From the NCBI GenBank assembly GCA_003153375.1, contig PLYM01000253.1, forward strand, positions 1-64,000: a stretch of 64,000 bases of DNA, in the 5' to 3' direction. The stretch comes from Planctomycetaceae bacterium (GTDB lineage Bacteria; Planctomycetota; Planctomycetia; Pirellulales; PALSA-1355). Both the position numbers and the translations under genes were made by a program. Positions 1 through 64,000 of the stretch are shown piece by piece (the stretch's first letter is position 1; every line of letters starts with the position of its first letter). Under the pieces are notes generated by a model. The model searched no databases. It was given only the letters and a program-made list of their open reading frames with translations, and was not told the origin of the DNA.

Positions 1-138
1 GCTTCCCAGGGTGTGACCGGTTACCCTCTTGCCTTATGTGCGAGACTTTGCGTTGAGACCGGCTGACCTATTGAAAAAATGGAAAGCAGGTTGCCGTGCC
101 CAAGGGCACCGCGAAATCTGACACGGAAAATGTCCCGC

Positions 139-840
139 CTACGGCACCGTTTCGAACGACGACACGTCGAAGTTGACGACGTGGACGCAGAGGATGTCGC
201 GGGTGGCGAGGTGCTGGCGGACGTAGTGGGTTTCGACGCGGTTGAGATTGGTCGTCGAAATCGAGGCCAGCTTTTCGGGAGTGGACGGAACGGCGAAGTT
301 GGTTTTGACCTTCTTGGGCACCGACACCGTGATCGAATCGCCGGAGACGGCTTCAATGCCACCCTGGCGGCGCAGGCTCTTGCCGGCGTGAACCAACTGC
401 ACGTCACAAGCGGCGTGTTCGGGCGGGGCGTCGCCGGTCGGCAAGAAAGTGGCGGTGTGGTCAGTGGCCTGAGTGTGTGATTCGACCGTGGCCGCGTCAC
501 GCGGAATCCACAACAGTTCGTCCACCCGGTTCGCCGGTTCGGAGTTGGACTTGCGGCTGATAAAGGGAAACAGGCCGTGCGAGCTGGACTTTTCGTCGGC
601 GCGATGTTCGGCCGTGCGGCGCAGCACGATCCAACGGTTGTTGAGCTTGACCAGGTTGCCCTTGAATCGCTCGTGTACGCCCTGGCGCTCGGCCCGCAAA
701 GTATAGACGTCGCCGATCACGAGCCCCTGATCGGGCACGCCGACTTTCTTGGCAGCCTGGCCGCGCGCGGTCGTGGGCAAGAGCAGCAGAATGAGCGCGA
801 CGACATACCATCGCAGTGGATTGGCAACCATCGTTTGCAT
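139..840 (-). CDS. Secreted protein of unknown function
   Basis: This 233-residue protein begins with a typical Sec signal: a short charged start, then a hydrophobic stretch near residues 12-24 ending in TARGQA. It is therefore probably exported. The ATG at 840 was preferred over an upstream in-frame start because the extra 59 residues look like untranslated DNA and would bury the signal peptide. The mature part contains no motif I recognise. It is basic, has a region of alternating beta-like segments (residues 45-80) and no cysteine pair or lipobox. It could be one of the many planctomycete periplasmic proteins with no assigned role. The 138 bases to its left up to the window edge hold no supported gene. 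Confidence 0.6.
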   Translation of the reverse strand: MQTMVANPLRWYVVALILLLLPTTARGQAAKKVGVPDQGLVIGDVYTLRAERQGVHERFKGNLVKLNNRWIVLRRTAEHRADEKSSSHGLFPFISRKSNSEPANRVDELLWIPRDAATVESHTQATDHTATFLPTGDAPPEHAACDVQLVHAGKSLRRQGGIEAVSGDSITVSVPKKVKTNFAVPSTPEKLASISTTNLNRVETHYVRQHLATRDILCVHVVNFDVSSFETVP

Positions 841-1043
841 CCTCGCAAGAAAGATCGAGAACTCGAAGACGAAGTCCGAAGGGGAAAAAGCGCGGCCGAC
901 TGGCCGGATCAGGGGGCGGGATTCTAGCGGCAAACAGCCGCCGCAACAAGAGACGCTCGGGGAACGGGTCAGCCAGCAGGGACAGACTTCCGGCCTGAGC
1001 AGGCAGCAAGACGGCAACGGCTGCTAGCGGCCGCTGCGAGGAT

Positions 1044-1307
1044 TTACTGCCCGAGGGAATACATCCCGTGGCCGGCGTTGCGCAGTTTGCCCTGGCGGGC
1101 GAGCTCTTCCCAAACTTCGCGCGGATATTGGTCGGGGGGCGTGATGCCAGCGATCGTCGATCTCAGGCCCGAGCTCATCGGGCCATGGCCCAAGCGCGAC
1201 GAATCGTCGAGCTGGGTCAGCTTCAAGCGTTTCTTGAAGGCCTTGAGCGCCGCCTTGAGCACTTCGGGGGTCGGCGGAGTTGGCGAATTCTGTACAGCAT
1301 CGGTCAT
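1044..1307 (-). CDS. Small conserved-looking hypothetical protein
   Basis: This protein has 87 residues, read from the ATG at 1307 (MTDAVQNS). A start 28 codons upstream is open but gives a composition unlike protein. The chain is soluble, with a Lys-rich helix (VLKAALKAFKKRLKL) followed by a Gly/Ser region and a C-terminal segment (REVWEELARQGKLRNAG) that looks like a small winged-helix or DNA-binding fold. That reading is only an impression from the sequence. It lies just downstream of the redoxin/copper enzyme gene on the opposite end of a 150-base spacer, in tandem with it on the same strand. No function is assigned. Confidence 0.55.
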   Translation of the reverse strand: MTDAVQNSPTPPTPEVLKAALKAFKKRLKLTQLDDSSRLGHGPMSSGLRSTIAGITPPDQYPREVWEELARQGKLRNAGHGMYSLGQ

Positions 1308-1458
1308 GGAACACCACGCCAGGTTGAAAGATTGACGAACATCGCTCGCCACGCCGATGCACGGCGCGTGTCGGTGCGACACCAGCTGCATGATACGACA
1401 AAGCCAACCTGGCTGGCAAACGGATCACGCGAGTCAAGACCGTCCGTTGACCGTGACG

Positions 1459-3492
1459 TTATCCAACGGGTTGCAGCGGCACGGGGGGTACTTTCTTTTC
1501 GCCGTCTTTGCCACGACGTTGTTTGCCAGGGCCAAGCAGCGATTTGAAAAAGTCACCCGCGCGATCTCCCCCGCCGAACAGTTTGCCGGCTTCGAGCATG
1601 ATCTTGTCGCGAGCGTCCTGGTCGAGATCCGAGTTGTTCCAGTCGCGCATCATGGTTTGCATCAGCGCCCCCTGCATGCGCATCTCCTCGCCCGGCTTGT
1701 CGACAATCAGCTGGAAGATGCCAAAGCACATCTCGTCGGTGCTGCCATTGCCAAAAAACACGCGCTTCGGCGGCTTGCTCGGATTGAGCGGGTTTTCCGA
1801 CGAGTTGTCATAGCGACTGACCAGATCCAGCTTCGTGCCCTTAGGCAGACGCACCGGCTCGTGGAACACGTAGTTGTCTTGCCAGTAGAAATTCCAGTCG
1901 TCGATCCAAATGATCGGCTGCACCGAACCGTCGGGCAGCGTGGCGGTGAGCTTCATTTCCTTGCCAATCAGGTGCATGTGGGGCAGCAGCGAGATCAGCG
2001 TCACATCAGCCGGCAGCGTGACCGAGGAGGTGATCGTGTGATCTTTCGAACCCGGCTTGATGTCGATCAACAACGACCCCACCAGAAACGGCGCCCGCGA
2101 CATGGTGCGCTCGACCGGCTTATCGGCAAAGTAAAGCGCCAGCGACGACTGGTCGGTTTCCTCCTTGCCGGTCGGATGAATGTGCAGCTGCAGCACCAGA
2201 TCCGTTCCTTTGCTCACCGGCAATCCGGCGTTTTGCGGATAATAGCGCGGCGTCATGCCCGGGGTCCAAACGCCGATAATGCCCGACACCGCCACGCCGA
2301 TCGAACCGAAAGTCGTATAGCCGGGTTCGGGCGTTTCTTCGTCCTTGCGACGGGCCATGCCCGAGGAGTCGAGAAACAAGATCGCATGGTGTACGACCGC
2401 CGGATTGCCCGGCCGAAACTCGAAGCCGACCACCATCTTGTTCTCGGGCAAATTCAGCGGCAGCACGAAATGCTGAAAGATGTCTTCGCCGCTCGGGGGA
2501 ATGGTGAACGGTTGCGGCACCTTGATCTCAAGATCCGGCTTGCCCAATCGCCAGCCCGAGGCAAATTGCGGCTGCGGAGGCAAGTCGGCGGCATCGCCCT
2601 CGGGCGCGCCGGCGTTGGCCCAGCTTTCGATCACGTCGAGCTCGGCGTCGGTCAACCGTCGCTCGCCCAAGAAACGGCCGTGGCCGATCTGCGCCTTCCA
2701 AGGCGGCATCACATGCTTCCGCGTCACCTCGGCCAGAAACTGCGACCGCTTGGCCGCGTCGTCATAGGTCAACAACGAAAACGGCGCGACTTCGCCCGGG
2801 CGGTGACATTCCGCACAGTTGGCGTACAGAATCGGCGCGATCTGGCGATTGTAGGTTACCTTCGACGCGTCGAGCGGCGCGTTCTCCACCGGGCAACCGA
2901 TGGGCGTCGTCTTGGCCGCCGCGATGGGCTTGCCGTCGAGCACGGCCGTCACCGCGTCAGCAAGTTCGTGGGTGGTGGCAGCCGGACGCTTCTTGCCCAG
3001 GTCGCCGTATTGATCGTCGATGCGGCCGCGATAGACCACCGTAGCCTCGCGGTCGAGCACAAAGGCCTCGGGCACGTGCGTCGGAGCAAAGGTGCGGGCC
3101 AACTCGCCCGAGGCATCGAACAGCACCGGGAAGCCGATCTTGAATTCCTCTTGGAACTCGCCGGCCGCAGCCCGCGTGGTGCCGCGGTCGCTGATCACGC
3201 CCAGAAACTTCACGGGCTTATCGGTCAGCGTGCCCGCGAGACGATTGAGCTCGGGAACGTATTCGCGCGAGATTGGGCACTCGGTGCTCATGAACACCAG
3301 CACGACGGCGTTGTAGCCCTCGCCATTTCCGACGCGGTGGGGGTGGCCCTTGAGATCCATCGAGGAAAGAAACCGCGTTTGCGGAATCTGCGCGTCGCCG
3401 GCGCCGGCGACCGAGCCAAGCACTACCCAGGCGAGCAACAGCGCCAGGGGCGCCAAGCGAGCGAGTCGATCACGCGAACCTAAGTTGCTCAT
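1459..3492 (-). CDS. Redoxin - heme c - copper monooxygenase fusion protein (copy 1)
   Basis: This 677-residue exported fusion has a signal peptide at residues 12-33. A thioredoxin-like redoxin domain follows (about 35-190), with STECPIS at 69-75, so only the first Cys of the usual CxxC remains. A single c-type heme site CAECH lies at 226-230. The C-terminal half resembles peptidylglycine/dopamine monooxygenases and keeps the expected copper ligands: the His pair 368-369, HIHPTG at 437-442, HMH at 505-507 and Met588 in DEMC. The protein may accept electrons through the heme for a copper-dependent oxidation in the periplasm; the substrate is unknown. The ATG at 3492 is chosen because a GGGGAG ribosome site lies eight bases upstream; a GTG at 3501 is the alternative. 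A paralogue lies at 11028-12809. Confidence 0.8.
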   Translation of the reverse strand: MSNLGSRDRLARLAPLALLLAWVVLGSVAGAGDAQIPQTRFLSSMDLKGHPHRVGNGEGYNAVVLVFMSTECPISREYVPELNRLAGTLTDKPVKFLGVISDRGTTRAAAGEFQEEFKIGFPVLFDASGELARTFAPTHVPEAFVLDREATVVYRGRIDDQYGDLGKKRPAATTHELADAVTAVLDGKPIAAAKTTPIGCPVENAPLDASKVTYNRQIAPILYANCAECHRPGEVAPFSLLTYDDAAKRSQFLAEVTRKHVMPPWKAQIGHGRFLGERRLTDAELDVIESWANAGAPEGDAADLPPQPQFASGWRLGKPDLEIKVPQPFTIPPSGEDIFQHFVLPLNLPENKMVVGFEFRPGNPAVVHHAILFLDSSGMARRKDEETPEPGYTTFGSIGVAVSGIIGVWTPGMTPRYYPQNAGLPVSKGTDLVLQLHIHPTGKEETDQSSLALYFADKPVERTMSRAPFLVGSLLIDIKPGSKDHTITSSVTLPADVTLISLLPHMHLIGKEMKLTATLPDGSVQPIIWIDDWNFYWQDNYVFHEPVRLPKGTKLDLVSRYDNSSENPLNPSKPPKRVFFGNGSTDEMCFGIFQLIVDKPGEEMRMQGALMQTMMRDWNNSDLDQDARDKIMLEAGKLFGGGDRAGDFFKSLLGPGKQRRGKDGEKKVPPVPLQPVG

Positions 3493-3749
3493 GTCAAACA
3501 CTCCCCGAGTTTCTTAGTGTGGCTTATTTGGCGGGCGGCGGTAAACGTCGATGATACCGGCGGCGGGGGGCAATTTCCATATCACTACCCCTGCCCCGCA
3601 AAGTCGCTGGCAGCCCGGGATGATGGACAATGGCCTGGCGGAGCCCTTAAGATGAGCGCAGGGCTGCCGTGCCGGTAGGGCGCGGCCGACCGGTCGATGT
3701 GCGGCGTTTTGTTTCCTGTCTTGTCCGCTCATTTCGCAGGAGCTCTCCC

Positions 3750-4379
3750 ATGCAGTCCTTGTTGGCAGATATCTCGGACCTTGGAACCGGCGTGATCGTG
3801 CTCATCGGAGTGGGCGTGGTCGGGTTGCTGCTGGCGATGTACTTGATCGGCATCTACAATCACCTGGTGGGTCTAAAGAACCGGTTCAAGAACGCGTTCG
3901 CGCAAATCGACGTGCAACTGAAGCGCCGCTATGACCTGATTCCCAACCTGGTCGAAACGGCCAAGGGATATATGAAGCACGAGCGCGAAACGCTCGAAGC
4001 CGTGATCAAGGCTCGCAACGCCGCTTTGACCGCCGGTCAGCAGGCGGCCGCCAATCCGGGCAACCCCCAGGCGATGCAAGGCCTGTCGACGGCCGAAGCG
4101 GCCTTGTCGGGCACCATGACCAAGTTCCTGGGGCTGGCCGAAGCCTATCCGGATCTGAAGGCGAATCAGAACATGCTGGCGCTGCAAGAAGAGCTGACCA
4201 GCACCGAGAATAAAATCTCGTTCGCCCGACAAGCTTATAACGACGCGGTGATGACCTACAACACGGCCCGCGAAGTGTTTCCCAATAACCTGGTGGTTGG
4301 CTTCGGCAACTTTCCGGAGGCCATGCTGTTCGAAGTCTCGGCGCCGACCGAGCGCGAGACCGTCAAGGTGCAGTTCTAG
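3750..4379 (+). CDS. lemA: LemA family membrane protein
   Basis: This 209-residue protein has a single N-terminal membrane helix (about residues 13-36) and then the LemA core: NHLVGLKNRFKNAFAQIDVQ, the RYDLIPNLVETAKGYMKHE signature, and a long helical region ending in a VKVQF tail. Length and layout match the family. The function of LemA proteins is not settled; they sit in the inner membrane with the helical bundle outside. The ATG at 3750 follows an AGGAG ribosome site. The gene is followed after 93 bases by an M48 protease on the same strand, a pairing seen in many bacteria (LemA with HtpX-like proteases), which suggests a shared role in envelope protein quality control. Confidence 0.93.
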   Translation: MQSLLADISDLGTGVIVLIGVGVVGLLLAMYLIGIYNHLVGLKNRFKNAFAQIDVQLKRRYDLIPNLVETAKGYMKHERETLEAVIKARNAALTAGQQAAANPGNPQAMQGLSTAEAALSGTMTKFLGLAEAYPDLKANQNMLALQEELTSTENKISFARQAYNDAVMTYNTAREVFPNNLVVGFGNFPEAMLFEVSAPTERETVKVQF

Positions 4380-4472
4380 CGGCACGAGGTGGACGATCTT
4401 GTCGTTGAAGTCGAACCGCGGTTACGCGACACGTTGCTCAACCGGCTAGCGCATCGTCCCCGGCAGTTCACG

Positions 4473-6425
4473 ATGGACTTCTTCGAGCACCAAGAGCAGG
4501 CCCGCCGCAAAACCAGCCTGCTGGTCGTATATTTTGTGCTGGCCGTGGTGCTGATCATCGTGGCCGTCTATGCCGCGGTGGCCGGGGTGCTGTTCTACGG
4601 CCAGGGCCGAGGGCAGTACGGCGGAGCGACGCTGTGGTTTCCGGACGTCTTCGCCGCCGTGAGCTTGGGTACGCTGGCCGTGATCAGTGGCGGAAGCCTC
4701 TATAAATTCGCCGAGCTGTCGGGCGGCGGCGAGACGGTCGCCCGCTCGCTGGGCGGACGGCGCATCGACCCCAACACCACCGATCTGGGCGAGCGGATGC
4801 TGCTCAACGTCGTCGAGGAAATGGCCATCGCGTCGGGCACGCCGGTGCCGCCGGTGTTCGTGCTCGATCATGAGGGAGCGATCAATGCCTTTGCCGCGGG
4901 CACGACCCCGCAGAACGCGGTGGTGGCCGTGACGCGTGGCACGATCGACACGCTCAAACGCGACGAGCTGCAAGGTGTGATCGCCCACGAGTTCAGCCAC
5001 ATCCTCAATGGCGACATGCGGCTCAACCTGCGTCTGATCGGCGTACTCAACGGCATCCTGCTGATCGCGATGATCGGCTACTTCCTGCTGCGCAGTTCGC
5101 CGTCGACCTCTTCGAGTTCCTCGGACGAAAAGAAAGGGGGCAACCCCCTGCCCTTGCTGGGATTGTGCCTGTACATCATCGGCTACGTGGGCATCTTCTT
5201 CGGCCAACTGATCAAAAGCGCGGTTTCGCGGCAGCGTGAATTCCTGGCCGACGCTTCGGCCGTTCAATTCACGCGCTATCCCGACGGCATCGCCGGGGCG
5301 CTGAAGAAGATCGGCGGGCTGGCGGCCGGCTCGCGGTTGCAAACCGTAAAAGCCGAAGAGGCCAGCCACATGTTCTTTGGCAACGGCATGGCCGAGGCCT
5401 GGTTCCAGTTGCTGGCCACGCATCCGCCGCTGGTCGAGCGCATCCGGCGGATCGATCCGAACTTCGACGGCAAGTTTCCGCACGTCGTGCCGCTGGAACA
5501 CACGCAACAGGATCTGGTTGATTCGCACGCGCTGGCCGAGCTGCGCGATGTGCCCGAGGGCGCGGCGGGGCTGGCCGAGCGGACGTTCGCCTTGGCCCCA
5601 GCCGCGACGGTCGAGTCCATCGGCGCTCCGCAGCCGGCGCACCTGGAATATGCCACCGAGTTGGTGGGCTCGCTCCCGGCCGAGATTCTGAGGCAAGCGC
5701 GAGACCCCCTGGGGGCGATTGCCACGATCTATGCGCTGCTGCTCGATGACGACGAGTCGGCAGTGCGGCAGAAGCAGTTGGATTACCTGGCGAACCAGGC
5801 CAATCGCGGTGCCAACGAGGAAACGCTGCGGATTGCGCCCGCCGTGGCTCGGCTCGACGATCGGTCCCGCTTGCCGCTCGTGGCCATGGTCGTGCCGGTG
5901 CTCAAGGCCCTCTCGCCAGGTCAGTTGGAGGCCTTTCATCATGACGTGGCCTTTTTGATCAGCGCCGACAACCAGGTGAGCCTGTTCGAATATGCCGTGC
6001 AGCGGTTGGTGTTCAAGCGGCTGCTACCACGGCTGGAGCAAAAGCCGGCCCGCGCGGTCAAGTTCACCACGCTGGCCCAATTGGCCGGGCCCTTGAGCAA
6101 CATGCTGTCGACGCTGGCTCAATCGGGCGCGCGCGATCAGAACGAGGCGGCCCGCGCCTTTCAATTGGGCGTCGCGCCGTTGTCCGAGGCCGCAGCTCGG
6201 GTGCAGTTGCTGCCGCGTGACCAATGCTCGCTCAAGCTGCTCGACGCAGCGCTCGACCAGATGGCCGCCGCCACGCCAGAAATCAAGAAGCGCGTGATCG
6301 AAGCCTGTGCTGCGACGATTGCGGCCGATGGTCGCGTGACCGTGCAGGAAGGCGAACTGCTGCGCGTGATCGCCGACGCCCTCAATTGCCCCATGCCGCC
6401 GCTGCTCGGGCTGCGCGACGCATGA
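4473..6425 (+). CDS. M48 family (HtpX-like) membrane metalloprotease with long C-terminal extension
   Basis: This is a 650-residue zinc protease. Two membrane helices lie near the N-terminus (about 15-42 and 55-78). The zinc-binding HEFSH motif is at 172-176, with the third ligand Glu256 in REFLADA, and two more hydrophobic segments lie between them. This is the M48B/HtpX layout, so it probably degrades damaged membrane proteins. The roughly 350 residues after the protease domain are unusual compared with HtpX (about 290 in total). They are Ala/Leu-rich and helical, and the last 60 residues (AADGRVTVQEGELLRVIAD) resemble the TerB-type acidic helical domain. The ATG at 4473 is favoured over an earlier in-frame codon at 4389, which would add a charged leader. 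It lies in tandem with lemA. Confidence 0.88.
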   Translation: MDFFEHQEQARRKTSLLVVYFVLAVVLIIVAVYAAVAGVLFYGQGRGQYGGATLWFPDVFAAVSLGTLAVISGGSLYKFAELSGGGETVARSLGGRRIDPNTTDLGERMLLNVVEEMAIASGTPVPPVFVLDHEGAINAFAAGTTPQNAVVAVTRGTIDTLKRDELQGVIAHEFSHILNGDMRLNLRLIGVLNGILLIAMIGYFLLRSSPSTSSSSSDEKKGGNPLPLLGLCLYIIGYVGIFFGQLIKSAVSRQREFLADASAVQFTRYPDGIAGALKKIGGLAAGSRLQTVKAEEASHMFFGNGMAEAWFQLLATHPPLVERIRRIDPNFDGKFPHVVPLEHTQQDLVDSHALAELRDVPEGAAGLAERTFALAPAATVESIGAPQPAHLEYATELVGSLPAEILRQARDPLGAIATIYALLLDDDESAVRQKQLDYLANQANRGANEETLRIAPAVARLDDRSRLPLVAMVVPVLKALSPGQLEAFHHDVAFLISADNQVSLFEYAVQRLVFKRLLPRLEQKPARAVKFTTLAQLAGPLSNMLSTLAQSGARDQNEAARAFQLGVAPLSEAAARVQLLPRDQCSLKLLDAALDQMAAATPEIKKRVIEACAATIAADGRVTVQEGELLRVIADALNCPMPPLLGLRDA

Positions 6426-6440
6426 AGGGCCCAGCTTCGA

Positions 6441-7157
6441 TCAGGTTGCCGGCCGGTTGCCGAATTGCAGGACGGCGCCGCTGATCATCGAGGCTTCGGA
6501 GGATGCCAGGTAGGCGCAGAACCGGCCGACTTCATCGGCCGTGATCCATTCCGGCCGGGCATAAGCGGCCCGGTCCCGGGTGTGGACGACGCCGAACATC
6601 ACCTGGTTGATGCGCACCTGCGTCTCCTTCAGCTCTTCCATCAGCACGCGGGCCATCATCAATTGCGCGGCACTGTTGATCGACACGACGCTGTAGTTGG
6701 CGATCGGCATCACCGCCGACAATCCGCCGATCAAGGTGTAGGTGGAGCCCGCCCGATCGACCAACACCGGCAGCAGCGCGCGGGCGGCGACATAGTGCGG
6801 CGTGAGATTGCTGTCTGAATACTGTCGCCAGGTTTCGATCGGCACGTCGATCAACTTGAGCCGCTCTTCCCAAGTGCCGCCCAGCGCGGCAACCATGGCG
6901 TCCAGATGCTGAAAGCGTTCGAGCACCTCGTCGCGCAGCCGCGCCGCGTCCTCTGCGTCGGCGATGTTGCCCACCAGCGTCGTCAGCCGCTCGACCGGCG
7001 TGTCGGCGAGATAGCCGCGCAGCCGGTCGATGGCCTGTTGCGATCGCGACGGCACGATGACCGTCGCCCCCTCGTGCAAGAACGTCTTGACGATCGCTTC
7101 GCCCACCGTGCCGGTTCCGCCAGCGATCAAGGTGATCTTTCCGCTGAGTTTTCCCAC
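6441..7157 (-). CDS. Atypical short-chain dehydrogenase/reductase (SDR) lacking the catalytic Lys
   Basis: This 238-residue Rossmann-fold protein has a glycine-rich nucleotide site near the N-terminus (AGGTGTVGEAI, residues 12-22), as in SDR enzymes. The usual NNAG is replaced by AALGG. At the active site the Ser (GGLSAV) and Tyr (ANYSVVS) can be recognised, but the Lys expected four residues after the Tyr is Ser. The protein may therefore bind NAD(P) without ordinary SDR catalysis, or be a reductase with altered chemistry. It converges on the M48 protease gene with a 15-base gap. A TATATT box on its strand at 7198-7203 is a plausible -10 element. Confidence 0.75.
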   Translation of the reverse strand: MGKLSGKITLIAGGTGTVGEAIVKTFLHEGATVIVPSRSQQAIDRLRGYLADTPVERLTTLVGNIADAEDAARLRDEVLERFQHLDAMVAALGGTWEERLKLIDVPIETWRQYSDSNLTPHYVAARALLPVLVDRAGSTYTLIGGLSAVMPIANYSVVSINSAAQLMMARVLMEELKETQVRINQVMFGVVHTRDRAAYARPEWITADEVGRFCAYLASSEASMISGAVLQFGNRPAT

Positions 7158-7525
7158 GTCGAGGGTCTCCTGGTTCGCGTCCGATGTTGATTGGCGAAAT
7201 ATACCCGACGGATCGCTGGAAAAGCACCTGCCGGGGAATCCTTGGCGCCTAATCAGAACGGGTGTTCAACGTATCGCGTAGGCAAGCTATGCCGGATCGG
7301 GGTGAGCCTGACGTTTCAAGGCCGGGTCGATTGGCTCGCTACATGCCGCAGGTTCCGCAATTGGCCGGGTGTTGTGAAGGTCCACTCGCTTGCTCGACGA
7401 TGACGATCGAGCGCGAACAGAGCGGGCGCGAAATTGAATCTTTGACCGAGGTCCAGCGCAGTGCCCCAGCGGCACGGCCGCCTCGCTAGAAAATTACTGC
7501 GGACATCCTTTTCGGGAGCACTTTC
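7158..7525 (+). other. Divergent intergenic region, 368 bp
   Basis: This lies between the divergent SDR gene and the Cys/Gly-rich protein gene. On the minus strand TATATT (7198-7203) sits about 40 bases before the SDR start and could be a -10 box, but no good -35 accompanies it. On the plus strand a GGGAG ribosome site lies just before the ATG at 7526. Open frames crossing the interval have no convincing protein character. I see no RNA gene or strong stem. Confidence 0.5.
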
Positions 7526-8416
7526 ATGGCAAAGCGATCGGTCTTTTTGATCGTGGCTTTCACGTTCATCCTGTGTGCGATGATCTCGGGCAGGGCCGAC
7601 GCGTTTGGTCACTGCGCGCGTTGCTCGACGGGCTGCTACGGCTACGCGGGCTACTATGGCGGCGCCGGTAACTGTGGACTTGGCTGGGGCAACTGCGGCG
7701 CCGCCTGGTGGTTTGGCTACGGCGTCTATGGCGTTCCCAAAGCCGGTGGCTATGGCAATCCCTATGGTTGCGGTTGCTGCGCGGCGCGCTGCCATCACCC
7801 GTTGGCCAAGGTTGCCGGGTGGGTGTTCCACAAGCATGGCTGCGGCGCGCGGCGCGGTTGCGGGGCGGGCTGCGGCTCCGGTTGGAGTGACGGCGGTTGC
7901 TCGAGCTGTGGCGATGGCGGCGGCACGACGGGTGGATGCCAAAGCGGCAATTGCGGCACGAGTGCCTCGATCGATCTGCCCGAAGGCGCTACCGTGATTT
8001 CGGATCAGACCACTCCGGCGCCGGCCCCGCAGGCGGCGCCCGAGGGCGCCCCGGCCGAGCACTCGGCCAGCGTTCAACAATCCAACTTCCGTCTGGCCAG
8101 CGCGGTGCGCCGCGATGGTTCGGCGGCATTCGATAAAGGCGTGGCCGACTTCCGCCAGGGTCGCAAGCGTGAAGCCTTGACCGACTTCGAAGTCGCGGCC
8201 AGCGCCGAGCCGGACAACGCCCTGTACCACTACTACCGGGCCTTGGCCCAGTACGATGTCGACGGCGCCGAAGCCGCGCAAGGTGCGCTGCAACAAGCCG
8301 TGGAAGCGGAAACCCGCGAGCCGATCAAAAACTGGGGCAAGCGGATGGAACGCGTGCAAGGCCGCAGTCGTCTATGGATCGAATCGGCCCGCCGCAGTGC
8401 GGGGCTGGTGCACTAG
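7526..8416 (+). CDS. Secreted Cys/Gly-rich protein with TPR-like C-terminus
   Basis: This 296-residue protein opens with a clear Sec signal (residues 4-25, ending ADA). Residues 28-150 are very rich in Gly, Cys, Tyr and Ala, with many CxxC, CxxxC and GCG steps, a composition suited to a heavily disulfide-bonded or metal-binding extracellular layer. A Pro/Ala linker (about 165-185) follows. The last 100 residues form a soluble helical unit with one or two tetratricopeptide-like repeats (GVADFRQGRKREALTDFEVA and the segment after it). Planctomycete cell walls are known to hold Cys-rich structural proteins, so a role in envelope structure is possible, but this is inference. The TPR-like part may bind a partner. 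The start has a good ribosome site. Confidence 0.8.
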   Translation: MAKRSVFLIVAFTFILCAMISGRADAFGHCARCSTGCYGYAGYYGGAGNCGLGWGNCGAAWWFGYGVYGVPKAGGYGNPYGCGCCAARCHHPLAKVAGWVFHKHGCGARRGCGAGCGSGWSDGGCSSCGDGGGTTGGCQSGNCGTSASIDLPEGATVISDQTTPAPAPQAAPEGAPAEHSASVQQSNFRLASAVRRDGSAAFDKGVADFRQGRKREALTDFEVAASAEPDNALYHYYRALAQYDVDGAEAAQGALQQAVEAETREPIKNWGKRMERVQGRSRLWIESARRSAGLVH

Positions 8417-8441
8417 ACGCGCGACCGGATCAACCCGGTGG

Positions 8442-10874
8442 CTAGGCCGCCGGCTTCAGAACGAGCTTATGGACAGCCGGGCCCGGCAAAAACGGGCTCG
8501 GCTTTCCTTTTTCCCAGGCCTCGTGCGCGTCGCCATAGTGCGGCGACAGCGGGTTGCCAGACTGACCACAGGGCATGTGCAGGTAGCCATCGCTCTCGCG
8601 ACCCGGCGAGACGCCCATCCGCTGCGACGCCCCGGCGCTGGGCGTTTGGATGCGCGGCATGTTGTCCCAGTCGCCCGCCAAAGGCTGCGCCGGCATGTCG
8701 AGCCACCGCGCCAGTTGCGGCACGGCCAGGCTGAGCGGATGTTGAATCTTGGTCGTGTTCTGCCGCCCCCAGGTGTAGGCGGCCAATCTGCCGCCGTCCT
8801 TGCCGGCATCGGCAATCACCGCATCGGCCGCCGCCAGCAGCAGCTCATCCCAAGAGTTGAATCGCGGATCGATCAAGTGCCCCGGACGCTCGGACACCAG
8901 CAGCCACACCGGCACTTCGGTGCGGTCGAGTGAGCCGATCGTGAATTTCTTGTCGGCCTGCCGGCAGGGACTGGTGAGCACGTCGGAAAGCTGGGCCAAG
9001 AGTTTGAGCCGAAACAGGCGGACCGCGCGAAACCCGACCGAGTCAATTGCCGCCCGCTGGCCCCAGGCATCGACATGTTTCCGCAGCTCGCCGCGCCGCG
9101 TGTCGGCGGCGACCGCTTGGTCGCTGAGCGTTTCCATCAACAGCTTCTGCCAACGCTCGAGAAACACGGCCCGATCGTCGAGCTGGATGCGCAGCATGTC
9201 GGCTTCGCTGGCTTTGTCCGTGGCTCGCAGATCGTCGCGAATTTGCATGGCTCGGGCGCCGAGGTCATAGCCACCATCGCCCAGTTTGGCCAACAGATCG
9301 CCGCTGACCACGCGGGCGTTGGCCGTCCAGATGCGGCCGTCGGCCGGATCGATGATGCGGGGATATTCCTCGGGCGGCAGGTAGCCGTCCCAACGGTGCG
9401 TGCCGTCGGCCCACGAACTGGGCAGTCGGCCGTCGAAACCGATGCGGCGCGGGATGCGGCCCAGGATGGTCCAGGCGATGCGGCCGCGGTCGTCGGCCAC
9501 GACGAAGTTCTGGTGCGGCGAGCCGCTGAGATTGGCCGCCTGCAGGGCGTCTTCGAGCGTGGTGACGTTCTCCATCTTCATCAGCCCCATGTTCACGCCC
9601 GCCGTGTCGTGCGCCACCCAGCGAATGGCGTGCGGCCGGCCTTGGTGGTCATGGTCCATGATCGGGCCCCAAATCGTCGACACCACGTCCAGCGTCTCGT
9701 CAGGCGCATCCTTGACCTTGATGGTCTCCGCGTGGTGCTCGAATTTTTTGACGCCGTCTGGCGTTCGATACGATTCCTTGTCGTCGGCATCAAGCTCAAC
9801 GATGACCACGTCGACCCAATCGCCCTCGCTGTTCGTGAATCCCCAGGCCACGTGCCCATTGCTGCCGACGATCATGGCCGGCGTGCCGGGCAGCGTGACG
9901 CCGGTGATGCGATGCTCCGCGGGCTTGTCTTGCTCACCACCACCGGTCTCGGGCAGCGCGAACGAAGCGCGATACCAGATGTGCGGCACCCGGATGCCCA
10001 GGTGCATGTCGTTGGCCATCAAGGCACGTCCGTCGACCGTGCGGGCGCCGGCCACGGCCCAATTGTTGCTGCCAACATGGAAGCTGGGCGTGAGATTCAA
10101 CGCATCGAAGGGAGTCAGCAGACGTTGGGCGACCTGGTCAGCCTTGCGAGTGTCGAAAACTTCAGGGCCGGGAATCGCTGGCGCGGCGAAGGCTTCGCCA
10201 TGGACAGGGGCGTCCCACTCGCCACCGGCCGGGGCCAGGAAATCGAACAGCGGACCGGGCAGCAGGTCGTGCATCAGACCCAGCCGCGCTTCGTCGCGGT
10301 AGTCGCCCCCTTGCAGGTCGAGATACATCGAGAACATCACCAGCCCACTGTCTTCGGGCTGCCAGGGCGCGGGCTCTTCGCCGAGCAGCATGTACTCAAA
10401 CGGTTTCTTGGCCAGCGACGCCAGCCCCGCGTTGACGCCCTGGGCATACGCCTCGACCAGCGCCCGGCTGTCTTCGGTCCCCTCGGCCAACATTCGTCGA
10501 GCCAGATCGCGAAAACGGTGTACGCGCACTTTGCGATCGGCATCGAGCACGGCCGGCCCAATGATCTCGGCCAATTCGCCGGCCGAATTGCGGCGCAGCA
10601 GATCCATTTGAAAAAAACGATCCTGTGCGTGCACGAAGCCCGTCGCGATCGCCAGGTCGATCCGATTGGCGGCGTGCAGCGTGGGAATGCCCATGCTATC
10701 GCGCTCGACCACGACCGGGGCTGACAATCCCGGGGCGCGAAGCTCGCCTGCGAGCCGCGGCAAGCTGCCGGCTACCTGCGACCGAACCCAAAGGCCCAAG
10801 CCTACTAGCAACACCACGGCCAGCACCGCGCCAATCGCCATAACTTTCAAGATTCGTTTTCGCATGCCGGGCAT
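8442..10874 (-). CDS. Penicillin acylase family N-terminal-nucleophile hydrolase
   Basis: This protein has about 810 residues. A membrane anchor or signal lies at residues 8-28, followed by the acylase A-chain (PVVVERDSMGIPTLHA, FVHAQDRFFQMDLLRR). The autocatalytic cleavage site is HVGSNNWAVAG, in which the Ser near residue 269 becomes the N-terminal nucleophile of the B-chain. The order and length match penicillin G acylase and acyl-homoserine-lactone acylases. The enzyme should cleave an amide between an acyl group and an amine in the periplasm; the natural substrate (a beta-lactam, a homoserine lactone or another amide) cannot be told from the sequence. ATG codons at 10874 and 10865 and a GTG at 10889 are all open, and none has a strong ribosome site. 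It converges on the Cys-rich gene. Confidence 0.88.
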   Translation of the reverse strand: MPGMRKRILKVMAIGAVLAVVLLVGLGLWVRSQVAGSLPRLAGELRAPGLSAPVVVERDSMGIPTLHAANRIDLAIATGFVHAQDRFFQMDLLRRNSAGELAEIIGPAVLDADRKVRVHRFRDLARRMLAEGTEDSRALVEAYAQGVNAGLASLAKKPFEYMLLGEEPAPWQPEDSGLVMFSMYLDLQGGDYRDEARLGLMHDLLPGPLFDFLAPAGGEWDAPVHGEAFAAPAIPGPEVFDTRKADQVAQRLLTPFDALNLTPSFHVGSNNWAVAGARTVDGRALMANDMHLGIRVPHIWYRASFALPETGGGEQDKPAEHRITGVTLPGTPAMIVGSNGHVAWGFTNSEGDWVDVVIVELDADDKESYRTPDGVKKFEHHAETIKVKDAPDETLDVVSTIWGPIMDHDHQGRPHAIRWVAHDTAGVNMGLMKMENVTTLEDALQAANLSGSPHQNFVVADDRGRIAWTILGRIPRRIGFDGRLPSSWADGTHRWDGYLPPEEYPRIIDPADGRIWTANARVVSGDLLAKLGDGGYDLGARAMQIRDDLRATDKASEADMLRIQLDDRAVFLERWQKLLMETLSDQAVAADTRRGELRKHVDAWGQRAAIDSVGFRAVRLFRLKLLAQLSDVLTSPCRQADKKFTIGSLDRTEVPVWLLVSERPGHLIDPRFNSWDELLLAAADAVIADAGKDGGRLAAYTWGRQNTTKIQHPLSLAVPQLARWLDMPAQPLAGDWDNMPRIQTPSAGASQRMGVSPGRESDGYLHMPCGQSGNPLSPHYGDAHEAWEKGKPSPFLPGPAVHKLVLKPAA

Positions 10875-11027
10875 ATTGGCACGCCGCACTCGCGGGTGTC
10901 AAGTTTCGTGTAGCGCCACGACCGGTAATCTGCTTTGGACTCGACCGCGCGGCAACGCTATGTTGATGGAGGTTGCCGACGACACTGGAGCTGCGGGGCA
11001 ACGATTCAGGGTATCTCGGAGGTCACC

Positions 11028-12809
11028 ATGCGAGCGAATGCCTGGCTCCGTACTTGGCGACTTGCGGTCGCCGTTGTCGCTTGTTCGATCGCGAGCGCCA
11101 CGCAAGCCGCGGCGGCCGAGTCGCTGTTGGGAAAAGCCCCCGATTTCGAGCTACTCGACGTCGCCGGCAAACGGCACGCCAGCGGCGAATGGACCGAGGC
11201 CAAGGCCGTGGTCGTGATGTTCCTGGGCACGGAGTGCCCGCTGGCCAAGATTTATGCGGGCCGGGTCAATCAATTGGCCGCCACCTACGGGCCTCGCGGC
11301 GTGCGGTTCGTAGCCATCGACGCCAATGTGCAGGACACGGCCGAGGAGATCGCGGCCTTCGTGCGCGACAACGAGCTGCAATTTCCCGTTCTTGTCGACC
11401 CGGGCAATACGGTCGCCGACCGGTTCGGCGCGGTGCGCACGCCCGAGGTGTTCCTGATCGACGGCAATCGCATGGTGCGTTATCACGGCCGGGTCGACGA
11501 CCAATACGGCGTCGGCGTGCAACGGTCCGAGCCCACGCGACGCGATCTGGTCGAGGCTCTTGACGAGCTTCTGGCTGGCAAAGACGTCAGCCAGGCCGAA
11601 CTGCCGGTCGCGGGCTGCTTCATCGGCCGCGCGACCAAACCCACCGCCAGCGACATCATCTACTCCAAGCACGTGGCGCGGATCTTTCAGCAGCATTGCG
11701 TCGAGTGCCATCGCCCCGGCGAGATCGGGCCCTTCCCGCTGACGAGTTATCAAGAGACCGTGGGCTGGGGCGAGACGATTCGCGAGGTGGTCAGCGAGGG
11801 GCGGATGCCGCCGTGGTTTGCCGATCCGCGGCATGGCAAGTTCTTCAATGACTGCCGGCTGTCGGACGAGCAGAAGCGGCAGATCGGCCAATGGGTGGCC
11901 GGCGGTTGTCCGGAGGGTGACCCGCACGATCTGCCGGAGCCGCGTCAGTTCGTCAACGGCTGGAACATCGCCGAGCCGAATCTGGTGCTGAAGATGGCCC
12001 AGGAGCCGTATCACGTGCCCCCCGAGGGAGTGATCGATTACCAGAACTTTGTGATCGATCCTAAGTTCACCGAGGACAAATGGATCGTGGCCAGCGAAGC
12101 CCGGCCGGGCAATCGCGCGGTCGTGCACCACATCCTGGTGTTTCTGAAGACGCCCGACGACAAGGACGACATACTCCGCGGCTCACTGCTGGCGGCCTAT
12201 GCGCCCGGCTCGCCGCCGCGCACGGCGCATACCAAGGGCCTGGCCAAGAAGATTCCGGCCGGCTCGAAGATCGTGATGCAAATCCACTACACGCCCACCG
12301 GCAAGGCCCAGGACGATCTGAGTTCGTTCGGGCTGGTGTTCTGCGACGCCAAGGAAGTGACGCAAGTCGTCGAGTCGGGCTGGGCGCTCAACATCCTGTT
12401 CGAGATTCCCCCGGGCGCGAAGGACTACAAGGTCTTGTCGCAGCATCGATTCGCCGACGACCGGCTGCTGCTGGCAATGACCCCGCACATGCACGTGCGC
12501 GGCAAATCGTTTCGCTACGAGGCCATCTATCCCGACAAGCGGCGCGAGATCCTGCTCGACGTGCCACGGTGGGACTTCAACTGGCAGATCGATTATGAAC
12601 TGGCCGAGCCCAAGCTGATGCCCAAGGGCACGGTGATTCGCTGCGAGGCCCATTATGACAATTCGGCCGACAACCCGTCGAATCCCGACCCGAAGCGGGC
12701 GGTGCGCTTTGGCGAACAGACGTGGGATGAGATGATGATCGGCTGGTTCGTGGCCTGCACCCTGCCGGCCGATACGAAAACCGCGCAGACAAAAACCAGC
12801 GGCCCTTGA
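11028..12809 (+). CDS. Redoxin - heme c - copper monooxygenase fusion protein (copy 2)
   Basis: This 593-residue paralogue of the gene at 1459-3492 has the same order: signal peptide (10-30), redoxin domain with GTECPL around Cys70 (no second Cys), heme site CVECH at 224-228, and a C-terminal region like peptidylglycine monooxygenase. All copper-ligand positions are present: His367-368, His420 in HYTPTG, HMH 487-489 and Met569 in DEMM. It lacks the 80-residue tail of copy 1. The ATG at 11028 has a CGGAGG ribosome site. The next gene, an ABC ATPase, starts 29 bases downstream on the same strand, so co-transcription is likely. That association resembles copper-enzyme loci served by NosFY-type ABC exporters, which is only an analogy. 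Confidence 0.82.
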   Translation: MRANAWLRTWRLAVAVVACSIASATQAAAAESLLGKAPDFELLDVAGKRHASGEWTEAKAVVVMFLGTECPLAKIYAGRVNQLAATYGPRGVRFVAIDANVQDTAEEIAAFVRDNELQFPVLVDPGNTVADRFGAVRTPEVFLIDGNRMVRYHGRVDDQYGVGVQRSEPTRRDLVEALDELLAGKDVSQAELPVAGCFIGRATKPTASDIIYSKHVARIFQQHCVECHRPGEIGPFPLTSYQETVGWGETIREVVSEGRMPPWFADPRHGKFFNDCRLSDEQKRQIGQWVAGGCPEGDPHDLPEPRQFVNGWNIAEPNLVLKMAQEPYHVPPEGVIDYQNFVIDPKFTEDKWIVASEARPGNRAVVHHILVFLKTPDDKDDILRGSLLAAYAPGSPPRTAHTKGLAKKIPAGSKIVMQIHYTPTGKAQDDLSSFGLVFCDAKEVTQVVESGWALNILFEIPPGAKDYKVLSQHRFADDRLLLAMTPHMHVRGKSFRYEAIYPDKRREILLDVPRWDFNWQIDYELAEPKLMPKGTVIRCEAHYDNSADNPSNPDPKRAVRFGEQTWDEMMIGWFVACTLPADTKTAQTKTSGP

Positions 12810-12838
12810 AACCTTTTTATTTGCCTTCAGGGGTGCTC

Positions 12839-13732
12839 GTGTCTGTCATCGAGATCGAGTCGCTGTCGCGCAGCTACGGGCGCCGTCGCGGAATTGAATC
12901 CATCAGTTTTTCCGTGCCACAGGGCACGGTGTTTGGCTTCCTGGGGCCCAACGGCGCCGGCAAGACCACGGCCATTCGCGTATTGGTCGGGCTGCTGCGA
13001 CCCTCGGCCGGGTCGGCCCGCATTCGCGGGCTCGACTGTTGGCGCGACAGCCGCGCGATCAAGGCCGAAGTCGGCTACATGCCCGGCGACGTGCGGCTGC
13101 AACCTTGGCTCGATGGCGCGCAGGCACTGGCCATCTGGGGCCAGATTCGCCGCCGTCCGCTGACCGCCTATGGGCGTGAGCTGGCCGAGATGTTCGACCT
13201 GGATCTGTCGGTCAAGGTGCGCAACATGTCGCGCGGCATGCGGCAGAAGCTGGGACTCATTCTGGCCCTGGCCCACCGGCCGCAACTGCTGATTCTCGAC
13301 GAGCCAACCGTGACGCTCGATCCGCTGATGCAGGCCGCCGTGCAAAGGCTGCTGCGCGCGATGGCCCAGCAGGGACACACGATTCTGTTCTCGAGCCACA
13401 CGCTGGGCGAAGTCGACCAGTTGTGCGACCACGTGGTCATGATTCGCCGGGGACGGATCGTGGCCAACGAATCGCTGCTCACGCTGCGCCGGCACGCGGG
13501 CCACCGGGTGACAATTCGCTGGGCCGATGCCGCCGCGGCCGCCGTCGCGCCGCCGCCGTTCCTGACTCTGGACAGTCAGGGCGGCACCGTGTGGACGGGC
13601 ATGCTGAGCGGGCCCGTCGAACCGCTCGTTCGCTGGCTGGCCGAGCGCTCGATCGAAGATCTGGCCATCGGCCCGCCCGACTTGGAGACGTTGTTCCGCA
13701 AGTTCTACGACTCGACGAAGGAGTCGCCATGA
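12839..13732 (+). CDS. ABC transporter ATP-binding protein (ABC-2 type)
   Basis: This 297-residue ATPase has Walker A GPNGAGKTT (about 40-48), the signature NMSRGMRQK (an ABC-2/drug-exporter variant), Walker B LLILDEPTVTLD, and the switch His in SSHTLGEVD. About 80 residues after the core form a small mixed domain, as in NatA/NosF/CcmA-type exporters. A GTG at 12839 preceded by AGGGG is preferred; a TTG at 12806 would overlap the upstream stop codon. Its stop overlaps the ATG of the permease (ATGA), so translation is coupled. The two proteins should form an exporter or membrane machine; the cargo is unknown. Confidence 0.92.
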   Translation: MSVIEIESLSRSYGRRRGIESISFSVPQGTVFGFLGPNGAGKTTAIRVLVGLLRPSAGSARIRGLDCWRDSRAIKAEVGYMPGDVRLQPWLDGAQALAIWGQIRRRPLTAYGRELAEMFDLDLSVKVRNMSRGMRQKLGLILALAHRPQLLILDEPTVTLDPLMQAAVQRLLRAMAQQGHTILFSSHTLGEVDQLCDHVVMIRRGRIVANESLLTLRRHAGHRVTIRWADAAAAAVAPPPFLTLDSQGGTVWTGMLSGPVEPLVRWLAERSIEDLAIGPPDLETLFRKFYDSTKESP

Positions 13733-14544
13733 ATCGCGGGCTGCTGCGCAAGGCGTTTCACGAGATCTGGCCCACGACCGTGCTGTGCGGCGTGTGGCTG
13801 TTCGGCGTCGAGGCGGCGTTGGCCTACGTTCTACCGACGTTCGAAGCCCAGCTTGCCGACGCGATGCGACAGATTGGGTTCATCAAGACGTTCGTCGGCG
13901 TGATGCTCGGCGTCAACACGTCGGGCAACCTCGGACCCGAGGCGATTCAAGCGTATGCCTGGGTGCACCCGGTCGTGCTGGCGCTGGTCTGGACCCATGC
14001 GCTGGTCTGCTGCACGCGCACTCCGGCCGGCGAGGTGGATCGCGGCACGGCCGACGTGATCTTCACGCTTCCGGTCAGCCGCTGGGAAATCCTGATCAAC
14101 GAAACGCTGGTGTGGATCGTGGCGTCGTTGTTCATCCTGGCACTGACGCTGTTGGGATACCTGTTCGGCGGTCAGCTCACCGAGGCCAGCGAGCCGGTCG
14201 CTCTTTCGCGATTGCTGATCGTGCTGGCCAACATGTTCTGCATGCTGATGGCCGTGGGCGGGCTGGCCTGGCTCGTGTCGGCGCTGTGTGATCGGCGCGG
14301 CACGGCCATCGCGATCGCCTTTGCCGTGCTGCTCACCTCGTTCCTGCTCAACTTCCTGGCCCAATTCTGGAACGTCGCCGAACGTCTGTCATTCCTCGGC
14401 CTGCTGAACTACTTCCGCCCGCTGTTCGTCTTCCGCGACGGCACCGTTCCCTGGCACGACATGAGCGTGCTCGCCGGCACGGCAATCGTGCTGTGGATCG
14501 CAGCCGGCATCGTCTTCAGCCGGCGGGACGTGTGTACGGTGTGA
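13729..14544 (+). CDS. ABC-2 type transporter permease
   Basis: This 271-residue membrane protein has about six predicted helices. The first lies at residues 18-36 and others cover roughly 80-110, 125-150, 165-195, 200-225 and the C-terminus. The loop GEVDRGTADVIFTLPVSRWEIL is the conserved ABC-2 coupling segment (an aGE-rGT-PvsR pattern). It pairs with the ATPase whose stop codon overlaps its start. No second permease is nearby, so it probably acts as a homodimer. A short tail (FSRRDVCTV) ends it. Confidence 0.9.
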   Translation: MNRGLLRKAFHEIWPTTVLCGVWLFGVEAALAYVLPTFEAQLADAMRQIGFIKTFVGVMLGVNTSGNLGPEAIQAYAWVHPVVLALVWTHALVCCTRTPAGEVDRGTADVIFTLPVSRWEILINETLVWIVASLFILALTLLGYLFGGQLTEASEPVALSRLLIVLANMFCMLMAVGGLAWLVSALCDRRGTAIAIAFAVLLTSFLLNFLAQFWNVAERLSFLGLLNYFRPLFVFRDGTVPWHDMSVLAGTAIVLWIAAGIVFSRRDVCTV

Positions 14545-14583
14545 GGAGACAGGCCCTACGCACGCAATCCATTCGGTCAGGGC

Positions 14584-16008
14584 TCAGGCCAGAATCTCTT
14601 TGATCACCTCGCCATGCACGTCCGTCAGCCGGCGGTTGGCGCCGTTGAAGCGGTAGGTGAGCTTGGTGTGGTCGATGCCCATCAGGTGCAGGATCGTGGC
14701 GTGCAGGTCGTAGCACCAGGTGGGTTGGAGCGATTTCCAGGCCCATTCGTCGCTCTGACCGTGGGCCACGCCCCCCTTGATACCGGCGCCGGCGAGCCAG
14801 GAGACGAAGGTGCCGGCGTTGTGGTCGCGGCCGGCGGCGCCCTGACTGAAGGGCATGCGGCCGAACTCGGTGGTCCAGACGATCAGCGTGTCTTCGAACA
14901 TGCCCCGGGCTTTGAGATCCTGCACCAAGGCGGCGCACGGCTGGTCGGTGGCCAGAGCGATGGGCGGCAGCTCGGTGTTGATGTTGGCGTGATTGTCCCA
15001 ATTGCCGCTCGGCCCCGCCGCGCCGCTCCACACCTGCACGAAGCGCACGCCCCGTTCGAGCATTCGCCGGGCGATCAGGCAGTTGCGGCCGAACCCGGCG
15101 GTCGGCGCTGCGTCGAGACCATACATGCTCTGCGTCTGAGCGGTCTCGCGCGACACGTCCAACGCCTCGGGCGCGCTGAGTTGCATGCGGGCGGCCAACT
15201 CATAGGAGGCGATGCGGGCTTCAAGTCGCGAGTCGCCCGACCAGCGCGCTTCGTGAGCCCGATTGGCGGCGGCCAGCAGCGTCTGGCCGTCGCGCTCGCT
15301 GTCAGGGGTGATAAACGATGCCGACTTGGGCGGAAACAGGTCGGCAATTGGATCGGCCAGGTGGGGCCGAATGATCGTGCCCTGGTGCTTGACCGGCAAA
15401 AAGGCGGCCGAGAAGTTGCCCTGGTTGTTGTAGGGCAGCCCCTTGGCGTCGGGCATGACCACGAACGTGGGCAGGTTGTCGGTAAGGTTGCCTAGCCCAT
15501 AGCCGATCCACGCGCCCATGCAGGGAAAGCCGGGCAACACGAAGCCCGTGTTCTGCATATAGCTGGCCGGGCCGTGGACGTTGGTTTTCGACGACATCGA
15601 CATCAGGAACGCCAGATCGTCGACGCACCGGGCCATGTGCGGAAAGACACTGCTCACCCAGCGACCGCTCTGGCCATACTGCTTGAATTCAAACGGGCTC
15701 TTCAGAACTTTGAAGCCCGGCGACCCGGTGACTGATTCCACCTTGGTATCGCCGCCGGGGTCGAATTTTTGGCCAGCCAGTTCCGATAGCCGAGGCTTGT
15801 AGTCGAACGTGTCCATGGGGCTGGCGCCGCCGTTCATGAACAATTGCACGACGCGCTTGACGCGGGCCCGATGGTGCAGCCCGCCGTTGAGATCGCCGGC
15901 CGCGGCGGGCTCCGCCCGCAGATCGTTGCGGCCCAGCAAGTGCGCCAGCGCCAACGAGCCGAATCCGCTGCCCAGGTTCAAGAGCAGGTCGCGTCGCGTT
16001 AAGGACAT
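14584..16008 (-). CDS. DUF1501 domain protein (sulfatase-like fold, Tat-exported)
   Basis: This protein has 474 residues from the ATG at 16008. The N-terminus SLTRRDLLLNLGSG followed by a hydrophobic stretch is a twin-arginine signal. The body is DUF1501: RVVQLFMNGGASPMDTFDYKP near the start, HGPASYMQNTGF, ARRMLERGVRFVQVWSG, WDNHANI, TEFGRMPF and HNAGTFVSWLAGAGIKGG. DUF1501 proteins belong to the alkaline phosphatase/sulfatase superfamily, and the His/Asp/Asn positions above are the expected metal-site region. The gene follows the DUF1549/DUF1553 gene by 17 bases on the same strand, the standard planctomycete pair. Together they are thought to act on complex carbohydrates or other polymers in the periplasm, though this is not proven. 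Confidence 0.93.
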   Translation of the reverse strand: MSLTRRDLLLNLGSGFGSLALAHLLGRNDLRAEPAAAGDLNGGLHHRARVKRVVQLFMNGGASPMDTFDYKPRLSELAGQKFDPGGDTKVESVTGSPGFKVLKSPFEFKQYGQSGRWVSSVFPHMARCVDDLAFLMSMSSKTNVHGPASYMQNTGFVLPGFPCMGAWIGYGLGNLTDNLPTFVVMPDAKGLPYNNQGNFSAAFLPVKHQGTIIRPHLADPIADLFPPKSASFITPDSERDGQTLLAAANRAHEARWSGDSRLEARIASYELAARMQLSAPEALDVSRETAQTQSMYGLDAAPTAGFGRNCLIARRMLERGVRFVQVWSGAAGPSGNWDNHANINTELPPIALATDQPCAALVQDLKARGMFEDTLIVWTTEFGRMPFSQGAAGRDHNAGTFVSWLAGAGIKGGVAHGQSDEWAWKSLQPTWCYDLHATILHLMGIDHTKLTYRFNGANRRLTDVHGEVIKEILA

Positions 16009-16025
16009 GGCGGGACTCCGGCGTC

Positions 16026-19000
16026 TCAATTCACGAACACGAATTCGTTGGTGTTGAACAGCATGCGACAGGCGTTGGCCAGGCCATGGCGCTCGGCATA
16101 GGCCGACCACTGACTGCTCTCGTCGACCGTGGGCTCGCGCAGCAGGACCAGGCGAAACAGCAATCGAATTCGCTCAGGCGTCGTAGAGGCCGAGGCGTTG
16201 AGCCGGGCGGCTGTGTGTTCGCTCTGGCGCACGACGAACGGGTTGTCGAGCAATGACAAGGCTTGCAACGCGGTGACCGAGGCGCTGCGCACTGGCGCCA
16301 ACTGCGAACCGTCGGGACAATCCAGCGATTCCATCAACGGGTCGGGCAGCGTGCGAAACAGGAAGCGATAGACCGAGCGGCGGAAATTTCCGGGCGAGTC
16401 GACGTCGAAGCCGCGATAGTCGATGTTGGGCGTCACGTGGATGCCCTTGGATTCGTTGAACTGGCGGACCGAAGGCCCCCCCATCGCCAGGTCGAGCTTG
16501 CCGCTGGCCTGCAACACGGCATCGCGAATGCACTCGGCATCGAGTCGTCGGGAGTTCATTCTCCACAGCTGCCGGTTGTCGCCGTCGATCCGCGCGCTGG
16601 CCGCGTCAACCGCCGAACTTTGCCGATAGGTGGCGCTGGTCACGATCAGCCGGTGCAATGCCTTGAGAGAACCGCCACTGTCACGGAACTCGACGGCTAA
16701 CCAGTCGAGCAACTCGGGGTGCGAGGGCGTACCGCCCATGTGGCCCAGGTCGTTGGGCGAATCGACGATGCCGCGATCGAAATGGTAGTGCCAGACACGA
16801 TTGACGATCGACCGCCAGACGAGCACGTTCGCCGGATCGGTGAGCCAGGCGGCCATCGCCCGGCGGCGGGCACCTTCGTCGTCGCTCGTGGGCAGGTCGA
16901 ACTTCGCGGCCAGGCCAGGCACGGCCGACAGGGCGCCCGGCGTGGCTTCAGCCAACGGTTGGTTGATGTCGCCGCGTCGCAGCACGTGGACCGGACGCGG
17001 TTTTTCGGCGGGCCGGAAATTATTATTGCCCCTGAACTCGTGGCAGGCGGCATAGACCGCCTGCTGCGCCGGCAATGCGGCCAATTGTCCTTCGAGATTC
17101 CACTCCAACAGCGCGCGGGCCAAGGCCACGCGCTCGTCGATCGTGCGTTCGGCCGCCGAACGGGCGAGGATCGCCGCCGGCTCGGGCCCGCCCGGGTGCG
17201 CGGGCAGCGGTCGGGCCGCCGCCGGATTGGCACTAGCGGTCAGCGACAACCGCGCCCGGCCAATCAGGTGGCTGCGGCCGTGTTGCTGGTCGAGCACGAC
17301 CGAGAGGCGTGTGCCGGGGGCGAGATGGAGCGGTTCCCGCAAGACGAAGGTGGCCGCGTGGTCCTTGCCGACTTGCGGATAAATGCCCCAGGCGGTTTCG
17401 ATCTTGCCATCCATCGCGGCGGCGACCCCCCAACCATCTTGATCGAAATCGGCAAACGCGCCGGCCAGCGGCACGGCCACCGGCTCTCCACCACTGGCGG
17501 GCGTGGCCAGCAACTTGAACTCCGAGAGGTGCAGGTTGCCGTTCTCCTGCCGGCCGGGTCCACGGTGCGGCAGGCTGGAATCGCTCAATACCTCCAGCTT
17601 CACGGCGGTGACGGCCGGCAACTCGGTCTCGAACGTGAAGGTGTAGGTGTCTTTGTCCGGCAGGGTGCCTCCGAACAGTTGCGAGCCGTCCGGTTGCAAC
17701 GCGACCGTTGCTCCGCCGGCGGAAGTGGTAGTGGCCACGACCGGCACCCAAGTGCTGCCCGCGCGGCGGAATTCCTCTTCGAGCGCTGCCACTTCGCTTT
17801 GCATTCGCGCGTCGCCCAACAGTTGTTCGGCCGTCAGCGCCGCGGCGGACTGCTTTTGCCGCGTCAGCAGCCGACGCTGCTGGTGTACCGCTGGGTCGGG
17901 GTCGAACAGCCGATCGGCCCGGTCGACGCCGGCGAACACGGCTTGCAGGTTGTAATAATCGGCCTGCGAGATCGGATCGAACTTGTGATTGTGGCACCGC
18001 GCGCAGTGAACGGTGGTGCTGGTGAAGGTCGACATCACGTTGGTGATCATGTCGTCGCGATCGAGCACCTGCGCCAGTTTCTTGTCGACCGTGTCGTCGA
18101 CGATGCACATCAGCGAACTCTCGTCCCAAGGGCCAGCCGCCAGAAAGCCCAAGGCGACGGTCGCCTGCGAATCGTCTGGATAGAGCACGTCGCCCGCCAC
18201 CTGCTCGCGGACAAACCGCGTGTAGGGCTTGTCGTCGTTGAACGAGCGGATCAGGTAATCGCGATAGGGCCAGGCGTGTTCGCGCGGCCGGTCCTGGTCG
18301 TTGCCGTGCGTTTCGGCAAAGTGAATCACATCCATCCAATGGCGGGCCCAACGTTCGCCATAGCGAGGACTGGCCAGCAGTCGATCGACCAGCCGCTCGT
18401 AAGCATCGGCCGACGGGTCGGCCACGAAGTCGTCCAACTCCTCCGGCGTGGGCGCCAGCCCGGTAAGATCCAACGTCACGCGGCGCAGCAGCGTGCGGCG
18501 ATCCGCCTCGGGCGAGGATTGCAGGCCATGCTTTGCCATGTTCACCGCCACGAACGCATCGATCGGGTTGCGGCTGGCTGCAGTCGCCGTGGCCGGCACG
18601 GCCGGTTGCACCAGGGGCCGCAGCGACCAATGCTCCGGCCCGGCCGGTTTCGTGGCATCGCCTTCGGCCGGCCAGTTGGCGCCCTGATCAATCCAGACCC
18701 GGATCAGCTCGACGGCGGCCGGCTGCAGCGGGTCGCCTTTGGGAGGCATGCGGCGATCGTTGTCGGTCGAGGTGATGCGATCGACCAGCGGGCTTTCGCC
18801 GCTCTTTTGCGGCACGATCGCGACGCCGTTGTCGCCGCCGCGGGTCGCGTCGTCGCGGCGGTCGAGTCGCAAGCCGCTTTCCTGTTGCTTCTCGCCGTGG
18901 CAGGAAAAACAGTGCGCCGCCAGCAGAGGACGGACGTCACGATTGAAATCAACCATGTCGGCCGTGGCACCGCGCGCCCCAACGAGCGTGAGCATCACCG

Positions 19001-19037
19001 CGACGGCACAAGCCTGACCAACGAGTCGCGTCGACAT
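16026..19037 (-). CDS. Planctomycete cytochrome C / DUF1549 / DUF1553 protein
   Basis: This 1003-residue exported protein has a signal peptide (residues 5-25). The planctomycete cytochrome c domain carries CFSCHGE near residue 42 and the RMPPKG motif about 55 residues later. A DUF1549 domain follows (NPIDAFVAVNMAKHGLQ, RYGERWARHWMD), then a second CARCH heme-type motif in VHCARCHNHKFDPI. An inserted beta-sandwich of about 150 residues (carbohydrate-binding-like, FKLLATPASGGEPV) precedes DUF1553 (VWRSIVNRVWHYHFDRGIV, LYDDAECIRDA-like helices near the end). The start has an AGGGG ribosome site. It heads a two-gene operon with the DUF1501 gene. A role in oxidative polysaccharide breakdown is commonly inferred for the family but unproven. 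Confidence 0.93.
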   Translation of the reverse strand: MSTRLVGQACAVAVMLTLVGARGATADMVDFNRDVRPLLAAHCFSCHGEKQQESGLRLDRRDDATRGGDNGVAIVPQKSGESPLVDRITSTDNDRRMPPKGDPLQPAAVELIRVWIDQGANWPAEGDATKPAGPEHWSLRPLVQPAVPATATAASRNPIDAFVAVNMAKHGLQSSPEADRRTLLRRVTLDLTGLAPTPEELDDFVADPSADAYERLVDRLLASPRYGERWARHWMDVIHFAETHGNDQDRPREHAWPYRDYLIRSFNDDKPYTRFVREQVAGDVLYPDDSQATVALGFLAAGPWDESSLMCIVDDTVDKKLAQVLDRDDMITNVMSTFTSTTVHCARCHNHKFDPISQADYYNLQAVFAGVDRADRLFDPDPAVHQQRRLLTRQKQSAAALTAEQLLGDARMQSEVAALEEEFRRAGSTWVPVVATTTSAGGATVALQPDGSQLFGGTLPDKDTYTFTFETELPAVTAVKLEVLSDSSLPHRGPGRQENGNLHLSEFKLLATPASGGEPVAVPLAGAFADFDQDGWGVAAAMDGKIETAWGIYPQVGKDHAATFVLREPLHLAPGTRLSVVLDQQHGRSHLIGRARLSLTASANPAAARPLPAHPGGPEPAAILARSAAERTIDERVALARALLEWNLEGQLAALPAQQAVYAACHEFRGNNNFRPAEKPRPVHVLRRGDINQPLAEATPGALSAVPGLAAKFDLPTSDDEGARRRAMAAWLTDPANVLVWRSIVNRVWHYHFDRGIVDSPNDLGHMGGTPSHPELLDWLAVEFRDSGGSLKALHRLIVTSATYRQSSAVDAASARIDGDNRQLWRMNSRRLDAECIRDAVLQASGKLDLAMGGPSVRQFNESKGIHVTPNIDYRGFDVDSPGNFRRSVYRFLFRTLPDPLMESLDCPDGSQLAPVRSASVTALQALSLLDNPFVVRQSEHTAARLNASASTTPERIRLLFRLVLLREPTVDESSQWSAYAERHGLANACRMLFNTNEFVFVN

Positions 19038-19153
19038 GCAAACCCCTGGATCGTGCGCAAAGGATAGAGTGCCTTGAGTTTACACCCCCGACGCGGCACC
19101 CGCAAATCCTCGATCCCGCAGGCATTCGTAGCGAGTCAAGTTCGCGCGATTCA

Positions 19154-20137
19154 CTAACTGTGCCCCAGAATGCGATGCGGCTCATAGGGTTCGGCCAGGC
19201 TCTTGAGCTCGGCGGCGTCGAGCTGTACGTCGAGCGAGGCGACGGCGTCTTCAAGCTGCGCCATCTTCGAAGCGCCAAGAATCGGCGCCGTCACGCCGTC
19301 CTGAGCCAGCAGCCAGGCCAGGGCCACTTGCGCGTTCGAGATGCCCCGCCGGGCGGCGATGGCCGTGACGCGCTCGACGACTTTGAAGTCCGACTCCTGA
19401 TAATAGAGCTTGTGGGCGTAGTCGTCGGTCTTGGCCCGCAGGGTCTCGCCGCGATCTTCACCCCGTCGATTGCCCGCCAGGAAACCTCGCGCCAACGGGC
19501 TCCAAGGCAGCAAGCCGATGCCGGCGGCGCGGCAGAGCGGAATCATTTCGCGTTCTTCCTCGCGATAGATCAGGTTGTAATGATTCTGCATCGTCACGAA
19601 CCGAGAGAGCCCCAGCCGCTGGGCCGTGTCGAGCATGTTGCCGAACTGCCAGGCAAACATCGACGAGGCACCGAGATAGAGCGCCTTGCCCGACTTGACG
19701 ACCTCATCGAGGGCGCCGAGTGTCTCTTCGATCGGCGTCTCGTAGTCGAAGCGGTGGATCTGATAGAGATCGACGTAATCGGTTCCCAAACGGCGCAGGC
19801 TGTCGTCGATCGCATGCCGGATGTGTTTGCGCGAAAGGCCCCGGTGGTTGGGATCGTCGCTCATCGGATTGAACACCTTGGTGGCGATCACGACCTGATC
19901 GCGCGGGGGGCCGAAATCGCGCAACGCCCGCCCCAACACTTCCTCGCTCGCGCCGAGCGAGTACATGTCGGCCGTGTCGAAGAAATTAAAACCCAGCTCC
20001 AAGGCCCGGCGAATAAATGGCCGGCTCTCTTCTTCGTCCAGCACCCAAGGCCGCCATTGTTTCGACCCATAGGTCATCGTGCCCAAGCACAATCGCGAAA
20101 CCTTGAGGCCCGTCGAGCCGAGTCGAGTGAATTTCAT
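19154..20137 (-). CDS. Aldo/keto reductase
   Basis: This 327-residue TIM-barrel oxidoreductase has the catalytic residues of the family: Asp and Tyr in FFDTADMYSLGASEEVLG, Lys in QVVIATKVF and His in YQIHRFD. The NADPH-binding C-terminal segment (WSPLARGFLAG, GISNAQVALAWLL, PILGASKMAQLEDAVASL) is also present. Length is typical for the AKR group related to the voltage-gated potassium channel beta subunit and YajO. It should reduce aldehydes or ketones with NADPH; the substrate is unknown. It stands alone, 116 bases downstream of the DUF1549 gene start on the same strand. Confidence 0.93.
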   Translation of the reverse strand: MKFTRLGSTGLKVSRLCLGTMTYGSKQWRPWVLDEEESRPFIRRALELGFNFFDTADMYSLGASEEVLGRALRDFGPPRDQVVIATKVFNPMSDDPNHRGLSRKHIRHAIDDSLRRLGTDYVDLYQIHRFDYETPIEETLGALDEVVKSGKALYLGASSMFAWQFGNMLDTAQRLGLSRFVTMQNHYNLIYREEEREMIPLCRAAGIGLLPWSPLARGFLAGNRRGEDRGETLRAKTDDYAHKLYYQESDFKVVERVTAIAARRGISNAQVALAWLLAQDGVTAPILGASKMAQLEDAVASLDVQLDAAELKSLAEPYEPHRILGHS

Positions 20138-20238
20138 GACAAGCGAGCCGACCAGGGGAGATGAAGCGGTAACAGCGCCCTACCGCCTTCGTGGAGGGTT
20201 TGCCGACAGCCATCAGCCTACCGCGTTACGCCGTTGGC

Positions 20239-21189
20239 TCAAGGCTTCGGCAGGCGCTCGAGCGGAAACAGCGACGCCTCGCGAATTTCGGCCGGCTCGG
20301 AGTGGTTGACCTGGCGGATGCTGTCGGAGGGGAGCGCGGCGGGTTCGCTGAGGTGGTCATGATGGGGCTCATTGCGGGCGGCCATAGTGCGGCCGGCGAC
20401 GTGGCCGGCGGCGGCGCCCCCGACGGCCAAGATCGGAGCGCTCCACCAGCCGGCGATGAAGCTGGCGGCCGGGGCCGTACACTCCATACCCATTCGTGGG
20501 TAGACCACGTGGTAGGTCTCGCGCTCCGTCTCCCAGTCGCTTTCCATGCGGGCATAACCCAGCACGTCACCGACGGCGCGGCCGTGGTTCATCAGCGAGA
20601 TCAACGGCAACTCGTTGATCACCGCATAGGTGCCGGGCAACGGCCGCGAGTGGACGTTCTTGGCCATCGCCGCTTCGTGCAGCGCGACCGCGGGCACGTC
20701 GGAGTTGAGATACAGGCTGTTCGTGTAGGGATTGTACATGTCGCCACCCAGCACCCGGTTGGGCAACACGGTATAGCCAATCCAACTGAAGACGCCCACG
20801 GAATAGCGCCAGACCGGCGACACCAAGTTGTTCTCGCGCAGCCGCTTCCACTGGCCCTTGGGATCGTAGTGATTGACGTAGACGTAGACGTCGGTGAGAT
20901 CGTTCTTCTCGAGATACTCTTTCAGCTTGGCCGTCGTCTCGGGCGACAAGGCATGGCGGTTGATGCGCCCATCGAGTGGCAAAATGCGCGCGGGGGTGCC
21001 GATCACCCAGGCGAAGCGGTCGAGAGTCTTGCTGGGCTTTCCTTCCTCGAGCACCATCGTCCCCGGCGCGACGACGTCGGGCTGCGGCCGATGGCCGAAC
21101 TGATAGGGAGCGACTGCGCAGCCCGAGCCGATGAGCAGGCACCATGTGGCCCACCACCCGACGCGCAGTATGTTGCAAAACGACGTCAA
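20239..21189 (-). CDS. Putative lipoprotein with degenerate HExxH-like motif
   Basis: This 316-residue protein has a short signal ending LLIGSGC, a weak lipobox. Only a TTG at 21189 gives a start before the signal, so the initiation codon is unusual. The body has no catalogue domain I can name. A segment near residues 160-180 reads NSDVPAVALHEAAMAKNV, which looks like a zinc-protease HExxH helix in which the second His is Met. A hydrophobic hairpin (IAGWWSAPILAVGGAAAGHVAG, split by a Pro) near residue 250 suggests membrane contact, and a His-rich tail follows. It may be an inactive relative of a metalloprotease. It lies between an aldo/keto reductase and a coiled-coil protein, all on the minus strand with 100-226-base gaps. 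Confidence 0.7.
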   Translation of the reverse strand: MTSFCNILRVGWWATWCLLIGSGCAVAPYQFGHRPQPDVVAPGTMVLEEGKPSKTLDRFAWVIGTPARILPLDGRINRHALSPETTAKLKEYLEKNDLTDVYVYVNHYDPKGQWKRLRENNLVSPVWRYSVGVFSWIGYTVLPNRVLGGDMYNPYTNSLYLNSDVPAVALHEAAMAKNVHSRPLPGTYAVINELPLISLMNHGRAVGDVLGYARMESDWETERETYHVVYPRMGMECTAPAASFIAGWWSAPILAVGGAAAGHVAGRTMAARNEPHHDHLSEPAALPSDSIRQVNHSEPAEIREASLFPLERLPKP

Positions 21190-21415
21190 AACTCGACTCG
21201 CGAAAACCGCTGAGGACAGGACACGAATTCAAGATGCGCGCAGAACGCTGGCGCTCTCCCACGAAGGGGCGGATGGGATACCATCTTTTCGAGTTTGCCA
21301 CAATGGCGAACGAGGTGGCGCCGGAAAACGCGGCATCGCGGGCAGGCTGGAGAAAGCCAGCAACTGCTATCGTCGGCGATAGCCGCTGACTTGATCGCTT
21401 CGAACTTGGACGAGC

Positions 21416-22057
21416 CTAAAAGTCGGTAGGCCCACGATTCTGCAGCAGCACGCCGGTCTGCGACTTCAAGCGCGCGACCTCGTCGTTGAGCACGTCGACT
21501 TGCCAGTGCAGCTTGGCTTCCGTCGAAGCGTCGGCCAGGGCCTTGCCACGCTCGACTTGCAATTTGGCGATCTCGACCGTCAAGCGCAGGCGCTCGACGT
21601 CGATCGCCGCCACGGTACCGGCCGAGAGGCGATTCACTTCGGCGGCGCGCTTCCAGCGGTTCTCCGCCTCGCGCACCGAAGACTCGGCGCGACGAATCCA
21701 GGCAGCCAGCGAATCGCCGCCGCTCGCGCTCTCCGCTGCTTCGAGTTGCGCGCGGGCGACTTGCACGGCGTCGGTGAACTGGGCGAGCAAGCCGCCCGAG
21801 ATGGTTTCGCCGACGCGGCGGTTCTGGTCTTGCGCTTTGCGGAGCGTGGCCTCGGCCAGACTCAACTGAGCGCGAGCGATCCGCACGTCGAGACTGTCTT
21901 GTTTGTTATCTGAGGCTTGCCTGCCCTCGGCGGCTTGTTTCTTTTCAGGCGCCGGCTTGCTGTCCGGCGCGGCCGAGGCGCTCGATCCCGCCCGATAGCC
22001 GAGCACGCTGCCAAGCGCCAAGACGCTTGCCACTACTGCCAGTCGTCGTCGATTCAT
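21416..22057 (-). CDS. Exported coiled-coil protein
   Basis: This 213-residue protein has an N-terminal hydrophobic anchor or signal (residues 6-28), a charged Lys/Glu/Ala/Gln linker, then nearly continuous heptad-like helix from about residue 55 to 200 (IARAQLSLAEATLRKAQDQ, VARAQLEAAESA, RRAESSVREAENRWK). Such helices are typical of the periplasmic hairpin of membrane-fusion (HlyD-type) or TolC proteins, but the lipoyl and barrel parts are missing. The ATG at 22057 follows a GAGGTGA ribosome site. The helical hairpin may reach an envelope partner. The function is unknown. Confidence 0.75.
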   Translation of the reverse strand: MNRRRLAVVASVLALGSVLGYRAGSSASAAPDSKPAPEKKQAAEGRQASDNKQDSLDVRIARAQLSLAEATLRKAQDQNRRVGETISGGLLAQFTDAVQVARAQLEAAESASGGDSLAAWIRRAESSVREAENRWKRAAEVNRLSAGTVAAIDVERLRLTVEIAKLQVERGKALADASTEAKLHWQVDVLNDEVARLKSQTGVLLQNRGPTDF

Positions 22058-22281
22058 CGTGTCACCTCGAAAGTGTTTCGTGTCGGCGGAGCGCCCAAAC
22101 GCCTGGCATTATAGCTGCTGCGCGAGGGGAATCCGAACAACAAAGTCGCTGGATGCGCGGCTCGCGATCGGCCAAGAGCCGGCGGGCGATCAGGCCCGCG
22201 CGTGCTCGCGGGGCCGGCCTAGCGCTGGGCGCCCGAGAGTGCGTGGCGCCAGGTTGCGAGGGTTGCCGTCTCAAGGCACCT

Positions 22282-22647
22282 TCAGGCCGCGCGGGTGCGG
22301 GTGTTGGCGTCAACCGGCGTGAGGGCCGGTACGACCGGGACGCGGCGGACGGGCAGCTCGAGCAGTGTCAGGCCCATCACCACGACCCGCGGTTCGACCT
22401 CAAAGAACGTCGCCACATCGCGTCCGGTCGATGCCCGCAGCTCGACGATGCTGCGAAAGGCCACCGCCTTGTCCGTGTCCGAGGCGTCGTCGCGCAACAG
22501 CTGATCGATCAACTGCTCTTCGAAGCGTTCGGTTCGGCGGCGCACCGCGGCGGCGCCGCGCAGAGCCAGGAACCGCTGGGGGTTGCGTTGACAGTAAGCC
22601 CGCCATTGGGCCGCCAAGGATTCCAACACCGCTGTCGTCGCGTCCAT
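22282..22647 (-). CDS. Hypothetical protein, about 121 residues
   Basis: The protein is read from the ATG at 22647 (MDATTAVL). It is a soluble, mostly helical protein with many Arg residues (AAAVRRRTERFEEQLIDQLLRD) and a final segment of beta-like strands (RVVVMGLTLLELPVRRVPVV). I recognise no motif. The ribosome site is weak and both flanks are 220-290-base spacers without other genes, so this could be a spurious frame. The plausible amino-acid composition and helix pattern favour a real gene. Confidence 0.45.
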   Translation of the reverse strand: MDATTAVLESLAAQWRAYCQRNPQRFLALRGAAAVRRRTERFEEQLIDQLLRDDASDTDKAVAFRSIVELRASTGRDVATFFEVEPRVVVMGLTLLELPVRRVPVVPALTPVDANTRTRAA

Positions 22648-22934
22648 GGAGCAATACGGCCCTTGCCGGCCGTTACCTCGGTTGACAGATTTCCAGGGGG
22701 GATTGCGCGGGGTCAACGCTGGGCCGTGGCACGCCCCGCAGGCGAGTCTTCGGTGTTATCGAAAACCCGGCGCGGCGACCTGAACGGAATGTCGCTAGCA
22801 GTCAACAGCTTACGCAACCGCAACATGCCGCACGGCCGGATTTGGAGAGCTTTGAGCATCAACGCATTTCGCGCGGATGTGCCGCTTTAGCGACGAGTGG
22901 GCCGGCGCGACGGAATCGCTGGCGGGGGGATTGC

Positions 22935-23789
22935 TCAGTTTTGGGCCTGTTTGGCCCGCTGAGCGGCGGCCTGATAGGCCTGCTGAACCCCTGTTTGGCC
23001 GTGCAAACGTTCGAGTCGCACGATGCCAAAGTGGTACTCGGCTACCCGATTGAAATGATCGGTAAAGGCCGCATTAATTAACGAGCCCATCGCGGCGCCG
23101 GCAATCGGTACGGCCTGCGCAGCCAGCTTTTCGGTCACCACGATCTCGAAACGGGCCGCGATCTGGCTGATCAGCCGCATCAGGGCCGGGGCGGTGCCGT
23201 GCGCCAACGCGTTGCCGATCTCCTGCACCCCGTGCCGAGCGAGATAGCCGGCCGCGTCGCGCATGGCCATGGCCATGCCCACGCGACTGCTGAAATAGGC
23301 CGACTCCATGGCGTTCAATTGCGGCGCGCCGTAGCTGAACACGCACAGGCATTCGAGCCGTGTTTGCGGATCGCCCAGATCCGAACCGTTGGCCGCCGCG
23401 ATCTCGGCAATCGAGCGCAACATCAAGGTGGTGGTGGCCGGAATTTCCAACGACGCGCCGGCCAGGCCGAACAATCCGCCCACGGCACCGGTCGCGGCGG
23501 TCAGGGCCAGGTGAAATCGTGGTCCGCCGGCCAGCGACCAACCGCGGGGCCGCGGCGAGCTTTCGGCCGGCAGGGAACGCACGGCCCACGCCAGAGACCG
23601 CTCCAGGGCCGAATTGGTCATGTCGCCAATCATCGCGTGGGCTTTGGCGGGCAGCGCCCTGAGAACGCCCTCGGCCGGCTTGCCCACCAGGTTGGCCACC
23701 TTCATCAAGAATCCGGGCCGCTCCAAGTAGCGCGCCGCTTCGTCGAGGAACCGCAAGTCGTCGGCCGTGAGGGGAGAGGTGGTTGTCAA
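22935..23789 (-). CDS. EcsC family protein
   Basis: This 284-residue protein matches the EcsC family. An N-terminal helical segment (DLRFLDEAARYLERPGFLMKVANLVG) is followed by a Gly/Ala-rich amphipathic region (GAVGGLFGLAGASLEIPATTTLMLRSI, given in parts), the DPQTRLECLCVFSYG loop, and the C-terminal AGAAMGSLINAAFTDHFNRVA motif. In Bacillus, EcsC accompanies an ABC exporter; elsewhere its role is unknown, although it is membrane-associated. No ABC gene lies next to it here. It is monocistronic and divergent from the SDR gene at 24027. Confidence 0.85.
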   Translation of the reverse strand: MTTTSPLTADDLRFLDEAARYLERPGFLMKVANLVGKPAEGVLRALPAKAHAMIGDMTNSALERSLAWAVRSLPAESSPRPRGWSLAGGPRFHLALTAATGAVGGLFGLAGASLEIPATTTLMLRSIAEIAAANGSDLGDPQTRLECLCVFSYGAPQLNAMESAYFSSRVGMAMAMRDAAGYLARHGVQEIGNALAHGTAPALMRLISQIAARFEIVVTEKLAAQAVPIAGAAMGSLINAAFTDHFNRVAEYHFGIVRLERLHGQTGVQQAYQAAAQRAKQAQN

Positions 23790-24026
23790 CGTGAGCCTGG
23801 GGGCAAATGGAGGTCTTGAAGGGTCTGGCCGCGGTCACTAATTCTCACCGATTCGAGCGCTCGGCCGCCCGTTCAATTATAGGCCGTGCACCCGGCCGGG
23901 ATTTCGAAGTCGGGGCAATTCCCATCCTCTCGCTCGCAGGGTACGTTGGTGCGAACGCCAACTGACCCGGTATGTCGCCAGGTTGTCCCCCCTGCTCTGC
24001 CCTCGCGAGAAGAACGGAAAGACTAC

Positions 24027-24863
24027 ATGGAGCCCAAGAAATATGCCATCGTGACCGGTGCGGCCAGCGGCCTGGGCCGTGCGACCGCCGTCGCCCTGGG
24101 GCGCCGCGGCTGGCACATTGCCGTTGCCGACCTGAACGATGCGGGCAGCCAGGAAACGTTGCAAATGGTGCGCGCCGCCGGGGGTGACGGCCAGGTCGAA
24201 CCGCTCGACGTGACCAAGGTTGAACAGTGGCAAACCATGAGCACCAAGTTGCGGGCATCGTGGCCCAGTTTGGATCTGCTGGTGAACAACGCCGGCGTCG
24301 GAGTGGGCGGCGAGGTGGGCACGCTGCCGCTGGACGACTGGCGGTGGATCATCGACATCAACTTGTACGGCGCGATCTATGGCTGCCACGTGCTGGTCGA
24401 TTGGTTGAAGAGCAACCCGCGCGGGGCGCACATCGTGAACATCGCCTCGATGGCCGGCGTGGTCTCGGCGCCGGGCATGGCTCCCTACAACGTCACCAAG
24501 GCGGGCATGATCTCGCTCTCGGAAACGCTGTTTGGCGAGCTCAAGGCCCACAACGTCGGCGTGACCGCGGTTTGCCCTTCGTTTTTTCCGACGAACATCA
24601 TTCACAGCGGCCGCTTTCAGAACGAAGCCCAAAAGAACATGGCCGCCAAGTTGATGAAGCGTTCGACGGCCACGGCCGACGACGTCGCGGGGCTGATCCT
24701 GCGGGCAATCGATCAGCGGCGGCTGTATGTAATGGTGCCGTTCCAGGCGGTCGTGTTCTGGTGGCTGAAGCGGCTCTTTCCACGATTCCTGTTGAACTTC
24801 GTGGCCAGCCGTTATTTGCGTGAGACCGAAAAGCCAGCCGTCGTGGAAAAGGCTGCCGGCTAG
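24027..24863 (+). CDS. Short-chain dehydrogenase/reductase
   Basis: This 278-residue enzyme has a complete SDR set: TGAASGLGRA near residue 10, NNAG near 87, Ser in NIASMAGVVS, and YNVTK as the catalytic Tyr-Lys. The last 60 residues (VMVPFQAVVFWWLKRLFPRFLLNF) are hydrophobic and suggest membrane association, as in SDRs acting on lipids. The ATG at 24027 was chosen because the 47 residues upstream do not look like protein. The downstream MiaE gene follows after a 25-base gap, or overlaps this gene if an earlier GTG is used. The substrate is unknown. Confidence 0.9.
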   Translation: MEPKKYAIVTGAASGLGRATAVALGRRGWHIAVADLNDAGSQETLQMVRAAGGDGQVEPLDVTKVEQWQTMSTKLRASWPSLDLLVNNAGVGVGGEVGTLPLDDWRWIIDINLYGAIYGCHVLVDWLKSNPRGAHIVNIASMAGVVSAPGMAPYNVTKAGMISLSETLFGELKAHNVGVTAVCPSFFPTNIIHSGRFQNEAQKNMAAKLMKRSTATADDVAGLILRAIDQRRLYVMVPFQAVVFWWLKRLFPRFLLNFVASRYLRETEKPAVVEKAAG

Positions 24864-24888
24864 ACACTCGGGCACCTTGTACCTTGAT

Positions 24889-25491
24889 GTGCCTTATTGG
24901 GATTTCGTTGCCTTGCTGAACCTGCAAACCACCACCGGCGAGCGCTGGGTCGAGCAGGTCGATCGTGATCTGCCGTCGATCCTGATCGACCATGCGCATT
25001 GCGAGAAGAAGGCAGCCGGCGTGGCCATGAGCCTGATCTTTGCCTATGGCAGTGGCCGGCCGGCGATGTGCCGCGAGTTGTCGGAGATCGTGGTCGAGGA
25101 GCTGGAGCACTTTCGCCTGGTGCTCGACCTGCTGGCCGAGCGCGACATCGCGTTCGCCGCGCTCAAGCCGGGCGCCTATGGCCGCAAGCTGAACGAACTG
25201 GTGCGGCACGGCGAGCCACAGCGGGCCCTCGACCGGCTGCTCGTGGCCAGCCTGATCGAAGCCCGCAGTTGCGAGCGCTTCGCGCTGCTGCGCGACCATG
25301 TGACCGACCGCCAACTAGCCGATTTTTATGGCAGCCTGTTCGAGTCCGAAGCGCGGCACCACAGCACGTATGTGCAAATGGCCACGATCTTCGCCCCCGA
25401 GCCCGTGGTCCGCGCCCGCTTGCTGGAACTTTCGGCCGAAGAAGCTCGAATCATCGAGGTCGGCGACGAGCTGCCGCGGATGCACAGTTAG
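24889..25491 (+). CDS. miaE: tRNA-(ms2io6A37) hydroxylase MiaE
   Basis: This protein of about 200 residues belongs to the ferritin-like diiron MiaE family, which hydroxylates the isopentenyl group of ms2i6A at tRNA position 37. Iron-ligand motifs are visible: Glu in DHAHCEKKAAG, ExxH in EELEHF, Glu in EARSCERF and ExxH in SEARHHSTY. The order and spacing match the family. The start is uncertain: GTG at 24889 gives the length expected from MiaE alignments, TTG at 24913 is possible, and GTG at 24820 would overlap the SDR gene by 44 bases. It probably shares a transcript with that gene, but no metabolic link is evident. Confidence 0.85.
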   Translation: MPYWDFVALLNLQTTTGERWVEQVDRDLPSILIDHAHCEKKAAGVAMSLIFAYGSGRPAMCRELSEIVVEELEHFRLVLDLLAERDIAFAALKPGAYGRKLNELVRHGEPQRALDRLLVASLIEARSCERFALLRDHVTDRQLADFYGSLFESEARHHSTYVQMATIFAPEPVVRARLLELSAEEARIIEVGDELPRMHS

Positions 25492-25646
25492 GGCGTTGAC
25501 TTGAACCCAATCGTAGCCGAGCGTGCAATCAAGGGCCGCAGCTTCGCTACCGCTGTGGCAATTATCGTCAATTATTTGCCGATGCCCCACAGCCAGGGGA
25601 CGTAAGCGCGCGACAGGGAAATGTGTAGCGCGCCGCTGCGGTGAGG

Positions 25647-26417
25647 TCAGAACGTCTTGATGATCGAGCCGCCGTCGACCACCAGCACGGCGCCGGTAAT
25701 GTAGCTGCCGGCATCGCTGGCCAACAGCAGCGCGGGCCCGGCGAGCTCGCGCGGTTGAGCCCAGCGGCCTAGCGCGGTGCGGCTGGCGAAGGTCTTCTTT
25801 TGTTCGTCCGTCAGGATCGTGCCCGGCAGGTCCGTCAGAAACGGTCCGGGCGCCAGGCAATTGACCGTGATGTTGAAGTCGCCCAGATCGAGCGCGCTGG
25901 CCCGTGCGAGCCCCAGCAGCGCGCTTTTGGTGGCCGAGTAGGCGTTGCGCTCTTCCTTGGATGACAAGCCCATGATCGACGAAATGTGGATCACGCGGCC
26001 CCAGCGGCGCTCTTTCATTTGCGGCACCAGCTCGCGCGTGAGCGCCATGCACGAGGTGAGATTCAGCTCGAGCACGCGGTCCCAGGTTTCGTCGGTGATC
26101 TTGTCGATCGCCTGCGGCACGTTGCCGCCGGCGTTGTTGACCAAAATGTCGACGCGGCCCATTGCTGACAGGGCGCTGGCGGCCAGCTTCTTGACGTCTT
26201 CGCGACGCGTCATGTCGGCCACGAAGTAGACGACCTTGGCCTTGGTGCCCTCGGCAATTTCGGCGGCTGCTGCTTTCAGCTCCGACTCGCTGCGGCTCGA
26301 AATGACGATATTGGCTCCGGCCTCGGCAAAGCCGCGAGCCATGGCCTTGCCCAGCCCCTTGCTGCCTCCGGTCACGAGCGCCACGCGGCCGGTCAGATCA
26401 AACAGGGGATGCGTCAT
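25647..26417 (-). CDS. Short-chain dehydrogenase/reductase (FabG/glucose dehydrogenase-like)
   Basis: This 256-residue classical SDR has TGGSKGLGKA at about 15-24, NNAGG near 93, Ser in HISSIMG, YSATK as the catalytic Tyr-Lys, and the final AGPALLLASDAGSYITGAV and VDGG motifs. This is the cytosolic FabG-like type using NAD(P)H on a hydroxyl or keto substrate. The preference for a sugar acid or acyl substrate cannot be read from the sequence. It follows the LeuB-type gene by 48 bases on the same strand, so the two probably form one operon. Confidence 0.92.
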   Translation of the reverse strand: MTHPLFDLTGRVALVTGGSKGLGKAMARGFAEAGANIVISSRSESELKAAAAEIAEGTKAKVVYFVADMTRREDVKKLAASALSAMGRVDILVNNAGGNVPQAIDKITDETWDRVLELNLTSCMALTRELVPQMKERRWGRVIHISSIMGLSSKEERNAYSATKSALLGLARASALDLGDFNITVNCLAPGPFLTDLPGTILTDEQKKTFASRTALGRWAQPRELAGPALLLASDAGSYITGAVLVVDGGSIIKTF

Positions 26418-26465
26418 GACGAACCTCCGGCGATTGCAGGGTTGGATTGAAAACTGTCGCGCGAG

Positions 26466-27542
26466 CTACTTGAGGGCTTCGACCACCAGGTCGCCAATCT
26501 GCTGGGTGTTGTAACCCATCTTGCCGGCGGCCTGGCTCTTCATCTTGGTGCCGGTCACTTTCTGAATCGCCTGTTGAATGCGCTGGGCCGACTTCGCCTG
26601 GCCCGATTGATCGAGCAGCATGCTCATGGCATTGATGGCGGCGATGGGATTGATGACGTGCTGGCCGGTGTATTTCGGCGCGCTGCCGCCCATCGGCTCG
26701 AACATGCTGGTGCCGCCCGGGTCGGGGTTGATATTGCCGCCGGCGGCTACACCCATCCCGCCCTGCAAGATGCCAGCCAGGTCGGTGATGATGTCGCCGA
26801 ACATGTTGGTGGTCACGATCACGTCGTAGTATTCCGGATTCTTGACCATCCACATGCAGCAGGCATCGACGTGGTTGTAGTCGGGCTTGATATCGGGATA
26901 TTCCTTGGCCACGTCCTGAAAGGTGCGCCACCACAGATCGTGGCCGTAGGTGAGCACATTGGTTTTGGCCACGAGCGTCAACATTTTCTTGGGGCTGTTG
27001 CGCTTGCGCGTGAATTCGAAGGCCCAACGGATGCAGCGCTCGCAGCCCTTGCGGGTATAGATGGCCGTTTGCGTGGCGACTTCGTCGGCCGTGTGTTTTT
27101 TGAGAAATCCGCCGACGCCGCAGTACATGTCTTCGGTGTTTTCGCGGACGACGACAAAATCGATGTCGGCCGGTCCCTTGTCGCGCAGCGGCGTTTCGAC
27201 GCCCGGATAGAGTTTCACTGGTCGCAGATTGATGTACTGATCGAGTTGAAAGCGCAATTCGAGCAGCAGCCCTTTTTCGAGAATGCCCGGCTTGACGTCG
27301 GGATGGCCGACGGCGCCCAGGAAAATAGCGTCGAACTTTCGCAGCTCGTCAACCGCTCCGGCCGGCAGCGTTTCGCCGGTGCGCAAGTAGCGATCGCCGC
27401 CAAAATCGAAGTCGGCCGTTTCGTAGCTAAAACCGTCGATGGCCGAAACGGCCTTGAGCACCTTGAGTCCCTCGGCCGCGACTTCCGGGCCGGTGCCATC
27501 GCCGCCGATGACGGCAATGCGCATTGTTTTTTTCGCGTTCAA
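26466..27542 (-). CDS. leuB: 3-isopropylmalate dehydrogenase-type decarboxylating dehydrogenase
   Basis: This protein of about 358 residues has the nucleotide-binding start IAVIGGDGTGPEV, substrate-loop GAVGHPD, the ELRFQLDQYINLRPVKLYPGV run (given in parts), VVVRENTEDMY, Lys in VAKTNVL, and the metal-binding Asp residues in YNHVDACCM and NMFGDIITDLAG. The C-terminal SMFEPMGGSAPKYTG is typical. It oxidatively decarboxylates a 2-hydroxy-3-alkyl acid, most likely 3-isopropylmalate in leucine synthesis; tartrate or isocitrate relatives are the alternatives. No other leu gene lies in the window. A TTG at 27542 with GAGG eight bases upstream appears to be the start; an in-frame ATG six codons later is the alternative. 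Confidence 0.85.
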   Translation of the reverse strand: MNAKKTMRIAVIGGDGTGPEVAAEGLKVLKAVSAIDGFSYETADFDFGGDRYLRTGETLPAGAVDELRKFDAIFLGAVGHPDVKPGILEKGLLLELRFQLDQYINLRPVKLYPGVETPLRDKGPADIDFVVVRENTEDMYCGVGGFLKKHTADEVATQTAIYTRKGCERCIRWAFEFTRKRNSPKKMLTLVAKTNVLTYGHDLWWRTFQDVAKEYPDIKPDYNHVDACCMWMVKNPEYYDVIVTTNMFGDIITDLAGILQGGMGVAAGGNINPDPGGTSMFEPMGGSAPKYTGQHVINPIAAINAMSMLLDQSGQAKSAQRIQQAIQKVTGTKMKSQAAGKMGYNTQQIGDLVVEALK

Positions 27543-27658
27543 CGTTGCATCCTCGAAATCACTAAACCCGGAAGAGCCTGAGAGAAACGGCCGATTTTAC
27601 CAGGCGCCGCGCGGGGTCACAAGTTGCGCGCGCGGCCAGCTACGGCTAGAATCCACGC

Positions 27659-27823
27659 ATGGCTCAGCGTCGGCAATTCCAATTCAACCTGCGAGCCCTG
27701 TTTTGGACGATGGCGGCTCTGGGCGTTTTCGTCTGGACGCTGCTACCGCCGAAATCAGCTCTTTGGGGCTTCGGGCCTGTCGAGGAGTCGATCTTCGCGC
27801 TTGCCCTCGCCTGGTGGCTCTAG
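27659..27823 (+). CDS. Small planctomycete membrane peptide (FNLRALFW type)
   Basis: This is a 54-residue frame. After a basic start (MAQRRQ) it reads QFNLRALFWTMAALGVFVWT, a single membrane helix, then a short loop and a hydrophobic end (ALALAWWL). Planctomycete genomes carry many proteins opening with this [QR]FSLRTL-plus-helix pattern, so the frame is probably a real, perhaps shortened, member. Their function is unknown. The frame stops at a TAG before the usual second helix would be complete, so truncation is possible. It lies alone between the divergent LeuB-type gene and the convergent nuclease gene. Confidence 0.55.
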   Translation: MAQRRQFQFNLRALFWTMAALGVFVWTLLPPKSALWGFGPVEESIFALALAWWL

Positions 27824-27918
27824 AATTATCATTTAACGCGGCCTGCGGACTAGGAACGACGACCTCGACCGCCGAAGAGAATTGAATCGCCAATTCGCGA
27901 TATGGCCGCCGAGGTCGA

Positions 27919-28395
27919 TCAGTCTCTCGATGGCGCACCGACTTGCGACCAGATGCCCAGATGCTCTTTGCGGGCCTGCGACTGTGCCTGGCGAAAGCGG
28001 CGCTTCATCTCGTCGGAGTAGTGATACTGGGGCTCAAAGCGGCCCAACCCGGCGCGGATCAGCTCCTCGTTGAGCAACCGATCGCCGACCCAAACGTAGG
28101 CCAGATGACGGTCGAAGCGATCGCGCCGCTCGCGATCGAACGCAAGTCGCGCGGTGCCGCCGGCCAGGAATTCGTGGGTGAACCGCGAGGCTTCGGGACC
28201 AAACGGCTCGACCGGGTAGTCAGGCTTGACCGTCTCGGGCGTGTTGACGCCAATCAGCCGCACGATCACGTGTGGGGCGACGATGATCGTGTCGCCGTCA
28301 ACAACGCGCACCACGCGATGGTCGCCCTCGGAGAGCCCGTCGGGCGTTTCGACTGTGGCCGGACCGTACGCCAGCCGGGCCAGGTACAACAGCAA
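27919..28395 (-). CDS. Thermonuclease (SNase-like) family protein, membrane-anchored
   Basis: The SNase-like domain covers most of the protein. It keeps the staphylococcal-nuclease active site: Arg in VIVRLIGVNTPE, Glu in the same motif, a second Arg in the DRFDRHLAYV region, and the Ca-binding Asp in VVDGDTI. It should cleave DNA or RNA outside the cytoplasm. The N-terminus is uncertain. A TTG at 28395 lies inside a hydrophobic helix, and the frame stays open upstream for about 40 codons encoding a basic stretch (RRFRRPPYHTLGIGLALLLL), which makes a good N-terminal membrane anchor but offers no ATG or GTG. The true start may be a rare ATT near 28410, or further upstream. Confidence 0.8.
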   Translation of the reverse strand: MLLYLARLAYGPATVETPDGLSEGDHRVVRVVDGDTIIVAPHVIVRLIGVNTPETVKPDYPVEPFGPEASRFTHEFLAGGTARLAFDRERRDRFDRHLAYVWVGDRLLNEELIRAGLGRFEPQYHYSDEMKRRFRQAQSQARKEHLGIWSQVGAPSRD

Positions 28396-28483
28396 GAGTG
28401 CCAGGCCAATGCCTAGCGTGTGGTAGGGAGGACGGCGAAATCGCCGAGGCTGTCCGATGGCGAGTCGCTCCCTGGCCGGGCCT

Positions 28484-28516
28484 GGTGGTCAAACCGACAC
28501 GGTGGCCAAACCGGCA
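28484..28516 (-). repeat. Short spaced direct repeat with GGTTTG units
   Basis: Two 16-base units with two mismatches (GGTGGTCAAACCGACA and GGTGGCCAAACCGGCA on the plus strand) sit one base apart. A third GGTTTG on the minus strand follows about 18 bases further on, inside a GGCAGG/CCTGCC stem. The cluster precedes the nuclease gene in its direction of transcription. No known element is recognised. Confidence 0.5.
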
Positions 28517-28637
28517 GGGCAGCAAACCTGCCCCCGCGCGGCTCCCCATGGAGCCGGCCGTGTGTTTCTCGGGCCGTGGCCGTGTGTCCTGGAACGTCAA
28601 CGTCAGCGCGTCAACGTCCCCGGGACCTCGGGCCGCG

Positions 28638-28943
28638 TTAATTCTTGCTGAATTCGAACTGCTTGGAGAGTTCGCGGCCGAGAGGATTTTTGACGAATTT
28701 CTTGCGGCATTCGGTGCACAGATCGAATCGCATCTGCTCGTACACCTCGTCGGCGATCTGGGGATCGGCCGCGTCGGCGGAACGCTGCAGGATTTCTTGA
28801 ATCTCTTGCAGATGATCTCGATCGTCGTCGAGCTCGTTCATCGCGCTGGGATCGAACGCCACGCAAACTTCCATTTTCACGACGTATCGCAGATCCTCAG
28901 GATCGAGCACGCGCTTGCAGCAATCGCATGAATAGTGAATCAT
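28638..28943 (-). CDS. Small zinc-ribbon-like protein
   Basis: This 101-residue protein is read from the ATG at 28943, which is preceded by AAAGGTG. Cys pairs at both ends, CDCCKR near residue 6 and CTECRKKF near residue 80, could together bind one zinc, as in small regulatory or chaperone-like proteins. The middle is acidic and helical (LDDDRDHLQEIQEILQRSA). The C-terminus ends EFSKN. It is cytosolic with no membrane segment. I do not recognise the family, though the pattern looks conserved rather than random. It is the first gene of a minus-strand pair with the nuclease gene 242 bases away. Confidence 0.7.
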   Translation of the reverse strand: MIHYSCDCCKRVLDPEDLRYVVKMEVCVAFDPSAMNELDDDRDHLQEIQEILQRSADAADPQIADEVYEQMRFDLCTECRKKFVKNPLGRELSKQFEFSKN

Positions 28944-29451
28944 CGGCACCTTTCGCGGGTTATTGAGTGGACTTGCTTCCCATCCTGGAGACATAGCGTA
29001 CCACGGCCGAACTTCATCCTAATGCGGGCTCTTGAGCCAGAGCAAGTGAATCTGCGTGATTTTTTTCCACTGCCCCGCGCGCCGGGGATTTGTTGGTACT
29101 TGCTGCTTGACAACGCTCTGGATCGTGTATTCGCAATTGACAGCGAGTGAGCGGTTTCGCCACGGATCGGCGGCTGCCGCGCGAAAGCGGCCGAGCGGGA
29201 CGAAAAGGACAACGAAAAACGCGCCAAACGACGACCCGTGACGTTTTTCTGGGCCGAGGGGGACTGCTGACGACCCTGCCCTAGTCTGGCGTCCGCGTGC
29301 CGATTACAATGGGCCATCGGGTTACATAACAGGCGCCGCAGGCGCTTGTTAGGCAAAATCTGCAGTGTCGCACGGCCTTGGTCGCTTGCGTCAGTGAAGC
29401 GAGCCAGGAAGCGACGGGCGGTACACAAGCCTCGTTTCTCGGGAGCGTTTC
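28944..29451 (+). other. Intergenic region, 508 bp, between divergent genes
   Basis: There are no supported genes here. It contains two TTGACA sequences at 29107-29112 and 29137-29142 that could be -35 boxes, but neither has a good -10 at the right distance. A CCCCG/CGGGG stem lies at 29073-29087, and an 11-bp hairpin at 29327-29351 is listed separately. The HNH gene start at 29452 has a weak GGGAG site. Base composition is less GC-rich than the genes around it. Confidence 0.5.
29327..29351 (+). repeat. 11-bp stem-loop with GTTAGGC edge
   Basis: TAACAGGCGCC and GGCGCTTGTTA pair over 11 bases (one G-T) across a three-base loop. The right edge continues as GTTAGGC. It sits about 100 bases before the HNH gene. 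No T-run follows, so it does not look like a terminator. Confidence 0.6.
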
Positions 29452-30090
29452 ATGACCCAGGGGTCGGCAGTTGCGAATCCGCTGAGTGCCAGCGTGTTGG
29501 TTCTGAATCGCTTTTACATGGCTGTCCACGTGGTGAACGTGCGGCGTGCCTTCGGCTTGCTGTTTCGCGAGCTGGCCGAAGTGATTCATCTTCAGGAAGG
29601 CCAGTACGCCAATTACAGCTTCGAGTCGTGGCGCGAAATCAGCGAGCTGCGCTCGTCGATCAAAGAGCCTCACGAGGATTGGATTTCGGCGGTCAACTTC
29701 GAAATCCAGGTGCCGCGCGTCATTCGCTTGCTGTCGTTCGACCGCGTGCCCAAGCAAACCATTCGCTTCAATCGGCGGAATTTGTTCGCCCGCGACGGCA
29801 ACCGCTGTCAGTATTGTGGCAAGAGTTTTCCGACCAGCGAGCTGAGCCTGGACCACGTCGTGCCCAAGAGCCGCGAGGGCCAGACCTGCTGGGAGAATAT
29901 TGTTTGCAGTTGCGTGGCCTGCAACGTGAAGAAAGGCGGCCGCACGCCGCAGGAAGCGCACATGAAGCTGATCCGCCTGCCGGTGAAGCCCAAGCGCAGT
30001 CCCCTGCTGGCGATCAAGCTGGGCAATCCCAAGTACGAAAGCTGGAAGACCTTCCTCGACAGCGCCTACTGGTCGGTCGATCTCAAATAG
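29452..30090 (+). CDS. HNH endonuclease family protein
   Basis: This 212-residue protein has a C-terminal HNH nuclease domain: the zinc pair CQYC at 119-122, catalytic DH at 134-135, the helix WENIVCSCVACN with the second zinc pair at 154-157, and KKGGRTP. The first 100 residues (VLVLNRFYMAVHVVNVRRAF) form the conserved N-terminal module of the stand-alone HNH group found widely in planctomycetes and cyanobacteria. It could act in DNA repair or as a host nuclease; no intron or phage context is visible. The conserved end (LGNPKYESWKTFLDSAYWSV) matches that group. The next gene begins 11 bases downstream on the same strand. Confidence 0.9.
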   Translation: MTQGSAVANPLSASVLVLNRFYMAVHVVNVRRAFGLLFRELAEVIHLQEGQYANYSFESWREISELRSSIKEPHEDWISAVNFEIQVPRVIRLLSFDRVPKQTIRFNRRNLFARDGNRCQYCGKSFPTSELSLDHVVPKSREGQTCWENIVCSCVACNVKKGGRTPQEAHMKLIRLPVKPKRSPLLAIKLGNPKYESWKTFLDSAYWSVDLK

Positions 30091-30101
30091 CCGGCTGGGC
30101 G

Positions 30102-32129
30102 ATGGACTTCATGGCTCGAAGCGCTGTGGACATCGCCAAGTACGTTCGGCTCGCGCTGCCTTGGGTTTACACGCTCCTCTGTGTTTGCGCGCCGCCGCTC
30201 GGCCTCGCCGCGCGGGCTGATGAGTTGACGCGGCTCAAGTACAACCATCCAGGACTCGTCGTCGATCTGGGGGTTGGGCTGTGGGCCTGGCCGATCCCTT
30301 GCGATGCGGACGGCGACGGCGATTTCGATCTGATCGTCTCGTGTCCTGACAAGCCGTCGAACGGCGTGTGGCTGTTCGAGAATTCGACGGGCGACACGGC
30401 GCGCGAAAAGTTTCCGGTCTTCAAGCCCGCGCGGCGGTTGAGCGCGACGGTGCACTACGTGCTGCCCAGTTATGTCGACGGCCGGCTGCGAGTATTGTCG
30501 CCGGGACTCGAGTATCCCGATTTTCTGACTGCGGGCCTGGCCAAGAGCGTGCCGCTCGCGGCCCCCAAGACGATTCACACGCCGCTGGGCAATGCCAAGA
30601 ACGGCCGAGCCAACAAGATTCGGCACCATCAATGGCGCTATGCGGACTTCGACGGCGACGGCGCGCTCGACCTGGTCGTGGGCATTGAAGATTGGAGCGA
30701 CTACGGCTGGGACGACGCCTTCGATGCGACGGGCCTTTGGACCAACGGACCGTTGCACGGATTCGTCTATTGGCTGCGCAACGTCGACAGCAACGGCGAG
30801 CCGAAATACGCCGCGCCCGTGGCGGTCGAGGCCGGCGGCCAGCGGGTCGATACCTACGGATGCCCGACGCCGAACCTGGCCGATTTCGACGGCGATGGCG
30901 ATTTGGACCTCCTGTGCGGAGAGTTTCTCGACGGCTTCACCTATTTCGAGAACCAGGGCTCACGCACGGCTCCGCGCTATGCCGCCGGGCGCCCCCTGAT
31001 GGATGCCGAGGGCGCACGGCTGACGATGGAATTGCAGATGATCGTGCCGATCGCCTTCGATTGGGACCGCGATGGCGACTTGGACCTGGTCGTTGGCGAT
31101 GAAGATGGCCGGGTGGCCCTGGTCGAAAACACCGGCCGGCTGACGGCCGAACGCGTGCCGCTGTTCCAACGGCCGCGCTACTTTCAGCAGCAGGCCGACG
31201 AGTTGAAGTGTGGGGCGCTGGCGACACCGGTCGGCGTCGATTGGGATGGCGACGGCGATATCGACATCCTCTCCGGCAACACGGCCGGGTACATCGAGTG
31301 GTTCGAGAATCTAAGCGGCCCCAGGGTAGCGGCGCCCAAGTGGGACGCTCCCCGGCGGCTCGAAGCCGGCGGCAAGGTGTTTCGCGTGATGGCGGGTCCG
31401 AACGGCAGCGTGCAGGGGCCCTGCGAAGCCAAGTGGGGATACACCACGTTCAGCGTGGCCGACTGGAATCTCGACGGCTTGCCAGACATCGTGTTCAACT
31501 CGATTTGGGGCCGCGTCGAGTGGCTGCGTAACATCGGCACGCGCGACCGGCCGCGGCTAGCGGCGCCGGCCAGCATCGACGTCCAGTGGCCCGGCGATCC
31601 GCCCAAGCCCGCGTGGACCTGGTGGAAGCCGACGGGACAGCAACTCGTCACCCAATGGCGCACGACGCCCGTGGTCCTCGACTTCGACGGCGATGGCTTG
31701 CCGGATCTGACGATGCTCGACAGCGAAGGCTATCTGGCATTCTTTCAGCGTGCGCGTCGCAATGGCCAACTGGTTTTGCAGGCGCCGCGGCGAGTGTTGC
31801 TCGATGCGCACGGTAATCCGCTTCGGCTCAACGAGAAGACCGCCGGTGGCAGCGGGCGCCGTAAGCTGTGCGTGACCGATTGGGATGGCGACGGCCATGC
31901 CGATCTGTTGTTGAATGCAGCCAACGCCGAAGTGTTGCGACAGACCGATGCCGGCGACGGCATCTGGCGCTTCGAGCGCGCGGGCGCGGTGGCGCGACAA
32001 AACATCGAAGGCCATGACGTCAGCCCCACGACCGTCGACTTCGACGGCGATGGGAAGCCCGACTTTCTCGGCGGTGCGGAAGATGGGCGGCTCTACTGGT
32101 TGGCCAATCCGCGCGCGAGCAAACCCTAG
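30102..32129 (+). CDS. Secreted VCBS/FG-GAP repeat protein
   Basis: This 675-residue exported protein has a signal peptide at about 12-36. The body carries nine calcium-binding repeat motifs of the type DxDxDGxxD: DADGDGDFD, DFDGDGALD, DFDGDGDLD, DWDRDGDLD, DWDGDGDID, DWNLDGLPD, DFDGDGLPD, DWDGDGHAD and DFDGDGKPD. The spacing is that of a beta-propeller of the integrin-alpha type. Such proteins bind surfaces, polysaccharides or partner proteins outside the cell. No catalytic domain is attached. The ATG at 30102 (or 30111) was chosen because longer frames run back into the HNH gene. It follows the HNH gene after 11 bases, so the two are probably co-transcribed. Confidence 0.88.
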   Translation: MDFMARSAVDIAKYVRLALPWVYTLLCVCAPPLGLAARADELTRLKYNHPGLVVDLGVGLWAWPIPCDADGDGDFDLIVSCPDKPSNGVWLFENSTGDTAREKFPVFKPARRLSATVHYVLPSYVDGRLRVLSPGLEYPDFLTAGLAKSVPLAAPKTIHTPLGNAKNGRANKIRHHQWRYADFDGDGALDLVVGIEDWSDYGWDDAFDATGLWTNGPLHGFVYWLRNVDSNGEPKYAAPVAVEAGGQRVDTYGCPTPNLADFDGDGDLDLLCGEFLDGFTYFENQGSRTAPRYAAGRPLMDAEGARLTMELQMIVPIAFDWDRDGDLDLVVGDEDGRVALVENTGRLTAERVPLFQRPRYFQQQADELKCGALATPVGVDWDGDGDIDILSGNTAGYIEWFENLSGPRVAAPKWDAPRRLEAGGKVFRVMAGPNGSVQGPCEAKWGYTTFSVADWNLDGLPDIVFNSIWGRVEWLRNIGTRDRPRLAAPASIDVQWPGDPPKPAWTWWKPTGQQLVTQWRTTPVVLDFDGDGLPDLTMLDSEGYLAFFQRARRNGQLVLQAPRRVLLDAHGNPLRLNEKTAGGSGRRKLCVTDWDGDGHADLLLNAANAEVLRQTDAGDGIWRFERAGAVARQNIEGHDVSPTTVDFDGDGKPDFLGGAEDGRLYWLANPRASKP

Positions 32130-32176
32130 GTCTGCCGAAAGTGCAGCGCTGCGACCAACCCGCGACACGTCGTCGC

Positions 32177-32455
32177 TCAGGCTCCGGCCAACGGCTCTTT
32201 CTTTTCCGTGATCACCGGGCACTGCGGCGCCATTTCGGCGTTCAGCGCGGTGAAGTCCTTCCATTCCTCCGGAAGGTTGTCTTCATGGAAAATGGCTTCG
32301 ACCGGGCACTCGGGAACACAAGCTTCGCAATCGATGCACTCATCCGGGTGGATATAGAGAATCTTCTCACCCTCGTAGAAGCACTCCACCGGACACACGA
32401 CGACGCAGTCGGTGTATTTGCAACCGAAGCACGGCTCGGCGACAACATGAGTCAT
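32177..32455 (-). CDS. fdxA: Seven-iron ferredoxin (FdxA type)
   Basis: This 92-residue protein has two cluster motifs. [17 protein letters not shown] near the start gives the 3Fe-4S/4Fe-4S pattern of FdxA ferredoxins, and [12 protein letters not shown] gives the second 4Fe-4S set. Length and the [17 protein letters not shown] bridge match the 7Fe (Azotobacter FdI-like) family. It carries single electrons at low potential to an unknown partner. A strong AAAGGAGA ribosome site precedes the ATG. It converges with the VCBS repeat gene. Confidence 0.95.
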
Positions 32456-32642
32456 GGACAGATCTCTCCTTTGAGCGTCACATCCGACGCACCATAAAAA
32501 CTGGACTACGCAAACACCCCGAACACGGGCCGGTCATTGCTTTTTTTCGGCACGAGCCCGATTCGTCAACAACTTTGCCGTTGGCAAAGGTGTCGAACGG
32601 CCGGCGGGCCCGCCCTCAATTCAGCCTTTTGCCGCACAAGTG

Positions 32643-32669
32643 TCAAGTGCTTGAGACAAAAGCACTTGA
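32643..32669 (+). repeat. 10-bp perfect inverted repeat, possible operator
   Basis: TCAAGTGCTT and AAGCACTTGA pair perfectly across a seven-base loop. It lies roughly 100 bases upstream of the -35 box of the sigma factor gene and about 190 bases from the fdxA start. It has no T-tract, so it could be a regulator-binding palindrome rather than a terminator. Confidence 0.5.
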
Positions 32670-32764
32670 AGGCTTCGCGTGGGGTTTCGCGCGAATTTTA
32701 GTGCTGGCTATGCACGCTGTCAAGCGCGCGATTAGGCCGGCTTTAACGGCGAAAAAACTCCGGC

Positions 32765-32793
32765 TTGCTTCACTTGTCGATTCAACATAAAAT
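32765..32793 (+). promoter_or_regulatory. Candidate housekeeping-type promoter for the sigma factor gene
   Basis: TTGCTT (32765-32770) and TAAAAT (32788-32793) are separated by 17 bases, close to the sigma-70 consensus. Transcription would start near 32800, leaving a leader of roughly 110 bases before the GTG at 32910. Confidence 0.4.
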
Positions 32794-32909
32794 CATAGGT
32801 ATTAACGCTTTCCGAAGCCCATCTAGCGTTCCTACGCGGCCCATCACTGTCTGGCGGGATTGCGGACCGGCCAGCCGTTGCGCGCCGTTCGGACACAAAG
32901 GTATCGGTT

Positions 32910-33482
32910 GTGGCACTGTCTGAGATCGACCGCAATCTGCTGCAGCGTTGCTTGTCCCGGAAACCTCGGGCCTGGGAAGATTTTGTCGATCGTTTCATGG
33001 GGCTGGTCGTTCACGTCGTGAACCACTCGGCCCAAAGCCGCTCGCTGCGACTTTCCTCCGAAGACCGCGAAGATCTGGTCGCGGGGGTCTTCTTGACGAT
33101 CATCAAGGACGATTTGGGTGTGTTGCGCCAGTTCCGGGGCGAGAGCAGCCTGGCGACCTATCTGACGGTCATCGCACGGCGGGTCGTCGTGGCCGAAATG
33201 CTCAAGCAAAAGGCCCCTTCGCGCCTGGGCAACCACGAGCCGCAACCCGAGCTGGCCGTGGTCGGCGGCGAGTCCGAACAACGCGTCGACGACCGCGAGC
33301 AAGTCGAACGGCTGCTGGCGCAACTCGAGGGGGCCGAGGCCAAGGTCGTGCGGATGTATCATCTGGAAGGCAAAAGCTACCAGGAAATCAGCTCGGCCGT
33401 CGGCATGCCCGAGAACAGCGTCGGCCCGACACTCAGCCGCGCCCGGACCAAGATGCGACGCGGCGCGAACGAAAAGATTTGA
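32910..33482 (+). CDS. Sigma-70 family (ECF-like) RNA polymerase sigma factor
   Basis: This 190-residue protein has region 2 at about 20-95 (AWEDFVDRFMGLVVHVV and the RQFRGESSLATYLTVIARR promoter-melting/-10 helix) and region 4 at about 135-185 (EAKVVRMYHLEGKSYQEISSAVGMPENSV, a helix-turn-helix, given as a continuous run of the region). No region 1 or 3 is present, so it is an ECF-class factor. The GTG start follows AAAGG at eight bases. No anti-sigma gene lies next to it. Immediately downstream, 71 bases away on the same strand, lies a degenerate phosphohexomutase gene, which it may co-regulate. Confidence 0.9.
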   Translation: MALSEIDRNLLQRCLSRKPRAWEDFVDRFMGLVVHVVNHSAQSRSLRLSSEDREDLVAGVFLTIIKDDLGVLRQFRGESSLATYLTVIARRVVVAEMLKQKAPSRLGNHEPQPELAVVGGESEQRVDDREQVERLLAQLEGAEAKVVRMYHLEGKSYQEISSAVGMPENSVGPTLSRARTKMRRGANEKI

Positions 33483-33553
33483 CCGCGAGACTCATCTGAG
33501 TCGAGCCCGCGGCAGGACGTCGCCTCACAGTGGGCATGCGGGGGTGGGGGTTC

Positions 33554-34852
33554 ATGGACGAACGCACGATTGAGGCCGATTGCCAAAGTGCCGAATATCG
33601 CTGCCCGGGCGAGTCATACACGATCGATCGCGCGGTGCATCTCGGCCGCCTGGCCGCGTTCTATCCTGCTTGTCGCCAGTGTGTGCACCGCACCGACACG
33701 CACGCGTTGTCGCCGTTGCAGGCACGGCAGTGGGATGAAGTCGAGCGGCGCGTGCGGCGCGGTCCTTGTTTCACGAGCGAAGGACTGGAAGGCACCTCGC
33801 CCCACGACGTCGATGGTGCCATCGCCCGACGCGCTGGCGAGGCGCTGGGCAAGCTGCTCACGCGCGAGCGCATCAAGTTGCCTCCGCCCACGGTGCTGGT
33901 GGGCACGCCAGGCGACGCGGTGACGGCCGAACTAGTGGCCGCAGCATGCGCGGCACTGCAATGGGCGGGCTGCCACACGCTGGAAGTTGGCGCGGCGACG
34001 TCGGCCTCGCTGGCCGCCGCGACGCGACACTTGAATGGCGACGCCGCGATGTTGATCGGCAACGCCAGCGGCGAACCGCACGCGATCAGCTTGAAGTTTT
34101 GGGGCAGCGAGTCGCGTCCCTGGTCGTCGCCCGGCGGCTTGGATCGACTGCGCGAGCAGTACGTGGCGCCAAGCGATCGGCCCACGCGCCGGGCGGGTAC
34201 ATTGGCCCGCGCCGTGGCGGGCGAAATTTACCTGGCGCCGCTGGTGTCGCTGTTCCATGGCTTGCGTCCTTTGCGATTCGTACTCGACACGCGCTGTGAA
34301 GTCGTACACGACTATTTGCACTGCCTCAACGCGCAGGCGGCCTGCGAAATCCTGCGTCCGCGCGCTTCCCAGGGCGCCGGAATCGCGCGCGCCGAGACGC
34401 CATTCGCCGAGCGCCGCGCCGGGCTCATCAGCCGCGCGGTGCAGGTCGAGGCGGCCCACTTCGGCCTGTGGATCGACGGCGACGGCGAGCGCTGTCGGCT
34501 GTTCGACGAGCACGGTCGGGCAGTGGACGGGGAATCGCTGTTGCTGCTGTTGGGCGGCTATGTGTGCCGTCAACAGCCAGGGGCCGCGCTGGTGCTCGAG
34601 CGCGACGCCGGCGAGCGGCTGGTCGGCGAGTTGACCCGGCGCGGCGCCAACACGGTGCGCTGTGCCGCGAGCCGACAGGAAACGTGCGAGGCCATGCGTC
34701 GCGCCGGCGCGGTCTTTGGTGGCGGGCCGAGCGGACGATTCTGGTATGGCGAAGAAGCTGGAGCGCCCGACGCCTTAATGACCTTGAGCCTGCTGCTGAC
34801 CATCCTCAGCCAATCGGATCGGCCGCTGTCGGAAGTCCTCGACGCCGCCTGA
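33554..34852 (+). CDS. Degenerate phosphohexomutase-like protein with N-terminal Cys motif
   Basis: This 432-residue protein follows the alpha-D-phosphohexomutase plan, but its active site is altered. The N-terminal 50 residues hold a possible zinc site (CPGESYT then CRQCVH). Residues 100-180 resemble domain 1, but the catalytic serine loop (TASHNP in active enzymes) reads GNASGEPHAISLKFWG at about 169-184. DGDGER at 308-313 replaces the metal loop DGDGDR, and GGGPSGRFWYG at 389-399 resembles the sugar-binding GGExSGH loop without its Glu and His. It may therefore bind a sugar phosphate without converting it, perhaps as a regulator. The ATG at 33554 is preferred over a GTG eight codons upstream. 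Confidence 0.7.
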   Translation: MDERTIEADCQSAEYRCPGESYTIDRAVHLGRLAAFYPACRQCVHRTDTHALSPLQARQWDEVERRVRRGPCFTSEGLEGTSPHDVDGAIARRAGEALGKLLTRERIKLPPPTVLVGTPGDAVTAELVAAACAALQWAGCHTLEVGAATSASLAAATRHLNGDAAMLIGNASGEPHAISLKFWGSESRPWSSPGGLDRLREQYVAPSDRPTRRAGTLARAVAGEIYLAPLVSLFHGLRPLRFVLDTRCEVVHDYLHCLNAQAACEILRPRASQGAGIARAETPFAERRAGLISRAVQVEAAHFGLWIDGDGERCRLFDEHGRAVDGESLLLLLGGYVCRQQPGAALVLERDAGERLVGELTRRGANTVRCAASRQETCEAMRRAGAVFGGGPSGRFWYGEEAGAPDALMTLSLLLTILSQSDRPLSEVLDAA

Positions 34853-34929
34853 CCAGCGGTGTACAACGGAAACGAGCGGCCGCTCGCGCCGGCCGACCCG
34901 CCGTCACTCTCTCGCAGGACACTTCCCCT

Positions 34930-36045
34930 ATGGCTCATCCCTGGATCGCGGAGCGCATGGAGCACTTCGACAGCTCGGGCATTCGCAAGGTGTTCGATCT
35001 GGCGGCGGCCATGACCGATCCGATCAACCTCTCGATCGGCCAGCCCGACTTTGCCGTGCCCGCGGCGGTGCAAGAGGCTGCGGTGAAGGCGATTCACGAG
35101 AACAAGAACGGCTATTCGCCCACCCAGGGCATCGGCGCTCTGCGCGAGAAGCTACAAGCCCGGGTGCAAGCGCAGTACGCGCACACCATGCGCGACGTGT
35201 TTGTCACCAGCGGCACCAGCGGCGGGTTGGTGTTGGCCTTGTTGGCCCTGGTCAATCCGGGCGACGAGGTGATCGTCTTCGATCCGTACTTCGTGATGTA
35301 CAAATCGCTGGTTGGCCTGACCGGCGGCACGTGCGTGTTGGTCGACACGTATCCCGATTTTCGCATCGATCTCGATCGCGTGGCCGCCGCGATGACCAAG
35401 CGCACCAAGGCGATCCTGTTCAACAGCCCCGCCAACCCCACCGGCGCCACGGCCAGCGACGAGGAGGTACGCGGGCTGGCTCGACTGGCCGCCGAGCGCA
35501 ACATCGCGCTGATCAGCGACGAGATCTACAGCCTGTTCCATTACGACCGGCCCTTCGTCTCGCCCGCGGCTTACAACCCGCAGACGCTGGTGATCGACGG
35601 TTTTTCGAAAAGCTATGGCATGACCGGCTGGCGGCTGGGATTCGCGCACGGCCCGCGAGACATCATTCAGCAGATGATCAAGCTGCAACAATACACCTTC
35701 GTCTGCGCTCCACAGCCGATGCAATGGGCGGGCATCGCGGCCCTGGACGTCGACATGCAACCCCACATCGACGACTATCGTCGCAAGCGCGATTTGATTC
35801 TGGCCGGCTTATCCGAGGACTACGAGGTCACTCGCCCCGGCGGCGCGTTTTATGTTTTTCCCAAAGCGCCCTGGGGCACCGCCGACCAGTTCGTTCACAA
35901 AGCGATCGAGAACAGGTTGCTGATCATCCCCGGCAACATCTTCAGCCGGCAGGACACGCACTTTCGCATCTCCTATGCCGCCAGCGACGCCACGATCGGC
36001 CGCGGACTGGAAGTGCTGAGAAAGTTGGCCCGAGAGAGGCCGTAG
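34930..36045 (+). CDS. Class I/II PLP-dependent aminotransferase
   Basis: This 371-residue fold-type I aminotransferase has the substrate-binding NLSIGQPDF near the start, NKNGYSPTQGI, TSGTSGGLVLAL, FNSPANPTGAT, SDEIYSLF, and the PLP Lys227 in GFSKSYGMTGWRLGF. The C-terminal Arg is in HFRISYAAS. This matches the aspartate/aromatic or alanine aminotransferase subgroup 1-gamma. The amino donor and acceptor cannot be assigned. An AGGAC site precedes the ATG. It starts 77 bases after the degenerate phosphohexomutase gene on the same strand. Confidence 0.92.
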   Translation: MAHPWIAERMEHFDSSGIRKVFDLAAAMTDPINLSIGQPDFAVPAAVQEAAVKAIHENKNGYSPTQGIGALREKLQARVQAQYAHTMRDVFVTSGTSGGLVLALLALVNPGDEVIVFDPYFVMYKSLVGLTGGTCVLVDTYPDFRIDLDRVAAAMTKRTKAILFNSPANPTGATASDEEVRGLARLAAERNIALISDEIYSLFHYDRPFVSPAAYNPQTLVIDGFSKSYGMTGWRLGFAHGPRDIIQQMIKLQQYTFVCAPQPMQWAGIAALDVDMQPHIDDYRRKRDLILAGLSEDYEVTRPGGAFYVFPKAPWGTADQFVHKAIENRLLIIPGNIFSRQDTHFRISYAASDATIGRGLEVLRKLARERP

Positions 36046-36088
36046 CTGGGGCGCATGCGGCGATTCGCTCGTTCGGCTGCGCGGATGC

Positions 36089-36134
36089 GCCATGCTCCCG
36101 CTGCGTGAGCATGCTTGCGAGGCGCAAGCATGGC
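36089..36134 (+). repeat. 46-bp nested palindromic element (REP-like)
   Basis: The outer arms GCCATGCT (36089-36096) and AGCATGGC (36127-36134) enclose two mutually exclusive hairpins: CATGCTC/GAGCATG (36091-36113) and CATGCTTGCG/CGCAAGCATG (36110-36132, three-base loop). It lies between convergent genes and may serve as a two-way transcription stop, but no T-tract is present. The nested design resembles repetitive extragenic palindromes; no second copy was found in this window. Confidence 0.6.
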
Positions 36135-36160
36135 ACCGGATAGATGAAGCGATTCGGTCG

Positions 36161-36820
36161 CTAATTGAGCGCCGTGCTGTCGTTGGCGAAGTCGTTCGTG
36201 GCGTCGTGATCGTAGAAGTGCTGGGCGATCTGTCGGCCCAGATATTCGACGAACTTGCGACGGAACTGGGCTTCGGGCTTTTCGCCGGCCGGAATGGCGC
36301 TGTTGGGCGGATAGATCGCCTGCGGAATGTTTTGTTCGAAGACGGGCTCTTTGCCCTTGGCGACTTCGCAGACAACAATCTTCAGGTTCGCTTTGCCTTG
36401 ATAGAGCGTCTGACCTTGATAGAGGCTGAACTCTTCTAGATCGAGCCCCACGACCATGTCGGCGCCCAAGGCTTTTCCGATGTCGACATAGTCCTCCCAG
36501 TTATTCTCGTCGGCCCACTCGAAGACTTCCCGCTGGTCGATCAGCGAAATCTTGTTCACGTGCTTTTGCAGCAGCAGGCTGACCTGTTTGGCCAGATCGC
36601 GTGAGACGCTCGAATCGCGATAGTGCAGCGATGTGACCGGGCGGCAAATGACCGCCACGCGCTTGCCCTTGAGGCCGTCGAATTCGGCCGGGTTGTTGGC
36701 GCCTTGAATCACATACATCGCCGTGGCCAGCACGTTGCAGCCCGTGGCGATCGTCATCAGAATTCCGGCGAAAGCCAGGGCCACCATCAGCCCGACCGAT
36801 TGGTTGCGCAAGCGATCCAT
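36161..36820 (-). CDS. Putative lipoprotein, unknown function
   Basis: This 219-residue protein has a signal anchor ending in IATGC, a weak lipobox, at about residue 28. The soluble part has alternating strands and helices: KGKRVAVICRPVTSLHYRD, SRDLAKQVSLLLQKHV, GKALGADMVVGLDLEEFSLYQGQTLYQGKANLKIVVCEV (quoted in parts). This layout resembles periplasmic lipoproteins that form the TolB-like or CsgG-like alpha/beta fold, but I cannot confirm it. The ATG follows GGGAG. It is convergent with the aminotransferase gene and separated from it by the palindrome. Confidence 0.75.
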   Translation of the reverse strand: MDRLRNQSVGLMVALAFAGILMTIATGCNVLATAMYVIQGANNPAEFDGLKGKRVAVICRPVTSLHYRDSSVSRDLAKQVSLLLQKHVNKISLIDQREVFEWADENNWEDYVDIGKALGADMVVGLDLEEFSLYQGQTLYQGKANLKIVVCEVAKGKEPVFEQNIPQAIYPPNSAIPAGEKPEAQFRRKFVEYLGRQIAQHFYDHDATNDFANDSTALN

Positions 36821-36919
36821 CGCGTCTCCCTCACAGCGTCCGTACGTGAGCGGGACACGAGCGTGCCCCGAATAGTCTTGTTCTTTCCGGCATCCTGTCC
36901 GGAAGCCCGCTGGGCCACG

Positions 36920-37363
36920 TCAGTGGGCCCACAGGCGAATCGTCCATTCACACAAAATCAAACCCGTCATCGCCAAGGCCAGGCCGGCCAACACGGTTTC
37001 GCCGGGCTGCCAGGCCAGGCGCTGACCGCGCACCGCCATCGTCAAGGCGCCGATCGACACCACGAGCGCCAAGACGGCCAGCACCGTGCCGGTCGCGTGC
37101 GTTCGCACGGCGTCGACCAACCGGCCGCGCGTGACGTTGGCCCAAGCCGTCGTCATGCCACATGCCGGGCAGCGAATTCCCACGATTGTCAAAAACGTAC
37201 AAGGCGGCAGACCAAGTTGCTCGTGCGTTCCCATCCCTCGCGGGTCGGGCCGCAGACCTCGGGCCAACAACAGCACTGCCAGCAAGCCGGCTCCCACGAT
37301 AGCCGCCAAGAAACGTGAGCGGCGGGAGAGCTCGACCGATTTGGTTTTCGTAACTAGAGTCAC
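36920..37363 (-). CDS. DUF2752 family membrane protein
   Basis: This 147-residue protein has about three membrane helices (residues 18-38, 90-112, 120-143). Between the first two lies CTFLTIVGIRCPACGMTTA, with the CPxCGxT signature of DUF2752, a small family of unknown function that may bind a metal or heme through the Cys pair. The gene begins with GTG at 37363; the ribosome site is poor. It lies between two minus-strand genes with about 100-200-base gaps. Confidence 0.88.
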   Translation of the reverse strand: MTLVTKTKSVELSRRSRFLAAIVGAGLLAVLLLARGLRPDPRGMGTHEQLGLPPCTFLTIVGIRCPACGMTTAWANVTRGRLVDAVRTHATGTVLAVLALVVSIGALTMAVRGQRLAWQPGETVLAGLALAMTGLILCEWTIRLWAH

Positions 37364-37559
37364 GCTATTGCACGAAAGGGATGCGGAGCATAGCGAGGCG
37401 AAATATCCGATGCAAGACCGATCAGACCGCTGGTCGATCGCCCGATCTGGCTCTCCTCAAGCTAGCGGAAACAGCAGCTCGTGAAAACGGGTGCCATTCC
37501 CTGCTGGCCCGTGGGAAAGCCGGCTGCTGGCAGCCTTTCTGGCAACTGGCGCGACGCGA

Positions 37560-38393
37560 TCAACGCGGTTCGCCGTGGCTGGCCGCTTCGGGCCTGGTCA
37601 TGCGGTCCGCTTCGGCTTGCGTCACGCTGATGCGGCGGATGGCCGTGGCCCGGCCGGTTTCGGGGTCGATGTCGACGATGCTGCCCAGCATGCGCACGTC
37701 GTTGCTGGCGACCTCAAAGTGGGTGGGATTGAACGTGAGGGTCGCCTCGAGCACGCGATCGACCCGCCGGCCAAGAATGCTATCGAGCGGGCCGGTCATG
37801 CCCAGATCGCATTGGAAGGCCGTTCCCTTGGGCAGAATGCACTCATCGGCCGTGGGCACGTGGGTGTGCGTGCCCAAGACGGCGCTGACGCGGCCATCCA
37901 GATAGCGGCCCATCAGTTGCTTGTCGCTCGTGGCCTCGCCGTGAAAATCGACCAGGATCACGCGAATCTCCGGCGGCAGGCCCCCTAACACCCGGTCGGC
38001 GGCCGTCCAAGGACAGTCGACCGGCCGCATGAAAACGCGCCCCAGCAGGCTGATCACGGCCACCTGAACGCCGTTGCGGGACCGCACGATGGCATGATCG
38101 CGCCCCGGAGCAGTGACCGGAAAATTGGCCGGCTTGACGATGTTCGGCTCGCGCTCGAGCACACTGATAATCTCGCGGCGGCGATAGATGTGATCGCCGA
38201 GCGTGATGCAATCGACCCCCGCGTCGACCAGCTCGCGATAGTTGGCCGGCGTCAGCCCCGAGCCGGCCGCGGCGTTCTCCGCGTTGGCCACGACCAGGTC
38301 GAGCTGCTCGGAGCGAATCAGCGGACCGATCGCCCGCGTCACGATTTGCCGTCCTGGCTTGCCAACGATGTCGCCGATCAACAATACCCGCAC
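37560..38393 (-). CDS. ymdB: YmdB-like metallophosphoesterase (TIGR00282 family)
   Basis: This 277-residue protein starts at the GTG at 38393 (VRVLLIGDIVGKPG). The metal-binding motifs of the YmdB family are present: GDIVG, VVANAENAAAG, TLGDHIY, DFHGEATSDK and GTHTHVPTADE. In the usual form the third motif is GNH, so the Asn is replaced by Asp here. In Bacillus the homologue is a phosphodiesterase that acts on 2',3'-cyclic nucleotides and affects biofilm and motility. It lies just downstream of rny (70-base gap), the same order as in Bacillus, suggesting a conserved RNA-metabolism unit. Confidence 0.9.
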   Translation of the reverse strand: MRVLLIGDIVGKPGRQIVTRAIGPLIRSEQLDLVVANAENAAAGSGLTPANYRELVDAGVDCITLGDHIYRRREIISVLEREPNIVKPANFPVTAPGRDHAIVRSRNGVQVAVISLLGRVFMRPVDCPWTAADRVLGGLPPEIRVILVDFHGEATSDKQLMGRYLDGRVSAVLGTHTHVPTADECILPKGTAFQCDLGMTGPLDSILGRRVDRVLEATLTFNPTHFEVASNDVRMLGSIVDIDPETGRATAIRRISVTQAEADRMTRPEAASHGEPR

Positions 38394-38462
38394 GCGTTCA
38401 CGCTTCTTTCTCTGCGGGCCAGCGCGACCGGGCAACTTCCCGAGGGGCGCCGTGCCCGGTTG

Positions 38463-40013
38463 TTACTTGGCAATTTCCGTGACGCGCGTTTCGCGGAGCA
38501 CGGTGACTTTGATTTCGCCGGGATAGGTCAACTGCTGTTCGAACGCCTTGGCGATGTCGCGACAGATTTTTGCGGCCGAGGCATCGGTCGTGTCCTTCGA
38601 GCTGACGATGACCCGCAACTCACGTCCGGCCTGAATGGCAAAGGCCTGGTCGACGCCGTCGAAGCCCGTGGCAATCTTTTCGAGCTCCTCCATCCGCTTG
38701 ACGTAGCGCTCGAGCGATTCGCGCCGGGCGCCGGGTCGCGAGGCACTGCAGGCGTCGGCCGCGGCCACCAGGACGGTGTAGGGATGATCGACGCGGATGT
38801 CGTCGTGATGCCCCAGCGCCGCGTGAACCACTTCGGGGCCTTCGCCATAGCGCTTCAGCAGCTCGGCGCCGATCTTGGGGTGACCGCCCTCGGCCTCGTG
38901 ATCTGCCGCCTTGCCGATGTCGTGCAACAGGCCGCAACGACGAGCCAGCCGGCCGTCGAGACCCATCTCCTCGGCCATCAAGCCGGTGAGAAAGGCCACC
39001 TCGATCGAGTGCCGCAGCACGTTCTGGCTGTAGCTGGTGCGAAAGCGCAGCCGGCCGAGCAGGTGAATCACTTTGGGGTGCAAGCCCGGCACGTCGGCTT
39101 CCTGGGCGGCTTCCTCGCCGCGCTTCTGGATGTGTGCTTCCATCTCGGTTTGCGTTTCGGCCACGAGCTCTTCGATGCGTGCCGGATGGATGCGGCCGTC
39201 GGCGATCAGCTTGTTGAGCGCCATGCGAGCGATCTCGCGGCGCACCGTATCGAAGCCCGAGACAATGACCACGCCCGGCGTGTCGTCGATGATCACGTCG
39301 ACGCCGGTTGCCTTCTCGAAGGCCCGGATGTTGCGACCTTCGCGGCCGATGATGCGGCCCTTCATTTCATCGCTGGGAATATCGACGGTGCTCGTCGTGG
39401 TTTCGGCGGTGTGCTTGGCGGCGTAGCGCTGGATGCAGGTCAGCAGGATCTCGCGCGACTTGGCGTCGGTGATTTCGGCCATCTTGCGCTCGTGCTTCAT
39501 GATCACGGCGCCGGCCTCGTGCTGCAGCTCGCGCTCGAGCATCTCCATCAGCCGCTTCGTGGCCTCGTCGCGCGTCAGGCCCGAGATCGAGTGCAAGGTT
39601 TGCCGCTCGAGGTCGAGCAAGTTGGTCAATTCCTCGTTGCGGCGATTCGTGTCCTCGATCCGCTCGGTCAGCTTGCGCTGCGTGGTTTCGACCATCTTCT
39701 CTTGCCGGCGAAGCTGGTCGAACTGCTGCTCGGCGGCGTCCTGGCGCTTGTCGAGCAGGCGTTCACGCTCGTGCAGCTCCTGGCGCAGCTTGCTCAGTTC
39801 GCGCTCGCCCTCGGCCTTCTGCTGGATGGACATCTCCTTGATTTCCAGCTCGGCTTCCTTGCGGCGATTGCTGCTCTCGCGATCGGCCCGGGAGAGGATT
39901 TCGCGGGCTTCGCTTTCGACATCCTTGCGGCGCAGCCGATCGAGCAGCTTGGTGCCGACGAACGTGAGGATCGCGACGACGGCGACCACGATGACGGTGA
40001 AGACAGTGTCCAC
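38463..40013 (-). CDS. rny: Ribonuclease Y
   Basis: This 516-residue protein has an N-terminal membrane helix (residues 4-22), a long charged coiled coil (about 25-190), a KH RNA-binding domain ([20 protein letters not shown], about 205-270), and an HD phosphohydrolase domain with HDIGK at 364-368. This is the complete RNase Y layout. It is the membrane endoribonuclease that starts mRNA decay. The GTG start has a strong GGGGGAG site upstream. The preceding non-coding region of nearly 900 bases contains several inverted repeats and may hold a long leader. It is followed by ymdB. Confidence 0.96.
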
Positions 40014-40258
40014 GACTCTCCCCCTGGCTTTCGCTGTGCCCCGGGAGACGCGACGGCCAGCCGCTAGCGGTCGCTAGCGCAAGCAAACATCGCTGGGGAG
40101 GTAGAAACCACCCGAAAAGAGAGACCAGGCCTCGCGCGCACTCACCGCACAAATTCGCCACGAGGCGAAGGTCGATTGTCGAAGGATCGTGTGGCGACAA
40201 CGACAAGAGAAGGTTCCGGACCGCACGCCAGGCGGCGCGCCAGTCGGAAAACGGAACA

Positions 40259-40313
40259 CCAAGGATGGTTCGCTTTTTCGAATGTTCCGCGTCCGCGATA
40301 GACGAACCCTTGG
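40259..40313 (-). repeat. Inverted repeat forming an 11-bp stem in the rny leader
   Basis: CCAAGG-AT-GGTTCG and CGAACCCTTGG pair over 11 bases with a small bulge and a 30-base loop. The loop contains ATGTTCC (40282-40288), which can instead pair with GGAACAT at 40313-40319. These competing stems lie about 250-300 bases before the rny start codon. Confidence 0.55.
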
Positions 40314-40672
40314 GAACATCCGGTCAAGACTTGATCCATGCTCATCCATTCATGCGGGGCCGCTATCCACGCCGGAGCGCGAAGCGAACGAGCGCGGTCG
40401 GCAACCGACGCCCGAAAGTTTCGCAACCCTTGCGCCACGAACTGAGTCCCCGACAGCCTGCCGAGGAGGAATCGCAACATCACTAGGAAGTACATCGTGA
40501 AGGCCAACTCCCGCAAATCGCTTGTCTTATCACCGCCACAGAGCCGTCAGTAATCGCCGCTAGCCAATTTTTTCGGTAGCAACTCCCTCCGGTTAACCCG
40601 AAGGCAATCAATCTGGTGTTTTCTGACACGAGAGCGGTCTGCCATCTGCCCAGTTGCGCAACAGCGCAGTGC

Positions 40673-40700
40673 GAAACAGCAATCCAACTCTCGCTGTTTC
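40673..40700 (-). repeat. 8-bp perfect stem in the AT-rich part
   Basis: GAAACAGC and GCTGTTTC pair across a 12-base loop. On the minus strand it directly follows TAGGAT, which with TTGCAG 16 bases further upstream is a weak promoter-like pair. Confidence 0.5.
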
Positions 40701-40907
40701 ATCCTAACACAAACCTCGCTGACTGCAACCGATTTCAAATCGTTTTGTAAAGATGCTAACACGCTATTCAAACCGGACTTAGAGTGTCCTCCGTGCGGCC
40801 TGGGAAAGCTGGAGACTTTACTGCGGTCGCCCTGCCTGTACCATGGATTTTTCCTCCCTTTCGATTAGCCCTTTCGATTGGCGGCGTCGAGCGCCCCGCG
40901 AGCCTGC

Positions 40908-41906
40908 ATGAATCAGCCGCACGCCTTCGAACAGCAACTGGCGTCGAGCTGGCCGCCCGAGCGATGGAGCGAGGTAACCGTCCTTGTGGCCGTTTCGGGC
41001 GGAGCCGACAGCGTGGCGATTGCGCGGGCAGTGGCCACGCTGAGAGTCAGTGGCCCAGGCCGGCTGGTCTTGGGCCACTACAACCATCAGCTACGCGGCG
41101 CCGAGGCGGCCGCCGACGAGCAGTTCGTGGTCGGCTTGGCAGCGGGTTTGGGGCTGGAATGCCTGGTAGGACACGCCGCCGAGGCCAGCCGATCTAGTCA
41201 GGGCGATGGGCTGGAGGCGGCCGCACGGCAGGCTCGGTATGAGTTCCTGCAGGTCGCGGCCGAGCAACTCGGCGCCCGGTATGTCGTCACGGCCCACACG
41301 GCCAACGACCAGGCCGAGACCATTTTGCACCACATCCTGCGCGGCACCGGCCTGGCCGGATTGGGCGGCATGCGACGCGTGCGTCCACTGGGGCCGGCGG
41401 TGACGTTAATTCGGCCGCTACTGGACGTCTCGCGCCACGACGTGCTCGACTATCTTGCCGCACTGGGCCAGTCATTTCGCGAGGACCACAGCAACGCCGA
41501 TCCCCAGTTTACCCGCAACCGCATCCGCCACGAACTACTGCCGCTCATCGAGCGCGAGTACGCGCCCCAGGTGGTCGCCGCCCTGTTGCGGTTGGGCCAC
41601 CTGGCCACCGATACGGCAAGTCTGATCGATAGCCTGACGGGCCCACTGCTCGAGCGCTGCCTGGTTTCCGAAGACGCACGCGGCGTGGCGCTCGATTGCC
41701 GACCGATCGTGGCTCAAGACCGCCACCTGGTGCGCGAGTTGTTTCTGGCGATCTGGCGGCGGCGATCGTGGCCGTTGCAATCGATGGGCTATGCCGAGTG
41801 GAACCGTCTGGCCGACCTGGCTCTTAGTGATCGCGACGACGCGCACGTGTTTCCTGGCACGGTCCGCGCCCAGAACAGCGGCGATCGCTTGACGATTGAA
41901 CGGTAG
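40908..41906 (+). CDS. tilS: tRNA(Ile)-lysidine synthase
   Basis: This 332-residue N-type ATP pyrophosphatase has the PP-loop SGGADSVA at 30-37, HYNHQLRG, AHTANDQAETILHHILRGTG (with the HTxxDQxET motif) and DHSNADPQFTRNRIRHELLP. These are the TilS signatures. It makes lysidine at C34 of the minor isoleucine tRNA so that it reads AUA. The C-terminal domain is short compared with E. coli TilS (about 430 residues), as in many other bacteria. The ATG at 40908 is preferred over an in-frame start 10 codons upstream. Confidence 0.95.
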   Translation: MNQPHAFEQQLASSWPPERWSEVTVLVAVSGGADSVAIARAVATLRVSGPGRLVLGHYNHQLRGAEAAADEQFVVGLAAGLGLECLVGHAAEASRSSQGDGLEAAARQARYEFLQVAAEQLGARYVVTAHTANDQAETILHHILRGTGLAGLGGMRRVRPLGPAVTLIRPLLDVSRHDVLDYLAALGQSFREDHSNADPQFTRNRIRHELLPLIEREYAPQVVAALLRLGHLATDTASLIDSLTGPLLERCLVSEDARGVALDCRPIVAQDRHLVRELFLAIWRRRSWPLQSMGYAEWNRLADLALSDRDDAHVFPGTVRAQNSGDRLTIER

Positions 41907-41939
41907 CTCGCTGGCTCAGCGTTTGGCTTCCCTTCCGCT

Positions 41940-43460
41940 TCAGGCCTGATCGGCCTGGGAATCGCTATAGATTGCTTCCTTGGCCGTGGGGCGATGGGGC
42001 GTTTCGCGCTCCTCGCCGCCGGGACCGATCTCGACGAGCTTGTAGCCGCCGATCATGCGGAAGTAGATCAACAGCAGCAGATAGCCCACGGCCATCGCCG
42101 CCGGAATTCCGGCCGTGACCTTCAGCGCCATCTGACCGCCGTAGTCGCTGGCCAACTCGACGGGCGCGTACTCGGGGCTCTTTTCCTCACGCAGCTTCTC
42201 GACCTTCGAGCCGTCGAAGCCCGAGACGGGACCAAAGAACAGGAACGAGTTGACCTCGTTCGATCTGACGTTGGCATAGACCGCGGGGTTGGTTTCCTCG
42301 AGCTTCTTCGAGGCAAAGACGTCCTGCGTGTAGCCGATTCCCGGGCCGCCGAGCAAGCCGGCCGAGAACATGCCGACGCCGCCCATGGCGCCCATCGCCA
42401 GCGCGCCACCCTTGGGAAAGCGCTCGCCCACCACGCCGAGCATCGTGGGCCAGAAGAACGTCTTGCCGATGCCATAGATCGTCGCGGCGCCCAGCAGCAG
42501 CCAGCCGGCGCGGGCCTGTTGTTCGGTGTCGCCAAACAGGCCCAGCACATTACCCATCGAGTACAGACCGATGCAGGCCAACACGGCGCTGACGAACAGC
42601 AGGCCCAACGGATTGATCCGCTCGACGATCGGACCGGCAAAGAACCGCAGCACGAACATCAGGCCGGCAGTGTAGACCAGCAGCAGCACGCTATCGATGC
42701 CGATCTGTTGCAGCTTGGGCTGCGTGATATTCGTGATCCAACTGTCGGTGCCCAACTCGACGTAGCCCACCAGGGCGTGCAGGAACAGCAGGAACAACAA
42801 GATCGGCGCGGCAAACTCGGCCAGCATGTCGGCAAATTTGACGCCGGCCGCGCGGGCTTCGGAAATCGGAAACTTTTCCTTGAGCACGATCACCCCGTAC
42901 CACAGCGTGGGCACGAGGAAGAACATCATCGGAATTTCCCAGCGCAGAAAGCTGATCTTGGCACTCTCGCCCACGAAGGCAAAGGCGAGCAACCCGCCCA
43001 CGATCAACCCGCCCGGCCAGCCGGCATGGAGAATATTGAGATAGTGCGTCTTTTGTTTCGGATAGAGCGTGGCCACGAGCGGATTGATGGCCGCCTCGCA
43101 CATGCCGTTGGCTAGCGAAAACATGAACATGCCGATGTACAAGCACCAGTAGGTGGCATTCTGCCCCATGGACTCATAGACCGAGGTCGCGGCCAACGTG
43201 ACCACGGCCGACAGGACGTGCAGCAGGAAGGCGCCGATCAAAATCAGTTTATAACCGACGCGATCGGCAAACAGGCTGAAGCCGATGATCGTGAAGGCCA
43301 TGCCGACCAGTCCGCCGCCGGTGATCGTGCCCAAGTCGGTCTTGGTGAAGCCGAAGGCCGAGCCCCACTCGCCGAGCACTTTGCCGCGAATGGCAAATCC
43401 GACGCCCGCCGCGATCAGGGTCAAAAAACTGGCCCAAAAGATTTTGCCACTCGACTGCAT
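41940..43460 (-). CDS. Major facilitator superfamily transporter
   Basis: This 506-residue membrane protein has about 12 predicted helices. The first is KIFWASFLTLIAAGVGFAIR. GLVGMAFTIIGFSLFADRVGYK includes the MFS loop-2/3 motif (a D-R-xG-yK variant). A longer insert (about 395-440) after helix 10 carries charged residues. It has a soluble tail after the last helix (YLLLLIYFRMIGGYKLVEI). The substrate is unknown; general sequence style suggests a sugar or organic-acid permease of the type common in planctomycetes. GGGAG precedes the ATG. A possible promoter for it lies at 43557-43584. Confidence 0.88.
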   Translation of the reverse strand: MQSSGKIFWASFLTLIAAGVGFAIRGKVLGEWGSAFGFTKTDLGTITGGGLVGMAFTIIGFSLFADRVGYKLILIGAFLLHVLSAVVTLAATSVYESMGQNATYWCLYIGMFMFSLANGMCEAAINPLVATLYPKQKTHYLNILHAGWPGGLIVGGLLAFAFVGESAKISFLRWEIPMMFFLVPTLWYGVIVLKEKFPISEARAAGVKFADMLAEFAAPILLFLLFLHALVGYVELGTDSWITNITQPKLQQIGIDSVLLLVYTAGLMFVLRFFAGPIVERINPLGLLFVSAVLACIGLYSMGNVLGLFGDTEQQARAGWLLLGAATIYGIGKTFFWPTMLGVVGERFPKGGALAMGAMGGVGMFSAGLLGGPGIGYTQDVFASKKLEETNPAVYANVRSNEVNSFLFFGPVSGFDGSKVEKLREEKSPEYAPVELASDYGGQMALKVTAGIPAAMAVGYLLLLIYFRMIGGYKLVEIGPGGEERETPHRPTAKEAIYSDSQADQA

Positions 43461-43777
43461 GGCCTAAGGTCTCCCAAGAAAGAATGTGCTCGCCGTGCCG
43501 CCACACGCGGCGAGCCCTTGCCAGATGCGGCGGAGGCGCGCGATGACAGATTTCCGAGTATACAAGCCCCGGGGGACAAGTAAACCAACGTGGGCTGGAC
43601 ATTTCGGGCAATTTTCGGGAGTTGCGTCGGCGCGCGATAAGCATCTCGCGATCATTCGGCAACGCCTGCCCAGATTAGCAGGCCAGCCGAAGTGCGTTGA
43701 AGCTGCCTTGACCCACGACGAACAAGGCACGTACCATCTGCCGCCCCCTAGTCTCGCTAAACCGTCGATTTTCCAAC
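43461..43777 (-). other. Divergent intergenic region, 317 bp
   Basis: This lies between the transporter gene (minus) and the glycosyltransferase gene (plus). It contains the inverted repeat GCTCGCCG/CGGCGAGC (43488-43515) in the transporter leader and a candidate promoter listed separately. Nothing coding was seen. Confidence 0.5.
43557..43584 (-). promoter_or_regulatory. Candidate promoter of the transporter gene
   Basis: On the minus strand TTTACT (43579-43584) and TATACT (43557-43562) are 16 bases apart. The -10 box is a close match to the consensus and the -35 is moderate. Transcription would begin about 90 bases before the transporter ATG and would include the 8-bp stem at 43488-43515. 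Confidence 0.4.
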
Positions 43778-45046
43778 ATGGCACGCCTCACGGCTCATCG
43801 CGCCACGTGGCTGGTGATTCTCGCGCTCGCGCTCGCGGTGCGCCTGGGGGCCGGCGCATGGTGGCAAGCCAGAATTCCGCCTGGCCAGCAATTCTTCTTT
43901 GGCGATAGCCTCAGCTATTGGACCTTGGGACGCGAGATTGCGCGCGGTGAACCGTACACCTATCCCACGCCCGAGGATCGGGTGTTTCGCACGCCCGGCT
44001 ATCCGTTGCTGCTCGCGCCGTTGTTCCTCTTATTGGGTGACGAACCGGCCGTGATGACGGCCCGCGTGCTGAGCGCGGTGCTGAGCACGGCCACGGTCGG
44101 CGCTCTCGGCTGGTGGGCGACACGTTTGTTTGACGTTCGCGCAGGTTATGCGGCCGGTTGGATCGCCGCCGTTTATCCGGGCGCCGTGTCGATGGGGGCC
44201 TTCGTGCTCAGCGAGGCCCCCTTCTGCCTGTTCATGGTGTTGCACCTCGCGCTGTGGGGATTGGCATGGCGCAGTCACGGGGCGAAGCCAGCGCTGGCGC
44301 TGGCCATGGGCGCCGGAGTGGCGGCGGCACTGGCCACGCTCATGCGGCCGAGTTGGCTGCTCTTCTTGCCGTTCGCGCTGGTGGTGGGACTGGCGATCGA
44401 TCGGCAGCGGCGGCGGCAATTGCTGGTCGGCGCGGCGATGTGCGCGAGCTTTGCCGTCTGCATGGCGCCGTGGTGGATTCGCAATGCGCACGTCACGGGG
44501 CATTTCGTGGCCACGAGCCTGCAAGTCGGCGCTAGTTTATATGACGGCTGGAACCCGGCGGCCGACGGCAGCAGCAATTTGTCCTTTGTCACCGACTTCG
44601 CCACGGCGGAGCGGGCAACCCCGACGAACGACAGCGATCCGTTCGAATATCGCCTGGACCGGCGAATGCAGCGCGCGGCCGTGGAATGGGCAGCCGAGCA
44701 TCCGGCGCAGGCCGCGCAGTTGGCGCTGATCAAATTCGTGCGGCTGTGGAACGTCTGGCCCAACGAACCTTCGTTGCGCAGTTGGCCGCTACGACTGGTA
44801 GTGCTGATGACCTATGTGCCGCTGTTGACCTTGGGGCTTATTGGCGTCTGGCGCTACACGTCGCACGGCTGGCCCTATGTGCTGGCCTGGCTGCCGGCGG
44901 TCTATTTCACGCTTCTCCATACCGTGTTTGTCAGTTCGATTCGTTATCGCGAGCCGGCCATGCTGGCGCTGGTGGTGTTGGCCGCCGCGGTGTTGGTCAA
45001 GGCCGCGCCTCGAGGCGGCGCCGCGCCACAACCGGACGGTTCATGA
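43778..45046 (+). CDS. Membrane glycosyltransferase, GT39/ArnT-like
   Basis: This 422-residue protein has about ten membrane helices. The first loop holds FFFGDSLSYWTLGREIARGE, including the acidic residue typical of GT-C enzymes, and the next has RTPGYPLLLAPLFLLLGDEP. GT-C proteins use lipid-linked sugars to glycosylate proteins or lipids on the outer face of the membrane. The acceptor is not known. The gene is followed after 29 bases by the AsmA-like gene, suggesting an envelope-building operon. The start is a plain ATG. Confidence 0.85.
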   Translation: MARLTAHRATWLVILALALAVRLGAGAWWQARIPPGQQFFFGDSLSYWTLGREIARGEPYTYPTPEDRVFRTPGYPLLLAPLFLLLGDEPAVMTARVLSAVLSTATVGALGWWATRLFDVRAGYAAGWIAAVYPGAVSMGAFVLSEAPFCLFMVLHLALWGLAWRSHGAKPALALAMGAGVAAALATLMRPSWLLFLPFALVVGLAIDRQRRRQLLVGAAMCASFAVCMAPWWIRNAHVTGHFVATSLQVGASLYDGWNPAADGSSNLSFVTDFATAERATPTNDSDPFEYRLDRRMQRAAVEWAAEHPAQAAQLALIKFVRLWNVWPNEPSLRSWPLRLVVLMTYVPLLTLGLIGVWRYTSHGWPYVLAWLPAVYFTLLHTVFVSSIRYREPAMLALVVLAAAVLVKAAPRGGAAPQPDGS

Positions 45047-45075
45047 ACAGGGTCCTTTCGCAGTAGGAATCGCGT

Positions 45076-48000
45076 CTGATTACCAAGGGCTGCGTCAACG
45101 GCTGCTGGTTTCTTTTCAAATGGGGCGCGGCCCTGGCGGTCGTCGCTGCGCTGGCGGCAACGCCGTTGTTCTATAGCAAGGCGATCTACCGCGTCGAAGA
45201 AGAGATTCGCATTCGGGTCGAAGCCAAAATCGCCTCGCGTTTCCCGCGACTCAAGGTGCGCGTCGCCGCGGCCCACATCACGGCTGACGGCATCGAGGTC
45301 CGCGGGCTGTCGCTGGCGGAATCGGACGCTCAGGGGCCGCAGGGCGAGATCGTCTACTTTGACGAACTGTTCCTGGCCTGCCGCACCAGCATGCAGGAAC
45401 TGCTCTCGGCCAATCCCCAGGTGACCAGCATCAAGGCCAGCCGGCCAGTGCTGCACGCCACGCGGCGCCCCGACGGCACCTTCAGCACGGCCAAGCTGTT
45501 TCCGCTGCCTGAATTCCAAAAGATTGTGCCGACCACGACGATCGAAAACGGCACGCTGATCGTCTTCGACCCGCTGAAGAATCCTTCCAGCACGTTCACC
45601 TGCCGCGATATCAACTTGACGATCAAGCCGGCCGAGAACGGCGGCACGGCGCCCGACCTGCTCGACGTACACGGCTTTTTGACGGCCGACCAGATTCAGC
45701 GCGTCGATGTTTCCGGCACGATCAATCGCGCGAGCCAGGCTTGCAACCTCTCGGGCACCGTCGATGGCCTGGCCATCTCGCCCGAGTTGCAAGCGGCGCT
45801 GCCCGAGCAGGCCGCAAAGCCCCTGGAAAAACTGCACGCCTTGCGCGCCCAGGCGAACCTCAGTTTTCACGTCAGCAGCGACGGCACGGCCAACATGCCC
45901 CGCTTCGACGTCAGCGGACACCTGGCGCATGGGCACTTGGACGATCCACTGCTTCCTTATCCGTTGACCGACATCAAGGCCGAGATTCATTGCGACAACG
46001 ACGGCGTTCGCCTGACCCACCTGACCTGCTTGCAGGGCCAGGCCACTTGGGAGATGGCCTACTTCCATCGCCATGGATACGACGCCAACAGCCCCCTCGA
46101 ACTGCGGCTCACCGGCAAGCAGGTACACCTGGACGCGGCCTGGTCGAACATGCTGCCCGAACGATGGCGCACGGATTGGAAGAACTTCGATCCCGAGGGC
46201 GATATCGACCTCGATGGCACGATCGTCTTCGACGGTCAGACTTGGAAGCCGAAGCTCGAAGCGCGCGGTCTGAACAACGTTTCGTTCAGTTGCCACAAGT
46301 TCCCCTATCGCCTGGAGCACGCCCGGGGGTCGATGACGCTGCGCGACAACGTGCTCGACGTGGCCATCGTGGCCCACAGCGGCATCCAGCCGGTGACGAT
46401 CAACGGACGGATCTGGAATCCCGGGCCGGGGTTCACCGGATCGATCGACATTCAGGGTGACAAGATCCAGTTCGACGAAAAGTTGTTCGCGGCCGTGCTC
46501 AAGCCAAAATCGCGCGACGCGCTGCGGTCGCTCAATCCTCGGGGCACCTTCAACTTCTTCGCTCGATTGCGTCGCGATGATCCGCGCATTCGCGAGATGC
46601 GCGAGACGCTCGACGTCACGCTCAACGGCTGCTCGTTGAACTACGACAAATTCCGCTATGAGCTCAACAACCTGCAAGGCGTGCTGCACATGCAGGACGG
46701 CCAGTGGAGCTGCCCGAAACTGGTGGGAACTCACGGTACGGGCCTGATCACGCTGTCGGGCGGGCTTTCGACCTCGCCCGCGCGGGATCTGCTGCAAGTC
46801 AACATCGTCGCCAAGAACATCACCTTGCAGGAAGAGCTGCGCAATGCCCTGCCACTGGCCAGCCAGCAGCAACTTTGGGACGCGCTGCAACCGCACGGCA
46901 AGATCGACGTCAACAACGCACAAGTGACGTTCGATTCGCAAACCCGCAAAATCTCAGTCGATCTGCGGGCCGTTCCGCGTGACGACGCGACGTCGATCGG
47001 CACGTCCATCGAGCCCGTCGCGTTTCCCTATCGCTTGCGGCTGATGGACGGGGTGATTCACTATCACGAGGGGCACGTCGAACTACAGAACATTCACGCG
47101 GTACACCGCAACACGACCGTACACACCAACGGATCGTGCGACATTTCGCCCGACGGCCGCTGGGAACTACGGCTGCGCGATCTGACGGTCGACCGCATCC
47201 GGCTGCACGGCGACGACCACGAGTTGGAAGCCGCGCTGCCGGCGCCCCTAAAGCGGGCCGTGGCCGAGCTGCGGCCAAAGAACGCAATCAACCTGGCGGG
47301 CTCCGTCAATCTGGCCAAGGCCGGCCCCACGGCGCCGCTACGGACCAGTTGGAACGTCAACCTGTTTCTGCACGAGGGCAGCCTGCAAGCCGGACCGTCG
47401 CTCGAAAACATTTTCGGACGCGTGCAGCTCGTCGGCGCTTCCGACGGAGCGAAATTCGCCAGCCATGGCGAGTTGGATCTCAACAGCCTCACGTTCAAGA
47501 ATTTTCAGTTTACGCGAATTCAGGGCCCGATCTGGTTCGATAACAACACGGTGTTGCTCGGCGACTCGGGCGCGCAATCGAAACAAGGTCCGCAGACGAA
47601 TCGTCACCTGACGGCCAACCTGCTGGGCGGCACGTTGACCGGCGACTGCCAGGTGCAGCTTGGTGCCCTGCCCCACTATTACCTCGTGGCCACGGTCTCG
47701 CAGGCCGATTTGAAACAGTTTGCTCACGAGAACATGACCAGCCATCAGAAGCTCGACGGCAAGATCCTGGCCAACATCGACTTGCACGGCCGCCGTCGCG
47801 CCGACAGCTTGTTCGGGTCGGGCAATATCCACCTGAGCGACGCCAACGTTTACGAACTACCGGTGATGGTCTCGCTGCTGAAAATCATCCGCGCCAAGGC
47901 GCCCGACACGACGGCCTTCACCGAGTGCGACGTGGCCTTCGACGTGCGCGGCGAGCATATCGTGCTCAAGCGAATCAACTTGAACGGCGATGCCATCAAC

Positions 48001-48291
48001 CTGATGGGCCAGGGAGCGCTGAAGCTCGACGGCCAGACCAATCCGATCAACCTGCAATTTCACACCATGGTCGGACGCGGCAACGTGCCGCTCTTGAGCG
48101 GCATCTTGAGCGAAGCCAGCCAGCAGATTATGAGCATCGAAGTCACCGGCACGATCGATCACCCCATCACCCGCACCCAAGCCTTCCCCGGCGCCAATCA
48201 GGCCTTGCAGCAACTTCAGGCCGACGCCGAAAACGCCACGCCGCTGCCGCCAGCGGATCGGGTAATCCAAACCGGCGGCACGCGCCGATAA
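45076..48291 (+). CDS. Large AsmA-like envelope protein
   Basis: This protein has about 1071 residues. The first annotatable conventional start, TTG at 45166, lies inside the membrane anchor. The open frame continues upstream to a CTG at 45076 seven bases after AGGA, giving a start MITKGCVNGCWFLF and then a full helix (KWGAALAVVAALAATPLF). The body is a long series of beta strands of the AsmA/TamB/YhdP type, ending in the AsmA C-terminal pattern (ECDVAFDVRGEHIVLKRINL, GQGALKLDGQTNPINL). Such proteins span the periplasm as a grooved beta rod and move phospholipid to the outer membrane. It follows a GT39-type gene closely. Confidence 0.82.
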   Translation: MITKGCVNGCWFLFKWGAALAVVAALAATPLFYSKAIYRVEEEIRIRVEAKIASRFPRLKVRVAAAHITADGIEVRGLSLAESDAQGPQGEIVYFDELFLACRTSMQELLSANPQVTSIKASRPVLHATRRPDGTFSTAKLFPLPEFQKIVPTTTIENGTLIVFDPLKNPSSTFTCRDINLTIKPAENGGTAPDLLDVHGFLTADQIQRVDVSGTINRASQACNLSGTVDGLAISPELQAALPEQAAKPLEKLHALRAQANLSFHVSSDGTANMPRFDVSGHLAHGHLDDPLLPYPLTDIKAEIHCDNDGVRLTHLTCLQGQATWEMAYFHRHGYDANSPLELRLTGKQVHLDAAWSNMLPERWRTDWKNFDPEGDIDLDGTIVFDGQTWKPKLEARGLNNVSFSCHKFPYRLEHARGSMTLRDNVLDVAIVAHSGIQPVTINGRIWNPGPGFTGSIDIQGDKIQFDEKLFAAVLKPKSRDALRSLNPRGTFNFFARLRRDDPRIREMRETLDVTLNGCSLNYDKFRYELNNLQGVLHMQDGQWSCPKLVGTHGTGLITLSGGLSTSPARDLLQVNIVAKNITLQEELRNALPLASQQQLWDALQPHGKIDVNNAQVTFDSQTRKISVDLRAVPRDDATSIGTSIEPVAFPYRLRLMDGVIHYHEGHVELQNIHAVHRNTTVHTNGSCDISPDGRWELRLRDLTVDRIRLHGDDHELEAALPAPLKRAVAELRPKNAINLAGSVNLAKAGPTAPLRTSWNVNLFLHEGSLQAGPSLENIFGRVQLVGASDGAKFASHGELDLNSLTFKNFQFTRIQGPIWFDNNTVLLGDSGAQSKQGPQTNRHLTANLLGGTLTGDCQVQLGALPHYYLVATVSQADLKQFAHENMTSHQKLDGKILANIDLHGRRRADSLFGSGNIHLSDANVYELPVMVSLLKIIRAKAPDTTAFTECDVAFDVRGEHIVLKRINLNGDAINLMGQGALKLDGQTNPINLQFHTMVGRGNVPLLSGILSEASQQIMSIEVTGTIDHPITRTQAFPGANQALQQLQADAENATPLPPADRVIQTGGTRR

Positions 48292-48367
48292 AGGTAGCAG
48301 CGAGCACGGCTGCGATCCTGAGGGGCCGGTTGCTCGCCCGCGGGTCTTCGGGGCGCCTGGATTCTGC

Positions 48368-48688
48368 ATGAGCATCGTCAACCTGGGCGGCCTGCCTGCC
48401 AGTGCGGCCGGTGCACCGCTGGCCCAAACAAACGGTTCGGACGTCGAACGCGCCCGGCAGGACGTGCTCGATCAACAGCGTCGGCTGACCGCCGAAGGTC
48501 GGGCCGACCGAGCGGCCGGCATTGCCGAAACCGATGGCGAAGAACTGGGCACGAATGATCGCGACGCCGACGGCCGACGGCCCTGGATCATCCCCGGCCA
48601 GCCACGGCGCGCCAGCACGCCGTTTCCGCTTGTCGGATCAGCCAACCCAGCCGCCGACGTCGGCGGTCATTTGGATTTGACGGTCTAA
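48368..48688 (+). CDS. Small hypothetical protein
   Basis: This 106-residue soluble, acidic and charged protein (DVERARQDVLDQQRRLTAEG, GDADGRRPWIIPGQPRRAS-like stretches) has little predicted order apart from one helix at residues 25-50. It opens MSIVNLGGLPASAAGAPLAQ. I recognise no family. It sits between the AsmA-like gene (77 bases upstream) and dapF (137 bases downstream), all on the plus strand. Confidence 0.5.
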   Translation: MSIVNLGGLPASAAGAPLAQTNGSDVERARQDVLDQQRRLTAEGRADRAAGIAETDGEELGTNDRDADGRRPWIIPGQPRRASTPFPLVGSANPAADVGGHLDLTV

Positions 48689-48824
48689 AGTCGGCCGCAC
48701 GCTGCTCCACGAGGCCCCACAACCGGGTTTGCCCGCAATTGGGGCACGCCCTAGAATACTTGCCGAACTGCTATCGCCAAGCTCGTCATGATTGCGCGAG
48801 CCCTCCTTCGTATAAGTTTCTGTC

Positions 48825-49757
48825 ATGCGCTTCACCAAAATGCACGGCTTGGGCAACGACTATGTCTATGTCGATTGCTTTCAGGAGCCCTTTCCGGACG
48901 ACCCGGCCGAGCTGGCCCGGCGCGTCGCCGATCGGCATTTTGGCGTGGGCGGCGACGGGCTGATTTTCATCACGCCCTCGCAGGTAGCCAACGCGCGGAT
49001 GCGGATGTTCAACGCCGATGGGTCGGAAGCCGAGATGTGCGGCAACGGCATCCGTTGCGTCGCCAAGTACGTTTTCGATCACGGCATCGCCAGCGAGCGA
49101 CGGCTGAAGATCGAAACCGGCAATGGCGTACTCACGCTCGATCTGGAGGTCGAAGGCGGCAAGGTCTCGCGCGTCAAAGTCGACATGGGCGAGCCGATCT
49201 TAGAAGCCGGCAAGATCCCGGTCGACATCGGCGGGCCGGCCGATGCAAAGGTGATTGACGTGCCGATTCAAGGTCAAATTGAACTCGAGCCGTCCATAGT
49301 TTTCCATGAAGACAACTTTCCGTTGGACCAGCGGATGACCTGTGTCTCAATGGGCAACCCGCATGTCGTGCTGTATTGCGGCTCGCCGCTTGTCATACCG
49401 AATTTGATTACGCCCAAGCCGCGAACCCAGCGTCGACCGGATTTTCTCGCGCTAATGCTCGGCAGCAAGATCGAATTGCATCGCATCTTTCCGCGACGCG
49501 TCAATGTGCATTTCGTCGAAGTCCACTCCAAGGACGAAGTGACCATGGCCACCTGGGAGCGCGGCAGCGGCATCACACTGGCTTGCGGCACGGGCGCGGC
49601 GGCGGTGTGCGTGGCGGGGGTTTTGACCAAGCGGACGGACCGTAAAATCCTGGCGCACCTGCCCGGCGGCGACTTGGAATTGGAATGGGCCATCGACAAC
49701 CACGTCTATATGACCGGGCCCGCGACCGAAGTTTTCTCGGGCGTGTGGCCGTCGTAG
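48825..49757 (+). CDS. dapF: Diaminopimelate epimerase
   Basis: This 310-residue protein has both active-site cysteines in their motifs: Cys72 in EMCGNGIRC and Cys254 in LACGTGAAA. KMHGLGNDYV starts it and GNPHVV lies in between. It converts LL- to meso-diaminopimelate, giving both lysine and the peptidoglycan cross-link. Its presence is consistent with the peptidoglycan now known in planctomycetes. It is about 30 residues longer than E. coli DapF because of an insert near residues 195-215 (PKPRTQRRPDFLALM). It leads a co-directional run with the acyltransferase, 26 bases downstream. Confidence 0.95.
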   Translation: MRFTKMHGLGNDYVYVDCFQEPFPDDPAELARRVADRHFGVGGDGLIFITPSQVANARMRMFNADGSEAEMCGNGIRCVAKYVFDHGIASERRLKIETGNGVLTLDLEVEGGKVSRVKVDMGEPILEAGKIPVDIGGPADAKVIDVPIQGQIELEPSIVFHEDNFPLDQRMTCVSMGNPHVVLYCGSPLVIPNLITPKPRTQRRPDFLALMLGSKIELHRIFPRRVNVHFVEVHSKDEVTMATWERGSGITLACGTGAAAVCVAGVLTKRTDRKILAHLPGGDLELEWAIDNHVYMTGPATEVFSGVWPS

Positions 49758-49782
49758 CAATTGCATTGGCAGTGAGGCAAGG

Positions 49783-50580
49783 ATGCCGGCGAAAAAGTTA
49801 ATCACGCAATTCGGCGTCAAAGTTGGCGGCCTGCTGGCGGCCTCGGCCGTTCACGGCTGGATGTCGACGCTGGATTATAAAGCGGCCTTCTACGATCCCA
49901 CGGTCGATCCGGTCGATGCCCGTTACCGGGGACAGAAGATCTATATCTTCTGGCACGAGAACATCCTGTTTCCGCTCTACCTCCGCGGCCATTGCAACCT
50001 GGCGATGCTACTCAGCCGGCACCACGATGCCGACATCCTGACCGAAGTGGCCAATCACCTGGGCTTCGAGTTCGTGCGCGGCTCGACCTATGGCGGTGGC
50101 TCGGCGGCCTTGCGCGAGTTGCTGCGCAAGAGTCAGCACATGAATCTGACGATCACGCCCGATGGCCCGCGCGGCCCGCGGCGCGTGCTGGCGCATGGAC
50201 CGGTGTATTTGTCGTCGAAGCTTGGCCTGCCGCTGGTTGCGATGGGCCTCGGTTACGATCGCCCGTGGCGCGTGAATAGCTGGGATCGTTTTGCAATTCC
50301 CAAACCCTTTTCGCGGGCTCGCGCCGTGGTGAGCCCACCGATGACCATTCCGCCAGCGCTCGATCGCGAGGGGGTGGAACATTATCGCCTGAAGATCGAG
50401 CGGTTGTTGAACCGCTTGACGGTCGAGGCCGGAGCCTGGGCCGAGGCGGGCACTCCCAAGATCGACGAAGTCGTCATGCGGCGACAGTGCGGCTATCCCC
50501 TTGCCCGGCACAGCGAACCGCCGCCGTCCGCGCTCGGGCCGCAGCCCTCGCCTGTCCGCGCCGCGGCCGGCGCGCCGTAG
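49783..50580 (+). CDS. DUF374 lysophospholipid-acyltransferase-like protein
   Basis: This 265-residue membrane-associated protein has IYIFWHENILFPLYLRGH (a WHE motif in place of the usual HxxxxD start), VRGSTYGGGSAALRELL, and TPDGPRGPRRVL, the substrate-binding PDGPRGP of the DUF374 family. These proteins belong to the lysophospholipid acyltransferase superfamily and probably acylate a lipid A-like or other membrane lipid. The last 40 residues are Pro/Ala rich. It is flanked by dapF and xseA on the same strand and its stop lies 49 bases before the xseA start. Confidence 0.85.
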   Translation: MPAKKLITQFGVKVGGLLAASAVHGWMSTLDYKAAFYDPTVDPVDARYRGQKIYIFWHENILFPLYLRGHCNLAMLLSRHHDADILTEVANHLGFEFVRGSTYGGGSAALRELLRKSQHMNLTITPDGPRGPRRVLAHGPVYLSSKLGLPLVAMGLGYDRPWRVNSWDRFAIPKPFSRARAVVSPPMTIPPALDREGVEHYRLKIERLLNRLTVEAGAWAEAGTPKIDEVVMRRQCGYPLARHSEPPPSALGPQPSPVRAAAGAP

Positions 50581-50629
50581 CCAGGCCCACCTGCGGGCGA
50601 GTATATTGTCGCCGTGGGGAACTCTTGGC

Positions 50630-51907
50630 ATGGTTGACGACGACGATCTCTATTCGACCGGCGAGCAGTCAGCGGTGGACCGCGTGCTGTCGGTCGGCGA
50701 ACTCACCGAGCAGATCAAAGGCACGCTCGAGAGCCGGTTTCAATCGGTTTGGGTTAGCGGCGAGATCTCGAACTTCTCGCGTCCCTCGTCGGGCCACTGT
50801 TATCTGACGCTCAAGGACGAAGCGGCTCAGATTCGCGCCGTGATGTGGCGCACCGCCGCCAGCCGCGTGCGGTTCGACCTGCACGACGGGCTGGAAGTGA
50901 TCTGCCAGGGCTACCTCGACGTCTACGCCCCACGCGGCAGCTATCAATTGGTCATTCAACAGGTTGAACCCAAGGGCCTGGGCGCGCTGGAGAAGGCGCT
51001 CCGGCTGTTGCGAGAACGGTTGGCGGCCGAAGGGTTGTTCGCGCCCGAGCGCAAACGACCGCTGCCCAAGTTTCCGCGCCGCATCGCGTTCGTCACCAGT
51101 CCGACCGGCGCCGCGGTGCGCGATTTTCTGGAGGTGCTGCGCCGCCGCTGGCGCGGAGTCGACGTGCTGATCGTGCCGGTGCGCGTGCAAGGTGACGGCG
51201 CCGCCGGCGAGATTGCCGCGGGCATCGAACTGGTCAATCGCCTGGCGCAACCCGTCGATGTGCTGGTCGTGGGACGCGGTGGCGGCAGCCTGGAAGATCT
51301 GTGGGCCTTCAACGAAGAGATCGTGGTGCGAGCCATTCACGCCTCGCGCATTCCGGTCGTCTCGGCCGTGGGGCACGAAATCGACGTGACGCTTTCCGAT
51401 CTGGTGGCCGACGTGCGCGCGCTGACGCCCAGCGAAGCAGCCGAGCGCATCGCGCCGGCGGCGGATGAGGTGCTGGCCTACCTGGCGCGGCAGCGTCAGC
51501 GACTGGCGCAGGCCCTGCGCACCAGCGCCACCACGGCTCGGGCGCGTCTCGACGCCCTGGCTGCGCGGCGCGTGTTTCGGCGACCGTTGGAGCGCGTGCT
51601 GCTGTGGGAGCAACGGCTCGACGAGCTTGCCACGCGTCACGCGCGGGCCATCGAGCGACGCGGCGAACTGGCCAAGAGCCTGCTGACCGAAAAGGCCGGC
51701 CGGCTCGAGTCGCTCAGTCCGCTGGCTGTGCTGTCACGCGGCTACAGCTTGACGACGCGCGAAAGCGACGGCCAATTGCTGCGCTCGTCGCAGGTGCTGT
51801 CCGTGGGCGATCGATTGCACACCCGTTTGAATGAGGGAGAAGTGATCAGCCGCGTGGAGACTATCGAGCCAGCGCCCCGTGGCACGGCGAGGAGCAGAAC
51901 GTCATGA
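50630..51907 (+). CDS. xseA: Exodeoxyribonuclease VII large subunit
   Basis: This 425-residue protein has an N-terminal OB fold (VLSVGELTEQIKGTLESRF, WVSGEISNFSRPSSGHCYLTLKD, quoted in parts), the nuclease core (FPRRIAFVTSPTGAAVRDFL, VLVVGRGGGSLEDLWAFNEE and PVVSAVGHEIDVTLSDLVAD in parts), and a C-terminal coiled coil. It forms ExoVII with XseB and degrades single-stranded DNA. The ATG at 50630 follows GGGGA. Its stop codon overlaps the xseB start (ATGA), so the two are translationally coupled. Confidence 0.96.
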   Translation: MVDDDDLYSTGEQSAVDRVLSVGELTEQIKGTLESRFQSVWVSGEISNFSRPSSGHCYLTLKDEAAQIRAVMWRTAASRVRFDLHDGLEVICQGYLDVYAPRGSYQLVIQQVEPKGLGALEKALRLLRERLAAEGLFAPERKRPLPKFPRRIAFVTSPTGAAVRDFLEVLRRRWRGVDVLIVPVRVQGDGAAGEIAAGIELVNRLAQPVDVLVVGRGGGSLEDLWAFNEEIVVRAIHASRIPVVSAVGHEIDVTLSDLVADVRALTPSEAAERIAPAADEVLAYLARQRQRLAQALRTSATTARARLDALAARRVFRRPLERVLLWEQRLDELATRHARAIERRGELAKSLLTEKAGRLESLSPLAVLSRGYSLTTRESDGQLLRSSQVLSVGDRLHTRLNEGEVISRVETIEPAPRGTARSRTS

Positions 51908-52272
51908 GTGCAAACGACGCTGGACAATCCAAGGAATCCGCGCCCAGCTTCGAGGAAGCGCTGGCCGAGCTGGAAATCATCGTGCAGCAACTGGAAGAAG
52001 GGCAAATTCCGCTGGCCGCCGGGCTAGCCCGCTATGAGGAAGGGGTCAAGCTGCTCCGGCGGTGCTACCAATTGCTCGAACACGCGGAGCGTCGCATCGA
52101 AATGTTAAACCGTGTCGATCGTGATGGTCATGCACAGAGCGAGCCTTTTGAGGATGGGGCGACTTCTCTGGAGGAAAAGGCACAGTCGCGCTCGCGCCGA
52201 CGCTCACGATCGGCCGAGAGCGAACAACAATCGAGCGAAGGCGACATAGACGGACCGCGACGACTCTTTTAG
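51904..52272 (+). CDS. xseB: Exodeoxyribonuclease VII small subunit
   Basis: This 122-residue protein has the XseB helical hairpin (SFEEALAELEIIVQQLEEGQ, LARYEEGVKLLRRCYQLLEHAERRIE, in parts) at about 15-80, followed by a charged tail of 40 residues that is not part of the domain. Its start overlaps the xseA stop. XseB binds as several small subunits to the large one. ispA starts 74 bases downstream, a common bacterial arrangement. Confidence 0.95.
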   Translation: MSANDAGQSKESAPSFEEALAELEIIVQQLEEGQIPLAAGLARYEEGVKLLRRCYQLLEHAERRIEMLNRVDRDGHAQSEPFEDGATSLEEKAQSRSRRRSRSAESEQQSSEGDIDGPRRLF

Positions 52273-52346
52273 AATGAATGTATTGTCGTCACTGCTCGTG
52301 GCGGCACGCAACAACTTCCATTCTCCGAGCCGTGGCGAACGCGTCC

Positions 52347-53243
52347 ATGACCGAAAGCGCCGTTTTTTCTCTCGACTGTTATAGCCAACAAGTGCGCGAC
52401 TCCATCGATCGCGCACTCGATGCGTACACGATTTTTGATCGTGGTTGTCCCGCCAAACTGCGCGAAGCGATTCGCTATAGCTTGCTGGCGCCCGGCAAGC
52501 GATTGCGGCCGATGCTCGTGCTGATGGCGGCCGAGTCCTGCCAAGGCACGACCGAAGCGGCCCTGCCGGCGGCCTGCGCCGTCGAGATGGTCCACACTTA
52601 CTCGTTGATTCACGACGACCTGCCGGCGATGGACGACGACGATCTGCGTCGCGGCCTGCCGACGTGCCACAAGGCGCACGGCGAGGCGGTGGCGATCCTG
52701 GCCGGCGACGCGCTGCTGACGCTGGCCTTCGAAGTGCTCGCTCGCGACATTCGTCCCGCCTCGACGGCCGCCGAGTGCTGCGCGGTGCTGGCCCGCGCCG
52801 CAGGCGCGTCGGAGCTGGTGGGCGGACAGGCCGATGATCTGGCTGGCGAGTTTTCCGCCGGCGATCTCGAATCGCTCGAGAGCATTCATCGCCGCAAGAC
52901 CGGCGCGATGTTTCTGGCTTCGCTGCAACTCGGTGCGCTCGTGGCTGGCGCGAATGCCGAGCAGCACGAGGCCTTGCACGAGTACGGCCGACGGCTGGGG
53001 CTCGTGTTTCAAATCACGGATGACTTGCTCGACGTGCGTGGCGACGCGGCCGCCATGGGAAAACGCGCGGGCAAGGACTCGGGCCGTGGCAAGTTGACCT
53101 TTCCGGGAATCTTGGGCGTGGAGAAGAGCGTACACCAGGCCGAAACCTTGGTGCGCGAGGCGTGCGCGGCGCTGGAACCGCTGGAACCGCACGCTGGCGG
53201 GTTGAAGGCCCTGGCACATTACGTTCTGCAGAGGAATCACTGA
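52347..53243 (+). CDS. ispA: Polyprenyl (farnesyl/geranylgeranyl) diphosphate synthase
   Basis: This 298-residue protein has FARM LIHDDLPAMDDDDLRRG, the insert-bearing first Asp-rich motif, and SARM ITDDLLDVRGD, the second. GKRLRPMLVL precedes the first. The size is that of short-chain (C15-C20) synthases. It condenses isopentenyl diphosphate with an allylic primer in the pathway started by the downstream dxs. The stop codon overlaps the dxs start codon (TGATG). ispA-dxs linkage is typical of bacteria. Confidence 0.95.
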   Translation: MTESAVFSLDCYSQQVRDSIDRALDAYTIFDRGCPAKLREAIRYSLLAPGKRLRPMLVLMAAESCQGTTEAALPAACAVEMVHTYSLIHDDLPAMDDDDLRRGLPTCHKAHGEAVAILAGDALLTLAFEVLARDIRPASTAAECCAVLARAAGASELVGGQADDLAGEFSAGDLESLESIHRRKTGAMFLASLQLGALVAGANAEQHEALHEYGRRLGLVFQITDDLLDVRGDAAAMGKRAGKDSGRGKLTFPGILGVEKSVHQAETLVREACAALEPLEPHAGGLKALAHYVLQRNH

Positions 53244-55156
53244 TGGACCACCTGCTCTCCAAAATTGAATCGCCGCGCGACCTCGACGGTTTCAGCAACG
53301 CCCAGCTCGAACAACTCGCCGGCGAAATGCGCGAGGTGCTCTGCAACCTGGTCTCAAACCGCACCGCCCACTTCGCATCGAACCTGGGCGTCGTCGAGCT
53401 GTGCATCGCATTGCACACCACCTATGACTTCAGCCGCGATCGGCTGATCTGGGACACGGGCCATCAGATCTATCCGCACAAGCTGATTACGGGCCGCTAT
53501 CACGAGTTCGGCGCCATGCGCACCAAGGGCGGCCTGATGGGCTACCCGAACCCGCACGAGAGCGAGTACGACTTGTTCATGACCGGCCACGCCGGGTGCA
53601 GCGTCTCGACGGCCTTGGGGCTCAAGAGCGGCGACGACCTGCTCGACGGTCAGGGCGACCGCCACTCGGTGGCTGTCATCGGCGACGGCGCGTTTCCCTC
53701 GGGCATCGTCTACGAGGCGATGAACAACGCCGGCGGCATGAAGAAGAAAATGCTGGTCGTGCTGAACGACAACCAGATGTCGATCTGTCACCGCGTCGGC
53801 GGCATGGGCGAGTATCTGGATCGGCTGCGCATCAATTCGTTCTACACGGGCCTGAAGAGCGAAGTGCTCAAGGTGCTCAACAAGGTGCCGTTGCTCGGCG
53901 ATCCGGCTGAGCGGTTCCTGGCGCAGTTGAAGGAATCGATCAAGGCGGGCCTGCACGGCGGCATGCTGTTCGAGGAACTGAACTTCCGCTACATCGGTCC
54001 GATCGACGGCCACAACATTCCTCAGCTCCGCAAGTATTTGACCATGGTCAAGGACGTGCCGGGGCCCGTGCTGCTGCACGTGATCACGGAAAAGGGCCAC
54101 GGCTTCAAGCCCGCCGCCGAGGACCCGGTGTTTTTCCACACGCCGCCGCAGTTCACCTGCGATGACGAGGTGCTGGCCTTCAAGAAAAGTTCGTCGCCCG
54201 CCTATACCGACGTGGCGAGCCAGGCCATTTTCGAGGAAATGCTGGCGAATCCGAAGGTCACGGTGATGACCGCCGCGATGTGCCAGGGAACCAAGCTCGA
54301 GAAGGTGCGCGAGGCCTTCCCTGAACGGTTCTTCGACACCGGCATTTGCGAATCGCACACCGTGGCATTCGCCGCCGGCCAGGCCAAGGCCGGAATGCGC
54401 CCCATCGTCGACATCTATAGCACGTTCCTGCAACGGAGCTATGACCAGATCTTTCAGGAAGTGGCCCTGCAGAACCTGCCCGTCACGTTCCTGCTCGACC
54501 GCGCGGGCTTGACCGGACCTGACGGCCCGACGCACCACGGCATGTTCGACCTGGGTTACATGCGGGTGTTTCCGAACATGGTCGTGCTGGCGCCCGGCGA
54601 CGACCACGACCTGCGGGCCATGCTCAGCTTCGCGCTTGCGCACGACGGTCCGGTTTCCATCCGCTATCCGAAGGCCAACGTGCAGGCCATTGAAAGTGAG
54701 CGGACTCCGATTGAAATGGGCCGCGCCGAAGTGCTCGACTGGGGACACGACGGCACGATCATCGGCTGCGGCACGCAACTGGCCGCCTGTGTCAAGGCCG
54801 CCGCGATGCTGCGCGAGGACGGCTTGGACGTCGGCGTCATCAACGCCCGCTTCGTCAAGCCGCTCGATACCGAGACGATTTTGCGGGCCGTCGGCAACAG
54901 TCCGTTCGTCGTGACCGTCGAGGAGGCGGCCTTGATGGGCGGCTTTGGCAGCGCCGTGCTCGAAGCGGCCGCCGACGCCGGTCTCAATGCGTCGCACGTG
55001 CATCGGCTGGGCGTTCCCGATCGCTTCATCGAACACGCCGAGCGCAACGAACTGCTGGCCGATCTGAGCCTCGACGCCGCCGGCATCGCCGCCACGTGTC
55101 GCGACCTGGCCGCGCGGCTCAACGTGCAGGCCAGCGACCGCCGCCGGGTCAGCTGA
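53243..55156 (+). CDS. dxs: 1-deoxy-D-xylulose-5-phosphate synthase (divergent type)
   Basis: This 637-residue thiamine-diphosphate enzyme is placed as the first step of the non-mevalonate isoprenoid pathway. GHQIYPHK near residue 73, GDGAFPSGIVYEAMNN at 147-162 (thiamine diphosphate and magnesium binding) and Glu370 in GICESHTVAFAAG are visible. The usual IAEQHAVT motif is changed to ICESHTVA, and the GDGAMTAG motif to GDGAFPSG, so it is a divergent DXS. It overlaps ispA by one base. A long stem-loop follows its stop. Confidence 0.88.
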   Translation: MDHLLSKIESPRDLDGFSNAQLEQLAGEMREVLCNLVSNRTAHFASNLGVVELCIALHTTYDFSRDRLIWDTGHQIYPHKLITGRYHEFGAMRTKGGLMGYPNPHESEYDLFMTGHAGCSVSTALGLKSGDDLLDGQGDRHSVAVIGDGAFPSGIVYEAMNNAGGMKKKMLVVLNDNQMSICHRVGGMGEYLDRLRINSFYTGLKSEVLKVLNKVPLLGDPAERFLAQLKESIKAGLHGGMLFEELNFRYIGPIDGHNIPQLRKYLTMVKDVPGPVLLHVITEKGHGFKPAAEDPVFFHTPPQFTCDDEVLAFKKSSSPAYTDVASQAIFEEMLANPKVTVMTAAMCQGTKLEKVREAFPERFFDTGICESHTVAFAAGQAKAGMRPIVDIYSTFLQRSYDQIFQEVALQNLPVTFLLDRAGLTGPDGPTHHGMFDLGYMRVFPNMVVLAPGDDHDLRAMLSFALAHDGPVSIRYPKANVQAIESERTPIEMGRAEVLDWGHDGTIIGCGTQLAACVKAAAMLREDGLDVGVINARFVKPLDTETILRAVGNSPFVVTVEEAALMGGFGSAVLEAAADAGLNASHVHRLGVPDRFIEHAERNELLADLSLDAAGIAATCRDLAARLNVQASDRRRVS

Positions 55157-55171
55157 GCACTCGACAAATCA

Positions 55172-55211
55172 AGCCACGGCGAGCAATCGTCCCGCGATTG
55201 CCGCCGTGGCT
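55172..55211 (+). terminator. Long stem-loop after dxs, probable two-way terminator
   Basis: AGCCACGGCG-A-GCAATCG pairs with CGATTGC-CGCCGTGGCT over 17 bases with one bulged A and a five-base loop TCCCG. It lies between the convergent dxs and cyclophilin genes. The T-tract is weak (TCTCTT), so it may stop transcription by itself or only stabilise the ends of the transcripts. Confidence 0.7.
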
Positions 55212-55251
55212 CTCTTGGACAATTCCGTTGCCGCCTACAGCTCGCCGCCGT

Positions 55252-55827
55252 CTACAGTTCGCCACAGTCGGCGACGACGATCTTGGCTTTGGTGCGGCCG
55301 TTGGGCGCGCCGAGGGATTCGATCTTCTTGACGACGTCCATGCCATCGACCACTTCGCCGAAGACGACGTGCTTGCCGTCGAGCCACGGGGTTTGGGCCG
55401 TGCAGAGAAAGAATTGCGAGCCGTTGGTATCGGGGCCGGCGTTGGCCATGCTCAGGATGCCGGGACCGGTGTGCTTGAGCTTGAAATTCTCGTCGGCGAA
55501 TTTCTCGCCATAGATCGACTTGCCGCCCGTGCCGTTGCCATTGGTGAAATCGCCGCCCTGGCACATGAACTCGGGGATCACGCGGTGGAAGGGGCTGCCT
55601 TTATAGCCAAAACCCTTTTCGCCCGTACACAAAGCCCGAAAGTTTTCGGCCGTCTTGGGCACGACGTCCGCACGAAGTTGAATCACGATGCGGCCCAGCT
55701 TCTTACCGTCGGCCGTGATGTCGAGAAAGCACTTGGGCAGTTTCTTGTCATCGGCCGCTTGCAGCCACGAACCGCCCAGGGCCAGACCGACGATCGCCAA
55801 CACGGTGAATTGTCTGCGAGAAATCAT
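55252..55827 (-). CDS. Secreted cyclophilin-type peptidyl-prolyl isomerase
   Basis: This 191-residue protein has a signal at residues 2-24 ([18 protein letters not shown]), which carries a twin-arginine pair, so Tat export is possible. The cyclophilin domain follows: [58 protein letters not shown] and GKHVVFGEV (quoted in parts). All catalytic positions (Arg in FHRV, Phe and Gln in QFF, His in KHVVFG) are present. It should fold proteins in the periplasm. The ATG at 55827 follows GGAG; earlier starts put the signal inside a longer leader. It is convergent with dxs. Confidence 0.92.
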
Positions 55828-56102
55828 AACCATCTCCGTAGGGTTTGAAATTGATGTCAGGCATTTCACTGCCGACCGCGACCGATTCGACACGGCGCAG
55901 CGACGCTATCTTACCCGGCGACTTTTGCGGCGAATAGCACCCCCCGGTGCGTCCCATGCTGCAATGCGAGCCGCGCTGGGTCCGCAAGTCACCTGACCAA
56001 TCGTGCTCGAACTTGGCATAATAAACCAAATGCCCGCCGCCATTTAATCGCTGCCGCTTAATCACCGTCACCTCATTGTTGCCCCGTCCCGCTGCCTCGC
56101 CC

Positions 56103-57917
56103 ATGGCTCTGATCACCGTCACGAACCTTTCGATCGGCTTTCGCGGTCCGCCCCTGCTCGATGACGTGTCGTGCCAGGTCGAGCCGAAGGAACGCATCGC
56201 GCTGCTGGGCCGCAACGGTGCTGGCAAGACCACGCTGCTGCGGATCCTGAGCGGCCAGATCGAGCCCGATTCGGGCCGCGTGGCTTTTGCCCCCGGCGCC
56301 AAGGTGGCCCTGCTGCCGCAAGACGTGCCGCAAGACATCGCCGGCCCCGTGCGCGGCGTGATCGCCTCGGGGCTGCCGAGCGACCATCACGCCGTCGAAA
56401 GCGGCTGGCAGGGCGAGCAGCAGGTCGACCGCATCGTCGCCGAGATGGACCTGCCGGCGACGGCGCTGTTCGAGACGCTGTCGTCGGGCATGAAGCGCCG
56501 CGTGCTGCTGGCCCGAGCGCTGGTCGCGTCGCCCGAGGTGCTGTTGCTCGACGAGCCGACGAATCACCTGGACGTGGACGCCATCAACTGGCTGGAAGAT
56601 TTTCTCAAGCGCAGCAGCGCCACGCTGATCTTCGTGACGCACGATCGGATGTTCATGGCGCACCTGGCCACGCGCATTTTGGAGATCGACCGCGGCCGGC
56701 TGTTCGATTGGACGTGCGACTACGACACGTTTATCGATCGCAAGCAGGACTTGCTGGCGGCCGAGGAAAAGCAAAACGCGCTGTTCGACAAGAAACTGGC
56801 CGAGGAGGAAGTCTGGATTCGCCAGGGCATCAAGGCCCGCCGCACGCGCAACGAAGGACGCGTGCGGGCGTTGGAACAAATGCGTCGCTTGCGAAGCGAG
56901 CGTCGCAGTGCCGGCGGCAAGGTGCGATTGGCGATTCAAGAGGGTCAGCGGAGCGGCGCGCTGGTCGCGGAGTTGGAAGACGTCGTCTTCGGCTATGGCG
57001 ATCGAATCATCGTCCGCGATCTTTCGACAACCGTGATGCGCGGCGACAAGATCGGCATTTTTGGACCCAACGGAGCCGGCAAGACCACGCTGCTGCGCTT
57101 GATGCTGGGGCAACTCAAGCCGGCCGCGGGCACGGTCCGCCTGGGCACCAATTTGCAAATCGCCTATTTCGATCAGCTTCGCCAGCAGCTGAACCCAGAG
57201 ACTTCCGTTCAGGAAAATGTGGGCGACGGGTACGACACGGTTTCGATCAACGGCAAAGCCCGGCACGTGATCGGCTACCTGGAAGAATTCCTGTTCAGTC
57301 CCGAGCGGTCGCGCACGCTGGTGCAGTTCCTTTCGGGCGGCGAGTGCAATCGCGTGTTGCTGGCCAAGTTGTTTGCCAAGCCGGCCAACGTGATCGTGCT
57401 CGATGAGCCGACCAATGATCTGGATGCCGAAACCTTGGATCTGCTCGAGTCGCGACTGGTCGAGTTTCCCGGCACCGTGTTGGTGGTGAGCCACGATCGG
57501 GCATTTTTGAACAACGTCGTGACCAGCACCATCGTTTTCGAGGACGATGGGCCCAAGGAATATGTGGGCGGCTACGACGATTGGCTGCGCCAGCGGAGCC
57601 AGCGGGCCAGCGAACTAGCCACGGCCCCCTCGGGCGCGCCGGCCAAGCTGGCCACGTTCCGGCCGACGGACTCGGCGAGCGCGTCTCGCAAGCGACGGTT
57701 GAGCTATAAGGAACAGCAAGAGCTGTCGGCTCTGCCCGCCGCCGTCGAGCAATTGGACGGCCAGATCGGCGAGCTGCACGAAGCCATGGCGCGCGATGAC
57801 TTCTATCGTCAATCCCGCGAAGCGATCGCCGCGCAACAGGCACAGCTCAAAGTGCTCGAAGCCGAGCTGGCCGCGGCCTACGAGCGTTGGGAAGCACTCG
57901 AGCAGCAGGCCGAGTGA
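56103..57917 (+). CDS. ABC-F family ATPase (Uup-like)
   Basis: This 604-residue protein has two ABC ATPase domains and no membrane part. The first domain has Walker A GRNGAGKTT at 36-44, LSSGMKRR and LLLDEPTNHLD; the second has GPNGAGKTT at 321-329, LSGGECNR and IVLDEPTNDLD. A linker of about 80 residues joins them and a C-terminal coiled coil of about 90 residues follows the second, as in Uup. ABC-F proteins act on ribosomes or on DNA structures. The ATG at 56103 is preferred over a start nine codons upstream. Confidence 0.93.
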   Translation: MALITVTNLSIGFRGPPLLDDVSCQVEPKERIALLGRNGAGKTTLLRILSGQIEPDSGRVAFAPGAKVALLPQDVPQDIAGPVRGVIASGLPSDHHAVESGWQGEQQVDRIVAEMDLPATALFETLSSGMKRRVLLARALVASPEVLLLDEPTNHLDVDAINWLEDFLKRSSATLIFVTHDRMFMAHLATRILEIDRGRLFDWTCDYDTFIDRKQDLLAAEEKQNALFDKKLAEEEVWIRQGIKARRTRNEGRVRALEQMRRLRSERRSAGGKVRLAIQEGQRSGALVAELEDVVFGYGDRIIVRDLSTTVMRGDKIGIFGPNGAGKTTLLRLMLGQLKPAAGTVRLGTNLQIAYFDQLRQQLNPETSVQENVGDGYDTVSINGKARHVIGYLEEFLFSPERSRTLVQFLSGGECNRVLLAKLFAKPANVIVLDEPTNDLDAETLDLLESRLVEFPGTVLVVSHDRAFLNNVVTSTIVFEDDGPKEYVGGYDDWLRQRSQRASELATAPSGAPAKLATFRPTDSASASRKRRLSYKEQQELSALPAAVEQLDGQIGELHEAMARDDFYRQSREAIAAQQAQLKVLEAELAAAYERWEALEQQAE

Positions 57918-57933
57918 TTCCAGCTATTTCTCT

Positions 57934-58704
57934 CTAGCGCGTAAAGATCAACCCGCGCGAAGTCGTCGTGTCGCCTGGCGCGAGCTGGGTCAGCGCCAGG
58001 ACGACCAGCGTGAACGAACTGAGGCCTTCGACTCCTTCGGGCATCACCCACACGTAGTGGTCGCAGTAGTGGCCGACGAAGCAGGCGTTCTTGGGGACAT
58101 CCTGTTTGCAACCCACGCCGAACCAGCCCGTGGGCACGTCGAATTGAATCTGAGCCAGCAAGCGGGCCACTCGTTCGACTTCGTCGTCACGCCTGCTGGC
58201 GGGCGCGGACGGGTCGGTCGGTGGCAGCGGAATGGACTCAGCCCGCGGCGCGCCATCCGGCGGATGCGTCAACTGTGCTTCCATGGCGAAGGCGGGGAAC
58301 TGCTTGAAGAACGCCGGATCGGGAATGGGCTGCAGGCCGACGACCCTGCGATAGACGTCTTGCAGCCGCTTGACGCGGCGCGGATCGGTGACGGCGTCGG
58401 CGCCCCACTGCTCGGTGATGCTGCGCACCGCGCGCACTCCGCGCGTGATGCCGGGCGTGCTTCCCCACTGCACGCCCAACTCCGGAATGCCCCCCTCGTC
58501 GTTGATCTGCACCGTGCCGTCCTTGATCTTGACGTGCCACGGCAACGCGTTGGGCGTGGCGGTGAACATCGCGATGTTGTCGAGCACCATCTGATACTCG
58601 ATCTGCATCACGGTGCTCGCCTGGTTGACCATGCTGCGCGTCAATTGTCGATGCGTGCAGCCGCAAGCCAGCAGCATAACGACAATGAGGGCGGCGGTTC
58701 GCAT
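57934..58704 (-). CDS. Putative lipoprotein of unknown function
   Basis: This 256-residue protein has a lipobox LLACGC at about residues 10-15, giving an outer-membrane or periplasmic lipoprotein. The rest is soluble: QASTVMQIEYQMVLDNIAMF opens the mature part and the end reads VWVMPEGVEGLSSFTLVVLA. There is no family I can name. The ATG at 58704 was chosen because the 88 residues that could precede it are non-protein-like repeats. It is divergent from nadK, with a 317-base spacer, and convergent with the ABC-F gene. Confidence 0.75.
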   Translation of the reverse strand: MRTAALIVVMLLACGCTHRQLTRSMVNQASTVMQIEYQMVLDNIAMFTATPNALPWHVKIKDGTVQINDEGGIPELGVQWGSTPGITRGVRAVRSITEQWGADAVTDPRRVKRLQDVYRRVVGLQPIPDPAFFKQFPAFAMEAQLTHPPDGAPRAESIPLPPTDPSAPASRRDDEVERVARLLAQIQFDVPTGWFGVGCKQDVPKNACFVGHYCDHYVWVMPEGVEGLSSFTLVVLALTQLAPGDTTTSRGLIFTR

Positions 58705-59021
58705 GGCAAAGGCCGAACGACAGTGGACGATGGGCGCAGTAAGCCTTAACGATGAAATCGACTTTGCCGGACGCGTTCCTGCAACGCAAATCGGGGAGGA
58801 CCGCGACAGCTTTCGCAGCCTGCGCAGCTTCGAGAAGCCGGGGCGGCGCAGCATCGCTGGCATTGCTGGCATTGCTGGCCGCGAGGGAAGTTCGGGCCTG
58901 AATAAGCATCCGAACCATTCCCCATCGGAAACGAAAAACGAAGAACAAAAGGCTGCTTTTAGCGCCATCGGGCGGCTCGAGCGACCAGCGGCGGAGCTTC
59001 CTTCGAGGGGCGGCTTCTTCT
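58705..59021 (+). other. Intergenic region, 317 bp, with short tandem repeat
   Basis: This is a divergent spacer between a lipoprotein gene and nadK. A 9-base tandem repeat lies at 58851-58877. The nadK ribosome site (GAGGGG) lies near 59000. Long frames cross it on both strands but are repeat-derived and unconvincing. No clear promoter was seen. Confidence 0.5.
58851..58877 (+). repeat. Tandem 9-base repeat (three copies)
   Basis: The unit GCATTGCTG occurs as GCATCGCTG, GCATTGCTG, GCATTGCTG in direct succession. A repeat this short could change copy number by slippage. Its reading frame is open on the plus strand but the surrounding frame is not a convincing gene. Confidence 0.8.
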
Positions 59022-59918
59022 ATGATCAAAACCATGGACGCGCAGCATGCCAGCACAGCTCGAGCGGCAGCCCACAAGCGGCTGAAGGTGTTGCTGTTGG
59101 CCGCGGTCGAACGGCGCGGGTTGGCGGCGCACGTCGAGCGACTGATGCTGCTGGTGAGCGAACAGGCCGACGTGGTCGTGAAGGATCTGGATCTGGCCGA
59201 CGATCTGTCGGTCGTCGACTTCGACCTGGCCATCGTGCTGGGTGGCGACGGTTCGATGCTGCGGGCCGCGCATCAGATGGGGCGTCGCCAGCGGCCGATT
59301 GTCGGCGTCAACCTGGGGAAGCTAGGTTTTCTGGCCGATCTCTCGCCCGATCAGTTCATCGCCGAGCTGCCAGCGATTTGTTCCGGCACGTTGCCGGTGA
59401 TCGAGCATTTGATGTATGAGTCGTGTGTCGTGCGCGACGGCCAGGTGATGTTTCCGCAGTTGGGGCTCAACGAAATCGCGGTGCTAGCCGGTCCGCCGTT
59501 CGCGATTTTGGACCTCAATCTCTACGTTGACTCAGAATTAGTAACGACTTATAGTTGCGACGGCTTGATCATTAGCACGCCGATTGGCTCGACGGCCCAC
59601 AGTCTTTCGGCCGGCGGTCCGATCTTGCGACAGGACTTGCAAGCGTTCGTGATTTGCCCGATCAGCCCTCACGCGTTGACCAACCGACCGGTGGTCGATT
59701 CGGCAGATCGAGTCTACGAAGTCGTGGCGTCGCATCCGCATGTCGGCACGTCGCTGGTGGCCGATGGGCGGATGGTGTGCCAGATCGAAGCGGGAGACCG
59801 GGTTCGAATCGAGCGCTCAGAAGCGCGGTTTCAACTCGTCGCCCTGCCGGGCCGCAGTTACTATCACACGCTCCGCGCAAAGCTGGGTTGGGGCGGACGG
59901 CTGAACTTGAAAACCTGA
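59022..59918 (+). CDS. nadK: NAD kinase
   Basis: This 298-residue protein has GGDGS at 74-78 (the ATP-phosphate site), VNLGKLGFLADLSPDQF, NEIAV (an NE/D motif), STPIGSTAHSLSAGGPI and a final beta domain. It phosphorylates NAD to NADP using ATP or polyphosphate. The order of motifs and length are standard. The ATG at 59022 follows GAGGGG. It is followed 44 bases later by an exported protein gene on the same strand. Confidence 0.96.
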   Translation: MIKTMDAQHASTARAAAHKRLKVLLLAAVERRGLAAHVERLMLLVSEQADVVVKDLDLADDLSVVDFDLAIVLGGDGSMLRAAHQMGRRQRPIVGVNLGKLGFLADLSPDQFIAELPAICSGTLPVIEHLMYESCVVRDGQVMFPQLGLNEIAVLAGPPFAILDLNLYVDSELVTTYSCDGLIISTPIGSTAHSLSAGGPILRQDLQAFVICPISPHALTNRPVVDSADRVYEVVASHPHVGTSLVADGRMVCQIEAGDRVRIERSEARFQLVALPGRSYYHTLRAKLGWGGRLNLKT

Positions 59919-59962
59919 CGCGAGAAATTCCTCGCCCACAACGACTCGAAAGGATGCGAGTA

Positions 59963-60925
59963 ATGTTGAGACTCCTTGGCTGCGCCTTCGCGCTGGTCTG
60001 CACCTTGCTCTGCCCGCCGGCCAGCTGGGCCGATGAGGTCGACGAAACGCCCGAAAGCAAACCCACCCCCAATTCGGAAGCCCCCAAACCAGAAGCCAAC
60101 GAAGCGCCGCAGCCGCCCGTCAAGCAGTACGAGCTGGCCTACAAGTTCACGGCCGGCGAAAAGCTGCGCACCGAGGTCGTGCACCAGGCCACGGTGCAAA
60201 CCACGATTCAGGGCACCACGCAGATCGCCGAAACGCGCAGCCTTTCGATCAAAGTCTGGCAGGTCAAGGACGTCGACGACGACGGCACCGTCCACTTCGT
60301 GCACATGGTCGAGAGCATCGACATGCGACAAAAGTCGCAGGGCCGCAAGGAGATTCGCTATAACAGCGAAGAAGACACCGAGGCCCCGCCGGGATACGAG
60401 GACGTGGCCAAAGCCGTGGGCGTGCCGTTGACGATCGTGACCATGGACAAATATGGCAAGATCATCAAGCGCCAGGAAAGGCGCTTGCAGCCCACCAGTA
60501 TCTCGACGCAGATGACGATGCCGCTGCCCGATCACCCGGTTGCCCTTGGCGCCACGTGGTCGACCCCGATCGACATCGACGTGACGCTCAAGGACGGCGA
60601 GGTGAAGAAGATCAAGACGCGGCAGAAGTTCACGCTCGAAGCCGTGTCGGACGACGTGGCCACGATCGGGGTCGACTCGCAGATCTTGACGCCGATCCAC
60701 GACCCGGCCATCGAGGCCCAACTCATTCAGCGGCTGTCGTCGGGAAACATCCGCTTCGACATGACGGCCGGCCGGGTGCTGAGCGAGCAGCTCGACTTGG
60801 ATCGACACGTGGTCGGTTTCAGCGGCGCGGGCAGCAGCATGCACTACGTCACTCGCTTCACCGAAAAGTTGCTCACGGCCGACGTCGCCCGCAAGAAGAA
60901 GCCGGAAGAGGCCACGACCAAGTAG
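59963..60925 (+). CDS. Exported protein of unknown function (DUF6263-like)
   Basis: This 320-residue protein has a signal peptide at 2-22 (LRLLGCAFALVCTLLC; ends ASWA), then a low-complexity acidic/proline stretch (about 25-55) and a beta-rich domain (YELAYKFTAGEKLRTEVVHQ, WSTPIDIDVTLKDGEVKKIK). The arrangement resembles DUF6263 proteins but I am not sure of the assignment. It probably binds or coats in the periplasm. The ATG at 59963 follows AAAGGA; an earlier ATG at 59954 is possible. It is convergent with the methyltransferase gene. Confidence 0.75.
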   Translation: MLRLLGCAFALVCTLLCPPASWADEVDETPESKPTPNSEAPKPEANEAPQPPVKQYELAYKFTAGEKLRTEVVHQATVQTTIQGTTQIAETRSLSIKVWQVKDVDDDGTVHFVHMVESIDMRQKSQGRKEIRYNSEEDTEAPPGYEDVAKAVGVPLTIVTMDKYGKIIKRQERRLQPTSISTQMTMPLPDHPVALGATWSTPIDIDVTLKDGEVKKIKTRQKFTLEAVSDDVATIGVDSQILTPIHDPAIEAQLIQRLSSGNIRFDMTAGRVLSEQLDLDRHVVGFSGAGSSMHYVTRFTEKLLTADVARKKKPEEATTK

Positions 60926-60971
60926 TTGTCAGGCCCGCACTGGACGACTTCCGTGCCTTGGCGGCCGGACG

Positions 60972-62213
60972 CTATGCGTTTGCGACCAAGTGGGTCACGC
61001 GCTGGGCGAGAATCGCCATCACGCGGCGCTCGATGGGCAGCAAGATCAGCGTCGCCGATTGCGAGCCGGCCAGATTCAACTGGCGGCGCAGCGCGGCCGG
61101 ATCGTGATCGACGCCCCGCTTCTTGATCTCCAAGCGGCCAATGCCCCGCGCTCGCAGCAGCGATTTGAGCTGCTTGAGATGCAACGGCAGCGACTCTTGC
61201 ACTTCGAAGCAGGACATTGCCGCGTCCATGATCGGCTGCTCTCCGGTCCAATAGGCAACGCCAGGAGAGATGGCCGTCAGACCATGTTCGGCGGCCAGCA
61301 CCCCCTCCAGCTTGGCGGCCAGCACGGCGGCATCGGGCTCGAAGAGATAGCGGCCCATGCTCTCCGACCGCGGCGGCTCGTCGCCACCACGGCCGGTAAT
61401 CGAACGCGGCGCGGCCCCGGCAGCGCCCAGCACGGTGGCGCTACACGCGCCGGGTGCGCGGGCCAGATCTCCGAACCATGCGACAAGCTGGCGACACTCC
61501 TGTCCGCGACTGATCCATTCCAGTTCGGCGTCGTCGGACCAGCCCTCGGGCAACTCGGCGGCCGGTGAAAGCTTGATGGCCGCGTTGCGATTTTGCGCGA
61601 GCAGGCGTTCGATGGCCGCGGGTCCCGGCTCGTGGAGTTCGACGCGAGTCGTGCGGCGGCCGGTGGGTCGACGATCGGGATCGATGTGCCAGGCAGCCGC
61701 GGCGGAGACGTCGAGGCTGTCAACGTCACAAGTCCGCACTTCGCAGGGCCAAGGTGGTGCGCTGGCCGGCACGCCAATCTGACCAACAGCGTGCAGATTG
61801 GCCGCCGCGAACAGCGATGCCATGGGCTCACGATCCACCGCAACGGTCGGTCCCCGCCGCGCGAGGGCTAGCAGATCGCCGCCAAGACCGCAGCACAAAT
61901 CGAACGCTTGCGAACCATTGGCAAAGCGGCCGGCTTTGTAGCGGGCCACAACTTCATCCGTGGCCTGCTCCAGCAGCCGCGGCGCGAAGAACATTTGGCC
62001 GGCAGCGGCGAATTTTACCCGGGCCTTTTCCCGCAGCGTGATCTGCTCCAACACCAGGTGCGTGCGCTCGGCCGAAAGCTCGGTCCGCAGCCGCGCGACC
62101 CGCGCCGGCAGCGAGCCCTCGAGCGCCGCGGCCCGCTGGAGCCACTCGTGCGCCACGGGGCTGCACAGCCAGTGGTAATCTTCGCGGGGATTCGTCGAGT
62201 CAAGGACGCTCAT
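60972..62213 (-). CDS. Class I methyltransferase with THUMP-like C-terminus
   Basis: This 413-residue protein has the SAM-binding motif FDLCCGLGGDLLALA at about residues 107-121, a post-motif acidic Asp in VAVDREP, and a C-terminal region of about 70 residues (QLNLAGSQSATLILLPIERR, GIGRLEIKKRGVD) like the THUMP-like domain found next to such folds. The substrate is likely RNA, or possibly DNA or a protein; it is unknown. The ATG at 62213 is preferred because the 150 residues upstream in the same frame are not protein-like. It is divergent from the next gene. Confidence 0.8.
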   Translation of the reverse strand: MSVLDSTNPREDYHWLCSPVAHEWLQRAAALEGSLPARVARLRTELSAERTHLVLEQITLREKARVKFAAAGQMFFAPRLLEQATDEVVARYKAGRFANGSQAFDLCCGLGGDLLALARRGPTVAVDREPMASLFAAANLHAVGQIGVPASAPPWPCEVRTCDVDSLDVSAAAAWHIDPDRRPTGRRTTRVELHEPGPAAIERLLAQNRNAAIKLSPAAELPEGWSDDAELEWISRGQECRQLVAWFGDLARAPGACSATVLGAAGAAPRSITGRGGDEPPRSESMGRYLFEPDAAVLAAKLEGVLAAEHGLTAISPGVAYWTGEQPIMDAAMSCFEVQESLPLHLKQLKSLLRARGIGRLEIKKRGVDHDPAALRRQLNLAGSQSATLILLPIERRVMAILAQRVTHLVANA

Positions 62214-62366
62214 CGTGTGAATCACCAAACCAAGTTTGCCCAGGAGCCCCCGCGACCGTGGGCCCTCGCGGGGGCTGAACCACGGCGGGGCCTTGAACTT
62301 GCCCGGCGTTGCCCGATGATAAGCATAACCAACGTGGGGCGACACACTCGAGCGGACGCAGAAACC

Positions 62367-62954
62367 ATGGCCGATGCGGAGGGCATGCTGGGAGTTTACT
62401 TGCACCTGGCTCGGGCCAGCAAGCTGCGCCGGCAGCCGTTGGTGCACGACAAGATGCTGATTCTGGCAGGCGTGCGGGCCGAAGAGATGGGGCTCGAGCC
62501 GATTTCGGCCCTCTGCCGTCACCGAATTCTGACCCACAACGCCCACCACCTGGTCGGCCAGTGGCCCACGCTGGGCGCGGCCCTGGCCGACGACCAGTTT
62601 CAGTCGTACCTCAAGCAGCTGCGCCGCCGCTTTTCGCCCGAGAAAACCGAGCACATGCTGCATTCGTTGGGCATCGAAATGGGCCGCGAACGTCAGGCCT
62701 ACTTCTCCGACCTGGAATATGCCGCCAGCTTGCTCGACACTCGCCCCGAAATGATCGCGGGAATTCTGGCAGATGGCGCCGCCGGTTCGGCGGATATGGC
62801 GCGGGCAACGACGACGGGGCAGACGGCCGATCCATCGCGGCGCGAAGAGCGCAGCGCCCGGCGCGCTCTGCCGATTCTGCTGGTGTTGACGGCGCTCTTG
62901 CTGGGACTGGCCGCGGCAGTCGGCACCGTGATCTATCAGGCCGTGTTTCGCTGA
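62367..62954 (+). CDS. Membrane-anchored protein of unknown function
   Basis: This 195-residue protein has a helical soluble part of about 150 residues (YLHLARASKLRRQPLVHDKM, FSPEKTEHMLHSLGIEMGRE) followed by one membrane helix at the C-terminus (ALPILLVLTALLLGLAAAVG). A start at 62316 would add 17 residues. The helical part contains many Arg and His residues, so it may face nucleic acid or protein partners in the cytosol. I recognise no family. Confidence 0.65.
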   Translation: MADAEGMLGVYLHLARASKLRRQPLVHDKMLILAGVRAEEMGLEPISALCRHRILTHNAHHLVGQWPTLGAALADDQFQSYLKQLRRRFSPEKTEHMLHSLGIEMGRERQAYFSDLEYAASLLDTRPEMIAGILADGAAGSADMARATTTGQTADPSRREERSARRALPILLVLTALLLGLAAAVGTVIYQAVFR

Positions 62955-63138
62955 GGGGTTCGCCTGCTGGCGATTGTTCCGTCAAGGCATAACGGTTCCG
63001 TGAAAGCACGGCGAAACGAATCGTCGCGAGGCGCAAGCTGCGTTGCCCCAGTGCGGCCGCGAGCAAGCCGGCCGGCACGCACTGCCGATAAAGGCAACGA
63101 AGTGCTTCATTCCGTGGTTGTTCTGGAGTCCTATCGCG

Positions 63139-63768
63139 ATGTTCAAGCGATCCGCGTTCCTGTTGATCATGGCCGCCGCTGTCGCGCTGCCCTACCTGGC
63201 GACTTCGACCGACGTGTTCAGCCGTTGGACGAGCGGCGGCGAAAAGACTGCTGGCACATCGGGGGGCGGCTGGATCAGCGGCGGGGCCGGGGCCAGCGGG
63301 GCCGCGGCGGCACAGGCCCCCAAAGGGCCCAAGATCGAAGGACAGGCCGTGCAGGATTTAAACGAGATCCTGCGCTTCGACGGCACCCCGGGCTGGGTGA
63401 TGTCGCGTTGGCCGCGGGTGACGGCCGGTTTGGCCGAGTTGGACTTGCAGGGCTATCGCGTGCCCCTGGTCACCGGCACCAGCGAACAGGACCTGGCCGG
63501 TTCGTTGACCTATTACTTCGACAAGAACCAACAAATGGCCTATATCAACTTCCGTGGCTCGACCGGCGACCCGCGAAAGCTGATCTCGCTGGTGACGTCG
63601 CGCTACAGCTTCCTGCCGCAAAAGACCGACGACCCGGGCTTGGCGCTGTATCAGGTGCGTTGGAACGGGCAAGCGCTCAGTGAGTTGCGCATCCGCACGT
63701 CGCGCATCGTGCGCGCGGACCAACCGCACGCGCGGTATGACATTGAACTGGCCATGAAGCGACCGTAA
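63139..63768 (+). CDS. Exported protein of unknown function
   Basis: This 209-residue protein has an N-terminal signal or anchor (RSAFLLIMAAAVALPYLA), a Gly/Ala/Ser linker to about residue 65, then a compact alpha/beta domain (VQDLNEILRFDGTPGWVMSRW, GYRVPLVTGTSEQDLAGSLTYYFDKNQQMAYINFRG-type strands, given in parts). The family is unknown to me, although the FDKNQQMAYI-FRGSTGD motif looks conserved. It is read from the ATG at 63139. It precedes the gene cut by the window edge, on the opposite strand. Confidence 0.7.
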   Translation: MFKRSAFLLIMAAAVALPYLATSTDVFSRWTSGGEKTAGTSGGGWISGGAGASGAAAAQAPKGPKIEGQAVQDLNEILRFDGTPGWVMSRWPRVTAGLAELDLQGYRVPLVTGTSEQDLAGSLTYYFDKNQQMAYINFRGSTGDPRKLISLVTSRYSFLPQKTDDPGLALYQVRWNGQALSELRIRTSRIVRADQPHARYDIELAMKRP

Positions 63769-63795
63769 TCGGCGAATCCATCCTGCCGCGCCGGA

Positions 63796-64000
63796 TTACT
63801 TCGCGATCACAGTCTTCTTCTCGGGCTTTTCAGCTTGCCGCTCGGCCTCAAGTTTCGCGATCCGCGCTTCGAGTTCGCGCACGCGCGCTTCGAGCGCCGC
63901 GGTGCGCGAGTCTTCAGGGGGCGTCAGTGCCGGCCCCTCGTCGTCCGAGGGTCGCGGCCTGGGAGGCGGCGCGACCGGCCGGCCACGCACTTCGAGTTTC
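63796..64000 (-). CDS. Partial protein, Pro-rich linker and coiled-coil end (cut by window edge)
   Basis: This is the last 67 codons of a gene that continues beyond the right edge. It reads KLEVRGRPVAPPPRPRPSDD (a Pro-rich linker), then a coiled-coil helix (RTAALEARVRELEARIAKLEAE) and a Lys-rich tail (EKPEKKTVIAK). Such tails often end envelope proteins. No function can be given from the fragment. The frame stays open to the edge. Confidence 0.65.
   Translation of the reverse strand, partial: KLEVRGRPVAPPPRPRPSDDEGPALTPPEDSRTAALEARVRELEARIAKLEAERQAEKPEKKTVIAK

Follow-up and report, generated by a model that had tools for sequence, protein, structure and literature searches.

PGM5 (aciculin), a vertebrate paralogue of PGM1, is inactive and structural (PMC7761743), and in Bacillus subtilis a GlmM without domain 4 (GlmM F369) still binds and inhibits CdaA (PMC8573169). 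A literature search for phosphohexomutase pseudoenzymes or for the CHCC module in planctomycetes returned nothing specific. The locus described here lies within the window, the whole 64,000-nucleotide stretch of planctomycete DNA that was analysed, and the following features were located in it:

32177 to 32455, minus strand: ferredoxin, the more widely conserved, divergent neighbour of the sigma factor gene (PF00037/PF11953)
32910 to 33482, plus strand: ECF-type sigma factor, a neighbour outside the conserved unit (TIGR02937)
33554 to 34852, plus strand: dead three-domain phosphohexomutase with an N-terminal CHCC module, 432 amino acids (profiles, alignment and model)
33602 to 33682, plus strand: core of the metal-binding-like module, C17-x11-H29-x10-C40-x2-C43 (ligands invariant in 48/48 members)
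33761 to 34849, plus strand: alpha-phosphohexomutase domains I-III, residues 70-432, domain IV absent (structure match with Z 41.3; PF00408 in 0/48)
34058 to 34078, plus strand: position of the phosphoserine loop, GNASGEP replacing TASHNP (phmmer and family alignment)
34475 to 34492, plus strand: position of the Mg loop, DGDGER replacing DGDxDR (third Asp in 0/48)
34718 to 34738, plus strand: position of the sugar-binding loop, GGGPSGR replacing GEMSxH/GELSGH (Glu in 4/48, His in 0/48)
34930 to 36045, plus strand: ordinary class I (PLP) aminotransferase (PF00155, 210 bits)

The three open reading frames of the first-pass annotation (sigma factor, degenerate phosphohexomutase and aminotransferase) were all recovered at its positions, and PF00155 identified the third as an aminotransferase. 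The reading favoured for the middle gene, at a probability of roughly 0.6, is that a dead mutase has kept its fold and a zinc-like module as a binding protein and has been inherited vertically, and that the sigma factor is unrelated to it.

The profile search against phosphohexomutases that the first-pass annotation had proposed placed the product of 33554-34852 above the Pfam cut-off for PGM_PMM_III, with domains I and II below theirs. The match to TIGR03990 had an E-value of 1.7e-28 but scored short of that model's cut-off, and PDB relatives were found at E 1e-21. The AlphaFold2 model, for which the family alignment was the input, had a pLDDT of 92.4 and a pTM of 0.86 (blocks of residues 11-50 at 82-92), and a structure search with modelled residues 70-432 matched domains I-III of PMM/PGM with Z 41.3 and rmsd 2.7 over 349 residues. 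On this predicted fold, the protein is a member of the alpha-phosphohexomutase superfamily over domains I-III. The phosphohexomutase plan had been described as kept; this holds for domains I-III by profile and by fold, but domain IV, with its phosphate-binding loop, is gone, which had been missed. It was absent in 48/48 aligned members, the window copy included, and the Pfam domain models gave 0/48 for domain IV (PF00408) and 45/48 for domain I. The window genome encodes three other superfamily members in which domain IV is matched, a pair on contig C12 and one on C118 that is truncated where the contig stops; these genes therefore probably provide the ordinary mutase activity.

Intact orthologues of the mutase-like gene were found in 11 further genomes of the order, with 28-57% identity, and its presence in the order was patchy (12/57 genomes). 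A scan of genome contigs with a single protein as query gave no matches; with the alignment as query it gave three true orthologues (L183-L185), the remainder being ordinary mutases. A class-wide profile search returned many more members, chiefly in another group (family f22). The family alignment comprised 48 members drawn from one class, in which they represent two groups (orders), and all counts cover the sampled genomes. No interrupting stops were present in the 48 members, and the mutase-like gene is a conserved family and not a chance open reading frame. In the tree, the dead family formed a single clade with an SH-aLRT of 100 that divided into the two sampled groups, a pattern suggesting that the dead proteins arose once and were passed on vertically.

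The active-site loops were eroded throughout this family. A Ser stood at the phosphoserine column in 8/48 members, and the loss of the catalytic serine loop claimed earlier therefore stood for most of the relatives but not cleanly for the window copy, whose GNASGEP retains a Ser that phmmer aligned to the Ser of TASHNP and that MAFFT placed one column off. Whatever the alignment of the window copy, the Ser is not conserved across the dead family. At the Mg loop, the first and second Asp were each retained in 33/48 members and the third in 0/48; this last loss is a feature that the earlier reading had overlooked. The sugar loop had indeed lost its Glu and His, as had been noted (GGGPSGR in the window; 4/48 and 0/48 members, respectively), and family-specific Trp (40/48) and Arg (32/48) residues stood beside it. 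In two members of family f17 (L245 and L249) the sugar-loop stretch was deleted, and in these the aminotransferase gene was not adjacent. The cleft motifs differed strongly among the 48 members. The set that marks an active alpha-phosphohexomutase (the TASHNP loop, DGDxDR, GEMSxH and domain IV) was lacking, with the alignment of the window's own Ser being ambiguous. At the level of sequence, the 33554-34852 product is thus confirmed as a catalytically dead superfamily member, and the earlier proposal of a pseudo-enzyme was borne out by the eroded loops and the missing domain IV across all 48 members.

Downstream, the 34930-36045 product carried the PF00155 domain with the PLP-lysine motif SKSYGMTGWRLG, and its nearest solved relatives were aspartate aminotransferases. 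The aminotransferase gene directly followed the mutase-like gene in 14 of the 16 loci read in the order, and did so in 3/32 loci of family f22, where the usual neighbour was holA (DNA polymerase III delta), placed divergently in 16 of the 32 loci read. In two loci both holA and the aminotransferase gene flanked the mutase-like gene, and an order of holA, mutase-like gene and aminotransferase gene is therefore probably ancestral. A functional link to holA was considered and set aside, its place beside the mutase-like gene in these 16 loci being read as a legacy of gene order. The aminotransferase was present in 55/57 genomes of the order, most of them without the mutase-like gene, which makes it independent of that gene.

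These observations bear on the first alternative, in which the protein is a new enzyme whose different activity resides in the module or in the remodelled cleft, perhaps in cooperation with the aminotransferase. The pairing with the aminotransferase gene is conserved in the order and recurs in three loci of the other group, the first two Asp of the Mg loop persist in most members, as do the Trp and Arg beside the sugar loop, and four invariant Cys/His residues, combined with erosion of the old site, might signal a new catalytic site, which counts against the binding-protein account. However, the cleft motifs are strongly variable, the aminotransferase occurs mostly in genomes without the mutase-like gene, and holA, not the aminotransferase, is the usual neighbour in the other group. 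A new enzyme is accordingly considered improbable, though it survives better than the other alternatives.

The Cys-rich N-terminus noted in the first-pass annotation proved to be the most conserved part of the dead family. Within the first 50 residues, which hold the module, C17, P18, H29, R32, C40 and C43 were invariant in 48/48 members. The four ligands (C17, H/C29, C40 and C43) were present in all 51 aligned module copies, the three Cys being invariant; as for position 29, every dead fusion (35/35) had His there and every other module copy (16/16) had Cys. A Cys/His exchange of this kind, confined to one ligand of an otherwise unchanged set of four, is what a zinc site tolerates, and it points to zinc as the metal that the module probably binds. 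The module alone matched no Pfam or NCBIfam family, PDB sequences gave no convincing match to it, and Foldseek with a 54-residue module model (pLDDT 77) returned no match, whether to a zinc ribbon, a treble clef or any other fold. Very small domains are easily missed by Foldseek, and the blank result is no evidence of a new fold. In the model, the module folds into a small unit whose two pairs of ligands are separated by a short helix.

A second alternative is that the module has no structural zinc and instead carries an iron-sulfur cluster or responds to redox state. Four Cys or CHCC ligands are compatible with an iron-sulfur cluster too. On the other hand, both the exchange of Cys and His at one ligand between subfamilies and a predicted fold this small, in which a short helix separates the ligand pairs, are more typical of structural zinc, and a cluster is rated somewhat below even the new enzyme.

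The module was not confined to the dead family. A phylum-wide profile search gave matches starting at the module in families with frames of more than 500 amino acids, in which the module (CPGESYTISxSVCxGRQxxxYPKCxxC) was fused to mutases with all catalytic motifs (TASHNP, DGDADR, GGELSGH and RKSNTEP) and domain IV intact. In one of these loci (L286), Pfam phosphohexomutase domains I-IV were all matched, with the module at the N-terminus. Hydrazine synthase was found in all but one (G586) of the nine genomes tested with such fusions, so that eight of the nine are anammox bacteria; their module-bearing phosphomannomutases are at loci L281-L288, L290 and L291. The G586 protein (L289:2470-4002), from outside the window's class, carried the module with eroded catalytic loops, and its chain is long enough for domain IV, yet Pfam recognised no domain IV there. 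It may represent either an intermediate state or an independent second loss. In the mutase-core tree the dead family was not placed beside the intact module-bearing mutases and its branch was long; one clade of all module bearers was not rejected (p-AU 0.46).

In a search with the module only, three genomes were found to encode it on its own, in a small gene that directly precedes the gene of a mutase. These free-standing CPGE/C-x2-C module genes, each upstream of a phosphomannomutase gene, were located as follows:

L326, 2165-2326: free-standing module gene
L327, 1085-1246: free-standing module gene
L328, 806-967: free-standing module gene; the neighbouring mutase is cut by the contig end and its start alone is present

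The module was also found in other small proteins and in a PEGA-domain protein; in the latter (L332:3030-8000) it stands at the N-terminus of a long protein with an open frame of more than 1600 codons.

Taken together, the best account remains a non-catalytic, metal-stabilised binding protein, regulator or scaffold, which is the most likely function on the sequences compared, because the ligands are kept in 48/48 members while the catalytic residues erode, and because the module is coupled to intact mutases elsewhere. Under this account, the module would first have been an accessory of an active mutase; in an ancestor shared by these planctomycetes the fused enzyme would then have shed domain IV and its catalytic activity, and the fused protein would have been retained as a non-catalytic binding protein, scaffold or regulator. 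Zinc would hold the module folded, and the module and the three-domain body would dock on a partner, for which the candidates are an active mutase, the aminotransferase or, if GlmM is a guide, the c-di-AMP cyclase. The cyclase link was followed through the diadenylate cyclase (DAC) domain, which was present in 55/57 relatives whether or not they had the mutase-like gene; this distribution was uninformative, and the GlmM parallel is an analogy. Contig C69 of the window's genome, which carries the mutase-like gene, also encodes a diadenylate cyclase domain beyond the window (75711-76088), some 41 kb further downstream.

A broader and more tentative proposal is that the module is an undescribed metal-binding accessory subunit of planctomycete phosphohexomutases, provided either as a small protein of its own or by fusion, that tunes them to metal or redox, and that in the window's class the fused dead form has turned into a pure sensor or scaffold that still needs the module; we judge this possible and less probable than the binding-protein account itself. 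The module beside an active mutase, the module fused to an active mutase, and the module fused to a dead mutase without domain IV, which is widespread in its class, make up an evolutionary series, which makes it testable what phosphohexomutases do beyond catalysis, and a small module with no Pfam or NCBIfam match is carried by many planctomycete genes.

The upstream gene was an ECF-like sigma factor, as had been stated, with 74.6 bits for TIGR02937 against a cut-off of 42.9. The first-pass annotation had seen the pseudo-enzyme and the sigma factor as a candidate regulatory system, in which a sugar-phosphate sensor would control the adjacent sigma factor. In the family to which the window belongs, the two genes lie side by side on one strand, and within the window the sigma gene had no recognisable anti-sigma gene next to it. 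However, the sigma factor was matched in 53/57 genomes of the order, and although both genes are widespread they adjoin each other in that one family only; a ferredoxin gene, opposite the sigma gene in 13/20 loci, is its commoner neighbour. Sugar-phosphate sensing by the mutase-like protein is possible in itself, but the loss of domain IV and of the GEMSxH loop, and with them of the phosphate- and sugar-binding loops, speaks against it. Gene order, whose conservation had been named as a point to check, was thus conserved for the mutase-like gene and the aminotransferase gene within the order and not for the sigma factor beyond the window's family. A partnership with the sigma factor was rejected on this gene order: in the one family where the two genes adjoin, the sigma factor is there by chance, its control by the mutase-like protein is unlikely, and the sensor reading as a whole is very improbable. 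The divergent sigma factor and ferredoxin pair (32177-33482) is itself a possible iron-sulfur-linked regulator.

That the gene is a decaying relic without function, as its fast divergence within the order (28-57% identity) and its patchy presence (12/57 genomes) could indicate, is likewise highly doubtful: across two groups, all 48 members have kept an intact frame and the same four ligands, and the fold is predicted with confidence.

Compared with known systems, the protein preferred here as a dead mutase kept for binding is closest in its body to PMM/PGM enzymes (PDB 1wqa, 9du5 and 1k35), with which it shares domains I-III (Z about 40 over about 345 residues), but it has no domain IV, has not kept the catalytic loops and has the extra CHCC module. 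The anammox module-bearing phosphomannomutases share with the dead family the N-terminal module and the domains after it; they differ in having intact active-site motifs and domain IV, and Cys in place of His29. PGM5, too, belongs to the superfamily, lacks activity and has been retained for a role other than catalysis (PMC7761743); however, its fold is complete and it binds glucose-1-phosphate, while the window protein is without domain IV and the sugar loop, and the two are not close relatives. GlmM F369 has a three-domain phosphohexomutase body of which the mutase-like protein may be a natural counterpart, but GlmM is an active enzyme, and no cyclase link of the mutase-like protein was found among the 57 relatives.
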